DNA from: Actinomycetes bacterium
GTDB lineage: Bacteria; Actinomycetota; Thermoleophilia; Solirubrobacterales; Solirubrobacteraceae
NCBI GenBank assembly: GCA_021820105.1
Contig: JAKAED010000004.1
Span: 1 to 62,997 of the forward strand
Direction of reading: 5' to 3'
Length of the DNA: 62,997 nt
Made by a program: the position numbers and the translations under genes. Below the pieces are notes generated by a model. That model ran no database searches and was not told where the DNA came from. It saw only the letters and a list, made by a program, of their open reading frames with translations. Within the stretch, counting starts at the first letter, position 1, and each line of letters begins with the position of its first letter. Positions 1-62,997 of the stretch are shown here, piece after piece.

Positions 1-659
1 ACCATTAGCGATGCCTCCGCGGCGCGTGCCCACGACCAGGGGCGCGCCGGGAGTGTCGACCACGCCAGCGCAAACGGCAGCAGGATCAAAGCTCCGGAGA
101 AGTCGCCCAGCCACCAGGTTCGCCACGCATACGGCAGTGTGCGGGCGTCGATAACACCGCCGAGCCAGGACGCAATCGAGCCGACCGTCGCGCTGAGCAA
201 CGTGCCGCACGCGATTGCAGCCAGCACCCCGAATACGCCGCGCAGGGTCCCGATCGGCTCCCTGCGCGGACAGAGCCGCAGCAACAGCACCGTGGCCACC
301 AGCACCTCCAACAGGTTGCCGAGGCTCTGGACGAGCGCGGTGCCGACCGGCAGCGCGGAGTAGTCGTTGACCAGCAGGTCCCCGATCACCACCCCGGGCC
401 ACAACCTCAACCCACCGAGGTACAGAAACGCGACGCCGACCCCCACCGGCAGCCATAGGATCGCGGCGACCGGGCCAGAAAACCGTAGCGTGTAGCCGAG
501 CTGCGCAGCCGAGAAGTAACCGGCCGCCAGGAGCGCTATCCACCCGAGATCCCGACGGCGCAGCACGAAAATCCGGGGAACGCTAACTAACGACAGCGCC
601 CGCGTCTCAAGGCTGTCGGAGATTTGGCCGGTAACCGTCACCCGAACGAACCTGTTCAT
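1..659 (-). CDS. MASE1-domain membrane sensor protein, N-terminal part (runs off window edge)
   Basis: Translated by hand from ATG at 659 on the minus strand: MNRFVRVTVTGQISDSLETRALSLVSVPRIFVLRRRDLGWIALLAAGYFSAAQLGYTLRFSGPVAAILWLPVGVGVAFLYLGG; MASE1-like motif; open to position 1. Confidence 0.8.
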   Translation of the reverse strand, partial: MNRFVRVTVTGQISDSLETRALSLVSVPRIFVLRRRDLGWIALLAAGYFSAAQLGYTLRFSGPVAAILWLPVGVGVAFLYLGGLRLWPGVVIGDLLVNDYSALPVGTALVQSLGNLLEVLVATVLLLRLCPRREPIGTLRGVFGVLAAIACGTLLSATVGSIASWLGGVIDARTLPYAWRTWWLGDFSGALILLPFALAWSTLPARPWSWARAAEASLM

Positions 660-922
660 TCGTCCTCCCTCTTTCGAGAGAACTGCGACATCCCGTTCGC
701 TGGAGCATACCCCCGGTTTTGCGGCTGTTGGAACTTCCGGATCCCTATGCCTCCGGCAGACCCAGGGGTTGCTGTGAGGTCCGAGACCATTTGTGCTCAC
801 GCACAGCGTGGGGTGTTGAAGTCAGACAGAGTCTTCCGCCGCCCCATCGTCCTAGGGCTTGACTGTGGGAAGACGATCAACAACTCGGCGCGCTCAAGGA
901 CTCGTCGGTGCCCTCTGGTTGT

Positions 923-974
923 TGTGAAGCCGCCGAAAAACGACACTGCACTGCTGTCAGCGAACGTGTGTTCG
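923..974 (+). repeat. Tn3-family element end remnant (tnpA tail plus terminal repeat-like block)
   Basis: TGTGAAGCCGCCGAAAAACGACACTGCACTGCTGTCAGCGAACGTGTGTTCG aligns with 8868-8918 and with the reverse complement of 57370-57422 at the tnpA stop. Confidence 0.6.
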
Positions 975-1923
975 GAGCGTCGTTCGATTCAGCGCAAGAT
1001 CACCGGGCCAGACGTAACCAGGCAGCTCACCGAGCAGGACACGCGGTTGTACAAGCGGATCAGTGCGTGTGGTTGGAGACAGTCCCAGCCGTCCGCGACC
1101 CCGTTGCATGTGGTCCGATGCTTAGTGTGTGAGCACGCCAGGCCAGGATCCGGATCGGCAGGAGTCGATAGCTGAGTATTTCGACTGCTCCCAGCGATAA
1201 CTGATCACCAGACGCTCATTGGCACGGATGGTCACGAACGGCTAACGCGGAGCACAGGGAAGTTTCGATCGCGGCTGACGTTGGCGATGGTACGTTTGGC
1301 GGCGCCCGCCGCCGTCGTGATCGTCCAGTGTGTATCGAGTGATCGACAAGTTCACCGACGCGTTCCTCGTCCAATGCAGCCGCTTTCCGACAATCCTTAC
1401 GAAGCTGCGACAAGGAAGACGGCACGCGCGAGCTCCTGTGGACCGATCCGCTCCTGGCAGAGCTGAGGTCTTACGCTCGCGCCACTACCGGGCTCGATCG
1501 GTCTCAGCCCCGGCTCGACGGGGTCGGCCCGCGAGAACGGTTAGGAGAGCCGATGGTCGCAGGAAGCTTTTCGGGCTGGGCCGGTGGGAAGTTGCCCAAC
1601 GCGCGGTCGAACTCTTCATTGGTGAGGTCGCGTCCGCCGAGCGCTGCTAGGGCTGCTGTCGCGGTTTGCTTCGGCGACAGGGGGGAACCGGCCGTCGTCG
1701 GTGGTTTCAACGTCGTAGCGACTGCCGAGGGTGCGGGAGAGCTCTGTGAGCTGGCGACCTACCACGGCTACGAGGCTGCGCTGCGTTTCGGCGGTCACGA
1801 CCGGATTGCTCGAGAGGCATCGAGCGAAGCTGGCGTGGTTGGTGCGCGAGCTGGTTGATCTCCGGCAGTGCCGGTCCCGAGCGGCCGAGGCTGCTGGCTC
1901 TCGTGCTGGTCCGTCCCGTGACG

Positions 1924-2712
1924 CTAAAGGCCGTTGGCGAAGGTGATGGTGGTGGGCCCGACGAGCGGCTGTCCGATGTCGAGCTGGATTTGTGCGTGGG
2001 CGTTCAGCGGGATGTTCCGTGGGTTGCCACGGTAGAGCTTGGCGTTGTAGATCGCGGTAACCGGTCCGGTCGCTGTCGCGGCGCGGTCGGGACCGAGTTG
2101 TTGGCCCCAGATGTCGAAGAGGTCGCCGAGCGTGAATGTCCTCCGGACCGGGGACTCAATGTGGATGATTCCGTCGGCCGCGTGGGTGTGGAGCCAATAC
2201 AGGCAGCTCCCGCCGTTCACGAAGGGGCCCTGGGCGGTTGCCTGGGTTTGTGCGTTGGGGATGCCGATGCCGTAGGGGATCTGGCGGGGTGTGCCGTTGA
2301 CGAACACGGTGAGGTGTGCGTGGATGTGGAACAGGGATTGCTCGCTGCTTTGGCACTGGATGCCGTCGACGGTAGCGCCGGTGGCGATCGAGCCTGTGCC
2401 GGCGAGGGCCGGGCCGTTGGGTAGCGGGATCGCCTCAGGACTCAGCGAGGTGGGCTGCGGCGGGGCTTTCAGATGGCCGAGTGACGCGAGCCGGCTCAGC
2501 TTCAGCTTCGGCGTGGAGCCCAGGGGCTGTGAGGTGTCAGAGCCACCTCCGAGGATCACGACCAGTACCACCACGGCTGCCGCGAGCGCTGCGGTGGCCA
2601 CGATTCCTCCGACCGTGAGCTGGCGTTTGCGTCGTGCTGCGTCGCGCGCGGCCGCTTCGCGGGCAAGACGCTCTTCGCGTGCACGTGCTTTCTGTTCCTT
2701 GCGGCTCGCCAT
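1924..2712 (-). CDS. Membrane-anchored conserved hypothetical protein with His-rich extracytoplasmic domain
   Basis: Charged N-terminus, one TM helix, then FHIHAHL and WLHTHAADGIIHIE motifs. Confidence 0.65.
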   Translation of the reverse strand: MASRKEQKARAREERLAREAAARDAARRKRQLTVGGIVATAALAAAVVVLVVILGGGSDTSQPLGSTPKLKLSRLASLGHLKAPPQPTSLSPEAIPLPNGPALAGTGSIATGATVDGIQCQSSEQSLFHIHAHLTVFVNGTPRQIPYGIGIPNAQTQATAQGPFVNGGSCLYWLHTHAADGIIHIESPVRRTFTLGDLFDIWGQQLGPDRAATATGPVTAIYNAKLYRGNPRNIPLNAHAQIQLDIGQPLVGPTTITFANGL

Positions 2713-2778
2713 CGCGACGACAGGCTACTACAGCCGATAGGAGACCGAGCTGTGGGCGTTTGTTCGAGCGGTGGGCGT

Positions 2779-3474
2779 TCATTTCGTCTGTCGCCGCGCG
2801 CCGCCCGATTGCACACCGACCGGCCGTCCGGTCTGAGCGGCTGATAGCCCCTCGCGCAGTTGCTTGGGGGCGATGACCCCGATCACGTGGTCGACGACCT
2901 GCCCGTCGGCGTTGATGAAGAACGTTTCCGGCACTCCGGTCGCGCCGTAGCTGCGCGGCACATCGTCTCCGGGATCGTGAACGTTGGGGTAGTCGACGCC
3001 GTAAGTGTGCAGAAAGGCGAGAGCGTCTGTGGTGGCGTCCTGTTGGTCGAGCCCGACGAACAGGACGCGACCCGGTCGGCCGAGTTTGCGCCAAGCGCTT
3101 TCCAGCAGCGGTGCCTCCTGTCTACAGGGCTCACACCACGAGGCCCAGATGTTGAGCAGCACCGGGGTGCCTCGCAGCTCCCAGGTCGTAAGCCGCCCAG
3201 TCGAGAATGCCCTGGTGAGGGCTCGCCGCAGGACCGGACCGGGTTCTCCGCGCTGAAGGATGGCCAGATCAAAGGCTGGTGCGGGAGCAGTTCGCCCCTC
3301 GGCCAGGCGGCTGTCGATCGTGCTGTTGGGGGATTGTGCGGCGAGCCCGAAGGCCAGCAGGCCGATGAACAGCGCGACGATCACCACAGCGAGCCCCGAG
3401 CCGACCCGCGCCGGCCACCGGGACCGGTCTTGCGTGACGTCGTCAGGCTGCTCTGGCCGGGCTTGCTCCCGCAT
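2779..3474 (-). CDS. TlpA/ResA-family thiol-disulfide oxidoreductase
   Basis: WASWCEPCRQEAPLL CxxC motif, N-terminal TM; start at MREQARPEQ. Confidence 0.85.
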   Translation of the reverse strand: MREQARPEQPDDVTQDRSRWPARVGSGLAVVIVALFIGLLAFGLAAQSPNSTIDSRLAEGRTAPAPAFDLAILQRGEPGPVLRRALTRAFSTGRLTTWELRGTPVLLNIWASWCEPCRQEAPLLESAWRKLGRPGRVLFVGLDQQDATTDALAFLHTYGVDYPNVHDPGDDVPRSYGATGVPETFFINADGQVVDHVIGVIAPKQLREGLSAAQTGRPVGVQSGGARRQTK

Positions 3475-3526
3475 CCTCCTACAAAGCGTAGTGGCGTTGC
3501 CGGAAGTGGGGAGCACCCAGTTGGCG

Positions 3527-4453
3527 CTACCGGTTTGTTGCGAGCACGCGCCGGCCGGCGATCGCCAGCGACGCGCCGAGCAACAGCGGGACAAGCACCA
3601 TTGCGATCATGCACGATTGCATGGCGAGCGCGCTCAGGCTGACACGTCCCGGGGCGGCGGAGCCGGCCAGCAGGACCACGGCGAACAGCCCTCCGACGAT
3701 CGCGACGGTCCCGGCGAGCATCGATACCGGCCACCTCAAATGGGGCGGGACGCCCAACAGGTGATCCACCCGCTCGGCAGCCACACCCACCGTTCCGGCA
3801 ACGCTGCCGTCATCGAACTGCAGAAGCGCTGCGGCGAGAGTTGCCGTGCTTTTCACCGCGGTCACCGCCGCCTCGTCAGCCGCGACCTCGGCGAGCTCCT
3901 GGTAGCGGCGCCGGAGCCAAGTCAAAGCGGGGAGGAAGAACAGTGCATCGGCCATCACTGACAGCACCGCTAGTCGCAGAGGGTCGCGGTGGCGAGCGTG
4001 GTGGGCCTCGTGGGCTATCACGGCATGGAGCTCACTGGTGCCGAGGCGCTCCAGCACTATGCGCGAGAGGTAGATGCGAGGGCGCACGACGCCCATGCAA
4101 AATGCCTGGGAGGTGGTGCCGGCGATGATCAGTACCCGCTCGCCTGCCAACTCGTGCTCGGCGGTGACGGTGATAGCTCGTAGCGTTCGTCGTGTCGCGC
4201 GCACCTGACGGGTCGCCGAACGGACGCCACGCACGAGCGCGGCAGCACCGAGCAAGCCGAGTCCGAGGACGGCGACGTGGCCTAGGGTGAGGTGGGGCAG
4301 CAGGAAGTGGCCGCAGGTGAGCAACCACCCGTGAACAGGCCCGAACGTGAGCCGGACATGCTGTAGCGCGACCACGCTACCGCCGAGCGTGCCGAGCGCG
4401 CCGAGCGCCCCGAACGCCAGGTTCAGCCGAAAAAAGGCTCGGGCGCTACGCAC
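3527..4453 (-). CDS. M56 (BlaR1/MecR1-type) membrane metallopeptidase
   Basis: HEAHHARHRDPLR HExxH motif with multiple TMs; GTG start overlaps end of BlaI gene. Confidence 0.8.
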   Translation of the reverse strand: MRSARAFFRLNLAFGALGALGTLGGSVVALQHVRLTFGPVHGWLLTCGHFLLPHLTLGHVAVLGLGLLGAAALVRGVRSATRQVRATRRTLRAITVTAEHELAGERVLIIAGTTSQAFCMGVVRPRIYLSRIVLERLGTSELHAVIAHEAHHARHRDPLRLAVLSVMADALFFLPALTWLRRRYQELAEVAADEAAVTAVKSTATLAAALLQFDDGSVAGTVGVAAERVDHLLGVPPHLRWPVSMLAGTVAIVGGLFAVVLLAGSAAPGRVSLSALAMQSCMIAMVLVPLLLGASLAIAGRRVLATNR

Positions 4454-4838
4454 CGCCGGCGAGGCGCCGCAGCTGCTCGCGGCGCTCGGGATCAAGGGCT
4501 TCCACACGCTTTGCGAAGTGCACCATCGCCACCTCGCCCCAGTCGCGCAACACCGCGTCGACCTCGGCTCGGGCACGCGCGTCGGCGTACTCATCCCGGG
4601 AAAGCCGCGGGGTGTACAGATAGGAGTTGCCCGGCCCCGGCCGGCGGTCAAGCAGCCCCTTGTGATGCAGGCGATCCATGATCGTCATGACTGTTGTGTA
4701 GGCCCGCGGCCTGGCTTGCCCGTGGTTGACAGCGGTCATGACGTCGCGAACGGTGGCGTTCTCTTGTCGCCAGATCTCTTCCATCACCAGTGCCTCGAGC
4801 TCGTGCAGTCGCGGCGGTCCTGGTTGTGGTTGGCTCAT
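4446..4838 (-). CDS. BlaI/MecI/CopY-family transcriptional regulator
   Basis: LEALVMEEIWRQENATVRDVMTAVN...AYTTVMTIMDRLHHKGLLDR wHTH; pairs with M56 peptidase. Confidence 0.88.
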   Translation of the reverse strand: MSQPQPGPPRLHELEALVMEEIWRQENATVRDVMTAVNHGQARPRAYTTVMTIMDRLHHKGLLDRRPGPGNSYLYTPRLSRDEYADARARAEVDAVLRDWGEVAMVHFAKRVEALDPERREQLRRLAGGA

Positions 4839-4885
4839 CGTCGGGTGAGAAGCCTAGCGGCGAAGTGAGGCACACGGTTGGTGGC

Positions 4886-5491
4886 TCAGCGCGCGGGCCC
4901 GCCACACCCGTCGAGGAGGTCGATGACCGTCGCCACCGCGTGAGCCCTCCACCCACGGTCGGCGATCAGGTACTTGCTGAGCCCTCGAAACGCGTTCCAG
5001 CGCCAGCAGTGACAGCAGCACGGACCCTTCTCTCGGGATGACCGCATCGCCTGCGCGTAGACCTGCGCCTGCAATCGGGTCAGCCTGCGCGTGTGGTCGT
5101 AGCCGAGCAGCTCTTTGGCCAGTTGGACGGAAATGTCGTAGGGGTCTTTCGGGATCTGCCCGATGCTCGGATAGGCGCGCAGACCTTTGACCTGAAAACG
5201 GTAGGAATCCCAGTTCATCCCAGAGCAGCACGAGCCCTGCAACCGCGTCGCGTCCGGCATTCGCTCGAGCGCCGCCGGCTCAAGCGTGCAGCTGTTGCTG
5301 CGCTGACGAGCAAGAAACACAAACCGTGACCGCGTGCCGGTCAGGCCGGATGCGCCCGCTCGGGACCGCGTGTGGCCGGGGGTGGCCGCCGGCAGGCTCG
5401 CTGCTGCGCTGTCCAAGCGCCCGACCGTGGCGAGGCTCGCCACGATCAGAACCGCGACCGCCCACCGCAGGTGACTTGATTTGGCAGCCAT
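4886..5491 (-). CDS. Exported Cys-rich protein (CCSG... GPCCCHCWRW), putative metal-binding
   Basis: Signal-like N-terminus; GSCCSGMNWDSY and EKGPCCCHCWRWNAFRGL; loosely reminiscent of PCYCGC-motif proteins. Confidence 0.65.
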   Translation of the reverse strand: MAAKSSHLRWAVAVLIVASLATVGRLDSAAASLPAATPGHTRSRAGASGLTGTRSRFVFLARQRSNSCTLEPAALERMPDATRLQGSCCSGMNWDSYRFQVKGLRAYPSIGQIPKDPYDISVQLAKELLGYDHTRRLTRLQAQVYAQAMRSSREKGPCCCHCWRWNAFRGLSKYLIADRGWRAHAVATVIDLLDGCGGPAR

Positions 5492-5547
5492 GCCGTCACA
5501 CTACTACAATGGGTCGTAGGGACCAACGAGCGAAGGGAGCGGCTCCC

Positions 5548-5790
5548 ATGCAGATCGCGTCGATCAGCAGCGTCCTCTACCCGCTGGCTGTTTTGGTTTG
5601 CCCGGTAGGGATGGGGGCGATGATGTGGATGATGAGGAAAGGCCCCCAACGCGGCCACACCGACGATCGCGACTCGTCCGACTACGGTCCGACGTCGGTG
5701 GATCTGCTGCGAGAGGAGTACCGCCGGCTGGGTCAGGAGATCGAGCGGCTCGAGGGCCGGGCTGCCACGGAGTACCGTCCGCATCGATGA
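5548..5790 (+). CDS. Small membrane protein
   Basis: MQIASISSVLYPLAVLVCPVGMGAMMWMMRKG...LREEYRRLGQEIERLEGR; ATGA overlap with next ORF. Confidence 0.6.
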   Translation: MQIASISSVLYPLAVLVCPVGMGAMMWMMRKGPQRGHTDDRDSSDYGPTSVDLLREEYRRLGQEIERLEGRAATEYRPHR

Positions 5791-6017
5791 ACAACCCGAT
5801 CCTGCTCGGGGCTGCCGACGTTGCAGGGCTGCTGTGCCCGCTGCACGTGTGGTGGTCTAATCGCCACGGGCGACAATCGGTCTGCTGCGCGCCTGCTCGC
5901 AAGCGAACACTGGCTGACATTGACGGGCGCCCGCGTCAGGCTGGGCTACGCGCGATCGTCGCGGAGCATCGCTGCACGGCCGCAAGCGGCGAGGATGTGA
6001 CGGTGCGGGCTCGATGA
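5787..6017 (+). CDS. Small hypothetical protein
   Basis: MNNPILLGAADVAGLLCPLHVWWSNRHGRQSVCCAP; ATGA overlaps at both ends support coupling. Confidence 0.5.
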   Translation: MNNPILLGAADVAGLLCPLHVWWSNRHGRQSVCCAPARKRTLADIDGRPRQAGLRAIVAEHRCTAASGEDVTVRAR

Positions 6018-7645
6018 GGCAACGGCTGGCGGCGGTCTCGATCTGGGTTTGGCTGGCGGGCGCGGCGTTGTTGCTAGTTGCAGTCGCAGTGGTTGGCGTC
6101 GCGACGCGGCCCGCGGCATCCGCTCCACGAGGACTTGTTGCCAACTTCAACCTGGATCCCGGCACGCCCCTTCACCAGCCGGCACCGAACTTTGCGTTGA
6201 CCGATGAGCTCAGGCGGCGCGTGTCTCTGGACTCCTTCCGTGGGCGAGTGGTGATCCTCGCCTTCACCGATTCGCAGTGCACCACCGTGTGCCCGTTGAC
6301 GACCGCGGCGATGGTTGACGCCAAGCGGATGCTGGGCGCGGCCGGCGCCCGGGTCCAGCTGCTGGGGATCAACGCGAACCCGGCGGCAACATCAATCCAT
6401 GATGTCCATGCCTACTCGAGCGTTCACGGGATGCTCGGGCAGTGGCATTTTCTGACCGGCTCACGGGCGCAGCTCGAGCACGTCTGGCGGCTCTACCACG
6501 TTGCGGCGGAGATCCAGCAGGGACAGATCGACCACACCCCCGCCCTCTATGTGATCGACGCGGCAGGCCGGGAGAGAAAGCTCTACTTGACGGTGATGGC
6601 CTACGACGCCGTCTCACAGCTCGGGCAGCTGTTGGCCGCGGAAGCCGCGAAACTGCTGCCTGGTCATCCCCGGATCCGCACAGACTTGTCGTACTCCCAG
6701 ATTCCCGGAATCTCACCGGCCACCGAGGCGGTGATTCCGCGTGCAGGCGGAGGGACCGTCACGCTCGGAGCAAGCGGCGCACCCAGGTTGTATCTGTTCT
6801 TCGCGACCTGGGACCAGCAGGTAAATGACCTCTCGACCCAACTGACGGCGCTGAACGGGTACGCGGCCGCTGCCGCGCATGACCAACGGCTCCCCACGCT
6901 GACCGCGGTTGACGAGGGCAGCGTGGAGCCATCACCACAGGCGCTTTCCGACTTTCGCGACCGGCTTTCGCACCCGCTCGCCTACCCGCTGGCGGTGGAC
7001 CGCAGCGGCCGTATCGCCGACGGCTATGAGGTGCACGACGAGCCCTGGTACGTGCTGATCTCGGGCACAGGCAAATTCCTGTGGTACTACGACATCTCAG
7101 CGTTCGGATGGCTCAAGACCCCCGAGCTGATCGCCCGGGTGCAGGCAGCGCTCGCGCACAGCGGAAAAGCACCGACCGACACGCTGATCGCTCAAGAGTT
7201 GATCGGATCGCCCGCCCGGCTCGCTGCGCTTCACCAGCAGGCAAGCCTTCTGCTGGGCGACCAAGCGGCGTTCAATGCGCGGCTGCGTGCTCTGCACGGC
7301 TACCCAATCGTTATCAACGCCTGGGCCTCATGGTGCATCCCGTGCCGCAAAGAGTTCGGGCTGTTCGCCTCAGCATCCGCGCGCTACGGGACAAGGGTGG
7401 CTTTCCTTGGCGCAAATACCGAGGACTCACCCGGTGACGCCCGCGCGTTCCTGACACAGCATCCGGTCAGCTACCCCAGCTACCAAACCACCACGTCCGG
7501 CCTCGCCCCGCTCGCCGCCATCGAAGGCTTACCAACCACGATCTTCATCAACCGCGCCGGCAAAGTCGTGTATGTCCACACCGGGCAATACGACGCGCAG
7601 GGAACCCTGCAGCAAGACATCAACACCTATGCCCTGGGCGGCTAG
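6014..7645 (+). CDS. SCO1/SenC - thioredoxin-fold - TlpA multidomain protein
   Basis: FTDSQCTTVCPLTTAAM (SCO1 CxxxCP) at N-term; WASWCIPCRKEF (TlpA CxxC) at C-term; middle LYLFFATWDQQVNDLSTQL looks like a Cys-less thioredoxin fold. Confidence 0.85.
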   Translation: MRQRLAAVSIWVWLAGAALLLVAVAVVGVATRPAASAPRGLVANFNLDPGTPLHQPAPNFALTDELRRRVSLDSFRGRVVILAFTDSQCTTVCPLTTAAMVDAKRMLGAAGARVQLLGINANPAATSIHDVHAYSSVHGMLGQWHFLTGSRAQLEHVWRLYHVAAEIQQGQIDHTPALYVIDAAGRERKLYLTVMAYDAVSQLGQLLAAEAAKLLPGHPRIRTDLSYSQIPGISPATEAVIPRAGGGTVTLGASGAPRLYLFFATWDQQVNDLSTQLTALNGYAAAAAHDQRLPTLTAVDEGSVEPSPQALSDFRDRLSHPLAYPLAVDRSGRIADGYEVHDEPWYVLISGTGKFLWYYDISAFGWLKTPELIARVQAALAHSGKAPTDTLIAQELIGSPARLAALHQQASLLLGDQAAFNARLRALHGYPIVINAWASWCIPCRKEFGLFASASARYGTRVAFLGANTEDSPGDARAFLTQHPVSYPSYQTTTSGLAPLAAIEGLPTTIFINRAGKVVYVHTGQYDAQGTLQQDINTYALGG

Positions 7646-7934
7646 AGCAGGCAGCCTTTCGGAAGTCGAGCCCCACCAGTGCAGGCCCAAGACGATAAGG
7701 CCACCCAGCTTGGGCGCCGCATCCATGCACCGTCGCGCGGCAAGCACCCCACCGGGTGGATGCGCTCAGGACCGTTGCCCGAGAAGTTCTCCTGTATGCG
7801 CGGCGTTGGCGGATGCCTCAGATGAGCGGCTTCGCCGCACCCCGTTGACGTGGTTGCTCGGGTGCAGTCGGCATTCTCCGTTGACCGCCACCCGGTTGGA
7901 CGACGCCGCCGCGGGCCTCACCACACCTTCGTTT

Positions 7935-8714
7935 CTAGACGCTCTGAAACAGGTTCAGCCCCAGCTTGGCCAGCAGGTTTTGGGCGTCGATGTTGAGTTG
8001 ATAGAGCTTGCCGGTGAGAACGAGGTAGCCCATGGCTACGAGGACGAGCCCGGCGCTGATCTGGATCGCCGCGTAGTGCCGCTTGAAGAACGCAAACGCC
8101 TGCGTGGCGGCATTGAACGCGACCGCGGAGAACAGGAACGGGAGCGCCAGACCAGCGGAGTAGAAGGCCAGCAGCAGCGCACCTTTGCCGGTTTCGCTGA
8201 CGCTCGCCGCCAGGCCAAGGATCGCTCCGAGCGTCGGCCCGACGCATGGCGTCCACGCAATCGCAAACGCGGCACCCGCCACCACTGGCCCTCCCTTCCC
8301 AGCGCGCTCGATCAACCCCCGCGGCCGGACCTCCCTGTTCAACCGCAACACGAACACCGATGCGACGAACAGCACGCCCATCACGATGATCGCAACGCCC
8401 GAGATCCGGTTGAGCAACGGCCTGTTTGAGAACAGGAACGAGCCCACCGCGGTAGCACTCAAGCCCAACAGGATGAAGATCAGCGAGAACGTCCCAACGA
8501 ACGTCAAGCTGCGCAGCACGACAGGCAGGTCGACGCGAGATTTCCGCTCGCGCACGGAAGGCGTGCCAGAGACGGCCGCAAGGTAGCCGGGCACCAGCGG
8601 CAAGCAGCACGGAGAGACAAACGACACGATTCCAGCCGCGAAAGCGAGTAAGAGGCTGGGGCTACCAACCACGGCGCTCACGCGTGGCGATACAGAACAA
8701 CGAGTTTCGTGCAC
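7935..8714 (-). CDS. ccdA: CcdA/DsbD-family cytochrome c biogenesis / disulfide transporter
   Basis: LLLAFAAGIVSFVSPCCLPLVPGYLAAVSGT with multiple TMs; true start may be GTG near 8678. Confidence 0.85.
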   Translation of the reverse strand: MHETRCSVSPRVSAVVGSPSLLLAFAAGIVSFVSPCCLPLVPGYLAAVSGTPSVRERKSRVDLPVVLRSLTFVGTFSLIFILLGLSATAVGSFLFSNRPLLNRISGVAIIVMGVLFVASVFVLRLNREVRPRGLIERAGKGGPVVAGAAFAIAWTPCVGPTLGAILGLAASVSETGKGALLLAFYSAGLALPFLFSAVAFNAATQAFAFFKRHYAAIQISAGLVLVAMGYLVLTGKLYQLNIDAQNLLAKLGLNLFQSV

Positions 8715-8800
8715 CCGCGTACCGCCTAAGCGACCGAGGCGTCTACAGCCTTTGCTGGGATGAACGGCTGCCCGCGGTCCTCAGACACCTGCTCGACTGA
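8700..8800 (+). pseudogene. Remnant of the C-terminal end of a Mu-like transposon third gene
   Basis: EFRAPAYRLSDRGVYSLCWDERLPAVLRHLLD* matches FGPFGYRLSDRGVYSLCWDERLPAYPKDIRD of the ORF at 23648. Confidence 0.75.
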
Positions 8801-8864
8801 CAGGTCACGACTAAGAAGACTGCCAGAAGGCGCCAAAAACGCTGACAAACGAACGCCATTCACA
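8801..8864 (+). repeat. Mu/Tn5053-type transposon end, second copy of the 23583-23651 end
   Basis: Reverse complement TGTGAATGGCGTTCGTTTGTCAGCGTTTTTGGCGCCTTCTGGCAGTCTTCTTAGTCGTGA aligns with TGTGAAATGTCGTTCGTTTGTCAGCGGACTTGGCGGCTGTTGGCAGTCTTCTCGGTCGTGA. Confidence 0.75.
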
Positions 8865-8867
8865 CAC

Positions 8868-8918
8868 TGTGAAGCGTCGGAAAAATGACACCGGTTCTTG
8901 TCAGCGAACGTGCGTTCG
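8868..8918 (+). repeat. Tn3-family element end remnant
   Basis: TGTGAAGCGTCGGAAAAATGACACCGGTTCTTGTCAGCGAACGTGCGTTCG; same block as 923-974 and 57370-57422. Confidence 0.65.
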
Positions 8919-9041
8919 TCGCTGACGTTTCTGAGCTCTAAGTGCGACCTCTCGGGGCGGCTCTAGCAAGAACCATCGACAGATCTAAGTCCGTCGACGT
9001 CCTGTTGGGCGAAACCGAGGTTGAGCGGCTAGCTTTCAGTC

Positions 9042-9968
9042 ATGTCGTCGGATCCAGCCTCGGCACTGCCAGGAAGGAGGCTCGCGGCGATCGTGCCTGG
9101 TCGCTTGGCGGTGAGCGAAACAACATTTGACCTGCCGGGATCGATGCGCACCGATCGCCACCAGACGGTGCGGGATAGCGCGCTCGAGTGGCAGTGTCTC
9201 TCCGGCGAAGCATGGTTTTGGGAAATGGCGTCCCCAGAAGCCGTGGAAAACGCGGCCTACGCGCTCGCCGGACAGATGGCGTCGGTTGGAGAGCAGCTTG
9301 CGCTCGCGTATTCAGCTGCCGTTGAGGTCGCCCTTTGGCAACTCGAGCCGACTGTCGAGGCTGAGCCTGTTGTCCGCGAGATGAGCATCCGTGCTATGGC
9401 TGAGGCTCAGTCACTGTTCGTCATCGGAGCTGGCCATGCCTTTGCGAATGTTGCGCTACGCGCGTTGACGGTCCGGGCCGACCTCAAGGCGCGCCTCGCG
9501 GCATCGTTTCAGCCGAAAGCTGCAGATGCATTTGCGCCGTTTTCTCAGAAGCGGGACGACTGGATTTCGTTGAACCCTCACGCGTGTAAGAAGCTCGCTG
9601 CGGTGGCGGCTGCGTCGAAGTCCACAGACATCGCCGAATTGATCGCAGCCGTCGTCGGCTACGGGCGTAGCTCAGAGTGGCGCGCGCTGGTTGAACGTCG
9701 AGGCGAGGACTTCCATCGGTGGAGGCCGCAGACGCACGGGCTCCCGGGAATCTCACAGCGGTCTCCGTGGACGTATGTCCCCGCAACCGCGACCGCGCCG
9801 GGAGAACGCATACTGCATATGGGCCAACTTCCGTACGAGGACGCGGAGGGACTGGCAGAGGAGGTGGCTAAGGTGGCCACCGACGGGATGTTCTCTCTGG
9901 CCGACGGAATGGTCCGGTTCACGAACGCTCTGGAAGCCGCGATGCGAGCGCTGCGTAACTCTGGGTAG
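9042..9968 (+). CDS. Hypothetical protein, mostly alpha-helical
   Basis: 308-aa ORF; no recognised motif. Confidence 0.5.
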   Translation: MSSDPASALPGRRLAAIVPGRLAVSETTFDLPGSMRTDRHQTVRDSALEWQCLSGEAWFWEMASPEAVENAAYALAGQMASVGEQLALAYSAAVEVALWQLEPTVEAEPVVREMSIRAMAEAQSLFVIGAGHAFANVALRALTVRADLKARLAASFQPKAADAFAPFSQKRDDWISLNPHACKKLAAVAAASKSTDIAELIAAVVGYGRSSEWRALVERRGEDFHRWRPQTHGLPGISQRSPWTYVPATATAPGERILHMGQLPYEDAEGLAEEVAKVATDGMFSLADGMVRFTNALEAAMRALRNSG

Positions 9969-10066
9969 GAACTCGGCCGGGACAACCGCCGCGACGATCG
10001 CCCAGGCCGCGTCCGGTCAGAGATGCATCGGAAGGCGCGGGTGCACCGTGGCCACCGGGAGCGGCA

Positions 10067-11443
10067 TCAGTCGACGGGGACGAGGAACCCTCGGGCGGTC
10101 GTTCGGACAGGTAACCCAAGGGTCTGGAGTTGCTCGAGGAGGGATTGACGTGTGCCTTGGTCCGCGAGCGGCCCGGACGACGAGGAGGGCACAACTACCG
10201 GCCCCCCACGTGGGCCATTGAAGGCGATCGACTCGCGGGCCCGTTCGACACTAAATCCGTGTCGTTGGGCACTTGCGACGACTTCGCGTAGGAAGTCCGG
10301 CACGCTTGCCTCGAACAAGAGCCTCTCGATGCGCGCTTCGAGGTCATCCGTTGGCTGATCGGCGGCTCCCTCCTTGGCCGCGGGCGGCTCGTCGATGCCG
10401 GCGAGAAAGCGCGTGCCCGCGCGCAGGCGGCCGTGGAGAACCTTGATATCCAAGAAGTCGGTATCGGCGCCGGCCCTCGTTGGCAGGCCCACGTACGCGC
10501 CCTCCACGCGTCCGTCTCGCACGATGCCGTGGACGAGAAACGGCCGGCTGCCGTCGGCCTGAGCCGGTACCTCGATGATCATTACGCCACGGTCTGTGCT
10601 GGACCCCGGAACGAGGTCGATCGCGAGGCCGTCGACAGTTGGGTAAATGTGCTTCTTGACCACCCGGTGGTACCGACGGGCAGTCGACGGATCCAGAGGA
10701 CACTCGTTGACTGCTTGGATGCGGTCGCCCTCCGGATCCTTCTTCGTCTTGAGACCGATTAGCAGCAGCCCGCCAATGCCGTTGGCGAGTGCGGCAACGT
10801 CCTTGGCGAGTTCGAGATCCTCTGACGGCTCGTCGCGGTACGGCGCCCGCTTGACCTCGAGCCAATCGGACTCGTAAGACCCGATGAGGAGGTGGGCCTG
10901 ACCTGCCCTCACCAGCGACGCCACCCCGCTTCTGTCGTCGACTGACGCGGTCATGAGTGCCTCAGCATCCGTCGCCAAGCTGATCGCCGACTTCACGGCT
11001 TGACCGTGCGTGTTCACGGTCATCTCCACGGTGACGACCCAGAAGTCCCTCTGCGGCTCTCGATCGAGAGACACGACGGTTCGGCGAGGCGTGAGGACCG
11101 GGCTTAGCCGCGCCAAGAGCTCATCGACAGACGCGGGCTCATCGGCGCTGGCGAAGTCTCTCCTCACGCGCATGCCTCCGTCGACCCATACAAGCTCGAC
11201 GGGATCGATCAGGATGTCGTCGTCGAGACGGGACCGCGGCATGTCGACCACTACCAGCCTCGAGTCGGAGGCGCCATAGTCGGCAGCGGAACGCGCCAGC
11301 GCATGGCGCAGTGACGTCAAGCTGAGGTCTTCCACGTCAGACAGGGACGCGATAAACCCTTCGCCCGAGTCGTCTTGTTGGAGCCGGATCCCGTTATCCA
11401 GGATCAGAGCGGCTGTCGAGGCGTCATACGAGACATGCTTCAC
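10067..11443 (-). CDS. AlbA_2 / Schlafen-like putative DNA-binding domain protein
   Basis: ESDWLEVKRAPYRDEPSEDLELAKDVAALANGIGGLLLIGLKTK motif. Confidence 0.7.
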   Translation of the reverse strand: MKHVSYDASTAALILDNGIRLQQDDSGEGFIASLSDVEDLSLTSLRHALARSAADYGASDSRLVVVDMPRSRLDDDILIDPVELVWVDGGMRVRRDFASADEPASVDELLARLSPVLTPRRTVVSLDREPQRDFWVVTVEMTVNTHGQAVKSAISLATDAEALMTASVDDRSGVASLVRAGQAHLLIGSYESDWLEVKRAPYRDEPSEDLELAKDVAALANGIGGLLLIGLKTKKDPEGDRIQAVNECPLDPSTARRYHRVVKKHIYPTVDGLAIDLVPGSSTDRGVMIIEVPAQADGSRPFLVHGIVRDGRVEGAYVGLPTRAGADTDFLDIKVLHGRLRAGTRFLAGIDEPPAAKEGAADQPTDDLEARIERLLFEASVPDFLREVVASAQRHGFSVERARESIAFNGPRGGPVVVPSSSSGPLADQGTRQSLLEQLQTLGLPVRTTARGFLVPVD

Positions 11444-11479
11444 GGTGTCGAAGCCCTCTGTGCTCGTCTCTCGCGTGCG

Positions 11480-11983
11480 CTATGGAGCGGTTGGTGTCGC
11501 GACGTCGTCTGGTGCGCCGACCCGGTAGCCGCCGTTCTCGCCGTCCCAGATCATGTGCCACCGCACGAGCCGTTCGAGCGCTGCCTCGATCTCATCAACT
11601 GATCCGGTGGGCCAGCCGGCGGGAATTCTCGGTAGCACTTCCGCTGCGTGCCACTCGTGCGTTGGTGGCTCCTCGCCGATGGTCCGTAGGACGGCTTGCT
11701 CCAGGGTTGTCGGGGTGGGGCCGACCATGGCTAAGTGGATTTCGGGTATGGGTCGCATGAGATCCACCATCCATGCGTGAAGGGTCTGGGTGCTGAGGCC
11801 TGTCATTCGGGCGACGTCTCGAACCTTAATTCCGGCTTCTCGAGCTGGGCCCACCAGCCTGCGGATCCGCTCGCGGTTCCAACTGTCGTCCTGCGCGAGT
11901 TGCCGACGTTCAGTGCCGAGAGCCAGGAGTTGGTCCTCGATTGCGCGTCTGCGCGCGAGTTCGGTGCTGACCGAAGAGTCCAT
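11480..11983 (-). CDS. HTH-domain protein
   Basis: REAGIKVRDVARMTGLSTQTLHAWMVDL helix-turn-helix pattern. Confidence 0.6.
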   Translation of the reverse strand: MDSSVSTELARRRAIEDQLLALGTERRQLAQDDSWNRERIRRLVGPAREAGIKVRDVARMTGLSTQTLHAWMVDLMRPIPEIHLAMVGPTPTTLEQAVLRTIGEEPPTHEWHAAEVLPRIPAGWPTGSVDEIEAALERLVRWHMIWDGENGGYRVGAPDDVATPTAP

Positions 11984-12073
11984 ACTGAAAAGCGTAAGGC
12001 GCTGGTTAGCAAGAGTCAAGCGCTTGTCGCTTTCGCCTTGGTTATAGCCTGCTCGCAGCTGGAGGGTGCGCTT

Positions 12074-13906
12074 CTACGGGGATTCCTTACCGGCGTCGGC
12101 CTCCTTGGCGGTGGGTCGGGGGATTGGCCCAAGCAGTTGGGTACTCACCCCGCGTGGCCACTCGGCCGCCAAGTGGAAGGCGCGATAAACGATCCTCGTG
12201 ACTGGCAGGTTCTCCTCAGTGCCTCGCGCGCTGGCAAGGTCGAGCTTCTTGTTGAGGATCGGCCAGAGCTGCTGCGCGAGTTGCCCCTTGTTCGGTGCCC
12301 CATTGCCCAGCCGCTTGAGACCGACGCGACGGCGCCTGATGTCCTCGACGATCGCCTCGATCTCATGCAGCGGCTTTGATGCCAGCGGGCTCGAGGTTCG
12401 CCGGATAGCGGTCGCAATCTGGCGAGTTGTGAAATTGGCGAACTCGAACGCCTCACCTTTCGCGTTCCAGGTCTCGACAAAAACGAGCTGGTCCAATTGG
12501 GGACGGAGCGCTTCGTCTCTGTATTCCGGCGGTAGCGACTCCAATAGCCTGGTCACCCACACCTTGCGATGGTGCTCTCGGAGATCAGCGGTCGCCATTT
12601 TCCCTTCGGGATCGGTGACGATCAGAAAACGGGTCGGGGGGCGGACTAGCTGCAGCGTCCCCTCGGGCTTGGTGGGGATTACGCGCGGCGCGGCATAGGC
12701 AAATAGCGCCTCGATATTGCGGTCAACACCGCCACGATCGAGCGGGCTGATGAAATCCTCATCACGGGAGATGCCGAAGTAGTCCAGCAGCCGCGGCCAC
12801 ATGTACATCTCTGTCGCACCTTCAAGTACGACCACCAACCGTGGATGAGGGGAGAGGCCCCATTCGGTCAGGACGTCGTCCACACTTCTTTCTCGCGCGA
12901 GGCGGCCGCGCAATTGACGGGGGACTCGGCCAACCGGCCTGGCGATCCGAGCGTCGTTGTCCGTTGAGACGGCGTCGTGGCACTTGAGCAGCAGCTCGCT
13001 GAGGATCCGCGTGTCCATCGCGGCGAGCGCGTCACCTCGGAGACGCTCCCATCGCGATGGCGTCGCGATCCGGATGACGTCGAGCCAGTCGCCGAGAGGA
13101 TCGTAGTTGTCGGCCAGGCGAAGTAGCCATTCCGCGGTGTTGCGCAGCCAGGTCGTGTCGACATCGAGCCAATCCAGCAATGCGCCGTCATCGTCCTCGC
13201 GCAGCCAGGTCTCATATTCGGTGCCGTCGCCGTTTGTTCTGTACGAGTAGACGACGTCCGGCAGGTAGCGGGCCTCCAAGGCTGTTGCCGCGACGATCGC
13301 GCCACGCATACGCTCCTCGAGTCCCTGCCATTGCGAGAGCAGGAAGCGCGGCGCCCTGACAGCTGCGACCTGCCCGCGCTCGGTATTCGTGTGCTCGAAA
13401 TAGCGGAATGTGCGCTTCAAGAACGGGAGCGCGATGGCCTGGTGTGGGGAGTACAGATACTGTTCGAGATCGAGCGAGCGGTCATTGACGGTGATGGTCC
13501 GGGCGTCCCATCTCCGAAAGGGCTCTGCTGCCGGGTCGTACCAGCTGATCTCGCTCGTCGTGCTCGTTAGCCGTTGATTGCCAAGCCATCCGGTTGGGTC
13601 CCAGTGTTCGTGATAGAAGGTCGTGCCCCCGTCGGCGCGGATATCAGCGCGGAGCTGCCGGCCGTCACGGGAGGCACGCAGCAGCGGCACGAGCAGCCGC
13701 TTGCGATGCAGCTCCTCGAGATCGTGCGTCGTGAGCTCAACCATCCGCAGCTGCGCGTGCTTCAAGAATTCCTTGGCCGTCAGAGGCTTTAGCTGCGTGA
13801 ACACCCACGGCAGCTCAAGCAGCTCGACGGTCGAGCGGCTCGGGCCGGCAATCGGAGCATCGGAAGAGTGGGAAGAGCGCATTCCCTTGGTACGTGTAGT
13901 CGTCAT
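12074..13906 (-). CDS. Large protein with C-terminal TOPRIM/OLD-like segment
   Basis: LVVVLEGATEMYMWPRLLDYFGI...PLDRGGVDRN...RFLIVTDPEGK resembles TOPRIM E..DxD spacing. Confidence 0.55.
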   Translation of the reverse strand: MTTTRTKGMRSSHSSDAPIAGPSRSTVELLELPWVFTQLKPLTAKEFLKHAQLRMVELTTHDLEELHRKRLLVPLLRASRDGRQLRADIRADGGTTFYHEHWDPTGWLGNQRLTSTTSEISWYDPAAEPFRRWDARTITVNDRSLDLEQYLYSPHQAIALPFLKRTFRYFEHTNTERGQVAAVRAPRFLLSQWQGLEERMRGAIVAATALEARYLPDVVYSYRTNGDGTEYETWLREDDDGALLDWLDVDTTWLRNTAEWLLRLADNYDPLGDWLDVIRIATPSRWERLRGDALAAMDTRILSELLLKCHDAVSTDNDARIARPVGRVPRQLRGRLARERSVDDVLTEWGLSPHPRLVVVLEGATEMYMWPRLLDYFGISRDEDFISPLDRGGVDRNIEALFAYAAPRVIPTKPEGTLQLVRPPTRFLIVTDPEGKMATADLREHHRKVWVTRLLESLPPEYRDEALRPQLDQLVFVETWNAKGEAFEFANFTTRQIATAIRRTSSPLASKPLHEIEAIVEDIRRRRVGLKRLGNGAPNKGQLAQQLWPILNKKLDLASARGTEENLPVTRIVYRAFHLAAEWPRGVSTQLLGPIPRPTAKEADAGKESP

Positions 13907-14266
13907 CTCACCAAGTCGAGACAACTCTGTATGGCGCGCAAAAGGGCGCGTGGATCAGCAGCCGGACATGCACGTCCGACGCAGTGCGGCTGAGCCTCCG
14001 GGTCGGGTGCTCGCCCCCGCATCAACGGATCTGAGGACACAAGCCGGCATGCTCGCAGGGCTCGGTACCGGATGTGTCCCGCGCGCCCCAGCGACGAGTT
14101 CGTCGCCGAAGCTGCGCTGCCCGCTCGCGGTTTGCGATGGTGAACGTTTTCCGCGCAGTGCCGGGGCGCTATGGGTGGGGCCTCGTATTGCGTCGTGGCG
14201 TCCAAGCAGGTCTCGCCCCTGCGGCTGCGACACGCGCGGGCCGGAACTGTCGGTTGTTTGTCTGAG

Positions 14267-15253
14267 TTACCTGCGGGCGATGAGGTGTGCGGCGATGTAC
14301 TCGATGAGGCGATGGCGCAGGCCGGCGGGGCCGTTGGCGGCGATCGCGTATGACTCGCGACCGATGCGCCATGACAGCGTCGAGGCAGTGGTGCCGTTTA
14401 GGCAGTGGGCGCCCCTGTACCAGGCGGCGGGGTGCCCGCGGAAGGTGGTGTGGCTGACTAGTTGTGCGCGGAACCCGGCGCAGTAGACGGCGGGGAGATA
14501 GATCGGTCCGGCTCGGAAGTACGCCGGGCTGCGTTGCGGGGAGGTCGGGAAGACCCATCTGGTGGGAAGCATCCACATGGCCACGTCGCCGATCCCGGCA
14601 GCCGACCCTACGTATGCGAGCGGGGCGGTGAAGCTTCCTGATATTGCCAGCTGGGATCCGGCACATCCGGCGCTTGGGCAATTGGGGAGTGCGATGTTTG
14701 AGGCACCCCAGGGGGCCGGGAGGCGCCCTGGGCAGTACACGATCTGGCGGGTGAGGTGCTGGGCCGTGTGGCAGGTGCGGGTGACCCCGATCGGAGCTGG
14801 ACCGATGTACAGCGGCCCGAGCATGCTGTCGCCGGCTGGTGGTGGCGCGATCGTGTAGCCGGCGGCGCGGGCGTCCTGCGCGGACGCAAAGCAGCCAGTG
14901 GGGCGTGTCTTCGCGAGCCCCGGGTAGTTCGGTGGGTAGAAGAGCTTCGTGCTCGCGTCCGCGACGTAGGGATAACCCAGGGGCGGGCACAGGCCGTTGC
15001 CGCCGGGCAGCCGAACCGGGGGGCTGGACCCGCCGGAGAGCGAGATCGCCGCTGCGGCCGCGCCTGTCACGCCGACGAACACGGCCAACAGCAAGGCCAG
15101 CATGCGCCGCTGCCGACGGCTTCGAGCGCGCTGCAGCGGACTTCTCGTCGGACCGCCGGTAGAGGCGATCAGCGCGGCCCGCGCTTCACGGAGCTCGTCG
15201 AGCAGTTGCTGCTCGAACTCATCGAGCGGGATGTCTCGTGCGTCCTCGATCAT
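14267..15253 (-). CDS. Single-TM exported hypothetical protein (downstream of ECF sigma)
   Basis: Cytosolic N-term, TM near residue 50, extracytoplasmic C-term; ORF overlaps the sigma factor stop. Confidence 0.6.
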   Translation of the reverse strand: MIEDARDIPLDEFEQQLLDELREARAALIASTGGPTRSPLQRARSRRQRRMLALLLAVFVGVTGAAAAAISLSGGSSPPVRLPGGNGLCPPLGYPYVADASTKLFYPPNYPGLAKTRPTGCFASAQDARAAGYTIAPPPAGDSMLGPLYIGPAPIGVTRTCHTAQHLTRQIVYCPGRLPAPWGASNIALPNCPSAGCAGSQLAISGSFTAPLAYVGSAAGIGDVAMWMLPTRWVFPTSPQRSPAYFRAGPIYLPAVYCAGFRAQLVSHTTFRGHPAAWYRGAHCLNGTTASTLSWRIGRESYAIAANGPAGLRHRLIEYIAAHLIARR

Positions 15254-15855
15254 CTCTTGACCCCCGTTGAAACCGCGTACTCAGGCTGATCGGTCATCGA
15301 CACCGACAACAGCGACGCGATCAGGCGGCGTGCGCGAAACAAGCGAACCCGAAACGCCGCAGCGCTGATTCCCAGCACCCGAGCGGCCTCGCTGGGAGTG
15401 AGGCCATCGCTTCCCACCAACAGCAGAGCCTCGCGCTGCTCCGGTGGCAGCTGGGCTAGCGCGCGCTCCACGACAGCGTCGTCCTGGGTGGCGGCGATCT
15501 GCTCTTCTAGGCGGCTCAGGGCGTCCTCGGACAGCTCTCGCCGGCGGCCCAGCACAAGCTCGAGGCTGCGCTGACGCTGGTCGCTTCGGCGAAGCAACCC
15601 GAGCTGGTTGTGCGCGATCCCAAGCAGCCACGCTCGAACCTCACCCTTGCGCACGTCATACCGAGCGGCTGACTCAAGCGCTGCGAGGAAAGTCGCCGCG
15701 ACGACGTCATCAACATCGGAGGGCCTGTCGCAGCGACGCGCCGCATATCTCAGCACGACCCGGCGGTAGCGGCCGAACAGCTCATCCAGCGCCGCAGGAT
15801 CATCCGCCATCCTCGCAACGACGACACTGTCAGGAGCATCCCTGAAACCTTCCAT
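15250..15855 (-). CDS. ECF-type RNA polymerase sigma factor
   Basis: LDELFGRYRRVVLRYAARRC...AQLPPEQREALLLVGSDGLTPSEAARVLGISAAAFRVRLFRARRLI. Confidence 0.88.
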   Translation of the reverse strand: MEGFRDAPDSVVVARMADDPAALDELFGRYRRVVLRYAARRCDRPSDVDDVVAATFLAALESAARYDVRKGEVRAWLLGIAHNQLGLLRRSDQRQRSLELVLGRRRELSEDALSRLEEQIAATQDDAVVERALAQLPPEQREALLLVGSDGLTPSEAARVLGISAAAFRVRLFRARRLIASLLSVSMTDQPEYAVSTGVKR

Positions 15856-16221
15856 GACTCAAGTTATCCGCCGGGCACCTCCGCGTTACAAGAGCGGTGC
15901 GCGCCCCACGTGCGCCAGGGGTGCGAAGCGACGGTAGTCGGATGGTGCGTGCGCCCAGAGCCCGTCGCGCCGCGAAAGCGGGGCACTGGCCTGAACCGGC
16001 GACTTCACTGGCATTCGCCACGAGCCCGAAGGGCGACCTGCAGGGTGCAGCCTGCAGTCGTCGCCTGCCCTCCTCGCCGCGCCAAGCACGTCTCTCGAGC
16101 GCGGCGGCTAGAGGTGCGCCAGCGAACCAAAGCGGGTCCTCGCGAGCTGCGTTGCCGGGGCGGAGCACTCGTCCGGCTGGGCTGTGCGGCGGGTCACAGC
16201 AATAGTGGGAGGATGCAGGAC

Positions 16222-17250
16222 TCACGCCGGCGCAAGGGACCGGATGATGTGCAGCAGCGCCCCGAGGTCCTTGCCGCGATCGTTGTAGTAGAGATGCCAA
16301 CTCACCCAAAAGCTCGCGCCGTGAGGGCTCGATGAGACCACAGCGGTGTAATGGTTCGAGAACAGCGCCTGGCCCAAACCGGGGTTGAAGTAGATCGGGA
16401 CTCGGTGACCTCTGCTGAGGACCGTCGTCGTCAGTTTGCCTGGGGGCGCCGTTGCACGCGTCCAATCGAACACGACGTGAGGTAGCCCTGCATGAGGTCC
16501 GTAGAACTCGACAACCGACGTTCCATAGCCCCCGACACCGGTCGGTGCCGAGACGGCGGCGGGCAGCCATCGAGGACAAAGCGCATGTCGGCTTCCCGCT
16601 AGTGTCGCCATGGCGGCAAAGAGTGGCCCGTAGGGACACTTGCCGCTGACCGGCACGTTGCCGGGAACGATGGCCAACGAGTCTCCGATCCGCCTCATGG
16701 TTGCGGCCAGTCGCCGAGTTGCCCGTCGGGGTTCTTGGAGCCGCAGCAGCTCGATCGGTCCGGCGGCACCCGCGACCGTTGCCGCCATCGCCGTGGGTCC
16801 TGTCTGTCGCACCACGACTCGGTAGCCGTGCGGCATCTCGATCCGCGCGACGATCCGTCCACTCGGTGTGGGGGTCGAGGCCGGGCCTACATCGAGAACC
16901 ATCGCGGAAGCCCTGAACCAGACCTGCCACGGCCCGTTCGCACCATTGTCGAAGTATGTCGGTCGAGCCTGCGGCGGCAACCAGGTCAGACACGCCACTG
17001 CCCCTCTGCTCGCTGACGCGATCGCGACGAATGCCGAACGCAATGCGCACGCGCGTGTGGTGTTTCGTTGGTCACCCACGGCGGTCTGCTGCCGCAATGA
17101 CGTCAGGTCTCGTGTGGCAGGTACCCTCGAGCCGCACGCAACGAGCGAACTGGCGCAAATCGTTGCGACGACAAGCATGCACGCTCGGCACCACGTGCGA
17201 CCGCGCACGCTCACACCTCGGGTCCGCGACTGGGCCGTCAGACGGCTCAA
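16222..17250 (-). CDS. Hypothetical exported protein
   Basis: 342-aa ORF with lipoprotein-like segment LVVATICASSLVACGSR. Confidence 0.55.
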   Translation of the reverse strand: MSRLTAQSRTRGVSVRGRTWCRACMLVVATICASSLVACGSRVPATRDLTSLRQQTAVGDQRNTTRACALRSAFVAIASASRGAVACLTWLPPQARPTYFDNGANGPWQVWFRASAMVLDVGPASTPTPSGRIVARIEMPHGYRVVVRQTGPTAMAATVAGAAGPIELLRLQEPRRATRRLAATMRRIGDSLAIVPGNVPVSGKCPYGPLFAAMATLAGSRHALCPRWLPAAVSAPTGVGGYGTSVVEFYGPHAGLPHVVFDWTRATAPPGKLTTTVLSRGHRVPIYFNPGLGQALFSNHYTAVVSSSPHGASFWVSWHLYYNDRGKDLGALLHIIRSLAPA

Positions 17251-17494
17251 CGACTACCCGCCGCACTTGCCAAGAAGGCGCCCGCCATCGCCGGGCCATT
17301 GTGCCAGCGGCCGCAGGAATCTTCACCACCCGCTATTGCTTCGTTCTGGCCAAACCCCCGCGCCCGGACTAGCGCAATGCTGCGGTTGCACCATCCGCGC
17401 GAGGCAGGTGGCTCAGCGTGGTGACCCAGATGCTCGGGTCGTGGTTGATGCGCGTTCGGGACCTGCGGCTGCGCGGGGGTTGGCGTCGCGAGCT

Positions 17495-18658
17495 TTACCG
17501 TGGAACCCGGTTTTTCTCCTGCCAGAGCAGGGTCACGTGATGGTTGTTCACTGAGACGAGCTGCTGATGCGCTTCAAAGCCGTAGCCTCCCGGGATCTCG
17601 TCGGCGTAGGTGACACCGTCGGGTGCGATGGCGAAGTTGGTGAGCTCGAAGTACTCGCGGTGAATGCCGTGGTTGAACTCGAACACGGTCTGTGTTCTTC
17701 CGTTCTTGATGTGCCGGATCCCATCGCCGTTCGCCGCGTAGACGGTGCCACGAGGTCCGGGTTCGACGTCAACGGTGCCGCCGCCACTTTGGCGGGCGAA
17801 TGCGAGGTAGCGCGCTGTGCCGTTGGGCTCGATCGCCCACAGCGACCATCCCCGCATATCTCCCCCGACGTAGATGGTCCTGTTGGCTGCAACAGCAATC
17901 GATCCGATGCCGTTCAGCGGTCCGCCGGGGAGCCCGTGTGCTGGGGCGACGGTCGCCGTGACCGGTTCGAGGATGCCTCTCGTGAGTCGGAGTACCTGCA
18001 CTCCGTTTGAGATGTAAAGCTGGCCGGCGGGGCTAAACGCGATATGCAGCGGGCTACCACTCTTCTGGAGCGAGCCGATCGATCCGAGCGGCGCGTCGAG
18101 CGCCGGCGTGCCGGCAGTTAGCGGCAGTGGGCCGGTGCGACGGCTGAATGGTGGGGCGTGTCCGTTCCCAGCGATCGTGTGCACGACGCCGTCGTGTCCG
18201 ACCTCGCGCACCCAGCCGGCATCAGCGATATATAGCGCTCCGTTTGGTGCCACCGCGAGGTCGGAGATGTAGGGGAGGCCGGAGACTACGAGTCGGAAGC
18301 GCCCGTCCGCGAGCCTCACAATCACCCGGTCTGGGTCGAGCTTCTGCGGATCCGTTCGATTGAGCGGAGTGTCAGTCACATAGAGCTCGCCGGTGTGCGA
18401 GACCGCTAGCGCGCCTGCGAGATGCAGCGCGGTCAACGGGCCTGCCGGTGGAGCGTCCGACTTAGAACGACCGGCCCCTAATGAGGCCTTCGGACTGGTG
18501 CTGAGGATCGCGATCAGCAGTCCGGCGATCAAACAGACCAGTGCGACGACTGCGCTCCCGATCGCCCAGCGGCGGCGACGCAGGCGTCGGGCCTCCTCGA
18601 TGAGGGCTTCCTCATGCTGATGTTCCGGCGCGACTGGCCGCGCTGCAAGCTGTGGCAT
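17495..18658 (-). CDS. NHL-repeat/beta-propeller membrane-anchored protein
   Basis: EEALIEEARRLRRRRW + TM + repeated ALYIADAGWVREVG / LYISNGVQVLRL motifs. Confidence 0.7.
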   Translation of the reverse strand: MPQLAARPVAPEHQHEEALIEEARRLRRRRWAIGSAVVALVCLIAGLLIAILSTSPKASLGAGRSKSDAPPAGPLTALHLAGALAVSHTGELYVTDTPLNRTDPQKLDPDRVIVRLADGRFRLVVSGLPYISDLAVAPNGALYIADAGWVREVGHDGVVHTIAGNGHAPPFSRRTGPLPLTAGTPALDAPLGSIGSLQKSGSPLHIAFSPAGQLYISNGVQVLRLTRGILEPVTATVAPAHGLPGGPLNGIGSIAVAANRTIYVGGDMRGWSLWAIEPNGTARYLAFARQSGGGTVDVEPGPRGTVYAANGDGIRHIKNGRTQTVFEFNHGIHREYFELTNFAIAPDGVTYADEIPGGYGFEAHQQLVSVNNHHVTLLWQEKNRVPR

Positions 18659-18706
18659 GTCCGGCGTTCACTCCGAGTGACGACCTAAGCTAGTTATACT
18701 AGTTCA

Positions 18707-19054
18707 ATGCGGGAAGGCAAGATCATGCTCACCGATTCGACCCCGCTCTACGAGCAGGTCGCTGCGGAGGTCCGCCGTGCGATCGCCGAGGGTGAAGCAA
18801 AGCCCGGGGAGCGGATGCCGCTGGCCAAGGACCTTGCGAAGGTGCTCGGGGTCAACACGAACACGGTGCTGCGCGCCCTACGCATCCTGCAGGACGAAGG
18901 GCTGCTCGAACTGCGCCGCGGCCGGGGCATAACCGTCGCCGGCACACCAGAGCGCGGCGCCGTGCTCACCAGGGCACGCGAGCTTGTCGCCTTCGCTCGC
19001 CGCAACGGCTACCAGCCGGAGGAGCTGATCGCGATGATCAAAACGGTGTCGTGA
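18707..19054 (+). CDS. GntR-family (YtrA-like) transcriptional regulator
   Basis: PLYEQVAAEVRRAIAEGEAKPGERMPLAKDLAKVLGVNTNTVLRALRILQDEGLLELRRGRGITVA. Confidence 0.9.
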   Translation: MREGKIMLTDSTPLYEQVAAEVRRAIAEGEAKPGERMPLAKDLAKVLGVNTNTVLRALRILQDEGLLELRRGRGITVAGTPERGAVLTRARELVAFARRNGYQPEELIAMIKTVS

Positions 19055-19063
19055 GGAGCAGCA

Positions 19064-20308
19064 GTGCAACTGCTGGAGCGACCACCGCTGAGACATGAGA
19101 CCGGCGACCCGGAAGCGCTGATCAAGGAGGCCCGACGCCTGCGCCGCCGACGCTGGCTGTTCGGAACGCTCAGTGCCGCACTACTGCTCGGTGCTGGCAC
19201 GTTCGTCGTTGTTGAGCTGCTCGTGCCGTCCGCCACCACGAATGTTGCTGTTGGCCGTGGTCTCAGCGCGGGCTTGCTGCCGAACGGGCCGCTCACAAAC
19301 CTTCAGATCGCTGGACCAATGGCGGTTGCTCCCGACGGCGCGCTCTACATCGCCGACGATCCGAGCACCGGCGTCCACCCGGATGACCGCGTGCTCGTGC
19401 GGCTGCCTGACGGACGCTTCCGCGTGATCGCCGGCACCGGCAGGAGAGGCTTTGGGGGCGACGGTGGACCGGCGGTAAGGGCAGAGCTCTCCGATGTCAC
19501 CGATCTCGCCGTAGCCCCCGACGGCACGCTCTATATCGCCGACAGCGGACGCGTGCGAACCGTAAGCCGCGACGGAATCATCCGCACGGTCGCCGGCAAC
19601 GGCAGGCCCGCGAGGACGATCGTCAAGGGCACACCGGCACGCTCCGCGCCTCTCGGTAGAGACCTCTCGATCGCACTCAGCCCGGGCGGGCAGCTCTACA
19701 TCTCGGTCGGCTCCCCCTGGGGTTCGCCACCGGCACAGATCCTCCGACTCACAACGGCCCGAACCCTCGACCCCGTCCGCACCCTCGTCACATCCGCCCC
19801 CGGCGGCAACCTCGCGGATCACAGGGCCATCGGGAAACCGCTAACAGGCTTCGATCACATCGCCGTCGACGGTCACGGGAACATCGACATCGCCGGCGGC
19901 CCCAGCGGCTGGGGCGTGTGGCAAATCACGCCCAATGGCAACGCACAGCTCATCTCCGCAAACCGGTACGCGCACGGCAACGGAGGCGCGGACCCAGTGC
20001 TTGAGCGCGGACCGCATGGCGTGGTCTACGCGGCCGTCGGCTCACCGGGGCTCTTCCGTGTCGAGCCCAACAAGCTCGTCGCAGCCACCGCAATCAACAA
20101 GCCGCTGGAGCACTCGCTGCAGAGCCGCGCTCTCTTACCCCTGTATTTCGCGATGAACCGCAACGGCACGCTCTACGCCGCCGACTCAGGTCCGATCGGT
20201 TACCAGTTGAAACCGGGCTACGGCTCCGCGTTCCTCCAGCACGTCGTGTCGATCCAAAACGGCCGCACCAGACTCCTGTGGCAGGAGCACAGCGCCACGC
20301 CGAAATAG
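19064..20308 (+). CDS. NHL-repeat/beta-propeller membrane-anchored protein (paralog of 17495 ORF)
   Basis: EALIKEARRLRRRRW + TM + GALYIADDPST..., GTLYIADSGRVRTVSRDGIIRTVAGNG. Confidence 0.72.
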   Translation: MQLLERPPLRHETGDPEALIKEARRLRRRRWLFGTLSAALLLGAGTFVVVELLVPSATTNVAVGRGLSAGLLPNGPLTNLQIAGPMAVAPDGALYIADDPSTGVHPDDRVLVRLPDGRFRVIAGTGRRGFGGDGGPAVRAELSDVTDLAVAPDGTLYIADSGRVRTVSRDGIIRTVAGNGRPARTIVKGTPARSAPLGRDLSIALSPGGQLYISVGSPWGSPPAQILRLTTARTLDPVRTLVTSAPGGNLADHRAIGKPLTGFDHIAVDGHGNIDIAGGPSGWGVWQITPNGNAQLISANRYAHGNGGADPVLERGPHGVVYAAVGSPGLFRVEPNKLVAATAINKPLEHSLQSRALLPLYFAMNRNGTLYAADSGPIGYQLKPGYGSAFLQHVVSIQNGRTRLLWQEHSATPK

Positions 20309-20502
20309 CGCACCCAGCCGAACCAGCCCTCCCCGAATACGCGGAGCTAAACGCCTCCTTCAAACACCCGCGCGCAACCGAATGCAGGTCTGAGAGGCCT
20401 CACCCCCCAGAGACCTCCCCTTTCGCCCAGCAGCAGGACAGCTGAAGCTTCGCGGAGTGTCCTTGAGAGCCACGCCGCTGATCGCTCTTCGTGGGGTGTG
20501 CG

Positions 20503-21039
20503 CTACCCCGCCTGGGGGTTCAGGCCGCCGAGAGCGAACCAGTCAGCGAGCGTGATCTTTGGGATGGCGGCGTTGTTGACGGGCGCGAGCTCCGCTCTGG
20601 CGCCGGGGTAGGGGCGGCGGATCTGGTAGATGACTTCGTGCTTGTGGAGCTTGCTGCCGGCTAGCTGCCCGGCGAGCGCGCCGGCCAGCCCCGCGATGAT
20701 CATGAGTGGGCCGCTCTTGGTGAGGGCGCCAGCGCCCGCGCCGGCGCCGAGGCCCCAAATGAAGCCTTGGGCCTGGCCGTCGATCCACGAGCTGATTTCG
20801 CCTTCGGCGACGTTGTATCCGCAGCGCTCGACCGCGGTGAGGATCGTGTTGACTGCGGCGTCGTTTGGCTCCTGTTCGAGCTGGAACTCAAGCTCGGCGG
20901 GATAGCCGAGCTCGCCCCCGCTGATGCGCTGGACGCTGGCGCCGTCGATGAGGTTCTCGACGATCTCGGCGGTTAGTGGCTGCGCGCCGTGGTGAATCGC
21001 GCGTGCATCGGGTTGCAGTCTGAGGTGATAGACGAACAT
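20503..21039 (-). CDS. Hypothetical protein with Gly-rich membrane segment
   Basis: GFIWGLGAGAGAGALTKSGPLMIIAGLAGALAGQLAG. Confidence 0.5.
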   Translation of the reverse strand: MFVYHLRLQPDARAIHHGAQPLTAEIVENLIDGASVQRISGGELGYPAELEFQLEQEPNDAAVNTILTAVERCGYNVAEGEISSWIDGQAQGFIWGLGAGAGAGALTKSGPLMIIAGLAGALAGQLAGSKLHKHEVIYQIRRPYPGARAELAPVNNAAIPKITLADWFALGGLNPQAG

Positions 21040-21057
21040 TGCTCTCTCCTCTTGGGG

Positions 21058-22341
21058 CTAGGCAGCGGTTTCGGTGAGGTCTGATGCGGAAGTGTCCGCC
21101 CGCCAGTTGAACTCGAGTTCGGGGTCATCGCCGACGCCCCGCCAGTGCGAGGCCACCCAGGTAACACCCGGGCCGAGCTTGATCCCGAGGGCCGCGGCCG
21201 CGCGAACTTTCTCAGGGTCCGGCGTCTGGCCTAGGGGCAGCTGTCTCGCGTGGCCGACCACATGGTGCTGGGTGAGGGCGTGAGCCGTCACGAGGGTGGG
21301 GACGAGATCACCGGGGATTTTCGAGTTGTCCGCGGTCCCCGGAGCAGGCGCGGGACGCAGACGCCTGGCGTGCGGCACCGTTGTCCGCCCAACTGGGATG
21401 CCTGTGCGGCGAGCCGGAGCTCGGCGTATCCCGTTGGCGGCGCGGCGGCTGTCCGCAGCGTTCGGGTCCACGCAGGTCAAATGCGCGAAGGTCTCCAGGG
21501 CGATCAGCCAGGCGGTCACAAGGTTTGCGCTGTCGGGGACCGGTGGGGTGATCGCGAGCGGCAGAATCTCGCCGGGCGCTGCGAGACGCAGCGCGGCTTG
21601 CACCGATGAGCCGTCCGCGGAGGCCATCTCGAAGGAAACCTCGACGTGCCGCGATGTCGAGATCTTGTGAAACGCGATCGTGACGCCGTCGATCTCGCGA
21701 TGGATTCGGGCGCGAGCTGCGTAGTCGCGTACCCGGTTCTCGCGGATCCGGCTGCTGGCAGCGATCGCGCGCTCGCGCTCCTGCGGGGTTGCGGTTCCTG
21801 GCAGCTCCGTGAGGATCGTTCGCGGGTTGGCGGCGCCGAGCGCTGCTCGAAGGTCCTCCCAACAATGGTGTCCGAGGAGCAGGAAGTTGCCGTCGACCTT
21901 GTGGCCGTCGCTCTCGATGGTTGCGTGGGTCGGTTTGATCAGCCCGATGCGTTTCCCGTCGCGGTGGATCTCCAGCAGGCGGGGGCGCATCTGCACGCTG
22001 AGGCCCGGGATCCGCTGGACCAGTTCGTTGTCAGCTGCCTCACGGAGCCGTTGGCCGTACTGCCGAACACCGATCTCGTCGATCACATCCAGCGCGCCGC
22101 TGCCGCCAGGGCCTGCGGGCTCGCCGTTGATGAGGACCTGGCCGTCGTTCTGTTCGACCTCAGCGCCGAGCGGGTTTAGGAACTCGGCGACCCGCTCCGC
22201 CAATCGGCGCGCTCGCTCGGCTGCCTGGGTTGCGTGAGCGCGGGCGATCTGCTCGTCGCGCAGCCGATCTTCCGCAGCTGTCCGACCGCCCCAGTTTGTA
22301 TGTTTCCGCTGCTTCCTACGGTTCTTTCTGTTCTTCGGCAT
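21058..22341 (-). CDS. Hypothetical protein
   Basis: Starts MPKNRKNRRKQRKHTNWGG; no recognised domain. Confidence 0.5.
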   Translation of the reverse strand: MPKNRKNRRKQRKHTNWGGRTAAEDRLRDEQIARAHATQAAERARRLAERVAEFLNPLGAEVEQNDGQVLINGEPAGPGGSGALDVIDEIGVRQYGQRLREAADNELVQRIPGLSVQMRPRLLEIHRDGKRIGLIKPTHATIESDGHKVDGNFLLLGHHCWEDLRAALGAANPRTILTELPGTATPQERERAIAASSRIRENRVRDYAARARIHREIDGVTIAFHKISTSRHVEVSFEMASADGSSVQAALRLAAPGEILPLAITPPVPDSANLVTAWLIALETFAHLTCVDPNAADSRRAANGIRRAPARRTGIPVGRTTVPHARRLRPAPAPGTADNSKIPGDLVPTLVTAHALTQHHVVGHARQLPLGQTPDPEKVRAAAALGIKLGPGVTWVASHWRGVGDDPELEFNWRADTSASDLTETAA

Positions 22342-22461
22342 CAGCGTCCCTTTTCGTCCCGTTCGTGACCACAGACGAACGATACGGACGCGGCCGGACG
22401 TCTTCGCGTGGGCAGCCGGGGCGAGGCTCGTTGCCATTCCCGCGCCCCAATGCGTATTAGG

Positions 22462-23487
22462 TCACAGAACGTGGGCGATGTCGTCGCGACCGCGGCCGGC
22501 TCGGATGTAGCCGGCTAGCACGCGCTGGTCTTTGTGGCGGGTGATGTCGGCGATCTGGATGGGGTTGTGGCCATCGCGGGCAGCCTGTGTGGCGTACCCG
22601 GAGCGCAGCGAGTGGCCGGCGAACTCGCCGGGATCGAGGCCGGCGGCGCGGGCGCGTTTCTTGATGATGAGCGCGACTGACTGTGCGGTGAGAGGGGAGC
22701 TGATCGCGCCGGTACGGGTCACGCGCCGAAACACGGGACCGTCGGTCAGCCCGGCGCCGTCAAGCCATGCCCGCAGCGCCCTCACAGGGCAGGGGTTGGG
22801 CGACTGGCCGTAGACGAGCAGCAACTCCGTTCCGCGACCCTGCTGGTCGGTCTTTGATTTTGCGATCCGGACTGTCACGCCATCTGGAGAAGGGGAGAGG
22901 TCCTCAACCTTTATCGCGACCAGCTCTGAGCGCCGCAACCCGAGCGCGAACCCTACGAGCAGCAGCGCCCGGTCGCGAAGCCCGGTTGTCTGGCTGGTGT
23001 CGATGCGGTCGACCATCTCGAGGATCGGCTCTCTGAGCAGCGCGGTCTTCTTGCGAGCGGCGGCGCCATGCACGCGCGCGATCCCTTCGAGCACGGTGAG
23101 GAACGCGGGGTCGGAGGTGGGAGGGAGGTGCCCGGATTGGCGGTGCGCTCGGGCGATCGCGGCGGCGTGCCGGCGGATGGTGGAGACGCTCAGCCCGCGC
23201 TGTGCCATCGAGGTGACATAACACGTGACAACGGAGACGGGCGCCGGCAGCGGCAGGAACTCATAGCGCGCGCACCAGGTCGCGAACTGCTTCCAGTCGC
23301 TGGCGTAGGCGCGCGAGGTGTTCTCGGCCTGGGCATGCGATGCGTACTGCTTGGCGGCGTCGATCAGCTCCTCGAGCTCGGCGGCGAGGTGCGCGGGTAG
23401 CCTGGCCGGGATTCCGTCGGGCCGGTGCTCGAGCGCGAGCATTAGCTCGCCTTCGACCGTTTCGACGGGCTCGCCCTCGACATCCAT
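22462..23487 (-). CDS. Tyrosine recombinase/integrase
   Basis: LGLRRSELVAI, KSKTDQQGRG, GHSLRSGYATQAA, TRHKDQRVLAGY (R-K-HxxR-H-Y). Confidence 0.9.
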   Translation of the reverse strand: MDVEGEPVETVEGELMLALEHRPDGIPARLPAHLAAELEELIDAAKQYASHAQAENTSRAYASDWKQFATWCARYEFLPLPAPVSVVTCYVTSMAQRGLSVSTIRRHAAAIARAHRQSGHLPPTSDPAFLTVLEGIARVHGAAARKKTALLREPILEMVDRIDTSQTTGLRDRALLLVGFALGLRRSELVAIKVEDLSPSPDGVTVRIAKSKTDQQGRGTELLLVYGQSPNPCPVRALRAWLDGAGLTDGPVFRRVTRTGAISSPLTAQSVALIIKKRARAAGLDPGEFAGHSLRSGYATQAARDGHNPIQIADITRHKDQRVLAGYIRAGRGRDDIAHVL

Positions 23488-23521
23488 GCAGGCCAGTTTT
23501 CCGGGTCCGCTCGCCGCTGTC

Positions 23522-23551
23522 AACTAGCGATAACAGCACGTATCGCTAGTT
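23522..23551. promoter_or_regulatory. lox-like inverted repeat: perfect 11-bp arms, 8-bp spacer
   Basis: AACTAGCGATA-ACAGCACG-TATCGCTAGTT directly upstream of the tyrosine recombinase start. Confidence 0.75.
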
Positions 23552-23582
23552 TCATTTCTACCCGGCCAGAGGCAGGAACCGC

Positions 23583-23651
23583 TGTGAAATGTCGTTCGTT
23601 TGTCAGCGGACTTGGCGGCTGTTGGCAGTCTTCTCGGTCGTGAGGTGTCAC
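23583..23651 (-). repeat. Right end of the Mu/Tn5053-type transposon
   Basis: TGTGAAATGTCGTTCGTTTGTCAGCGGAC... just beyond the third gene stop; second copy at 8801-8864. Confidence 0.7.
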
Positions 23652-25363
23652 ACGCTCGATGCTCCATCGAGCGTGAGCTTGCTCGGCGGTGGATCGCTGT
23701 CGCGAATGTCTTTCGGGTATGCGGGTAACCGCTCGTCCCAGCAAAGGCTGTACACGCCTCGGTCACTCAGGCGGTAGCCGAATGGCCCGAAGTTCGCGAC
23801 ATAGCCGGCTTCCCTGAGGTCCTCGAGCGCAGCTCGCAGTTCGCCCCTCGCGTCGTACGGACCGGTATGACCACGCGAGACGAGGTTGGCGAGGAGCAGG
23901 ACAAGCCGGGAATGCATCCGTCCTTGGCTGGACGTTGCGTCGCGGTACTTCGGCAGTTCGTGGTTGCGGTGCTTGATCAGGAAAAGAAGGATCTCCTCGG
24001 GGCCGGCGTCCTCGTTGAGGTGCGTGGTCGATACCGAGTGGCTGTCGTTGATCGCCTTCGTGGTCAATTCGTACTCGTGTGGATAGATCCCAAGAAGAAT
24101 CCCCCGCTGGCGCAGGTCCTGGATGTCCTGGCGGACAGACGCTGGAATGTTCTGGCGGCTGATGGCCCAGTGCCCCTGTCTGAAAGGCCCGGTCAGCGCC
24201 CTGGACAGGATCCCCGCGATCAACTCAGGCGGGTCTGTGTAGCGCGCCTCCGAGCACGGCTTATCAGAGTCATCGATCGGAGGATCTGTTTCGGGTGCTT
24301 TCCACCGTTGGGTGGACACCCACACTCCCCCAGAGAACGGCGACCACGCCCAATCGCTGGTGGCGTTCCGGATTACGGCTCTAATGATCGGCCGGATCTC
24401 GGTCGGAAATTCGATGCCAGCAACCCTGGTGGCGGTCAGCTGTTCTGGCCCGAGGACGGCCAGGTGCCGGTCGGAGAGGTGCGTCCAATGCCGGAGAAAC
24501 CGGACCGCCGCGCGCCAGGGATCGATGTCCTCTAACAGCTCGTCGAGTAGCCGCTGGGTGATTGTCTGTGGTTCAAATGGCGGCCCGGTCGGCGGCGGGT
24601 CGGGAAGTGCTCTCCCGTGCCGCAAGAGCCCGACGAGGGCTCCTTTCGCGAGAATGTCGCGGAGGTGGTCATCGTGTGTTGCTGCGGCGAGGGCGAGTGC
24701 TCTGCCGAGTTCGTCGCGTGATGCCTGGGCCCACGAGCCATCGAAGAACCAGCCGATGCGAGTTGCGCTCCCATGGAAGGCGCGGTCGACGCGCAAGTAC
24801 TCGGCGTCACTGAGTTGGCAGAAGCATTGTGTTCTGAAGTCGAGCAGCTTGACTGGCTCGATCCGTGGCCACTCGATTGGTGGGCTCTCGGGAGCTGTTG
24901 GTCGTCGGGGTCCGTTGATGAACGCTTCGATCGTGGTGGTCGGCTGCACGTGAGAGCCCGTGCCGCAATACAGCAGGGCAAGATCGAGATCGCGCATCTC
25001 GGCCCACGGGCGCAGCTGTTCTAGCGCGGTTGCCGGTAGGTGCTGGGCCTGAAGGATCACAAGCTCACGGATCTGATTCGCTTCCAGCCAGACGTCGGCG
25101 TACCCCTGGTGCGGGCGTGGATCTTTCCACCTGGTGGATGCGCGCTTGCCCATGGCCCATAGGAGCTCTGCCGTCCCCAACCCGGCGCCTGGCGGCATCG
25201 TGACCCCTGGCGCGATCGCGACTGTTAGCACCGTTGTGCATGAGCGCGCGAGCCGCTGCAGCGCGTGCACGTTCGCGACATCGTCGCTGCGGTCGACGAG
25301 GATGTCGACCCGGTTCTCATGCGAGATCGGCGAGCTGAAGGATGGTATGCCGGACGACGGCAT
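23648..25363 (-). CDS. Third gene of Mu-like transposon; N-terminus resembles a degenerate TniB-type ATPase core
   Basis: RELVILQAQHLPATALEQLRPWAEMRDLDLALLYCG aligns with the TniB Walker B region; same strand, overlaps tniB-like gene; start uncertain. Confidence 0.6.
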   Translation of the reverse strand: MPSSGIPSFSSPISHENRVDILVDRSDDVANVHALQRLARSCTTVLTVAIAPGVTMPPGAGLGTAELLWAMGKRASTRWKDPRPHQGYADVWLEANQIRELVILQAQHLPATALEQLRPWAEMRDLDLALLYCGTGSHVQPTTTIEAFINGPRRPTAPESPPIEWPRIEPVKLLDFRTQCFCQLSDAEYLRVDRAFHGSATRIGWFFDGSWAQASRDELGRALALAAATHDDHLRDILAKGALVGLLRHGRALPDPPPTGPPFEPQTITQRLLDELLEDIDPWRAAVRFLRHWTHLSDRHLAVLGPEQLTATRVAGIEFPTEIRPIIRAVIRNATSDWAWSPFSGGVWVSTQRWKAPETDPPIDDSDKPCSEARYTDPPELIAGILSRALTGPFRQGHWAISRQNIPASVRQDIQDLRQRGILLGIYPHEYELTTKAINDSHSVSTTHLNEDAGPEEILLFLIKHRNHELPKYRDATSSQGRMHSRLVLLLANLVSRGHTGPYDARGELRAALEDLREAGYVANFGPFGYRLSDRGVYSLCWDERLPAYPKDIRDSDPPPSKLTLDGASSV

Positions 25364-26051
25364 CGTCAATTCTCGGTTTGCCAGCGCGCTCGCAGAGCTG
25401 CAGCGCGTTGTGAGTGAACACGGCCCAGGACCGCATGTATCCACGCGTGACTTCGTTGTCGATAGCAGTCAAGAGCTCCGGCTTCACCCCTTCATAGATC
25501 GGGTGATAGGTCGGGATCAGCTTCAGGATGTCTTCTTGGCTGAGCGGCGCGAACCTCACGGCTCGTGCGAGCCTCGACTTCAGCATCGGCTCTCGGTCTA
25601 TGACCTCCCAGGCACCATTGCCCCCGTCGAAGACGAGCCCAAACTGGGTGCGATCGTCGTCGTGCAGGAGCCGCAGATCGTCAAACGATGTCGGCGCGAG
25701 GTTCTGTGCCTCCTCGAAAATGAGCAGCCGCGGCTCCTCGGCGAGGATTGGCAACAGCCGTAGAGCGATTTGTGACCTGCTCGCACGGGTCTCCCGTCCG
25801 GTCAGCGCCTCCCACAGTGCTGCGACGACGAACCGTTCCGTGGGACGGCGCAGCACCACCACCTTCACCACTGGCACAGAGACACCGGCCAGGGCCTCCG
25901 CGATCGCGAACGTCTTCCCGAGCCCGGCCAAGCCATGGATTGCGACGATCGACCGGTGGGTCACGGAGTCCAGCACGGCCTCGCGGGCAAGCAGGAAATT
26001 CCGTGTGATCAGCACCTTCGCTTCCGGGACGTTGAGGAAGTGACCGGTCAT
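25317..26051 (-). CDS. TniB/TnsC-like AAA ATPase of Mu-type transposon
   Basis: VAIHGLAGLGKTFAIAEAL (Walker A), PRLLIFEEAQNLAP (Walker B); ATGA-type overlap with transposase. Confidence 0.85.
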   Translation of the reverse strand: MTGHFLNVPEAKVLITRNFLLAREAVLDSVTHRSIVAIHGLAGLGKTFAIAEALAGVSVPVVKVVVLRRPTERFVVAALWEALTGRETRASRSQIALRLLPILAEEPRLLIFEEAQNLAPTSFDDLRLLHDDDRTQFGLVFDGGNGAWEVIDREPMLKSRLARAVRFAPLSQEDILKLIPTYHPIYEGVKPELLTAIDNEVTRGYMRSWAVFTHNALQLCERAGKPRIDDAVVRHTILQLADLA

Positions 26052-27550
26052 CGGATGCCCCGGCCGCCGTTGTTGCGGCGGGGCTTCGCGGCCGTGTTCA
26101 GTTCCTCAGCAAGGCCCAGGGCCCCGAGCAGCTCATCGGACTTTCGGTCCGTGAGCCCCTTGCGGACTCGCGAGCTGCGCTTCGCAGATCTGTCTGTAAT
26201 CACGGTGATGTCTGCCGCCGGCGTCGTGCCGGTCAGTGGCTCGGTCCTGGCCTTTGCGGCTCGGCTTGCTTTGGACTTTTCCTTCGCGGCAGTGCGCTTC
26301 GCCGCTTGCCGGTACGCGATCACCTCCTCCTTTCCATCCCGACCGAGCTGCCCCGCAACCGTGGCGGTACAGACGTGGCCCGTTTCGTCGAAGACCTCGA
26401 TCGATCGCTTGTCGTGGGGCATGTAACGGACCTGCACTGTTTTGCCGTGGAGGTCGTGCAGCTTGCCGGCCACGTAGTACTCATTGCCGTGCCGAATCCC
26501 CTTTGCTTCGACGATGCGGGTCTCGTCGGCCATCATCATCCAACGCAACCGCTCCGGCTCGACGACATCCAGGACGGTGCTTGATGTGGCCCACTTCTGC
26601 TCGGGGATCAGGCCGCCGAGCGAGGAGTGAATGCGGGTGCGGTTGTAGTGCTCGACATACCTGCGGATCTCCTCTTGCAACTCGGCCAGAGTGAGCGGTC
26701 GACGCTGGGCGTAGAGCTTTCCATCGGCGCGTCGTGGTCCTCCGAGGTAATGCGGGAGTGTCGCGATCAACTCCTCGCGGATCGTGAGATGAAGCCTCTC
26801 GACCTTTCCTTTCTGATACGGCGAGTACGGGGCCGTCTTGCTCACCACAAACCCAACCTCGGCAGCAGCCCGCGTGACGGCGGTCGCCAGGAAATCCCGG
26901 CCACCATCAAACCTGACCACGTGCGGAACCCCGCCCCACGGCCCACGCTCCGGGTCGATGACGATCGCCTCGCGCAGCGCCGCCAGCACCTCGGCCGAGG
27001 ACGGGTACAGCGACAGAGCCCAGCCCATGATCAGCCTCGAGAAGCCGTCCTCGATCACGGTCATCCACGGACTCTGGAGACGTGAGCCGCGCAGCGGCAC
27101 GACATGGAGGTCGAGTTGCGCATGATCGGCTTCCCAGACCTCGTTGCGTGCCTCTGGCTCCCAGGTCAGGTAGATCGAGTTGCGCCGCCAGCCCTCCTCG
27201 CCGTCCCGCGCGTACCCGCGTGTGGCCGCCGACAGTTGGCGCTTGATCGCGCGCCGGTACACGCTCTCTGAGCGGACAGGCGCGCCCGCTTGCCTCAGCA
27301 TGCTGTGGGCACGCGAGGAATTGCCGGCGGACATGAAGTACGCCTGGACGGCCTCCGGGGTGAGGCTCCACGGCTCGCGCTTCTTAGGCGAATAGCCGCC
27401 GACTGCCATCCAGCGGTGTATGGATCGCTCACTCACCCCCAGGCTGACGGCGGCGAGCCGGACCGCCCCCTTCGGAAGCCTCCCCTGCTGTTTGAGGGCG
27501 AGCAAACGCAACACGGCAGCGTTGCGCCGTTCAACGACGTACGGATTCAC
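26048..27550 (-). CDS. Mu/TniA-type DDE (rve) transposase
   Basis: EVWEADHAQLDLHV, VVRFDGGRDFLATAV, SPYQKGKVERLHLTIREEL DDE motif; N-terminal HTH. Confidence 0.9.
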   Translation of the reverse strand: MNPYVVERRNAAVLRLLALKQQGRLPKGAVRLAAVSLGVSERSIHRWMAVGGYSPKKREPWSLTPEAVQAYFMSAGNSSRAHSMLRQAGAPVRSESVYRRAIKRQLSAATRGYARDGEEGWRRNSIYLTWEPEARNEVWEADHAQLDLHVVPLRGSRLQSPWMTVIEDGFSRLIMGWALSLYPSSAEVLAALREAIVIDPERGPWGGVPHVVRFDGGRDFLATAVTRAAAEVGFVVSKTAPYSPYQKGKVERLHLTIREELIATLPHYLGGPRRADGKLYAQRRPLTLAELQEEIRRYVEHYNRTRIHSSLGGLIPEQKWATSSTVLDVVEPERLRWMMMADETRIVEAKGIRHGNEYYVAGKLHDLHGKTVQVRYMPHDKRSIEVFDETGHVCTATVAGQLGRDGKEEVIAYRQAAKRTAAKEKSKASRAAKARTEPLTGTTPAADITVITDRSAKRSSRVRKGLTDRKSDELLGALGLAEELNTAAKPRRNNGGRGIR

Positions 27551-27583
27551 CGTCTACCTCCTGGGACCTGCAATGGCAACATC

Positions 27584-27644
27584 GGATGTGGGTTGGCTTT
27601 ACAACCCAACATCCCTGGACGTTGCGTTGGATTCCCTATCCAAC
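27584..27644. promoter_or_regulatory. Two inverted repeats upstream of the DDE transposase
   Basis: GGATGTGGGTTG-N6-CAACCCAACATCC (27584-27614) and GTTGGAT-TCCCT-ATCCAAC (27626-27644). Confidence 0.55.
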
Positions 27645-27747
27645 ACCCGTCTCCTGCACAAGCCTCGCAAGACGCAGGCGCTCACCCGCGGAGACCCGAA
27701 CGCCCGGGACTGCCTGGTGCGCTAGTCCGCGGCGACCGGCACGGCGC

Positions 27748-28092
27748 TCATCGTGTGCCTTCGCCGGTCACAGTGAGATAGCGCTCGATCGCTGCGTCTG
27801 ACCCGTTGGCTCGCAGATCGAGCTCGCCGCGCAACTTGAGGATGCGGTACTCGATGAAGAACTCCGGGGCCAGGTCGAACACCCCGGCGAGCAACTCGAG
27901 CGCGCGCGGGCTCGGCACCTCTCGCCCGTTGACGAGACCCGAGATGTAGGTGTAGTCGATCCCCTTACCGGTCTCATCTATCTCGCGGGTCCGAGCCGAA
28001 ACCGCCCTCAAGGTTGTCTTGTGCTCGTCGAAAAGACGCCGCAAAACCACCGGTGCCTTCTCCTGATTTGGGGCCTTCGGCGGGCGGATCAT
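27748..28092 (-). CDS. XRE-like HTH transcriptional regulator
   Basis: LRAVSARTREIDETGKGIDYTYISGLVNGREVPSPRALELLAGVFDLAPEFF. Confidence 0.75.
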   Translation of the reverse strand: MIRPPKAPNQEKAPVVLRRLFDEHKTTLRAVSARTREIDETGKGIDYTYISGLVNGREVPSPRALELLAGVFDLAPEFFIEYRILKLRGELDLRANGSDAAIERYLTVTGEGTR

Positions 28093-28296
28093 GGCACTCA
28101 CCTTAGGCGCCGTTGCGGCGGAAGAGCGGGCTACGCCGGAGAAGAAACCCCCTCTCTGACCTAAGAGTAGGCAAGTCAGCGCGGGAGAAGTTAGCCCCTG
28201 TCCCCGGAGAAGATGCCCACGGTCCGCCAGTGGAAAGCCCAACGGCCCACGACGCCACACTTCCGGGCGGTCCTTCGCGGAGCAACCGTGCGTAGT

Positions 28297-28332
28297 TTTG
28301 AGACTTTTTTAGACTTGGCGCGAAGTCTCAAA
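28297..28332. repeat. Perfect 10-bp inverted repeat with 16-bp spacer
   Basis: TTTGAGACTT-ttttagacttggcgcg-AAGTCTCAAA in an AT-richer intergenic segment. Confidence 0.6.
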
Positions 28333-28402
28333 TTGTCTAGAAGGGCGATCGGCTCCCGGATCCGAACCTCGCGCGGCTGTCCGGCCCGCTCTCGATGATC
28401 TG

Positions 28403-29128
28403 TTGGTGTCCGAGCAGCCGAGTCCGCCGATCGTGCGGGGCGTGAGCGATCTGCATGGTGCCCTGCCCGAGATCGAGCCCTGCGACGTCCTGGTCCTCGC
28501 CGGTGACCTGGTCCCGCTCGAGTTGCAGGCCGACGCGACCCGCTCACGCAACTGGTTCTCGACCGTGTTTGCCGCGTGGCTCGATGGCGTCCCGGCCACC
28601 GAGGTGGTCGGTGTTGCCGGCAACCACGACTTCATGCTCAGCTGGGATCTCAGCCGCGGGGTGCATCGCTGGCTCTTTGACGCCAACTGGACCTACCTGC
28701 AGGACGCGGGCGTGAGACTCGAGTGCGGCCTCTCCGTCTGGGGCACGCCATGGTCGCCTGGCACCTCCGACTGGGCGTTCAGCAGCGACGAACAGGCTTT
28801 GAGGGAAGCGTTCAAAGACATTCCCGATGGTCTCGATGTGCTGATCACGCACACGCCTCCGTTCGGGAAAGGTGATCGCGCCCCGGCGGCGCCCGACCCT
28901 CTTCTCGGCCACCTGAACGACTACCGGCACATCGGCTCTCGGGAACTTCAGCACGCTATCCACCGAGCACGCCCACGATTGGTTGTCTTCGGACATGTGC
29001 ACGCCGATGGCGGTTGGCGAATCCAGATCGACGACACCTTGTACGCGAACGTGAGCGTGCTGGACGAGGCATATCGGCTTGTTCGCTCCGCCAGCGAACC
29101 GTTGCTCCACACGGCTGAGTCGGCCTGA
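28403..29128 (+). CDS. Calcineurin-like metallophosphoesterase
   Basis: VSDLHG, LAGDLVP, VAGNHDF, VFGHVHADGG motifs. Confidence 0.88.
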   Translation: MVSEQPSPPIVRGVSDLHGALPEIEPCDVLVLAGDLVPLELQADATRSRNWFSTVFAAWLDGVPATEVVGVAGNHDFMLSWDLSRGVHRWLFDANWTYLQDAGVRLECGLSVWGTPWSPGTSDWAFSSDEQALREAFKDIPDGLDVLITHTPPFGKGDRAPAAPDPLLGHLNDYRHIGSRELQHAIHRARPRLVVFGHVHADGGWRIQIDDTLYANVSVLDEAYRLVRSASEPLLHTAESA

Positions 29129-29189
29129 GGCTCCTTGGTTGTCGCCTTCTCAGCTGCGTGCCGCGGCTCATGGGGTTGCGGCAGGCCCG

Positions 29190-29804
29190 TTAGTCACCAA
29201 TGTGCGCGCTGGCGGTAGCCGCCTCGTTCCAGGCATGGTGGGCTTCTCGTGCGGCGTAGAGGACAAGCACGAGCGCTGCGATTGGGTCGGCCCACCACCA
29301 GTGCAGCGCTGTGTTGAGCAGGACGCCGAGCAGGATGATGGTGGCGAGGGCGCCGTCGATGAGTGTGATTCGTGCTTCGGTCCGCAGGACGGGGTTGTCG
29401 AGCCGCCGTCCGGTGTCTGCCTTGCCGCGCGCGAGTGCGAACATCGTGAGCGCTGTGACGGCCAGCCAGATGGTGCCGGCGAGGGAGCGGCCGGGATGGT
29501 CTGCGGTGGCGAGGACGATGGTGGACTGGATGAGGATGTAGAGGGCTAGGCCGGCGAACGCGATGGCGATGACACGCAGCGCTGGAGTGGTGCGGCTGGT
29601 GGTGTCGGTGCCGGTGAGCTGCCAGATGACCATCGTGGAGGCGAGGATCTCGATTAGTGAGTCGAGCCCGAATGCTGCGAGTGCGACGGACCCGGCTGTG
29701 ATCGTGGTGATCGCGAGGATGATGACGCCGATCACGTTCCAGCCGAGCGTGGCGTATTCGAGGAGAAGTCCGCGACGCAGCAGCATGTCCTGGTTGGTTT
29801 GCAT
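29190..29804 (-). CDS. Cation diffusion facilitator-like transporter
   Basis: GSVALAAFGLDSLIEILASTMVIWQLTG, multiple TMs. Confidence 0.75.
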   Translation of the reverse strand: MQTNQDMLLRRGLLLEYATLGWNVIGVIILAITTITAGSVALAAFGLDSLIEILASTMVIWQLTGTDTTSRTTPALRVIAIAFAGLALYILIQSTIVLATADHPGRSLAGTIWLAVTALTMFALARGKADTGRRLDNPVLRTEARITLIDGALATIILLGVLLNTALHWWWADPIAALVLVLYAAREAHHAWNEAATASAHIGD

Positions 29805-29807
29805 TGG

Positions 29808-30359
29808 TCAGCGGAGGAGTCGTTCGGCGAGCAGCACGACCCCGAGGGTGGTTAGCGCGATGCCGGCGAGTTGTTCGGCGCGTTCGCGGAACTGTTCGCT
29901 GAGGCGATGTCCGAGCCGCAGTCCGAGTTGTGTGACGAGCATGGTTTGTGCGCCGATCAGGACGATCACGAGGACTATTGGGAGGCGCAGCAGCCCGAGC
30001 GTGAACCCGATCGCGAGTTCGTCGAGGCTGATGCTGACACCGAGCGCGAGCGACCGCAGGCCGTGTGGGTTGGCGAGTTCGTTGATGCGCTGCTCGTCCT
30101 CTTCGCCAGATAGAACGGTGTAGAGGCCGAAGGCGATCAGCACACCGATAGCGAGGTAGTCGGCGGTCCCCCCGATCGCGTGTCCCAGCGGGGCGCCGAG
30201 CGCAAGCCCGATCAGCGGCATCACGGTCTCAAAGCCGGTGAACAGGACGGTGATGTGACGTCGCCGTGCTGGCGTGATCCCGGTCATCCCGATCGCGGCG
30301 GCGACGGCGAAGGTGTCGAGCCCGAGCGGAAGCACCAGAGCGATCAGCTTGACGGACAC
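29808..30359 (-). CDS. MntP-like manganese efflux pump
   Basis: ALVLPLGLDTFAVAAAIGM...LALGVSISLDELAIGFTLGLL. Confidence 0.8.
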   Translation of the reverse strand: MSVKLIALVLPLGLDTFAVAAAIGMTGITPARRRHITVLFTGFETVMPLIGLALGAPLGHAIGGTADYLAIGVLIAFGLYTVLSGEEDEQRINELANPHGLRSLALGVSISLDELAIGFTLGLLRLPIVLVIVLIGAQTMLVTQLGLRLGHRLSEQFRERAEQLAGIALTTLGVVLLAERLLR

Positions 30360-30462
30360 GGGGTCAGCGCCTCGATGCTGATCGGAGGTTGCGCTTGCGC
30401 CCACGCAAGCGGCCACGCGGTTGCTGCGGCTGGCACCCTGTGCACATGACCGGGGTGCGGCG

Positions 30463-30765
30463 ATGTTGACGGTGTTCGGTGCGTGCGCGGTGACGTTCAT
30501 GATGGTCATGTATGCGTTTGAGCGCCGCGGCAACGGTTTCGTTCTGGCGTTCGCTGTCGGGTGCGCGCTGTCGAGCGCCTATGGATTCCTCGCGGGCACG
30601 TGGCCGTTCGGGGTCGTTGAGGCGATCTGGTCGCTGGTCGCGGCCAGGCGTTATCTTGATCACCGACCGGAGCGCGGCGGCGCGAGTGCGCTCAGCAACA
30701 CCGACAACGCGTCGGCATGCGAGCCGTCGGTGCCGATCGACAACACACGCTCGGACGGTTCGTAA
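30463..30765 (+). CDS. Small membrane protein
   Basis: MLTVFGACAVTFMMVMYAFERRG...WPFGVVEAIWSLVAARRY. Confidence 0.6.
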   Translation: MLTVFGACAVTFMMVMYAFERRGNGFVLAFAVGCALSSAYGFLAGTWPFGVVEAIWSLVAARRYLDHRPERGGASALSNTDNASACEPSVPIDNTRSDGS

Positions 30766-30986
30766 TCGAGCGTGAAGAAGCCGCAGCAGCCACGTTCGAT
30801 CGCCAATGTCTCCTGCAGCAGGAGGGTGTCGACGTCTTTCGTGAAAAGGATGCGTGCAGTGGAGCTCTGTCGCTGGACACCTAGCACGCTGCCGCTCAGC
30901 TGACGGTAACGGGACAGCTGTTCGGCCAGCTGCCGATCGTCGAGCTCGCAGCCCGACAGTGCCATCGGTAAAGGCTGCGGCTTCAT
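30660..30986 (-). CDS. Small hypothetical protein with ERGCCGFF motif, possibly metal-related
   Basis: AIERGCCGFFTLDYEPSERVLSIGTDG; overlaps the opposite-strand ORF end. Confidence 0.5.
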   Translation of the reverse strand: MKPQPLPMALSGCELDDRQLAEQLSRYRQLSGSVLGVQRQSSTARILFTKDVDTLLLQETLAIERGCCGFFTLDYEPSERVLSIGTDGSHADALSVLLSALAPPRSGR

Positions 30987-31082
30987 CGCTGCAGGGGGTC
31001 CTCAGCAAAGCCCGGATCGGTGGCGGACAGCGACGGTCTCACAGCGCAGCAGCGTGGCATTGGTCGCCTGGCCATGCTCCGC

Positions 31083-32075
31083 TCAGTGCGCGTGGGTGAT
31101 CGGCGCGTTGTGTTGCTCGGCGGCTTCGATCTGCAGCAGCTCGCCGCCTTGGTGGTCGACCTGCAGGGTCGTGTGTTGAAGGTCAAAGCGGTCGTGCAAC
31201 ATCCGTTCGATCTCGCGGCGGGTGTCGTGGCAGTCACCATCGGAGCGAACGAGGATGTGTGCGGAGAGGGCCGGGAAGCCGGAGGTGACCTCCCACACGT
31301 GCAGGTCATGGACCTCCACGACATCCGCGACGGCGGCCATTGCCTGGCCGATCTCGTCGGGGTCAAGGCCACGCGGTGCGGCCTCGAGGAACACGCGGCC
31401 GGAATCGCGCAACAGTCCGTAGGCGGCTTTGAGCATGATCGCGGCGATCAGCAACGAGGCGATCCCATCCGCACGATGAAAGCCAGTGATGAGGATCACA
31501 GCGCCGGCGATCGCGGTCGCGATGAACGCGAACAGGTCAGTGAGGATGTGCTGGAACGCGCCCTCGACGTTCATGCTCTGGCGGTTGGCTCTGCTGAGCG
31601 TCCAGGTCGCTGCGAGGTTCACGACGATCCCGAGCAGCGCGACGATCAGCACAGCGCCACCGGCGACCGCGGGCGGGTTGATCAGCCGGCGGATGCCCTC
31701 GTAGATGATGAACAACGCGAGCACCAGCAGCGTCGCGCCGTTGAACTGGGCGGACAGCACCTCGGTGCGCTTGAACCCGTAGGTCATCGCGCCCTTCGCG
31801 GGGCGCGCGGCGAGCCTCACGACCCACATCGACAAGGCGATCGCACCGGCGTCGGTGAGCATGTGCGCCGCGTCTGAGAGCAGCGCCAAGGATGAGGCGA
31901 GGATCCCGACCGTGACCTCGACGGCCATGAACCCAAGGATCAGACCCAGCGCGACAGCGAGCTTCCCGAAGTCAGCATCGGCGCTGACGCCGTGAGAATG
32001 CCCGGCATGGTCATGGCTGCCATGACCATGCTCATGACCGGCGTGATCGTGATCGTGCGGTCGGGTGTCTGCCAT
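31083..32075 (-). CDS. CzcD-type cation diffusion facilitator
   Basis: His-rich N-term (HDHDHAGHEHGHGSHDHAGHSH), LLSDAAHMLTDAGAI. Confidence 0.9.
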   Translation of the reverse strand: MADTRPHDHDHAGHEHGHGSHDHAGHSHGVSADADFGKLAVALGLILGFMAVEVTVGILASSLALLSDAAHMLTDAGAIALSMWVVRLAARPAKGAMTYGFKRTEVLSAQFNGATLLVLALFIIYEGIRRLINPPAVAGGAVLIVALLGIVVNLAATWTLSRANRQSMNVEGAFQHILTDLFAFIATAIAGAVILITGFHRADGIASLLIAAIMLKAAYGLLRDSGRVFLEAAPRGLDPDEIGQAMAAVADVVEVHDLHVWEVTSGFPALSAHILVRSDGDCHDTRREIERMLHDRFDLQHTTLQVDHQGGELLQIEAAEQHNAPITHAH

Positions 32076-32809
32076 CAGTTGCAGCACTCCTCCTGGCAGC
32101 TATCGCCCAGAACATCGAGTCCGGGGACGGTCGCGCAGCCGCAAACCTCGCCGTGCCATGCCTCGAGGCCTTCGCGAACGGCAAGTGCGGCGATCGCCAG
32201 CGCGATCACCGGGTCAAGCCACCACCAGCCTGCGATCGCGTTGGCGGCCAGCCCGCCCAGGACACCTGCGGCCATGTAGGCGCACAGCAGGTTCTGCGCG
32301 CCCTCACCCGCCGTAGCGGCGGACCCGAGCCGGGCACCGATCTGCTGTTTGGTGTAGCCGAGTAGCGGCATGACTGCGATGCTCGAGACCGCCAGCCCGA
32401 TCCCGACCCAGCTCGTCGACGGGTGCTCTGTGTTCGCGAGCGTGCGGATTGCGTCCTGAGCGATGTAGGGCGCGAGGAGGAAGAAGCTGATCGCGACGAG
32501 CTTCTGTGCCCGCTGCTCGGCACTGTCGGAGAGGCGACGGTTGCCGGTGAATCGCCAGATCACGATCACCGACGCCATCCCCTCGATCACCGAGTCAAGC
32601 CCGAACCCAAGCAGCGCGACCGACCCGGCCGCCGCTGCGGCGGTGATCCCGACAGCACCCTCGACCGTCATCCACGCCAGGCTGACCCATGCCAGCACTT
32701 TCGCGCGACGGATCAGCCGCTCGCGTTTGCGGTCCGGCCCGACAGTCGGCCGGGACGCTGGGGACAGGCCAGCGTGTGCGAGAACAGACAGCTCGACCGG
32801 GGCGCTCAC
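32075..32809 (-). CDS. Cation transporter (CDF-like)
   Basis: GSVALLGFGLDSVIEGMASVIVIWRFTG; C-terminal SCQEECCN. Confidence 0.8.
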   Translation of the reverse strand: MSAPVELSVLAHAGLSPASRPTVGPDRKRERLIRRAKVLAWVSLAWMTVEGAVGITAAAAAGSVALLGFGLDSVIEGMASVIVIWRFTGNRRLSDSAEQRAQKLVAISFFLLAPYIAQDAIRTLANTEHPSTSWVGIGLAVSSIAVMPLLGYTKQQIGARLGSAATAGEGAQNLLCAYMAAGVLGGLAANAIAGWWWLDPVIALAIAALAVREGLEAWHGEVCGCATVPGLDVLGDSCQEECCN

Positions 32810-33159
32810 TGCGCGCGCTCCGCGGCCGGTAGGTGCGCGTCAAGCAGCTGCGATCCGGCTGGGGTCAGGGAGTAGAACACGACCTTCCCATCGCGCCGCG
32901 ACACGGTCAGCCCGGCGAGCCGCAGCGCGCGGAGATGATGGCCGACCAGGTTCTCCGCCTTCCCGACGATCCACGCAAGATCACACACGCACAGCTCCTC
33001 GCCCTCGCGCAACGCCACCGCGAGCGCCAGACGCGTCCGGTCACTCAGCGCCTTCGCGCGAGTTGCAGCGGCGTCGACAGCGTCGAGGTCAAGCCGCATA
33101 CGAATCCCCTCCGCCCGGGGAAGGTCGAGGCAAAGCAAGTCACAGCGGTCATCAGCCAT
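32806..33159 (-). CDS. ArsR/SmtB-family metalloregulator with CDLLC N-terminus
   Basis: MADDRCDLLCLDLPRAE...EELCVCDLAWIVGKAENLVGHHLRALRLAGLTVSRRDGK. Confidence 0.88.
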   Translation of the reverse strand: MADDRCDLLCLDLPRAEGIRMRLDLDAVDAAATRAKALSDRTRLALAVALREGEELCVCDLAWIVGKAENLVGHHLRALRLAGLTVSRRDGKVVFYSLTPAGSQLLDAHLPAAERAQ

Positions 33160-33289
33160 GCACTCATACTAACGCCGATTAGGATGAGCGGACGGGCGCG
33201 AGACGAACCTGCGGGCGCTCAACGAGGTTCCGGCCGTCGCAACCGCATGAGATCAGACACGCCCGGCGCGTCGATTTGACTCTCAAATA

Positions 33290-33323
33290 GTTTGTAGCGA
33301 TACTCCGTCTTATCGCGACAAAC
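33290..33323. promoter_or_regulatory. lox-like inverted repeat: 13-bp arms (12/13 match), 8-bp spacer
   Basis: GTTTGTAGCGATA-CTCCGTCT-TATCGCGACAAAC just upstream of the tyrosine recombinase at 33346. Confidence 0.75.
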
Positions 33324-33345
33324 CGCCGAAAATTGGGGTCACATT

Positions 33346-34377
33346 TTGTTGCCTGAGGACCCGCATGAGCAGGATGCTGAAACGTTCGACGGCGAGCTGA
33401 TGCTCACGCTCGTGCCCACGCCTGATCTGGCGGTGGAGTTGCCGGCGGCGCTGCACACCGAGCTGAAGCGTTTGCTTGATCAGGCTGACCGGTATGCACG
33501 CGCGGCGCAGTCGGTTAACACGACGCGCGCGTACCGCAGCGATTGGCGGCAGTTCGAGGGCTGGTGTGACCGCTACGGCCTTCAGAGCATCCCGGCGAGC
33601 CCGACAGCCACGGCGCTGCATCTCACCGCGCTCGCCGAGGCCGGTCGATCGGTGTCGACCGTGAGGCGTCGCTGCGCGGCGATCGCACGAGCCCACCGGA
33701 TCGCCGGCTACGCCTCACCGACCGCCGACCCGTCGGTCATGACAGTCCTCGAAGGAATCGCGCGCGTCCACGGCACAGCCCCGAACAAAAAGACGGCTCT
33801 GCTGCGCGACCCGCTACTCGAGCTCGTTGACCGGATCGACACGTCCGGGAACGCCGGGTTGCGCGATCGCGCGCTGCTGCTCGTCGGGTTCGCGCTCGGG
33901 CTTCGCCGCTCCGAGCTCGTCGCGATCGAGATCAAGGACATCTCCCCCTCCCCGGACGGTGTGACGATCAGGATCGCACGCTCAAAAACCGACCAGCAAG
34001 GCCGCGGTGCATCCCTTCTTCTCCCCTACGCCGAGTCCCCGAACCCGTGCCCGGTCCGGGCGCTGCGGGCGTGGCTCGATGCCTCGGGGGTCGTCGACGG
34101 TGCCGTGTTCCGTCGTCTCAGCCGGGCGGGCGCGATCGGCAAGCCGCTCACCGCGCAGTCTGTCGCGCTGATCATCAAACGCCGCGCCGACTCAGCCGGC
34201 CTGAATCCGCGTGAGTTCGCGGGGCACTCCCTGCGCTCCGGCTACGCCACCCAGGCCGCCCGCGACGGGCACCGCACCGAGCAGATCGCAAACACCACAC
34301 GCCACAAAGACCAAACCGTGCTCGCCGGCTACATCCACGCCGGCCGCGGCCGAGAGGACGTAGCAGCCGTCCTCTGA
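33346..34377 (+). CDS. Tyrosine recombinase/integrase (paralog of 22462 ORF)
   Basis: LGLRRSELVAIEIKD, RSKTDQQGRG, GHSLRSGYATQAARDGH, TRHKDQTVLAGY; TTG start. Confidence 0.9.
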   Translation: MLPEDPHEQDAETFDGELMLTLVPTPDLAVELPAALHTELKRLLDQADRYARAAQSVNTTRAYRSDWRQFEGWCDRYGLQSIPASPTATALHLTALAEAGRSVSTVRRRCAAIARAHRIAGYASPTADPSVMTVLEGIARVHGTAPNKKTALLRDPLLELVDRIDTSGNAGLRDRALLLVGFALGLRRSELVAIEIKDISPSPDGVTIRIARSKTDQQGRGASLLLPYAESPNPCPVRALRAWLDASGVVDGAVFRRLSRAGAIGKPLTAQSVALIIKRRADSAGLNPREFAGHSLRSGYATQAARDGHRTEQIANTTRHKDQTVLAGYIHAGRGREDVAAVL

Positions 34378-34821
34378 TCAGTCGCTCTCGGGATCGTCGG
34401 CGGCGCTGCCGGTGAAGAGCTCGGGATGATCGCGCCTCGCTTCCTCGACATCGACCCAGTCGCCGTTCACCCAGACAGTCTGCCTGCCGGCTGGCTCAAA
34501 GGCGTAGATCGCCTTGCTCCGATGGCCCTCACCTGTCCAGCCGAGCTCTGCCATCGCCGCGGCGACACGGTCAGAGACCATCCCCTCCTCGCACGCACGT
34601 GTGCAATAGAAGTCGAAGTAGTCCTCACCGCGGCCCCGCAAGCTCGCAATCAGACCGGCGGAGTAGCGCCAGGAGCCATGCCACGCAGTGCCGTCGATGT
34701 GGGTCCAGTCCGTGTTGCAGAGCGCGCAATACATCTCATCGGCAAAGCCGTCATCCCCGCGCAACCGACCGGAAAGCGCCTGCAGGTCAAACTCAAGATC
34801 TCGGGCCTCGTCCTCACTCAT
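34378..34821 (-). CDS. Hypothetical protein with Cys pairs (CALC, CTRAC)
   Basis: DEMYCALCNTDWTHIDG...YFDFYCTRACEEG. Confidence 0.5.
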   Translation of the reverse strand: MSEDEARDLEFDLQALSGRLRGDDGFADEMYCALCNTDWTHIDGTAWHGSWRYSAGLIASLRGRGEDYFDFYCTRACEEGMVSDRVAAAMAELGWTGEGHRSKAIYAFEPAGRQTVWVNGDWVDVEEARRDHPELFTGSAADDPESD

Positions 34822-34939
34822 CCACTTCAGCCTAAGCGATGCTCCTGCGGGCTATCTGCTGATTCGGGAACCCTGCGGAGTTACACGCGAGAACCAACGG
34901 GTGCGCGACGACGACGGAGCACCTGTCTTCTGTTAGGCG

Positions 34940-34970
34940 GCTAACACAACTTACTGTAAGTTTTGTTAGC
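34940..34970. promoter_or_regulatory. 31-bp near-perfect palindrome abutting start codon
   Basis: GCTAACACAACTTAC-T-GTAAGTTTTGTTAGC (14/15 arm match) followed immediately by the GTG start at 34971. Confidence 0.8.
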
Positions 34971-35924
34971 GTGCTTACGAAACGGCCGCTTCTGGATACC
35001 GCCGCTGATCAGGCTCTGTTCGTTTCAGACGGGTCACGCAGTCGGGCGGTCAGGGAGGCTCTGCGTGATCGCAACACGCTGATCGTCGGGGAGGCGGGCT
35101 CTGGGAAGACGAGCATCCTCTACCGAGTCCGCGCCGGTGCGCGCGAGAGTTCACGGTCACCGGCCGTGCTGATGGTCAACGCACAGCACGCCGACACGGG
35201 TCGCGATCTTGTCGATCTGATCCTTCGCGAAGCCGAGAACGAAGGCTGGGTCGAGGCAGCCGCTCGGCCAGCTCAGGATGATCTGTTCGGTCCGGTCGCG
35301 CAGATCCGACGACTCTCCGGCGCCCCGGACCGCAGCCTGGTGCTGATAGATGACCCCGACCCCGGGCAGGCGCTGACCCTGTTCGGACGGTTGCGCGACG
35401 AGCTCTTCCAGATCACCACCCGCTTCGCGGTGACCGTGACCGCGACCACGTTTCAACGCATCAACAAGCCGCCGGCTGATGTGTTCTTCGACACGACCGT
35501 TGAGCTTGAGCCGCTCGACGTAGACGCAGCGTTCGAGCTCCTGCGGGTTCGCAAGGAGCGCGGCGAGATCCCCGGTCAGGTGCTGTGGCCGACGCGCGCG
35601 ATGCACCCCCGCGCGATCCTGCTTGACGCGCAAGCGGGCCCCGTGGGCCGCCGCCACGACCGCGCACTCCAGGCGCACCTGACCGGTCTGGCCGAGCGGA
35701 CCGCCGGAGCGACCGGTGCGGGCCTTCTATCGGAGATCTGGGGACGCGGCGCTCTCAGCGCGAGTGACCCCGAGCTGCAGCGAAGCCTCGGTGTGACCCG
35801 CGCGAGGCTCACCCAACTCCTGAAAAGCCTCGAGCGCGCCGAGGTGCTGATCTCCTTCCCGCAGGCAACCCCCGGGGCGACGGGGCGACCGAAGACCCTG
35901 TACGACATCAACGCGACACGGTGA
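34971..35924 (+). CDS. AAA+ ATPase with C-terminal wHTH-like domain
   Basis: LIVGEAGSGKTSILYRVR (Walker A), SLVLIDDPD (Walker B), LGVTRARLTQLLKSLERAEVLISF. Confidence 0.75.
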   Translation: MLTKRPLLDTAADQALFVSDGSRSRAVREALRDRNTLIVGEAGSGKTSILYRVRAGARESSRSPAVLMVNAQHADTGRDLVDLILREAENEGWVEAAARPAQDDLFGPVAQIRRLSGAPDRSLVLIDDPDPGQALTLFGRLRDELFQITTRFAVTVTATTFQRINKPPADVFFDTTVELEPLDVDAAFELLRVRKERGEIPGQVLWPTRAMHPRAILLDAQAGPVGRRHDRALQAHLTGLAERTAGATGAGLLSEIWGRGALSASDPELQRSLGVTRARLTQLLKSLERAEVLISFPQATPGATGRPKTLYDINATR

Positions 35925-35977
35925 GCGTGTGATGTTGACCGTGACACAAGCCAGGTCTCGGTGCGGCGGCGTCCGCG

Positions 35978-36391
35978 TCACGCGTCAATGCCTGCCGCCC
36001 GTTGTACGACGTTGCTCAGGCGTCGGCGCACCTCGCTCGCGGTGTCACCGAGCTGGGTGTTACCCACGATCGAGAGCATTCGCTCCGCGTCGATGGCCGA
36101 GATGTGAGTCTCGCCTCCCTGCTCGTACACGACGACGTTGCAGGGGAGCAGAGTCCCGAGCTCCGGCTCCGCGTCGAGCGCTGCCCGAGCGAGCTGCGGG
36201 TTGCATGCCCCCAGGATGACGTAGGGCTCGCGATCGACTCCGAGCTTTGCTTTCAGGGTCGCCTGCACGTCGATCTCGCACAGCACACCGAATCCTTCCG
36301 TGGCGAGCTCCTCGCGGACGCGCGTTGCGGCATCTGCGAACGCGAGATCGGTGGTGGTGCTCAGGGTGTAGCCGGTGTCAACTCTGGACAT
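35978..36391 (-). CDS. DUF302-family protein
   Basis: MSRVDTGYTLSTTTDLAFADAATRVREELATEGFGVLCEIDVQATLKAKLGVDREPYVILGACNPQLARAAL. Confidence 0.85.
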   Translation of the reverse strand: MSRVDTGYTLSTTTDLAFADAATRVREELATEGFGVLCEIDVQATLKAKLGVDREPYVILGACNPQLARAALDAEPELGTLLPCNVVVYEQGGETHISAIDAERMLSIVGNTQLGDTASEVRRRLSNVVQRAAGIDA

Positions 36392-36701
36392 GCTGCCTCC
36401 AGTTCCTTCTGCTTCATCTTGGCTGCCTTGGCGCGCTGCTCGGCGGCGTCGGATGGTTCGATGTAGTTCTCGTTGAGGTAGGCGAGGATCGCCTGCTCGC
36501 CGAGGACGGGGGCGCTGCGGGCGACGAGCACGGGGATCTCGTCGGTGCCAGTCCCGCGCTTCAACTCGATGCGAGCCTCCCGTGGACCGGGACCTGATGG
36601 ATGGTGTAGCTGAGGCCGAGTTCTGTCAGCCGCTGGCGGACCCGACGCGAGGCCGGGCACCACTCCGTTTGCCAGAGCTCGAGTGTGGGTGTTTGAGACA
36701 T
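36361..36701 (-). pseudogene. Frameshifted glutaredoxin/GST-N-like gene
   Basis: Frame 1 from 36701: MSQTPTLELWQTEWCPASRRVRQRLTELGLSYTIHQVPVHGRLASS* ; other frame continues REARIELKRGTGTDEIPVLVARSAPVLGEQAILAYLNENY to 36361. Confidence 0.75.
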
Positions 36702-36717
36702 GGCCATCGCTCCTTTC

Positions 36718-38883
36718 TCACTGGTGTCCGAACGTGACCTTTGGAAGCACGCGGCGGGCCCAGCGTGGGAGGTACCAGGCGTGGCGGCCCATCAGTCGCA
36801 GCAGGACCGGGAGCAGCAGCAGGCGGATCAGCGCTGCGTCGAGCAGGACCGCGACACCGAGGATCACTCCCATCTCCTTCGGAGGGAGCGGACCTGAGAT
36901 CGCGAACGTGAAGAACACCGCGACCATGACCGCCCCGGCGGCGAAGATCACCCGGCCTGAGTGCGCCACGCCGCCGACCATCGCCGCGCGGGCGTCGTGG
37001 GTGTGGTCCCAGTGCTCCTTGGCAGCCGAGAGCAGGAACACGGTGTAGTCCATCGAGATCGCGAAGATCATCGCGAAGAAGAACACCGGCCCCCACGCGT
37101 CCAGGAAGCCCTGCGGCTGGAACCCGAGCAGTGAGTGCAGCGCGCCATCCTGGAACACCCACTTGGCGACGCCGAACGCCGCTCCCGTGGCCAGGAGATT
37201 GGTCAGCACACCAACGGCCGCAAGCAGCGGCGCCTGCAGCGCGATCAGCAGCAGCAGGAACCCAAGGCCGAGCACAACGCCGATAACCAGGGGTGTCTTG
37301 GCACTGAGTGCCGCTTGGAGGTCGTGGTTCTCTGCCACCGCGCCACCTATCACAGAGCCGCGGGGCAGTTTGGCGCGGAGGCGGTCGATCGTTTGGCCGA
37401 CCGCCGGATTCGATGGATCCTGCTTCGGGACCGCGGTGATCAGCGCGTAGCCACCGCCGGCCTGCGTCGGCATCAGCGCAGCCACGCCGCGGTCGGCTGC
37501 GGCGATCCGCTGCACCGTGGCGGCCTGTCCGGCAGGGGTGACGATCTGGAGCGGGCCTGTCGCTCCCCGACCGAAAGCCGCCTGCACCTGGTTGTAACCG
37601 ATCCTCGACGAGTCACCAGTCGGGACCACCTTGATCGACGGCATCGCCGTCTTCAGCTGCGTCACCGGGATCGCCAGGCCGACGAGGACGACCAGTGCAG
37701 CCACTCCGTAGCGGACAGGCTGGCGCCAAAGCCGCTCGCCCCAGCGCTCGAAGCGTGCCGAGCGGTGCTCGCCGGAATGGGCCCACGGCAGAGCGAGCTT
37801 GTCCACACGCGGACCGAGCTTGGCCAGCACGGCGGGCAGCAACGTGAGCGTCGCCGCGAGCACGAAGATCACCGCGAGCATGATCCCGAGGCTCATCGAC
37901 CGGAACGCCGGGCTGGGCACGAGCATGACGGCGCTGAGCGAGATCAGCACTGTGACACCGGAGAACAGGACGGCTTTGCCGGCAGTATCCATCGTCACCG
38001 CGGTCGCATCGGTGGCGTTCAACTTATGGCCGAACAAAGCGCCGCGGAAGCGATGTACGACGAACAATGCGTAGTCGATGCCCAGGGCCAGCGCGAACAT
38101 CAACGCGAAGTTCATCGCCCAGATCGAGATCGGCATCACGAGCGTGCCGAGATACAGCAGCCCGGCCGCCGACGCCAGCCCGATCATCGTCAGCATCAGC
38201 GGCAGCCCAGCGGCCACCAGCGACCCGAAGGCCAGCAGCAGGATGCCGAGCGTGACCGGCCATGAGATGACCTCAGACTTCATCATCGCGGTGCGGTTGG
38301 CGGCGTTGAAGTCAGACCACATCCCGGAGGCGCCGCTCAGGTGAACCTGCACGGCCGGCGTGGAAAGCGCAGCGAGCTTGCCCTTGAGGGAGTCGGCCGC
38401 CTTGACCATGGCGTTGGAGCTCCTCGCCGCTCCGGCCTGAACGACGGCGGTGCGGCCATCGCGGGAGATCGACACACCCGGCCTCGGCGCGACGACGCTG
38501 CGCACGGCCGGGCTTGCCTTCAGGGTGCGCTCGACCCGCGCGACGGTCGCGGCGAAGCCGGGGCTGGTGACGCCTGACGAGCGCGAGTGCAGCACCACCA
38601 TCAGGCCATAGCTGGAGAGCCCATGGAAGTTCCTGTCTATGAGGTTTCGGGCTTGAACGGACTGAGACCCGCTGGTTTCCCAGCCGGCTCCCGAGAGCGC
38701 GGTCTCGACCTTCGGGGCGAAGACGCCCAGGCCGACAGCCACCACCAGCCAGCCGACCAGCACCATCCGGAAGTGGGTTGCCATGTACCGGCCGAGGCGG
38801 CCGATCGGCCCGACATTGGGGGCGTGCGGGTATTCCTCGGCGGCTTGGGGCACCCCAAGCCGCGGATTGGCGAGCGTGCTCAT
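36718..38883 (-). CDS. MMPL/RND-family membrane transporter
   Basis: MSTLANPRLGVPQ...MVLVGWLVVAVGLGVFAPK; duplicated TM blocks with GIDYALFVVHRFRG and SMDYTVFLLSAAKEHWD. Confidence 0.88.
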   Translation of the reverse strand: MSTLANPRLGVPQAAEEYPHAPNVGPIGRLGRYMATHFRMVLVGWLVVAVGLGVFAPKVETALSGAGWETSGSQSVQARNLIDRNFHGLSSYGLMVVLHSRSSGVTSPGFAATVARVERTLKASPAVRSVVAPRPGVSISRDGRTAVVQAGAARSSNAMVKAADSLKGKLAALSTPAVQVHLSGASGMWSDFNAANRTAMMKSEVISWPVTLGILLLAFGSLVAAGLPLMLTMIGLASAAGLLYLGTLVMPISIWAMNFALMFALALGIDYALFVVHRFRGALFGHKLNATDATAVTMDTAGKAVLFSGVTVLISLSAVMLVPSPAFRSMSLGIMLAVIFVLAATLTLLPAVLAKLGPRVDKLALPWAHSGEHRSARFERWGERLWRQPVRYGVAALVVLVGLAIPVTQLKTAMPSIKVVPTGDSSRIGYNQVQAAFGRGATGPLQIVTPAGQAATVQRIAAADRGVAALMPTQAGGGYALITAVPKQDPSNPAVGQTIDRLRAKLPRGSVIGGAVAENHDLQAALSAKTPLVIGVVLGLGFLLLLIALQAPLLAAVGVLTNLLATGAAFGVAKWVFQDGALHSLLGFQPQGFLDAWGPVFFFAMIFAISMDYTVFLLSAAKEHWDHTHDARAAMVGGVAHSGRVIFAAGAVMVAVFFTFAISGPLPPKEMGVILGVAVLLDAALIRLLLLPVLLRLMGRHAWYLPRWARRVLPKVTFGHQ

Positions 38884-39134
38884 CGGATCTCCACTCCCTT
38901 CCGGGTTGCGGCGTCTGAGTAGATGACCGACCGCAGGTGACATGCGCGCCGCAGGACCACGGAGGCGGGGCAGGCGCCGAGCACGACGTACAGCCACTGG
39001 TTGACTCCGACGAACGCCGTCAGCAGCAGGAACCAGCCTGAGACTGTTGCCGCGAGCAGAGCGGAGATGAGGGTGACGGTCCCGGCGAGCGCGAACAGCA
39101 CACGCTCCAGCGGCCACGGAGAGTGGCGAGTCAT
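38880..39134 (-). CDS. DUF2892-like small membrane protein
   Basis: MTRHSPWPLERVLFALAGTVTLISALLAATVSGWFLLLTAFVGVNQWLYVVLGACPASVVLRR; ATGA overlaps both sides. Confidence 0.8.
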   Translation of the reverse strand: MTRHSPWPLERVLFALAGTVTLISALLAATVSGWFLLLTAFVGVNQWLYVVLGACPASVVLRRACHLRSVIYSDAATRKGVEIR

Positions 39135-39490
39135 CACGCAGCCTTCCTCTCGGTGGCGGCGTCGGCGCCTGAGGCCGCCACGCGGTCGAGGGCCTCGACG
39201 AGCACGTCGGCGCCGACCACACCCGCCTGAGACGCGACCGGCTCGCCATCCCGCAGCACCAACAGCGTGGGGATCGAGCGGATGCCGAAGCGCGCGGCGA
39301 GCGCGGGCTCGGCGTCGACGTCCACCTTGGCGAAGCGGTACTGCGGCCGCTGCGCCGCCGCCTTCTCGAATTGGGGGGCCATCGCTCGGCACGGGCCGCA
39401 CCAGCCTGCCCAGAAGTCGACGACGGCGATCCCGTGAGCCGTCGAGCCGTCAAACGTGGTCTCGGTCAGATGTTCGATTCGTGTCTCCAT
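39134..39490 (-). CDS. Thioredoxin
   Basis: VVDFWAGWCGPCRAMAPQFEKAA...VDVDAEPALAARFGIRSIPTLLVLRDGE. Confidence 0.93.
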   Translation of the reverse strand: METRIEHLTETTFDGSTAHGIAVVDFWAGWCGPCRAMAPQFEKAAAQRPQYRFAKVDVDAEPALAARFGIRSIPTLLVLRDGEPVASQAGVVGADVLVEALDRVAASGADAATERKAA

Positions 39491-39544
39491 CGCTGCTCTC
39501 TTCGTTCTTCGTGGCAACTGCACAACTGTAAAGTGGTGAATGCG

Positions 39545-39958
39545 ATGAGCCTAGCAGCTTCGCACGAACTCGTCAACTACACAACGGTTGAGTTGTGGTA
39601 CGATGCGGTCGTGAGCAAGAACCCAGCTGTGCCTCATCCACTTCCAGAGCCTCTGATCGAGCTCGTCGCTCAGCGCTTTCGCGTGCTCGGCGAGCCGATG
39701 CGGATCAAGCTCCTGGACCGTCTGCGCGAGGGCGACGCCACCGTCGGTGAGCTCCAGGAGGCGCTCGGCGCCAGTCAGCAGAACGTCTCCAAGCACCTCG
39801 GCATCCTTCACAGTGCCGGCATGGTCAGCCGCAGCAAGGACGGCACGCACAGCCGCTACGCGATCGCCGACCATGCCGTGTTCGAGCTCTGCGACCAGGT
39901 CTGCGGCGGGGTCCGACGCCAGCTCCAGGATCTCGAAGCGATCCTGCAAGCGACCTGA
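39545..39958 (+). CDS. ArsR-family transcriptional regulator
   Basis: ELVAQRFRVLGEPMRIKLLDRLREGDATVGELQEALGASQQNVSKHLGILHSAGMVSRSK; true start may be GTG at 39611. Confidence 0.88.
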   Translation: MSLAASHELVNYTTVELWYDAVVSKNPAVPHPLPEPLIELVAQRFRVLGEPMRIKLLDRLREGDATVGELQEALGASQQNVSKHLGILHSAGMVSRSKDGTHSRYAIADHAVFELCDQVCGGVRRQLQDLEAILQAT

Positions 39959-40139
39959 CAGGCCGCCGTCCCGGTCGCGCTTGGCTGAGAAGGCCGCGGG
40001 TCGTGACAGCTGACCGGACCTCCAACGCCCCCGCCGGTGGTTTACACGGATCAAGGGTGCGGGGTGTGCACGATGCCTCACGCGAGCCAGTGTTCAACGA
40101 TCGGGTGGCTTGCGAATCCTTACGTGAAGGGAGCAGACC

Positions 40140-40568
40140 ATGACCGCGAACAGGTCACGTATCGCTGGCACGCTCCTCGCAGCGATTGTGGTGGCCGGAT
40201 CTGCCGCACCGGGTACGGCGAGCGCACGGCCGCACGCGAACGCAGCGAGCGCGACGGTTGCCCACACTGCCAGGCAGTACACGACGTTCCGTGGGCGAGT
40301 CAGCGCGAGCGACCGCTCGCACGGCTGGTTCATGATGCGCACGACCACGCATCAGAACGTCCGTATCTACGCCACTGCCGCCACCTATTGGCACGGTTGC
40401 GACTGGGGGAACATGGGTCACGGATACCACGTGCAAGTCCGCGCATACCGCACCCACGGGCATTGGATGGCCTCGCGGATGCAGAACTGGGGCCAATGGG
40501 GCGACCGCGGCTGGGGTGACATGCCTGGCTGGAGCCACGACGGTTGGGGCGGGCCGATGATGGGCTGA
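40140..40568 (+). CDS. Exported His/Met/Trp-rich small protein
   Basis: Signal peptide then YWHGCDWGNMGHGYH...MASRMQNWGQWGDRGWGDMPGWSHDGWGGPMMG. Confidence 0.65.
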   Translation: MTANRSRIAGTLLAAIVVAGSAAPGTASARPHANAASATVAHTARQYTTFRGRVSASDRSHGWFMMRTTTHQNVRIYATAATYWHGCDWGNMGHGYHVQVRAYRTHGHWMASRMQNWGQWGDRGWGDMPGWSHDGWGGPMMG

Positions 40569-40662
40569 GCAGATGCTTGTGATCCGCAGGGCGGTAGCCC
40601 GACAAGCCGGCTCGGCTGCGACCGGCTTTCCCGGCGTCGCTTCGTGATTCCCTGGTTAGGGG

Positions 40663-41610
40663 CTAGGGCGTTGTCCTGGTTGTGAGCTGTTCGGATGCTT
40701 CGATGCTGAGCAGCTCGCCGCCTTCGTGCTCGACCTGGAGAGTGGTGTGTTCGATGTCGAAGCGGTCGTGTAGCAGCCGCTCGAGTTGCCGCCTGGCTTC
40801 GTGACAGTCGTGCTCGGGGCCGACGAGGACGTGAGCGGAGAGCGCAGGGAAGCCGCTCGTGACCTCCCAAACGTGAAGGTCGTGGACTTCGCGGACATGC
40901 GGGATAGCAGCCATCTCCTGGCCGATCGCATCCGGGTCGAGACCCTCCGGTGCGGCCTCCAGGAAGATGCGGCCCGAAGCCCAGACGAGCTGGCCGCCGG
41001 CCCGAAGCATTGGGATCGCGATCACCAACGAGGCGATCGGATCGGCGCGATCAAAGCCGGTTAGCAGGACGATCGCCGCTGCCGCAGCGGTGGCGAGCGA
41101 GGCGAACGCGTCTATCAGGTTGTGCTTGAACGCACCCTCGACGTTCAGGCTCTGGCGGTTCGCGCGGGCGAGCGCGGCGGCGGCCGCACCATTGACCAGC
41201 AGGCCGGCCAGGCCGAGCACGAGCACCGGCCACGCGTCGACCGCCGGCGGGTGGATCAGCCGCACGATTCCCTCGTAGACAATGAAGCAGGCGAGGATCA
41301 GCAGCGTCAGGCCGTTCACCTGCGCAGAGAGAATTTCTGCCCGCTTGAAGCCATAGGTCATCGCCCCTTTTGCGCGTCGCTGCGCGAGCCGCGCGGCCAC
41401 CAGGGCGAGACCGATCGCGCCGGCATCGGTGAGCATGTGCGCCGCATCGGAGAGCAGCGCGAGCGAGTGCGCGAGCGCACCGGCGAAGACCTCGACCAGC
41501 ATGAAGCCGGCGTTGATGACCAGCGCGACTGCAAGCCATTTCGTATCGGCGTTCGCGGACACGCCGTGGGAGTGGCCGTGTCCACCCGTGTGGTCGTGGT
41601 CGTGAGCCAT
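40663..41610 (-). CDS. CzcD-type cation diffusion facilitator
   Basis: MAHDHDHTGGHGHSHGVSANADTKWLAVALVINAGFMLVEVFAGALAHSLALLSDAAHMLTDAGAI. Confidence 0.9.
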   Translation of the reverse strand: MAHDHDHTGGHGHSHGVSANADTKWLAVALVINAGFMLVEVFAGALAHSLALLSDAAHMLTDAGAIGLALVAARLAQRRAKGAMTYGFKRAEILSAQVNGLTLLILACFIVYEGIVRLIHPPAVDAWPVLVLGLAGLLVNGAAAAALARANRQSLNVEGAFKHNLIDAFASLATAAAAAIVLLTGFDRADPIASLVIAIPMLRAGGQLVWASGRIFLEAAPEGLDPDAIGQEMAAIPHVREVHDLHVWEVTSGFPALSAHVLVGPEHDCHEARRQLERLLHDRFDIEHTTLQVEHEGGELLSIEASEQLTTRTTP

Positions 41611-41619
41611 GAAGCTCTC

Positions 41620-42345
41620 CTACGAACCGGCGCAGCAGTCATCGCCGCAGTCCGAAGCCGATCCCTCGAGCCCCGGAACGGTGTGGCACTCACATTCCTC
41701 ACCGCGCCACAACTCCACCCCCTCCTTGGCCGCAATCGCAGCGATCGCCAGCGCCGCGAGCGGGTCGATCCAGGCGACACCGGCCCCGGCGGCGATCACG
41801 GCGATCAGCGCGGCGAGCGCCTGGGCGGCGCACAGCAGGTTCTGGACCCCTTCGCCCGCGGTCGCGCCGGAGTCGAGCCGCTGCCCGAGCCGCAGCTTCG
41901 CGAACCCCAGCAGCGGCATCAGCACGATGCTCGATGCGGTCAGCGCGATCGCGAGCGGGGCCGCATTCGCGCGGGTGCCATTGATCAGCCGGTCGGCAGC
42001 CTCGTACAGGAAGTACGGGGCGAGCAGGAAGAAGCTCGCGGCGACCAACCGTTGCGCTCGGCGCTCGGCGTGCTCTGAGAGCTTGCGCCGCCCTGTGAAG
42101 CGCCAGATCACGATCGCCGAGGCGAGCCCCTCGACCGCCGATGACGCCGCCCAAGTCAGCACGCTGATCGAGTTGGCCTCAACGCCGGCGAGCACCCCAA
42201 GCGCGCCCTCAAGCGTCATCCAGACGAGGCTCGCCCAGGCCAGCAGCTTCGCCTGCCGCGCGGCGCGCAACCAACCGTCATCGCGCTCCCCTCCCGGACG
42301 CGCCGACACAACCGGAAGCGACGCCGGAGAAGTCGCCGGACTCAC
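41620..42345 (-). CDS. Cation transporter (CDF-like)
   Basis: Paralog of 32075 ORF; C-terminal ASDCGDDCCAGS. Confidence 0.78.
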   Translation of the reverse strand: MSPATSPASLPVVSARPGGERDDGWLRAARQAKLLAWASLVWMTLEGALGVLAGVEANSISVLTWAASSAVEGLASAIVIWRFTGRRKLSEHAERRAQRLVAASFFLLAPYFLYEAADRLINGTRANAAPLAIALTASSIVLMPLLGFAKLRLGQRLDSGATAGEGVQNLLCAAQALAALIAVIAAGAGVAWIDPLAALAIAAIAAKEGVELWRGEECECHTVPGLEGSASDCGDDCCAGS

Positions 42346-42701
42346 GCGACAACCCCCGTGTCTGCCTCGCTGATCGCGGAAAGAAGCCGCTCGCCTCGCT
42401 CCGTCAGCGTGTACAGAACCATCTTTCCCTCACGGCGAGAGGCAACCAGCCCAGCGGAGCGCAACATGCGCGCATGATGTGAGACGAGCTTGTCCGAGCG
42501 CTCACACACCCAAGCCAGATCGCACACGCACAGCTCGCCGCCATCACGTAAGGCCAGGGCGACTGCCAGCCGGGTCGGATCGGCCAGCGCCTTCGCGGTC
42601 CCGGCGGCCAGCTCGAGCTCGGCCAGCGGCTGACGCGAGCGCCGCAAGGCCTCCGCACGCGGAACGTCCAGGCACAGCAGATCGCAGGTGTCGTCAGCCA
42701 C
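42342..42701 (-). CDS. ArsR/SmtB-family metalloregulator with CDLLC N-terminus
   Basis: MADDTCDLLCLDVPRAEALRR...ELCVCDLAWVCERSDKLVSHHARMLRSAGLVASRREGK; paralog of 32806 ORF. Confidence 0.88.
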   Translation of the reverse strand: MADDTCDLLCLDVPRAEALRRSRQPLAELELAAGTAKALADPTRLAVALALRDGGELCVCDLAWVCERSDKLVSHHARMLRSAGLVASRREGKMVLYTLTERGERLLSAISEADTGVVA

Positions 42702-42811
42702 GCGCGATCATTCTAACGCTCGTAAGAACGTATGGGTGCGTAGTCCACCCCGGCCCAAATGCGCAACACATACGGTCGTGGCCGCTCGCGCCAGCACATA
42801 CCGTCACGGTC

Positions 42812-43453
42812 ATGCGAAGCCGTGTCCCGCTTCTTGCCATCGCGGTTCTCCTGCTCATCCCGTCAGCGGCGTTTGGGTCGCTTGCCGGCGAGCAGCGACA
42901 AGGTCACCGGTTGATCGGCCAGCTGCAAGCCGGAACGAAAACCTGCCATCAGCTCTCGTCCGAGGACTTCGACCACATCGGCGAGTATGTGATGTTCCGC
43001 GCGCTCGGCTCCACGAAGCTGCATCAAGCGATGAACAACCGAATGAGCGCGATGATGGGCGCGCAAGGCGAGTCGCGCATGCACCAACTCCTCGGCCAGC
43101 GCTACACCGGCTGCCACACCAGCTCCGCCGCCCAGGGTTATGGCTGGATGGGCCCGGGAATGATGGGCGGCTACTACGGCAATAACGGCCTGGGCGGGAT
43201 GATGCACTCAGACTGGAGCTGGATGACGGGCGGTTGGCAGAGCATGACCCGCCAGGACTGGCGACGCGTCGAGCAACGCCTCCTCGGGCCGCGCACGGTC
43301 GCGACTTCCGGGGGCGGCTGGGGCGCGGCGGCGATCGTCGCAGTCACCCTCGGCGGAGTGCTAATCCTCGCACTCACGGTCCTTGCGGTGATCCGCCTCG
43401 CCTCAAAGAGACCGCCATCCGGTCCCAAGCCAGAGCCAGCCGCCCGATCCTAA
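42812..43453 (+). CDS. Exported/membrane Met-Gly-rich protein
   Basis: Signal peptide, MNNRMSAMMGAQGESRMHQLLGQRYTGC, GWMGPGMMGGYYGNNGLGGMMHSDWSWMTGG, C-terminal TM. Confidence 0.65.
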   Translation: MRSRVPLLAIAVLLLIPSAAFGSLAGEQRQGHRLIGQLQAGTKTCHQLSSEDFDHIGEYVMFRALGSTKLHQAMNNRMSAMMGAQGESRMHQLLGQRYTGCHTSSAAQGYGWMGPGMMGGYYGNNGLGGMMHSDWSWMTGGWQSMTRQDWRRVEQRLLGPRTVATSGGGWGAAAIVAVTLGGVLILALTVLAVIRLASKRPPSGPKPEPAARS

Positions 43454-43613
43454 GACACGCGCGAGAACGCGGGGTTGTGCGATCCGTGCCCTGTTCCAAG
43501 AGCAGGTTCACCTGAGAGGGCGTCGCACACCGGACACGTCGTCGCAACAACTATCATTGATATGAGTCGGGTTGGGTGCTACGGTTACCGGACTCGTATC
43601 AACGATTGGTGTT

Positions 43614-43955
43614 ATGACGATGCTTGAGACTCTTCCTGTCGGCCCGAGTGCCGAGGCCTGTTGCGCCCCCAGCGTTGGGCTTGAGCCGGCGCTGGATGCT
43701 GAGCGGATCGCGTTGGTCGCCAAGGCGCTCAGCGAGCCGGTGCGGGTGCAGATCCTGGACGTGTTGCGTCGCAGCAGCGAGAGCGTTTGTCAGTGCGAGC
43801 TGATCGCGCTTTTTGAGATGCGGCAGTCGCTGCTGGCCCATCACATGCGCAAGCTTGTCGATGCCGGGCTTGTGAATGTTGAGCGCCGTCACCGCTGGGC
43901 GTATTACTCCCCTTCCCTCGAGGCTCTAAAGGAGCTGACCTCATGGCTGAACTGA
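43614..43955 (+). CDS. arsR: ArsR-family regulator
   Basis: [69 protein letters not shown] overlaps arsM-arsD start. Confidence 0.9.
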
Positions 43956-45274
43956 GCACCGAGACGCCAACGACCACCACGGCTTCGTCCTGTTGCTCCA
44001 CGGAGGCGCAGGCCTCGTGTTGTGAGCCGTCGGAGAAGGAGTCCTGTTGCGGGGAGACCGCGACCGCCTCGGGTGGATGCGGCTGCTCGGCCGGCAGTAC
44101 TGAGGCCCCGACTGCGACCGCTGCCGAGACTGACATTCGTGAGGTGGTGCGCGAGAAGTACGCGCAGGCCGCACGCGCCGCCGCCGCGCAGGAGACCGGG
44201 TCGTGCTGTGGTCCGGTTGAGTTGACCGACGCCGATCGCAACAAGGTGTTCGGCTCGAGCCTGTATGAGGGCGCGGAGACCGAGGGCGCGACCGCGACCG
44301 CGTTGGCGGCGTCGTTGGGCTGTGGTGTGCCGACCGCGGTGGCTGACCTGCGCGAGGGCGAGACGGTGCTTGATCTCGGCTCTGGCGCCGGCGCCGATGT
44401 GCTGATCAGCGCCCGGCGTGTCGGACCGACCGGCCGCGCGATCGGGTTGGACATGACCGATGAGATGCTCGAGCTCGCCCGCGCGAACGCTGCCGAGGCC
44501 GGTGTCGAGAACGTCGAGTTCGTCAAGGGCTACATCGAGGAGATGCCCCTCGCTGACAGCTCGGTTGATGTGATCGTCTCCAACTGCGTGCTGAACCTCT
44601 CCGGCGACAAGCCGAAGGTGTTCGCGGAGGCGGCCCGGGTGCTCAAGCCCGGTGGCCGGTTCGCGATCTCCGATGTGATCGCTGCCCCGGACATGGATGA
44701 CGCAACCCGCGCAAGCATGGCCGCCTACACCGGCTGCATCGCCGGTGCCCTGACTGAGCAGGAGTTCCGCGACGGGCTCGCCGCTGTCGGCCTGACCGAT
44801 ATCGAGATCCGCGAGACCCACCGTGTGCACGAGTCCGCGACCTCGGCGATCATCCGTGCCCGCAAACCCCAGACCACAACCCCGGCGGCTTCTCTGGGGC
44901 GTCGGGTGGAGTTGTTTGAGCCCGCGATGTGCTGCCAGACCGGGGTATGCGGCCCGTCCGTGGATCAGGAGCTGATCGACGTGCGCGAGGATCTCCGCTG
45001 GGTTGAGGCCCAGGGCGCGACCGTCGCCCGTCACAACCTCACCTCAAACCCCGACGCATTCGTCGCCAATAGCAAGGTGACGGGTCTGATGGCCGCGTTC
45101 GGTGAGAAGGCGCTGCCGGCAATGCTGGTCGATGGCGAGATCGCCGTGCACGGCCGCTACCCGTCCCGTGAGGAGCTCTCCGGCCTGCTGCGCGCAGCCA
45201 GCAGTCTGCAGGAGTTGCCGGTCGCGGCGACCTCAGCCGAGGATGGTTGCGGCTGCGGGCCCGGCGGCTGCTGA
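43943..45274 (+). CDS. Arsenite methyltransferase (ArsM-type) fused to ArsD-type metallochaperone
   Basis: [39 protein letters not shown]...; C-terminal [53 protein letters not shown]; Cys-rich N-term. Confidence 0.9.
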
Positions 45275-47067
45275 TGACAGCCGGCCGCCTGCAGACCCTC
45301 CCTGCGCTTGATTGGACGGGCTGGGGCACCAGGCATCTGTTCTTCACGGGCAAGGGTGGCGTGGGCAAGACCACGACCGCCTCGGCGGTCGCGGTCGCGC
45401 TCGCCGACAAGGGCCGGCGGGTGCTGATCGTCTCGACCGACCCGGCGTCAAACCTCGACGACGTGTTCGGGATCGACGCAGGCAGCGACCCGGCACCAGT
45501 GCCGGATGTGCCGGGACTGTCGGTGATGAACATCGACCCTGAGGCGGCCGCGCGGGCTTTCATGGAGCGCGCCGTCGGCCCCTACCGCGGGGTGCTCCCG
45601 GACGCTGCGATCGCGAGCATGGAGGAGCAGCTCTCTGGTGCGTGCACTGTCGAGATCGCCGCGTTCAACGAGTTCACCGGCCTGCTCGCCAAGCCGGCGC
45701 TCACGACCACGTTTGATCACGTGATCTTCGACACCGCCCCGACCGGCCACACCCTCAGATTGTTGACGCTCCCGAGCGCGTGGAGCGGTTACGCGGCCGA
45801 GCACCCGGCCGGCGCCAGCTGCCTGGGACCGTTGGCGGGGCTTGATCAGCAGCGCGAGCAGTACGCCCGCGCGGTCCAGCTGCTCGCCGATCCGAGCGCG
45901 ACGACACTCGTGCTCGTGACCCGCCCCGAAATCGGCGCCCTGCGGGAGGCCGCACGGGCAAGCGCGGAACTGGCCGACCTCGGCGTCCGCAACCAGCACC
46001 TCGTGGTCAACGGCGTCCTGGCCGACCCGGGCGAGGACCCAACAGCGATCGCCTTCTCGCGGCGACAGTCTGAGGCGATGGCAAGCGAACCGGCCGCGCT
46101 GAGAACGATGCCGGCGTCAGCGGTCGCGCTCGTCGCCGGTGAACTAACCGGCACCGCGGCACTCCGTGCTCTCACCATGCCGAATGCCGACGGTTCCGAA
46201 CCTGGAGAGTCCTCGTCCACCGAGTTGCCAGGCCTGGGTGAGCTCATCACCGAGCTCGACGCGGCCGCCAGCGGTGTGGTGATGACGATGGGCAAGGGCG
46301 GTGTCGGCAAGACGACCCTGGCGGCAGCGCTGGCCGTGGCGCTGGTCGATCGCGGCCATCAGGTAACGCTCTCGACCACCGATCCGGCGGCGCACATCAC
46401 CGACGCTCTGGCCGGCGCGGAGATGGACGGCCTCGTCATCGAACGGATCGACCCGGCTGTTGAGACCGACCGCTACACCCGCGAGGTGCTGGACTCAGCG
46501 AAGGGGCTGGATGCTGAGGGCCGGACGCTGCTTGAGGAGGATCTCCGCTCGCCGTGCACCGAGGAGATCGCGGTATTCCGCGCCTTCGCGCGCACCGTAG
46601 ACCAGGCCAATGACCGGATCGTGGTGCTCGACACCGCCCCGACCGGCCACACACTCCTGCTGCTCGACGCAGCCCAGAGCTACCAGCGCGAGATCCAGCG
46701 AACCAACGCGAACGTCCCCGACGAGGTCAGCCAACTACTCGCCCGCTTGCGCGACCCGGAGTTCGCCCGCGTACTGGTCCTGACATTGGCCGAATCCACA
46801 CCCGTACATGAGGCGCAGCGGCTCCAGGAGGATCTGAGACGCGCCGCGATCGAGCCCTACGCGTGGGTGATCAACGCCACTCTCACCGGTTCAGCGACGA
46901 CACATCCGGTGTTGCGCGGCCGAGCGGCGGGTGAGCGACGCCAGATCGACCGCGTCGAGGGGCTGGCCTCGCGCACACTTTTCCTTGTCGGCTGGCAGCC
47001 CGACCCGCCCGTTGGTCTCCAGGGACTGCGGGACCTGGCCGCCGACCTGGCGCCGGCCGGCAACTAG
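45274..47067 (+). CDS. arsA: ArsA arsenical pump-driving ATPase (two ATPase halves)
   Basis: FFTGKGGVGKTTTASAVAV and VMTMGKGGVGKTTLAAALAV; two DTAPTGHTL(R/L)LL motifs. Confidence 0.92.
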   Translation: MTAGRLQTLPALDWTGWGTRHLFFTGKGGVGKTTTASAVAVALADKGRRVLIVSTDPASNLDDVFGIDAGSDPAPVPDVPGLSVMNIDPEAAARAFMERAVGPYRGVLPDAAIASMEEQLSGACTVEIAAFNEFTGLLAKPALTTTFDHVIFDTAPTGHTLRLLTLPSAWSGYAAEHPAGASCLGPLAGLDQQREQYARAVQLLADPSATTLVLVTRPEIGALREAARASAELADLGVRNQHLVVNGVLADPGEDPTAIAFSRRQSEAMASEPAALRTMPASAVALVAGELTGTAALRALTMPNADGSEPGESSSTELPGLGELITELDAAASGVVMTMGKGGVGKTTLAAALAVALVDRGHQVTLSTTDPAAHITDALAGAEMDGLVIERIDPAVETDRYTREVLDSAKGLDAEGRTLLEEDLRSPCTEEIAVFRAFARTVDQANDRIVVLDTAPTGHTLLLLDAAQSYQREIQRTNANVPDEVSQLLARLRDPEFARVLVLTLAESTPVHEAQRLQEDLRRAAIEPYAWVINATLTGSATTHPVLRGRAAGERRQIDRVEGLASRTLFLVGWQPDPPVGLQGLRDLAADLAPAGN

Positions 47068-48287
47068 CAGCAACGCGGGCCGACCGCCGGGGCGGGAACT
47101 CGCAGCCCGGGGCGCGGCCGCGGGAGGATCATCGTGGCTGCCGCCGCCACGAACCCGACGCTCGCGAGGATCACGACCGTGGTGTCCGAGCCGGTGGCGG
47201 TGATCAGCACACCGGCCAGAACGGGTCCAAGCGCGCTGCCGCCGGCGAAGATCGCCTGCTGCGTGCCGAGCAGCAGCCCCAGGTCGGCGTCGCCGACCAG
47301 CTCATGCGTGTAGATGCCCTGCAGCGTCGAGATCACCCCGAACGACGCCCCGGCCAGCCCGCAGAACACGATCGCCGCAACCACGTTCCCAGCGAGCAAG
47401 AGAAACAGCACGCCGACGCCACCGAGCAGAAACGACGCGATCACGGTCACCCGGGTCCCGAACGCCCGCAGCACCGGCCCAAGACCGATCCGGCCCGCGA
47501 GCTGCGCAAGCCCACGCATACCACCGATCGTTGCCGCCAGCCCGAATGAGAGGCCAGCGCTGACCATGATCGTTACCTGGAAGACCAGCACCACATCGAC
47601 TGCGGCGCCGGCGATCAGCGATGCGAGCACCCAGCGCTTGAACCCCGCCGTCCGCCACGCCCGCCCGATCGCCGCCCTCGCACCCGCACGCTCCGCAGGA
47701 TCCCTGGAGGTCTCATCGCTGACAGACACCAGCAGGCCGCCCAGCAACAAAACAACGGCCACCAGCACCGCTTCAAGACGGACGGTTTGCCGCCACCCGA
47801 CCGCGCTACTGAGTGCGGCGGTCACGGGGAGAAAGATCGGGCTGGCAAGCGCCCCGAACAACGTCAGCCACACCAACCCCGACGTCGCCCGCGGCCCGGA
47901 TATCCGCACCGTCGCGGACTGGGTGACGTGGTAGAACGCCAGCGCACCGATCGCTCCCGCCCCAACCGCATACAGCCCGCCGAACAACAGCAGCCGGTCC
48001 GCGAACGACGAGGCGAACATCAGCCCCGCCCCCAGGGTGGCGGCAAGCAGGAACGCGGGCCTCGTCCCGAACCTGTCCGCCAGCCGTCCGCCAGGAACGC
48101 ACCCCACCCCGCCGACCACCAGCACGACGCTGAACACCGCGGCCAGCCCGGTCTCAGACCAACCGGTCCCGTGCGGCTCAAGCAAAACGCCGTATGAGTA
48201 ATAGGCGACGCCGTAGCTGACGAGCGCGACGACTCCGAGAGCCGCGACTAGGCCGGGCGGTCGCAGCCCACTGAGTGAGCGGCGCAC
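47064..48287 (-). CDS. MFS transporter
   Basis: About 12 TM; YYSYGVLLEPHGTGWSETGLAAVFSVVLVVGGVGCVPGGRLADRFGTRP. Confidence 0.85.
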   Translation of the reverse strand: MRRSLSGLRPPGLVAALGVVALVSYGVAYYSYGVLLEPHGTGWSETGLAAVFSVVLVVGGVGCVPGGRLADRFGTRPAFLLAATLGAGLMFASSFADRLLLFGGLYAVGAGAIGALAFYHVTQSATVRISGPRATSGLVWLTLFGALASPIFLPVTAALSSAVGWRQTVRLEAVLVAVVLLLGGLLVSVSDETSRDPAERAGARAAIGRAWRTAGFKRWVLASLIAGAAVDVVLVFQVTIMVSAGLSFGLAATIGGMRGLAQLAGRIGLGPVLRAFGTRVTVIASFLLGGVGVLFLLLAGNVVAAIVFCGLAGASFGVISTLQGIYTHELVGDADLGLLLGTQQAIFAGGSALGPVLAGVLITATGSDTTVVILASVGFVAAAATMILPRPRPGLRVPAPAVGPRCC

Positions 48288-48297
48288 GATGGCCGTC

Positions 48298-48687
48298 CTA
48301 GCCGAGCCAGGCGGCGAGTTCGTTCAGCGCGTCCGGGATCACGAAGTAGTACGCCCAAAGGCCTTGGCGCTCTGATCCGACGATCCCGGCCTCGCGCAGC
48401 ACCTTGAGGTGATGCGACACCGTCGGCTGCGCGATATCGAACAGCGGCACCAGTTCACAGACGCACACCTTGCCGGCGTGCTTGCGCAGCACATCCACCA
48501 GCTGAAGCCGCACCGGGTCCCCCAGTGCCTTGGCTACCTGCGCCATCCGTGTGGCCTGCTCACGCTGCACATCCGGGTAGACAACCGGCTCACAGCACGG
48601 CTCCCCCGGCGCTCTTTTCGTCTTCGGTGACAGCTCCAAATCGACGCTCATCAATCTACTTTTATCGATTGAAGTCACGTTTGTCAA
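48298..48687 (-). CDS. arsR: ArsR-family regulator
   Basis: MAQVAKALGDPVRLQLVDVLRKHAGKVCVCELVPLFDIAQPTVSHHLKVLREAGIVGSERQG; start may be at MSVDLEL. Confidence 0.9.
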   Translation of the reverse strand: MTNVTSIDKSRLMSVDLELSPKTKRAPGEPCCEPVVYPDVQREQATRMAQVAKALGDPVRLQLVDVLRKHAGKVCVCELVPLFDIAQPTVSHHLKVLREAGIVGSERQGLWAYYFVIPDALNELAAWLG

Positions 48688-48722
48688 TGGATAGACTCCC
48701 CGTGTCTACCGGGAGGTGAGTC

Positions 48723-49397
48723 ATGTCTTATCCGCATCGCAGCGATGGTCTGGAACCGATGAGAAGCGCGATCGAGAGCATCATCGATCGCCTCTCGAGC
48801 AAGTACCACGGCGTCTTCTCGCACGAGACATGCGCAAAGGCGGTATATGACTCCTGGGATCGGCTGGTTGAGCAGGCGACGTTGATCCCGCCGTTCATGC
48901 CGACCCTGGTTGAGCGCTTCGCCAAGGACCAGCTGCGTGCCGCCGCACAGGTCGAGGGGCTGGTTCCGAAGAAAGTCCCTGAGGTGCTGTTCGTGTGCGT
49001 GCACAACGCCGGGCGCAGCCAGATGGCCGCCGCGCTCGCCCATCATCTCGGCGAAGGCCGGATCCAGGTGCGATCCGCCGGTTCACAGCCGACCGACCAG
49101 ATCTACAACGGCGTCGTCCGCGTGATGGCCGAGATCGGTCTGGACCTCGGCCAGGAGTTCCCCAAGCCGCTGACCGACATCGTCGTTCAAGCTGCTGACG
49201 TGGTGATCACAATGGGCTGCGGCGACGCCTGCCCCATCTTCCCCGGCAAGCGCTATGAGGACTGGGACGTCCCAGATCCCTCCGGGCAACCGATCGACGT
49301 CGTGCGCGACATCCGCAAAGAGATCGAGGTCCACGTCAAGGAACTCCTGGCCAGCCTCCCCACCGAGACGCAAAGTCCCGCGGGAAGCGTCACGTGA
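48723..49397 (+). CDS. arsC: Arsenate reductase (LMW-PTP fold) with N-terminal helical domain
   Basis: VLFVCVHNAGRSQMAAALAHHL...RSAGSQPTDQIYNGVVRVMAEIGLDL. Confidence 0.9.
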   Translation: MSYPHRSDGLEPMRSAIESIIDRLSSKYHGVFSHETCAKAVYDSWDRLVEQATLIPPFMPTLVERFAKDQLRAAAQVEGLVPKKVPEVLFVCVHNAGRSQMAAALAHHLGEGRIQVRSAGSQPTDQIYNGVVRVMAEIGLDLGQEFPKPLTDIVVQAADVVITMGCGDACPIFPGKRYEDWDVPDPSGQPIDVVRDIRKEIEVHVKELLASLPTETQSPAGSVT

Positions 49398-50155
49398 ACA
49401 CACCTCCGCCACTGCCGCGGCGGCTGCTCGCCGAGTTCCTCGGCTCCGCGTTCCTCGCCGCCCTCGTGATCGGATCAGGAATAGCTGCCGTCCAGCTCAC
49501 CCCCAACGATGTCGGCCTTCAGCTGTTCTACAACTCCGCGGCGACCGCGGCAGGCCTGTTCGCGATCATCCTGATGTTCGGCCCGATATCCGGCGGGCAT
49601 TTCAACCCGGTCGTGTCGCTCGTCGACGCGACTTTCGGCGGCCTCTCCTGGCGCGATGCCCGGGCCTACATCCCCGCCCAGATCGCCGGCTGCAGCTTCG
49701 GGGCTGTTGTGGCAAACCTGATGTTCTCGCTGACCGCCATCAGCATCTCCACACACCACCGCGCAAGCCCCGCGCACCTGCTCGGCGAGGTCGTCGCGAC
49801 CCTCGGGCTGATCCTGCTGATCTTCGCGCTGGTACGCAGCCACCGCGCGGCGATGGCCCCCGCCGCCGTCGGTGCCTACATCGGCGCCGCCTACTGGTTC
49901 ACCAGCTCCACCAGCTTCGCGAACCCGGCCATCACGATCGGGCGGATGTTCTCCAACACGTTCGCCGGAATTGCCCCAGCATCCGTCCCCGCGTACGTGA
50001 TCGCGCAGCTCGTCGGCGGCGGCTTGGCGATCGCCGTGATCCGCATCCTGTACCCCGACGTGACAGCGGCCGAGGCCGCCGAGGTCGTCGTGCCACACGA
50101 CCAGGCCGATGGCCACCACCCCGCGACGCCGCGTCCTGAGGGCGCGCGTGCCTAA
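49394..50155 (+). CDS. Aquaporin/MIP-family channel (AqpS-like context)
   Basis: ISGGHFNPVVSLVD and FANPAITIGRMFSNTFAGI NPx motifs. Confidence 0.85.
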   Translation: MNTPPPLPRRLLAEFLGSAFLAALVIGSGIAAVQLTPNDVGLQLFYNSAATAAGLFAIILMFGPISGGHFNPVVSLVDATFGGLSWRDARAYIPAQIAGCSFGAVVANLMFSLTAISISTHHRASPAHLLGEVVATLGLILLIFALVRSHRAAMAPAAVGAYIGAAYWFTSSTSFANPAITIGRMFSNTFAGIAPASVPAYVIAQLVGGGLAIAVIRILYPDVTAAEAAEVVVPHDQADGHHPATPRPEGARA

Positions 50156-50185
50156 CCAGCCAATGACCGAGGAGCCCTCCACCTA

Positions 50186-51580
50186 ATGCATGTGATCGCG
50201 ATCGGCGGCAGCGACGCCGGGATCAGCACCGCCCTACGCGCCCGCGAACTCGACCCGACCGTGGATGTGACGGTGGTCGTCGCCGACGCGTACCCGAACT
50301 TCTCGATCTGCGGCATCCCCTACTACATCTCCGGCGAGGTCACACACTGGCGAAACCTCGCGCACCGCACCTACGCCGACCTCGAAGCCACAGGCATGCA
50401 GCTGCGGCTCGACACCCTCGCGACCCAGATCAACGTCGACGCCAAGGAGCTCGTCGTCCGCGACCGCGAAGGCACCGAGGAAACACTGTCCTATGACGCC
50501 CTCATGGTCGGCACAGGTGCCGTCCCGATCAAGCCCCCAATCGCTGGCCTTGATCACCTCGGCCCAGAGCAGGGCGTTCACCTGCTGCACTCGATGGACG
50601 ACACATTCGCGCTCACCAGCACCCTCGAACGCGCCGGGATCACCCGAGCCGTGATCGTCGGCGCCGGGTACATCGGCCTCGAGATGGCCGAAGGACTCAC
50701 CACCCGCGGCCTGCAGGTCACACAAATCGAGCAGCTCCCCGAAGTCCTCCCCACCGTCGACCCGGAGCTCGGAGCGCTCGTCCACACCGAACTCGAACGC
50801 CACGGAGTCACCGTCGCATGCGACACCCGCGTCGACGCGATCGAACAAGCCGAAAACGGCGCCGGGCCGCTGATCGTGCACGCTACCGGCCCCGGCGGCG
50901 AACCACAGACCTACCCCGCCGACGTCGTCCTCGTCGTCGTCGGCGTCCGCCCCGAAACCGAACTCGCCGCCAGCGCCGGCGCCGAGCTCGGCACCAAAGG
51001 CGCGATCGTCGTCGACCAACGGATGCGCACCAACCTCCCGAACATCTACGCCGCCGGCGACTGCGTCGTCACCCACCACCAACTCCTGGGCACCACCGAC
51101 CGGCCGCTCGGCACCACCGCCCACAAACAAGGACGCGTCGCCGCCGAGAACATCCTCGGGCGGGAACGAGACTTCGCCGGTAGCCTCGGCACCCAAGTCG
51201 TCAAGGTCTTCGACCTCGTCATCGCCCGCACCGGCCTCCGCGACCACGAAGCGATAAGCGCCGACTTCCAACCCCTCACCGTCGCCTCCCAGGCCGACGA
51301 CCACAAGGCCTACTACCCCGGCAGCCACCCCATCCAGATGCGCTACACCGCCGACCAACGCGACGGCCGGCTCCTCGGACTCCAACTCCTCGGCCACCTC
51401 GGATCCGAAATCGCCAAACGCGTCGACATCGCCGCGACCGCGATCCACAACGTCATGACCATCGACGAGATCTCCGACCTCGACCTCTCCTACACCCCAC
51501 CACTCGGATCACCCTGGGACACGATCCAGGCCGGCGCACAAGCCTGGGAGCGAGCTGCCCGGGCCGCGGCTGTGAGCTGA
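50186..51580 (+). CDS. FAD/NAD(P)-dependent pyridine nucleotide-disulfide oxidoreductase
   Basis: GGSDAGISTALRARELDP...FSICGIPYY...AVIVGAGYIGLEMAEGLTTRG...IYAAGDCV. Confidence 0.9.
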   Translation: MHVIAIGGSDAGISTALRARELDPTVDVTVVVADAYPNFSICGIPYYISGEVTHWRNLAHRTYADLEATGMQLRLDTLATQINVDAKELVVRDREGTEETLSYDALMVGTGAVPIKPPIAGLDHLGPEQGVHLLHSMDDTFALTSTLERAGITRAVIVGAGYIGLEMAEGLTTRGLQVTQIEQLPEVLPTVDPELGALVHTELERHGVTVACDTRVDAIEQAENGAGPLIVHATGPGGEPQTYPADVVLVVVGVRPETELAASAGAELGTKGAIVVDQRMRTNLPNIYAAGDCVVTHHQLLGTTDRPLGTTAHKQGRVAAENILGRERDFAGSLGTQVVKVFDLVIARTGLRDHEAISADFQPLTVASQADDHKAYYPGSHPIQMRYTADQRDGRLLGLQLLGHLGSEIAKRVDIAATAIHNVMTIDEISDLDLSYTPPLGSPWDTIQAGAQAWERAARAAAVS

Positions 51581-51857
51581 CACCGACTGCTCGGCCGGAG
51601 CGGCTCGCACAGCTCGGTTGCAACCGGTATCCGGGTGCCGGCCCTCATTCAGGGAACGGGAAGCTGTTCCATGCGGCGTCGAGAATCGGGTTGCGCGTCA
51701 CTTCGATTTCCGGCAGAGCGTTCGCGAGGTTCCACGTTGTCGAGCCATCGATTCTTGCTAGATCGCGCTACCAACGAGCTTGGTGCGCGAGGCGCGGTGT
51801 ACTTACGAATCACGCGCGTGCGGGCGCGTTGTGGCGCGAGGCTGCGACTATCTGGCC

Positions 51858-53483
51858 ATGCCTGTCATCGAGGCCTCATTTCGGAGTTCGGCTGATCGTC
51901 GCTCGGCTACCGATCGCGCTCACGTTGGCGACATCGTCGGCGCTCTAGGGACGGTTTCGAGTCATGACACAGCCCCGCGCGGGTCCCTGCGGCGTCGTTT
52001 GGTGACGCTCGCGGTGGTGATGGGCCCGGGGTTGATCGTCATGGCTGGCGACAACGATGCGGGTGGGTTGTCGGTGTACGCGCAGGCAGGTCAGGTTCAT
52101 GGGATGAAGCTGTTGTGGATCCTCGTCTTGCTGGCACCGGTGTTGATGGTCAACCAGGAGATGGCGATGCGCCTGGGTGCAGTGACCGGGGCTGGCCACG
52201 CGCGGTTGATCGTGGAGCGGTTCGGACGGTTATGGGGCGCGTTCTCGCTCGGGGACCTGCTGGTGGTCAACCTGTTGACGATCGTGACCGAGTTCATCGG
52301 CGTGACGCTCGCCCTCGGCTACTTCGGCGTGAGCAGATATCTCGCTGTGCCGATCGCGGCGGTCGTCTTGCTGGCCGCCACGGGTACTGGCAGTTTCCGG
52401 CGTTGGGAACGAGTGATGTACCTGCTGATCGCGGCGAACCTGCTGCTCGTCCCGCTTGTGGTGCTCACGCATTCTCGGATCGGTGTCGGCGCAGGTGTGG
52501 CCCGCGGTCTGGTGCCGGGCTTGCCGGCAGGCAGCGGTGCACTGCTGTTGGTGATCGCGTTGGTCGGGACCACAGTCGCGCCATGGCAGCTGTTCTTTCA
52601 GCAATCGAACGTCGTTGATAAGCGGATCACGGCCCGGTGGCTTCACTACGAGCGAGTCGACACCGCGATCGGGGCGCTCGTTGTCCTGCTCGGCGCCGGG
52701 GCGGTCATGGTCATTGCGTCGGGTTTGCATGGCGTGGGTCCGGTCTTTCGTGACGCTGGCACGGTCGCGGCCGGCCTGAAGCTCATCAGCGGGTCCGCCG
52801 CGGGGGCGTTGTTCGCGATCGTGCTGTTCAACGCTTCGATTCTCGGGGCTGCAGCGGTGACGCTATCCAGCGCGTACGCGATCGGGGACTTCGCCGGGGT
52901 CAAGCATTCGCTGCATCGCAGGTGGCGGGATGCCCCTCTGTTCCACGGGGTCTATGCGGCGGGGGTGCTCGTTGGCGCGGGCATTGTTCTGATTCCCGGA
53001 GTCCCGCTAGGGGTCATCACCACGGCTGTGCAGGCGCTGGCCGGGTTGCTGCTGCCGAGCGCGTCGGTGTTTCTACTGCTCTTGTGCAACGACCCGGACG
53101 TTTTGGGGCCGTGGACCAACCCACGCTGGCTGAACATGATCGGGGTGGTAGTGGTCACCGCGCTGGTCGTGTTGTCGGGAACGCTGACGGTCACGACGCT
53201 GTTTCCTAAAGCTGATCCGCGTCTGGTCGGGTCGCTGATCGGCTGCGCTGGCGTGGTCGCACTCGTGCTGTGGGGAGCCGCGCTTTGGGCGGCCCGTCGA
53301 CAGCCTGTGGCGGAGGCGCAGACGCCATGGCAGCGCGCAATCTGGACGATGCCCGCCGTTGAGCGGATCGGGCCACCACGCCGCTCGTCCGTCCGCACGA
53401 TCGGTCTGGTTGTGCTGCGCGGGTACCTGATGACCGCAGGTATGCTGCTGGTCGTGAAGGCGATCGAACTCGCGAACGGCTGA
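51858..53483 (+). CDS. Nramp-family divalent metal transporter
   Basis: MGPGLIVMAGDNDAGGLSVYAQAGQ; GTTVAPWQLFFQQSNVVDKRI; start MPVIEASF inferred. Confidence 0.88.
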   Translation: MPVIEASFRSSADRRSATDRAHVGDIVGALGTVSSHDTAPRGSLRRRLVTLAVVMGPGLIVMAGDNDAGGLSVYAQAGQVHGMKLLWILVLLAPVLMVNQEMAMRLGAVTGAGHARLIVERFGRLWGAFSLGDLLVVNLLTIVTEFIGVTLALGYFGVSRYLAVPIAAVVLLAATGTGSFRRWERVMYLLIAANLLLVPLVVLTHSRIGVGAGVARGLVPGLPAGSGALLLVIALVGTTVAPWQLFFQQSNVVDKRITARWLHYERVDTAIGALVVLLGAGAVMVIASGLHGVGPVFRDAGTVAAGLKLISGSAAGALFAIVLFNASILGAAAVTLSSAYAIGDFAGVKHSLHRRWRDAPLFHGVYAAGVLVGAGIVLIPGVPLGVITTAVQALAGLLLPSASVFLLLLCNDPDVLGPWTNPRWLNMIGVVVVTALVVLSGTLTVTTLFPKADPRLVGSLIGCAGVVALVLWGAALWAARRQPVAEAQTPWQRAIWTMPAVERIGPPRRSSVRTIGLVVLRGYLMTAGMLLVVKAIELANG

Positions 53484-53490
53484 CCCGACG

Positions 53491-53844
53491 CTAGCCGGTG
53501 CTGGCCTGACGGCCGGGGAACGCACGTGACTGGCCGCGACGGCCGGAGCTGAGCTGATTGGCGTGTCGCTCGGCCTCGTCGAGCAGTGAGGCCACATGCT
53601 CGTCGTACAGCGCGTAGACGCGCTCGCGACCGTGCTTCTCGCCGATGACCAGGCGGTTGTCGCGTAGCAACCGCAGCTGGTGCGAGATCGCTGGTTGGGC
53701 CATGCCGGTCGCGGCGATGAGGTCGCCGACTGTGTGCGGACGTTCGCGCAGGCAGCCGAGGATCAGCACCCGGCTCGGGGTCGCCAGCGCGAACATCGTG
53801 TCAGCGATCCGCTCCGCCACACGCTCGTTCACGATCCACCGCAA
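53491..53844 (-). CDS. ArsR-family regulator
   Basis: MFALATPSRVLILGCLRERPHTVGDLIAATGMAQPAISHQLRLLRDNRLVIGEKHGRERVYALYD. Confidence 0.88.
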   Translation of the reverse strand: MRWIVNERVAERIADTMFALATPSRVLILGCLRERPHTVGDLIAATGMAQPAISHQLRLLRDNRLVIGEKHGRERVYALYDEHVASLLDEAERHANQLSSGRRGQSRAFPGRQASTG

Positions 53845-53922
53845 CCCTTCGCGCCGCCCGTCGCGTTCTCAGCAACGTAGTGATAGTCCATCGGTCGCAA
53901 GGCTACCTTCGATCCCTCCCGG

Positions 53923-54282
53923 TCATTTCCCGAAGCGTTGCATTACCGCGACTAGTGCGAGTAGAACCGCGCTCGCGCCGATCAGCACAGTGACCGGCGT
54001 GCCGAGCGTCCTGCGCTCTGTGACAGCGAAGACGCCGAGGTTCAGGGACAGCATCAACTGAACGGGATACCAGTCCCGGCGGGTGGCGCGGGGACCGAGC
54101 CATATTGCGGCAAGGAACCCTCCGGCTGCGGCCAGCGCAGTGATCGTCTGTGCTGGGTCTGGCGGGTCGGCGAGCAGCGTGAGCGCGAGACCCAGCAGCG
54201 CACCTACGACGATCGCAAGGCTTGGCGACCGAATCAAGGTGCCCGTGGCTCGTTTCGGTTGACCCCGTATCACAGCTTCCAT
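53923..54282 (-). CDS. Small membrane protein
   Basis: SLAIVVGALLGLALTLLADPP...TVLIGASAVLLALVAVM. Confidence 0.55.
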   Translation of the reverse strand: MEAVIRGQPKRATGTLIRSPSLAIVVGALLGLALTLLADPPDPAQTITALAAAGGFLAAIWLGPRATRRDWYPVQLMLSLNLGVFAVTERRTLGTPVTVLIGASAVLLALVAVMQRFGK

Positions 54283-54333
54283 GAAAGCATGTACATTCGT
54301 GCATACTATGTGGAGCCGTCGAACCTCCGAAAT

Positions 54334-55584
54334 ATGATGCCCACCATCCTTCATCTATCACAGCTGATCCGCAGCGCCCTGGTCGATAGCGCAGGCGAGC
54401 AACTCGGCCGCGTAGAGGACGTGATCGTCAGGCTTGAGGACGAGGGTCTGCCGGTGGTCACCGGGATCAAAGCGAGGATCGGCGGACGTGAGCTGTTCGT
54501 CCCCGCCGAGCGGATCGCGGACCTAGAACGCGGCTCGATCCGCCTCTCCAAAGACAAGCTCGATCTCGGCCGGTTCGAGCGTCGCCCCGGAGAGATCCTG
54601 CTGGGCGAGGACGTCTTGCGTCACAGGCTCATCGACGTGCAGGGCGCTCGACTGGTCACCGCCCACGACGTCGAGCTTGAGCAAATGGACGGTCAGTGGC
54701 GCGTGACCGGCATCCTGACCGGGCGCCGCACAGCGCTGCAGAGCATCATGCGTCGCGCGGGCGAGCATCGCGAAGGCGAGGCGGCCATCGCCTGGAATCA
54801 ACTCGAGCCGTTCGTCGGACACGTGCCAACCTCCAGGCTGCGGATCGGGTCGCGGAGACTCGCCAAGCTCCACCCGGCGCAGATCGCCGATCTCGTGGAG
54901 GCCGCCTCCCACGATGAGGGCGAGGAGATCATCCAGGCTGTCGGCAGCGATCGTGAGCTCGAGGCTGACATTTTCGAGGAACTCGACGACGAGCACCAGG
55001 TCGAGTTCCTGACCGACCGCAGCGACCAGGACGCCTCCGCGCTGATCGCCCGGATGGCGACCGATGACGCCGCCGATCTGATCGCCGAGCTCCCACAAGA
55101 GCGCCGTGCGAGCGTGCTCGCATTTCTCCCCGCCGCCCGGCAGCGGCAGATCAAAGCGCTGCTTGGCTACAACCCACGCACCGCAGGCGGGCTCATGAGC
55201 CCCGAGTTCGTGGCGGTCGCCGTCACAGGAACGGCAACCGACGCGATCGCAGCCGCGCGCGCATCCGAGTGCCCGGATGAGGCGCTCGGAATCATCCTGC
55301 TGGTCGACGCCTCAGGGCAGCTGGCTGGCGCAGTCCCGACCCTCGCACTGCTGCGCGCCAGCCCGGATGTGCCTCTAACAGAGTTGGCCACAGGCGAGGT
55401 ACAGGTCGTCCGTGCCGACGCCGAACTGCTTGAGATCGCAAGGTTGATGAGCGACTTTAACCTCACAGCACTGCCGGTCATCGACGACGAGCAACGTCCG
55501 ATCGGCGTCGTCACCGTCGATGACGTGCTGGAGCTCGTACTGCCGCACGACTGGCGATCGCGACAGCGCATCTCCAACGACTGA
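54334..55584 (+). CDS. PRC-barrel/MgtE_N-like/CBS domain protein (soluble)
   Basis: LIRSALVDSAGEQLGRVEDVIVRLE; ELPQERRASVLAFLPAARQRQIKALLGYNPRTAGGLMSPEFVAV; paired CBS at C-term. Confidence 0.82.
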   Translation: MMPTILHLSQLIRSALVDSAGEQLGRVEDVIVRLEDEGLPVVTGIKARIGGRELFVPAERIADLERGSIRLSKDKLDLGRFERRPGEILLGEDVLRHRLIDVQGARLVTAHDVELEQMDGQWRVTGILTGRRTALQSIMRRAGEHREGEAAIAWNQLEPFVGHVPTSRLRIGSRRLAKLHPAQIADLVEAASHDEGEEIIQAVGSDRELEADIFEELDDEHQVEFLTDRSDQDASALIARMATDDAADLIAELPQERRASVLAFLPAARQRQIKALLGYNPRTAGGLMSPEFVAVAVTGTATDAIAAARASECPDEALGIILLVDASGQLAGAVPTLALLRASPDVPLTELATGEVQVVRADAELLEIARLMSDFNLTALPVIDDEQRPIGVVTVDDVLELVLPHDWRSRQRISND

Positions 55585-55591
55585 GGGTCAA

Positions 55592-57244
55592 ATGACCGAC
55601 CCCAGTCCTACCCAAGGCGATCCGATGATCGCCCCGGATCACGACGCGCCCCGCGCCGTCCTTGACGCCGCTCACGTCGGCGACATCCAGGGCGCCCTGG
55701 GAACGATCCGCGTGCACGAGGCCGGCCACCGCGCAGGTACACGAGCCCGCCTGCTCGCCCTGCTCGCGATCATGGGACCAGGGCTGATCGTCATGGTCGG
55801 CGACAACGACGCCGGCGGCGTATCAACCTACGCCCAAGCCGGCCAGAACTACGGCACCAGTCTCCTCTGGGTGCTGCTACTGCTGATCCCGGTCCTGATC
55901 GTCAACCAGGAGATGGTCGTCCGACTGGGCGCCGTCACCGGCGTCGGACACGCACGCCTGATCAACGAACGCTTCGGACGGTTCTGGGGCTGGTTCTCGG
56001 TCGGCGACCTGTTCCTCCTGAACTTCCTGACGATCGTGACCGAGTTCATCGGTGTCAGCCTCGCACTCGGATACCTCGGCGTCAGCAAGTACATCGCAGT
56101 CCCGCTCGCAGTCCTGATGCTCGTCGCGATCACCGCAACCGGCAGCTTCCGCAAATGGGAACGCTTCATGTACATCTTCGTCGCCGCGAACTTCCTGGTG
56201 ATTCCACTCGCGATCCTCGCACACCCCAACATCGGCGACATGATCCACAGCACGGTCGTGCCCGGCATCCGGGGAGGAGCGACATCCAACGCGATCCTGT
56301 TGATCGTTGCGATCGTCGGCACCACCGTCGCGCCATGGCAGCTGTTCTTCCAACAGTCCAACATAATCGACAAGCGCATCACCCCACGGTGGATCAACTA
56401 CGAGCGAGCCGACACCGTCATCGGCGCATTCGTCGTTGTCATCGGCGCCTCCGCGCTGATCGCGGTCACCGCCTTCGGACTCGCCCCAGCCGGGCCTGGT
56501 CACTTCGCAAACGCCGGAGCGACCGCACACGAACTCGGCCACCAGCTCGGGTCCGCCGCCGGCGCGATGTTCGCGATCGTCCTGCTCAACGCCTCTCTCA
56601 TAGGCGCCGCCGCAGTCACGCTCTCAACCTCTTATGCCTTCGGGGACGTCTTCGGGCTCAAACACTCACTGCACCGCGGCATCCGCGACGCTCGTCGCTT
56701 CTACGCGATCTTCACCGGGCTCGTAGTTCTCGCCGGAGCGATCGTGCTGATCCCCGGCGCGCCACTCGGCGTCATCACCACCGCCGTGCAAGCGCTCGCC
56801 GGTGTGCTGCTGCCCAGCGCAACCGTTTTCCTGCTGCTGCTCTGCAACGATCGAGAAGTCCTCGGTCCCTGGGTCAACCGCCCCTGGCTGAACGCCATCG
56901 CAGGCGTGATCGTGTCCATCCTGCTCGTGCTGTCGATCATCCTCGTGATCAGCACACTCTTCCCGAGCGTCAACGTCGGACAGCTCGCGATCGTCCTCTT
57001 CGCGATCATGACCGTCGCGGTCCTCGCAGCATCGTGGTGGACGCTCTACGGCCGAGGATCGCGGCCTGAAAAGCCAGCTCGGTCTGAGGAGGAACGTCGT
57101 TCCTGGACGATGCCGCCGCTCGCCCTGCTCGGCCGACCCGAATGGTCGCCCGGGCGCAAAGCCGGCATGCTCGCGCTACGCGGCTACCTCGTAATCGCCG
57201 TCCTGCTGCTCGTCGTGAAAGCCATACAACTCAGCGGCGGGTGA
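55592..57244 (+). CDS. Nramp-family divalent metal transporter
   Basis: IMGPGLIVMVGDNDAGGVSTYAQAGQ; IVGTTVAPWQLFFQQSNIIDKRI; paralog of 51858 ORF. Confidence 0.9.
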   Translation: MTDPSPTQGDPMIAPDHDAPRAVLDAAHVGDIQGALGTIRVHEAGHRAGTRARLLALLAIMGPGLIVMVGDNDAGGVSTYAQAGQNYGTSLLWVLLLLIPVLIVNQEMVVRLGAVTGVGHARLINERFGRFWGWFSVGDLFLLNFLTIVTEFIGVSLALGYLGVSKYIAVPLAVLMLVAITATGSFRKWERFMYIFVAANFLVIPLAILAHPNIGDMIHSTVVPGIRGGATSNAILLIVAIVGTTVAPWQLFFQQSNIIDKRITPRWINYERADTVIGAFVVVIGASALIAVTAFGLAPAGPGHFANAGATAHELGHQLGSAAGAMFAIVLLNASLIGAAAVTLSTSYAFGDVFGLKHSLHRGIRDARRFYAIFTGLVVLAGAIVLIPGAPLGVITTAVQALAGVLLPSATVFLLLLCNDREVLGPWVNRPWLNAIAGVIVSILLVLSIILVISTLFPSVNVGQLAIVLFAIMTVAVLAASWWTLYGRGSRPEKPARSEEERRSWTMPPLALLGRPEWSPGRKAGMLALRGYLVIAVLLLVVKAIQLSGG

Positions 57245-57369
57245 CCCCATCCGCCCCTACCGCCCCGCGAGGCCGCATTGGGCCCACGAGCCAGGCGCTG
57301 TTCGCCCGCAGCGGTTCAGTTACCGACCTCGCGCGCCTCTGTCACCCGGGCTCCCTCTCGGCTTCTCTG

Positions 57370-57422
57370 CGAACTTGTGTTCGCTGACATAGCCGCGCTG
57401 TCATTCTGCTGACGTTTCACAC
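57370..57422 (-). repeat. Tn3-family element end abutting tnpA stop
   Basis: Reverse complement TGTGAAACGTCAGCAGAATGACAGCGCGGCTATGTCAGCGAACACAAGTTCG; contains tnpA stop. Confidence 0.65.
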
Positions 57423-60400
57423 CCGGGCGCCAGCACGGATGCCTCCGCGTCGAGCGCCGGCGGGCGGATGCTCAGCCGGGCAGTCATGTCGAGATTGACC
57501 TCGCCGTAGGGCAGCACGTGCGTCCAGAACAGTGGCGTCAGGCCGCGGCGGTCGGCTGAGGTGAGGAGGTCATCCCAGGCTCGTTCGGCGAGGACGTCCT
57601 GAAGCATCAGCGTGTTGATGTACACCAGCGCCGCTTGCAGGATCCGCAGACAGAGCACGAAGAGTTCCTGCTCGTCGCGGCGGTTGCTCTGCATGTCGCC
57701 GCGTTTGCCGTAGGCCAGGATTCCGTTGGCGCTGTTCCAGGACTCGATCACGTTGAGGCCCTCTTCGATCTCGCGTTGCAGGTCTCGCGATCGGAGGTAG
57801 CGGGCGATGAAGATCGTTTTCTGCGCCCGGCCGACCTCTAGCATCGCCGCGTAGGTCGGGTGCGACGCGTTGCGGGTGAAGCGCCGAAGGATCGCCTCCG
57901 TTGACGCGGTTCCGGTACGGATCGCGGTGGCGTACTTGATCATCTGGTCGTATTGCTGGGCGACGATGTCCCAGCGGATCGGCCGGGTCAGCGCCGGGGT
58001 CAGGTGGGGATACGCGTGAGGTTCGCCGGGGCTGACCCGATAGAGGCGTGCCTTGTTGATCTGTTTGATCCGTGGAAGCAGATCGAACCCGAGCAGCCGC
58101 GTGATCGCGAACCCGATCTCTGACTGGCCGTGGGAATCGGTGTAGTTGGCCTGCAAGCTCATAGTGGTGTCGTGGCGCATCGCGCCCTCGATCATCGCCG
58201 CGACCTCGGAGGCGCTGCAGGAGATCAGCTGCGAGTGCACAACCATCGACTTCTTCTCGACATGCCAGTAGATCAGCACCCCGCGGCCGTGGTAGCGCGA
58301 GTGCCATTCGGTCAGGATGTTTTGATCCAGAGCCCGGATGTGCGTGGAGTCTGATGCGACGGCGGTCGACCCTGCACCCCACAACCCCTGGTTGCGGGCG
58401 GCGAACGTCGCGTCGGCGATCTGAACTGCGATCGAGCGGGCTGCCTCGATGGTCAGGTAGCGCCGGCGGGCGTAGCGGATCTCATCCTCGCTGTGACCGT
58501 GCGCGCCGGAGGAGACCGCGCGGATGCCAGTGTTCGTGCCGTACGCGTAGATCGCGAGCAGCAGTCGCTCCGCGAGGACATCGGAGCGGATGCTGCCGCC
58601 GCCGGCTACCGAGGTGACCGTGTCCAGGCAGAGCGTTCGCAGCACGGTCTCCTTGAGCATGTCGATCAGCGGGACCGTGCCCCAGCGCCGCAGTACCTCT
58701 GCCTTGACGCGCCGTAGGTTCCGCGGCTCGCGCTGCGCGTCAAGGGGAGTGAGCTTGATCGCGCCGGAGCGCCGCTCCGCGATCGAGAGCCAGTCGAGCT
58801 TGGGTAGCGCATCGTTGAGCGCCTGAAGCTCGCTGCGCATCTCCCCGCGCAGCTCGGCGATGAACTCGCCGGGATCTAGCGGCTTGCGAAGCGTCCGGTA
58901 GTGCTCCACGCGACGCTCGGCGAAGTCGACCGGCAGATCCTCGTCAGGGTTGCGCCAGCGGTCGGCGCCTACAACCCAGATCTCCTTGCAGCGCAGCGAG
59001 TCGCGCAAAGCCTGGAACGTCGCGACCTCATACACCATCCGTACTACCCGCCGACGCCCGCGGGTGTCCTCGCGGTAGAGAATGTCCTCCCAGTCGCCGC
59101 GCAGCCCGCGGTGCATCGGGATGACCTCCCCGAGCGGGTAGTAGGTGATGTTGCCCGCGCCGGCGAATCGCCGGATCAGCTGGAGCGCCTCGATCACGGG
59201 CTGATGGGCGGAGCTGCTGCGGAAGTCCAGCACGTCGAGCAGCCGGATCAGCCCTCGCCGGTAATGGTTGGTGTAGGACGCCTTCAGCGTCGTCTGCACC
59301 GTGCGGCGGTACAGCGGCCCGCTCGTCTTGAACTCGTTCACAAGATCACGCAGAGTCTGCTCACCGCCCGTGACGGCAGGGAAAACGACACGGCGGACGG
59401 TTCCGTCCGGGGTATTCAGCGACGCCTCGGCGACCCGGAAGAGGATGTTCTCCTTGCCGTGAACACGTTTGAACTCGGCGACGAGCTCATTCGTGACCTT
59501 CCTCTCAGCCCGCGCGGCGACGCGATGCACGGTCGAGATCAACAACTCAACGAGCGTGTCGGAGATCTCCCGCTCGCGCTCACGCAGCAACGCCGCCAGC
59601 ATCGCCAACCGCAGCTCCTCCGGATGGGTCCGCAGATGCGACGGCGACTCCACCGCCGCCCGCGCCCTCCAGCCCGCGACAACACTTGGCGATACATCCT
59701 TGAAAACGTGCGGGCCGATGCCGACCGCGCGAACGCCCAGCAGCTTCGCGATCTCGACCAGCATCGTCTCCAAGCTCACGCTGCCCGCCGCCGCCTTGAG
59801 CCTCCCCAACGCGAGCCAATCGTCCGCTGGCTGGTCGTCAACGGCGTCCTCGACATCGTCGACGGCAAGGAGCGCCGCGATCCTGAGCTTCGACTCCCGA
59901 TCGAGCCGACCCGCGACCTGCGCAGAGACCGCCTCCTCACCGATGCGCAGAGCCGACCGAACCACCCGGTCGGCCCGCCCCTCAGACGGCGGTTCGATTC
60001 GCTCGAGATGACACCGCGCCAACAGCTCCTCGCGCACCCGGTCCGGCCGGCGCTCCCGCTCGGTGACGTTGTCCGCAAGCCAAGCGGTGAGCTGGTCGGC
60101 GTCAGCCACGGTGCACTCCCGGAAACCCAGCCGCTCGCGGATCTGCGCGCGATGACGCTCGACCGTGCGCCCCCTCCACTCATACGACGCCAGATCCGAC
60201 GGTACGGCGCGCAGCTGCCGAGCGACGAACTCAACCACTCCGTCAGGGAGCTCAGACACGCCCGACGGAAACCGACCGTGGCGCGTGTAGAACTTCAGCA
60301 GCAGCGCAAAGCCCAACCTCGTCGCGCCATGCTTGGCCTCCACCAGCACGCGCTCGTCATCGAGCACCGTCCAGTGATCAACAAGCTCATCCAGATCAAG

Positions 60401-60511
60401 GGAGGCTGATGCAGCCACAGCACATCTGTAACGGCGAGCGGGCGGCCTGGCAAGCAGCCACCTCGCAAACTGCGGACTCAGAACACCAAAGAGCCGACGT
60501 GATGAGGCCAC
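57401..60511 (-). CDS. tnpA: Tn3-family transposase
   Basis: About 1000 aa; AVASDSTHIRALDQNILTEWHSRYHGRGVLIYWHVEKKS, ANYTDSHGQSEIGFAITRLLGFDLLPRIK; start uncertain (GTG near 60418 possible). Confidence 0.92.
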   Translation of the reverse strand: MASSRRLFGVLSPQFARWLLARPPARRYRCAVAASASLDLDELVDHWTVLDDERVLVEAKHGATRLGFALLLKFYTRHGRFPSGVSELPDGVVEFVARQLRAVPSDLASYEWRGRTVERHRAQIRERLGFRECTVADADQLTAWLADNVTERERRPDRVREELLARCHLERIEPPSEGRADRVVRSALRIGEEAVSAQVAGRLDRESKLRIAALLAVDDVEDAVDDQPADDWLALGRLKAAAGSVSLETMLVEIAKLLGVRAVGIGPHVFKDVSPSVVAGWRARAAVESPSHLRTHPEELRLAMLAALLREREREISDTLVELLISTVHRVAARAERKVTNELVAEFKRVHGKENILFRVAEASLNTPDGTVRRVVFPAVTGGEQTLRDLVNEFKTSGPLYRRTVQTTLKASYTNHYRRGLIRLLDVLDFRSSSAHQPVIEALQLIRRFAGAGNITYYPLGEVIPMHRGLRGDWEDILYREDTRGRRRVVRMVYEVATFQALRDSLRCKEIWVVGADRWRNPDEDLPVDFAERRVEHYRTLRKPLDPGEFIAELRGEMRSELQALNDALPKLDWLSIAERRSGAIKLTPLDAQREPRNLRRVKAEVLRRWGTVPLIDMLKETVLRTLCLDTVTSVAGGGSIRSDVLAERLLLAIYAYGTNTGIRAVSSGAHGHSEDEIRYARRRYLTIEAARSIAVQIADATFAARNQGLWGAGSTAVASDSTHIRALDQNILTEWHSRYHGRGVLIYWHVEKKSMVVHSQLISCSASEVAAMIEGAMRHDTTMSLQANYTDSHGQSEIGFAITRLLGFDLLPRIKQINKARLYRVSPGEPHAYPHLTPALTRPIRWDIVAQQYDQMIKYATAIRTGTASTEAILRRFTRNASHPTYAAMLEVGRAQKTIFIARYLRSRDLQREIEEGLNVIESWNSANGILAYGKRGDMQSNRRDEQELFVLCLRILQAALVYINTLMLQDVLAERAWDDLLTSADRRGLTPLFWTHVLPYGEVNLDMTARLSIRPPALDAEASVLAPGCETSAE

Positions 60512-60668
60512 CCGGACCTCAGACGGGGCGACCTGAGCCCGAATTGGCGGCTGGTGACACGATTCTTACCGGCACCCCAACGCGAGCGATTTGACACCTC
60601 GCGAGGCGCAGCTACCTTGGGGCGTGCCTGAGAACCCTCCTAGTCCGGGCAATGTGTGTTGGGAAGTC

Positions 60669-60702
60669 GACCGTGCCCCGGGTAGCCGCCCGGGGCACGG
60701 TC
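60669..60702. terminator. Perfect 14-bp GC-rich stem-loop, putative terminator
   Basis: GACCGTGCCCCGGG-TAGCCG-CCCGGGGCACGGTC; no poly-T tract, so terminator role is inferred. Confidence 0.5.
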
Positions 60703-60843
60703 CGTTAGCAGACAACTCCCCTGTCGACCGCTCGATTCGGCGGCGCTAGCCCGGCGGCGGCCAGCTCGAGCATCGAGGACGGCTCAACGATCCGCCGGCC
60801 GGCACCTTTCAGGGTGACGGCATCCGAGCGATTTACGGGCAGG

Positions 60844-60876
60844 AAGGACCATAAGTTTATAAAACTTTTGGTCCTT
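60844..60876. promoter_or_regulatory. 33-bp near-perfect palindrome (operator candidate 1)
   Basis: AAGGACCA-T-AAGTTT-ATA-AAACTT-T-TGGTCCTT. Confidence 0.75.
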
Positions 60877-60910
60877 TTCTTCCGCTATTCTTTTCGAGCG
60901 ATATGGCCCA

Positions 60911-60927
60911 TAAGTTTGATAAACTTA
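60911..60927. promoter_or_regulatory. 17-bp palindrome (operator candidate 2), 10 bp before ATG
   Basis: TAAGTTT-GAT-AAACTTA; direct repeat of CCATAAGTTT found in operator 1. Confidence 0.75.
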
Positions 60928-60936
60928 AGCGCGTAA

Positions 60937-61905
60937 ATGATCACAAAACGCGCTCTTCTTGATACTGCGGCCGACCAGCGCCTTCTAGTGTTGGACAGAT
61001 CGCGGCGCCTGGCGGTTGAGACTGCCCTTCAGTCGCGTAACACCCTGCTTGTCGGCGAGTCGGGCTCGGGAAAGACGACGCTCCTGTACCACATCAGGGC
61101 GAAAGCGTCCGAGGCTCCCGACGGGAGAGCGCGCGCCGTCTACGTTGATGCGAGACGGGCGGAGACACCGCGACTGCTCGCGGACAAGATCATTGCTTCT
61201 GCTGTCGAGGCTGAGTGGATCCCGCCGGCGGCTACCCCCGCGCCTGATGACCCGTTCGGCTTGGAAGCCCAGCTCGCCCGCCTCGCCGCCTGTCCGCAGG
61301 GCTCGATGGTGCTGCTGGACGATCCGGACGAGGCGCAGGCGCGCATTCTGTTTGGCCGTATGCGGGATGTCCTGCTTCAGCTTGACGGTGCCGTTTGGTT
61401 CACGGTGGCGGTGACTCCTGAGGTGCAGAAGAAGGCGTTGAGCCGTCCGCCCGCAAACGTGTTCTTCGACACGACCATCGAGCTGCTGCCTTTTGGGCCC
61501 GACGATACGTTTGAGATGCTGCGTCGCCGCAAGGACCGCGGCGAGATTGATCAGATCATCGACTCTTCGCAGCCGCTGCAGCCGCGCGTCATCCTGTTGG
61601 ACGCGGAGGCGGGCCCGTCAGGGATCCGCCACGACGCTGAACTTCAGCATGAGCTGCTCACGCGAGCGCAGAAGGCGGCTGGACGTGCCGGTGCGATGGT
61701 GTTCTCGGAGATTTGGAGTCGAGGGGCCGCCAGCGGGAGCGACGAGTCGCTGTTGAGCACGATTGGGGTGACCCGCACACGCCTGGGCAAGATCCTTCGA
61801 GCGCTGGCCGCGGAGGGTGTGCTCACCGTTGTCAGCCCGCCTGAGTCGGAGAGCCGCGGCCAGGGCAGGCCGAAGATCTACTACGACATCAACCGGGCGC
61901 CGTGA
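60937..61905 (+). CDS. AAA+ ATPase with C-terminal wHTH-like domain (paralog of 34971 ORF)
   Basis: MITKRALLDTAADQRLLVLDRSR...LLVGESGSGKTTLLYHIR...SMVLLDDPD...IGVTRTRLGKILRALAAEGVLTVV...GRPKIYYDINRAP. Confidence 0.75.
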   Translation: MITKRALLDTAADQRLLVLDRSRRLAVETALQSRNTLLVGESGSGKTTLLYHIRAKASEAPDGRARAVYVDARRAETPRLLADKIIASAVEAEWIPPAATPAPDDPFGLEAQLARLAACPQGSMVLLDDPDEAQARILFGRMRDVLLQLDGAVWFTVAVTPEVQKKALSRPPANVFFDTTIELLPFGPDDTFEMLRRRKDRGEIDQIIDSSQPLQPRVILLDAEAGPSGIRHDAELQHELLTRAQKAAGRAGAMVFSEIWSRGAASGSDESLLSTIGVTRTRLGKILRALAAEGVLTVVSPPESESRGQGRPKIYYDINRAP

Positions 61906-62997
61906 GCAGCGAGATCCTGAAGCGTCTGCACGCTGCGCGTGCGTTCAAGCCGACGCCGCCCGACTATGAGTTGGCGATCGCGCATGTCCCGCTCGCCGAG
62001 GTAGGCATTCCCCATCCGATCGAGGGTCAGGTTCTGCATGCGATGACCTCTGAGGACGAGGCGTTCGTCATCGTTCTCGGCCCTCCTGGCTCAGGGAAAA
62101 GCAGCATCCTTACCTCAGCCGCGCTGAGCGCGGCGAGCCCGGATGCTCCCCCCCACCCCCTGCCGCTGCTGGTGCCGGTCGCCCACTTCGAGGGCAACAT
62201 CACGCCGGACCTCCTCGTGAAAGCTGTCACGCAGGGCGTAGCGCGAGCACTTCGGGGCCACCTGAAGCCCAGCCAGGTCAAGAAGCTCGACCAGGCTCTC
62301 GCTATCACGGTCACGAGCTACAGGCAGCCTGGCGGCCTGACCGGCTCGATCACCGCCGGCCATCCGGGGGTTCTGAGCGCCACGGTGGGTGGAGCATTCG
62401 GAAAGGACTTGGTTGCCTCCACGACCGATCCCTCCTGGCAGGGGGGCAGTCCGAAGGACAGGCTGCTCTCTCTGCGAGATCTTGCCGACGCCCACAAGGC
62501 GCGCCTTGTTGTGATCTTCCACGACACCGACATCTGGAGCGTGGCCGACAGTGAGATGGCGTCGCGAGCACGCAGCTTTTTCTCGGCGCTCCGTACTCTC
62601 TTGGATTGCCCGGAGATCACGTTCATTGTGGCGGTGCAGAGCCAGTGGTCCGAGGACCCGGCGGCTGTGAGCGGGGTCAGTGCGGCTGCGCGCGAGGAGT
62701 ATCGCGAGCTGGCGGAACGGGCTGGCATCAGGCTGGACATCGCACAACCACAGTCCGATAAGCAAGCACTTGATCTGATGACCGCAATCATCGACCGGCG
62801 TGCCCAGCTCGTGCTCGATGACCTCGCAGTTCCGGACGGTGGGTGGGCTGCTGTTCTGTTCACGCCCGCCGCCTTGACCTTGCTAGCTCATCGTTGCCGT
62901 ACCCGAAGCGTGCGGCGAGCTATCACCGATATCCGTGACGCGTTCGAGCGGGTCGAGGTGATGCCCGAGCAAATCGATCGCGAGCATCTGTTGGAGG
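61902..62997 (+). CDS. P-loop ATPase, partial (runs off window edge)
   Basis: GTGA overlap with upstream stop; hand translation MSSEILKRLHAARAFKPTPPDYELAIAHVPLAEVGIPHPIEGQ...VLGPPGSGKSSIL...ARLVVIFHDTDIW. Confidence 0.75.
   Translation, partial: MSSEILKRLHAARAFKPTPPDYELAIAHVPLAEVGIPHPIEGQVLHAMTSEDEAFVIVLGPPGSGKSSILTSAALSAASPDAPPHPLPLLVPVAHFEGNITPDLLVKAVTQGVARALRGHLKPSQVKKLDQALAITVTSYRQPGGLTGSITAGHPGVLSATVGGAFGKDLVASTTDPSWQGGSPKDRLLSLRDLADAHKARLVVIFHDTDIWSVADSEMASRARSFFSALRTLLDCPEITFIVAVQSQWSEDPAAVSGVSAAAREEYRELAERAGIRLDIAQPQSDKQALDLMTAIIDRRAQLVLDDLAVPDGGWAAVLFTPAALTLLAHRCRTRSVRRAITDIRDAFERVEVMPEQIDREHLLE

Follow-up and report, generated by a model that had tools for sequence, protein, structure and literature searches.

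Cre acting at loxP resolves dimers of the P1 plasmid. Sites of the same kind have been sought beside other Cre-type genes (Nigri/nox, Panto/pox, Vika/vox), and two such systems were validated experimentally (PMC4957104). A further relative is TnpS, which together with TnpT resolves Tn3 transposons of the Tn4651 type at the rst site (PMC7157771, PMC3606827). The Cre-type systems sit on phages or plasmids, whereas the putative pair considered here lies on a contig of a draft bacterial genome. Within the whole stretch of DNA that was analysed (62,997 nucleotides, below referred to as the window) we find a gene for a predicted Cre-type tyrosine recombinase, YR2, preceded by a lox-like site (Table 1).

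A site beside a Cre-like gene is a known design, and YR2 with its site adds another example. The likeness to Cre/loxP, nox, pox and vox extends to the type of enzyme, the 34-bp length with its 13-8-13 layout, the asymmetric spacer and the intergenic position near the gene. However, the identity of YR2 to Cre is low (46 bits, E 3e-11), and the arms of its site are different, with CGATA/TATCG on the inside. TnpS/TnpT-rst is also similar, since the recombinases are homologous (TnpS of pZM3H1 is 36% identical to YR2 over 310 amino acids) and a palindromic core site with N8 adjoins tnpS. The gene of pZM3H1 is preceded by ACGCACGTTA-N8-TAACGTGCGT, and both there and at the pJB37 homologue a site of the same geometry lies between tnpT and tnpS. 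But that system sits in Tn3 transposons, whereas no link to a Tn3 transposase was found for YR2, and because a search of the window returned no TnpT homologue we do not place YR2 in it. The window does contain a Tn3-family transposase frame at 57-60 kb, but a search for transposon ends enclosing YR2, which would tie the two together, found none. With XerCD/dif the locus shares a tyrosine recombinase and a site of roughly 28-34 bp with a centre of 6-8 bp, but the YR2 system would use a single enzyme on near-symmetric arms.

Table 1. Features of the window discussed in the text.
Feature	Position	Strand	Remarks
YR1, paralogous tyrosine recombinase	22462..23523	-	PF00589; 67% identical to YR2
YR1 lox-like site	23522..23551		AACTAGCGATA-ACAGCACG-TATCGCTAGTT, perfect 11-8-11
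Putative tniQ-side transposon end	23583..23650		31-36 bp from YR1 site; inferred, partner end not found
Probable TniQ	23648..25444	-	by position, 0 Pfam matches; 3' end recurs as remnant 8705-8797
TniB-like AAA ATPase	25317..26051	-	Pfam search
TniA-like DDE transposase	26048..27550	-	rve + Mu-transpos_C
YR2 lox-like site	33290..33323	+	arm GTTTGTAGCGATA 33290-33302, spacer CTCCGTCT 33303-33310, arm TATCGCGACAAAC 33311-33323
YR2, predicted Cre-type tyrosine recombinase, 343 aa	33346..34377	+	PF00589 3.5e-14; catalytic residues aligned
147-aa protein, function not assigned	34378..34821	-	convergent with YR2
Tn3-family transposase, long open frame	57401-60511		no resolvase recognised beside it

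The YR2 reading frame is intact and begins with TTG. Its best match among solved structures (PDB) is Cre, over residues 41-329 with the score given above, and a profile of 12 YR2 relatives matches Cre at 5e-35 versus XerD at 4e-21. In the alignment with Cre, the active-site residues (R-K-H-R-H/W-Y) are matched by R187, K214, H294, R297, H320 and Y329 of YR2, and these are invariant or nearly so among the relatives. An assignment as XerC or XerD was rejected, since the scores against the curated models (58.9 bits for XerD, cut-off 329.6; 44.2 bits for XerC, cut-off 335.15) are far under the cut-offs and Cre is a better match than XerD. Relatives with E at or below 1e-30 occur in only 6 of 396 genomes evenly sampled from the phylum, while 1102 plasmid records contain relatives at E 1e-20; we therefore regard this as a family of mobile elements and not as a housekeeping Xer.

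The neighbours of YR2 deserve a few remarks. A decayed relative of the recombinase on another contig of the same genome (C262, 49894-50747, L141) likewise converges on a gene homologous to that of the 147-aa protein, hence the latter may travel together with YR2. Further along are paralogous AAA/NACHT-type ATPases (34971-35924 and 60937-61905, 50% identical, with a remnant at 806-904), and a palindrome directly precedes each of them (34939 and 60843). A cation-efflux/ArsR operon is duplicated in the window (31109-33058 and 40683-42597, 71-77% DNA identity), and the YR2 site adjoins the first copy only.

The original prediction described the YR2 site as a 34-bp 13-8-13 element with arms complementary at 12 of 13 positions, 22 bp before the TTG start of the recombinase (33346), and its sequence, coordinates and distances proved to be exact. 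The inner GCGATA-N8-TATCGC, said to be common to this site and the one at 23522, indeed occurs only at these two places in the window (23527-23546 and 33297-33316) and in none of 100 dinucleotide shuffles of it. The palindrome by itself is not decisive, because two other 13-8-13 palindromes with at least 12 of 13 complementary positions exist in the window, at 3035 and 60669. As a putative recombination site, its significance rests on the position, the shared core and the conservation in relatives. We agree less with the description of the two sites as independent instances with the same position and geometry. There are two sites, but YR1 and YR2 are paralogues and so not fully independent; the position is only roughly the same, as the TTG start of YR1 (23523) overlaps its own site by 2 bp (the ATG at 23487, 36 bases downstream, is a likelier start); and the YR1 site, if laid out as 13-8-13, has 11 of 13 arm positions complementary. 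Its spacer, read in the direction of the gene, is CGTGCTGT, different from that of the YR2 site.

The check proposed with the prediction was to align the upstream regions of homologues. We gathered relatives by protein similarity alone from genomes, plasmids and viral contigs, for which an alignment query was needed (a single-protein query gave one locus in genome contigs and none in viral contigs), and counted 97 non-redundant loci, each with at least 300 bp upstream. A site was scored if CGATA-N7..9-TATCG, with at most one mismatch, lay between -500 and +50 and its outer arms paired at 4 or more of 7 positions. By this definition 31 of the 97 loci have a site, versus 0.4 loci from shuffled upstream regions, and the density is 31 sites per 53 kb upstream versus 16 per 629 kb elsewhere in the same loci. 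If the core is the only criterion for picking sites, outer-arm complementarity averages 4.68 of 7 positions; shuffling the partners lowers this to 2.73, and the highest value among 2000 shuffles is 3.32. The outer-arm sequences differ between loci while their complementarity is kept. The symmetry of the spacers is at chance level and their length hardly varies, with N8 in 24 sites and N9 in 17. Inverted arms that co-vary and flank a short, asymmetric spacer are what one expects of a core site of the Cre or Xer type. The site accompanies the recombinase across many phyla and gene contexts, at positions from -26 to about -1100.

Homologues without the motif, the first outcome named against the prediction, do exist, but that outcome does not apply in any straightforward way. 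About two thirds of the relatives have no detectable CGATA-core site within 500 bp; some of these have another palindrome or other arms, or a site farther upstream, before a toxin-antitoxin-recombinase operon. On the whole the expectation of a lox-like family with diverged outer arms and different spacers holds, since relatives chosen by protein similarity show the same site design upstream, and coincidence is indeed unlikely given the absence of the core from shuffles, the family-wide enrichment and the co-variation of the outer arms.

The viral contigs behave differently. Among 25 viral records with the canonical palindrome, 24 encode no recognisable recombinase of the family, and within the DNA examined a family recombinase accompanies the canonical palindrome in 4 of 23 viral loci (scrambled control 0). 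With so few recombinases at viral palindromes, the motif alone is no predictor of the gene. For GTCCGATAA-N6/7/8-TTATCGGAC the numbers of viral contigs are 6, 17 and 6, respectively (L152-L174, L180-L185), with none for the scrambled control, and most of these records have no family recombinase. Phages may thus carry lox-like sites that are used in trans by the enzyme of another element.

Comparison of closely related loci adds evidence of another kind. Two genomes of the same family as the source, G385 and G081, carry recombinases 61% identical to YR2, and their sites have exactly the 8-bp spacer of the YR1 site. Starting at the site and running past the recombinase, 7.3 kb of their DNA agree at 99.8%, whereas across the site they hold tni-type transposon genes that have diverged (67% in the alignable parts); the switch falls at the outer edge of the left arm. 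Roseomonas mucosa AD1 has four co-resident plasmids (L176-L179) with a toxin-antitoxin and recombinase arrangement and one site each, with nearly identical arms (CGTCCGCTAA/TTTGCGGAC). Of these, unnamed6 and unnamed5 are 94.7% identical up to the right arm, with no match beyond until the recombinase gene, while unnamed6 and unnamed4 match almost perfectly from the site onward and clearly less well upstream. In three viral pairs (L049/L051, L095/L099, L064/L067) homology breaks within a few bases of the site edge. The pJB37 (TnpS) group has no breaks at the site; its breaks are inside the recombinase or at the end of the element. Conservation of a site can alone draw the ends of BLAST alignments near to it, but this leaves the drop from 99.8% identity to unrelated sequence unexplained. 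In our opinion, natural strand exchange appears to have taken place at the site in relatives.

Taking these observations together, we consider it very probable that 33290-33323 is the recombination site of the Cre-type enzyme YR2 and that the two together form a resolution module on mobile DNA. By the mechanism of Cre, two YR2 monomers would bind the inverted arms of a site, two identical sites would synapse, and strands would be exchanged within the central 6-8 bp, the asymmetry of the central bases setting the direction. With one site per element, recombination would be possible only once the element is duplicated in one molecule, be it as a replicon dimer or as a cointegrate from replicative transposition; YR2 would then delete one copy, which is resolution. 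That YR2 binds and recombines its own site, and does so in resolution, is what we infer. The YR1 and YR2 sites are each single-copy in the draft genome (89% complete, 264 contigs, so that a second copy could be missing). Since a single site would recombine only when its element is duplicated, resolution of dimers or cointegrates would be the likeliest role, and the single copies favour it over integration or inversion. Against a role in resolution, no complete transposon or plasmid can be seen around YR2, and the gene may be a relic.

Around YR1 the gene order is tniA-tniB-(tniQ)-site-tyrosine recombinase. This resembles Tn5053/Tn402 (tniABQ-res-tniR) in having a TniA/TniB module that adjoins the site; however, TniR is a serine resolvase, while YR1 belongs to the tyrosine recombinases. 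We entertain, as a tentative suggestion, that the adjacent tniABQ transposon is resolved by YR1 at the YR1 site, the tyrosine enzyme having taken the place of TniR, and that the YR2 pair is a second copy that became detached. Such a view would refine rather than contradict the reading of the YR2 pair as a resolution module. A TniA/TniB pair adjoins the site in G081 and G385 as well, and hybrids with swapped tni halves would account for the junction between these two genomes. On the other hand, a recombinase of this kind is missing near other relatives of TniA, a search for terminal inverted repeats around both parts found none, and a putative transposon end sits between tniQ and the site. The last point comes from the 3' end of the tniQ-like gene, which together with about 60 bp past it recurs at 8705-8860: 23583-23650 and the copy at 8798-8860 are 83% identical, and the homology ends at about 23583-23588. 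On the simplest reading there is apparently a Tn5053-like transposon end here, the element having inserted beside the YR1 site. We searched for the far end of this transposon and did not find it, and no convincing pair of terminal inverted repeats surrounds either the tni module or YR2. Tn5053-like transposons hunt the res sites of Tn3/Tn21-type (serine) resolvases (PMC7765201, PMC12217951); an insertion beside the site of a tyrosine recombinase, if true, would extend the known res-site hunting. As a separate matter, the pTi plasmid of Agrobacterium tumefaciens Sta004 (L128) has TniB and TniQ genes beside repABC, with a recombinase of the family and the corresponding site some 2 kb away.

It is unlikely, in our view, that YR2 is an integrase and its site an attP or attachment hybrid, by which an element would enter or leave a partner site elsewhere. 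Tyrosine recombinases do often act as integrases, and the junctions in R. mucosa and in G081/G385 do join different flanks at the site. But the 89%-complete draft genome has no partner site for integration or inversion, that is, no second site of the same spacer, and no direct repeat of the site flanks the locus. Moreover, exactly one site was counted on every R. mucosa AD1 plasmid examined, and the simple, lox-like arms come with no evident arm-type sites such as lambda-like integrases use.

Even less probable is that the palindrome serves purely as a transcriptional operator, without recombination, either of YR2 itself (autoregulatory) or of the divergent ArsR gene (32806-33159). It is true that the dyad lies between divergent genes and within the promoter region of YR2, and that ArsR proteins bind dyads. 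Nevertheless, we rejected an ArsR operator because no such palindrome is present in the promoters of two paralogous ArsR genes, one near 42.6 kb and the other near 48.5 kb. The site also follows the recombinase across phyla and contexts, including positions upstream of toxin-antitoxin operons, and homology breaks at it in several species. Conservation of the motif as an operator upstream of unrelated genes was the second outcome named against the original prediction, and it does not apply straightforwardly either: the ArsR paralogues speak against it. The viral records lacking a family recombinase do show that the motif is not confined to the surroundings of these genes. A dual role is plausible, as the res region of the Tn3 family holds promoters controlled by resolvase binding (PMC7157771), and autoregulation of YR2 through occupancy of the site in its promoter region is possible. 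That the palindrome is a chance, non-functional one is hardly credible, for although the window holds other hairpins that are similarly perfect, the exact core is common to the site of the paralogue and absent from shuffles, and the site is enriched throughout the family.

The spacers of the sites vary in a way that may bear on the resolution of co-resident elements. In R. mucosa, unnamed6 and unnamed4 (L147/L148) differ at 5 of 6 spacer bases and at only one further base in the 1566 bp from the start of the site, and the four AD1 plasmids have three spacers among them with nearly the same arms. Genome G372 carries two recombinases on one contig, 91% identical in DNA, with near-same arms and different spacers. 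YR1 and the G081 enzyme are not co-resident and are 59% identical, and all 8 spacer bases are common to their sites. One could speculate that the spacer is a fast-changing identity tag, while constant arms serve a shared enzyme, and that in this way co-resident replicons, or elements that are paralogous, would each be resolved without fusing with one another. We are inclined to doubt this more than to believe it. Two of the four R. mucosa plasmids have a common spacer, as do three Agrobacterium plasmids from different strains, and exchange of modules at the site, without any selection, could yield the same pattern.

Irrespective of the fate of this last suggestion, what began as one palindrome has become a collection of recombinases and their sites that spans phyla and in which the arms co-vary. 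Such a set is of use in studying DNA recognition by Cre-type enzymes and as a source of new orthogonal recombination tools. It also indicates that plasmids and transposon modules do exchange DNA at these sites in nature, and spacers as identity tags of replicons are a testable idea.
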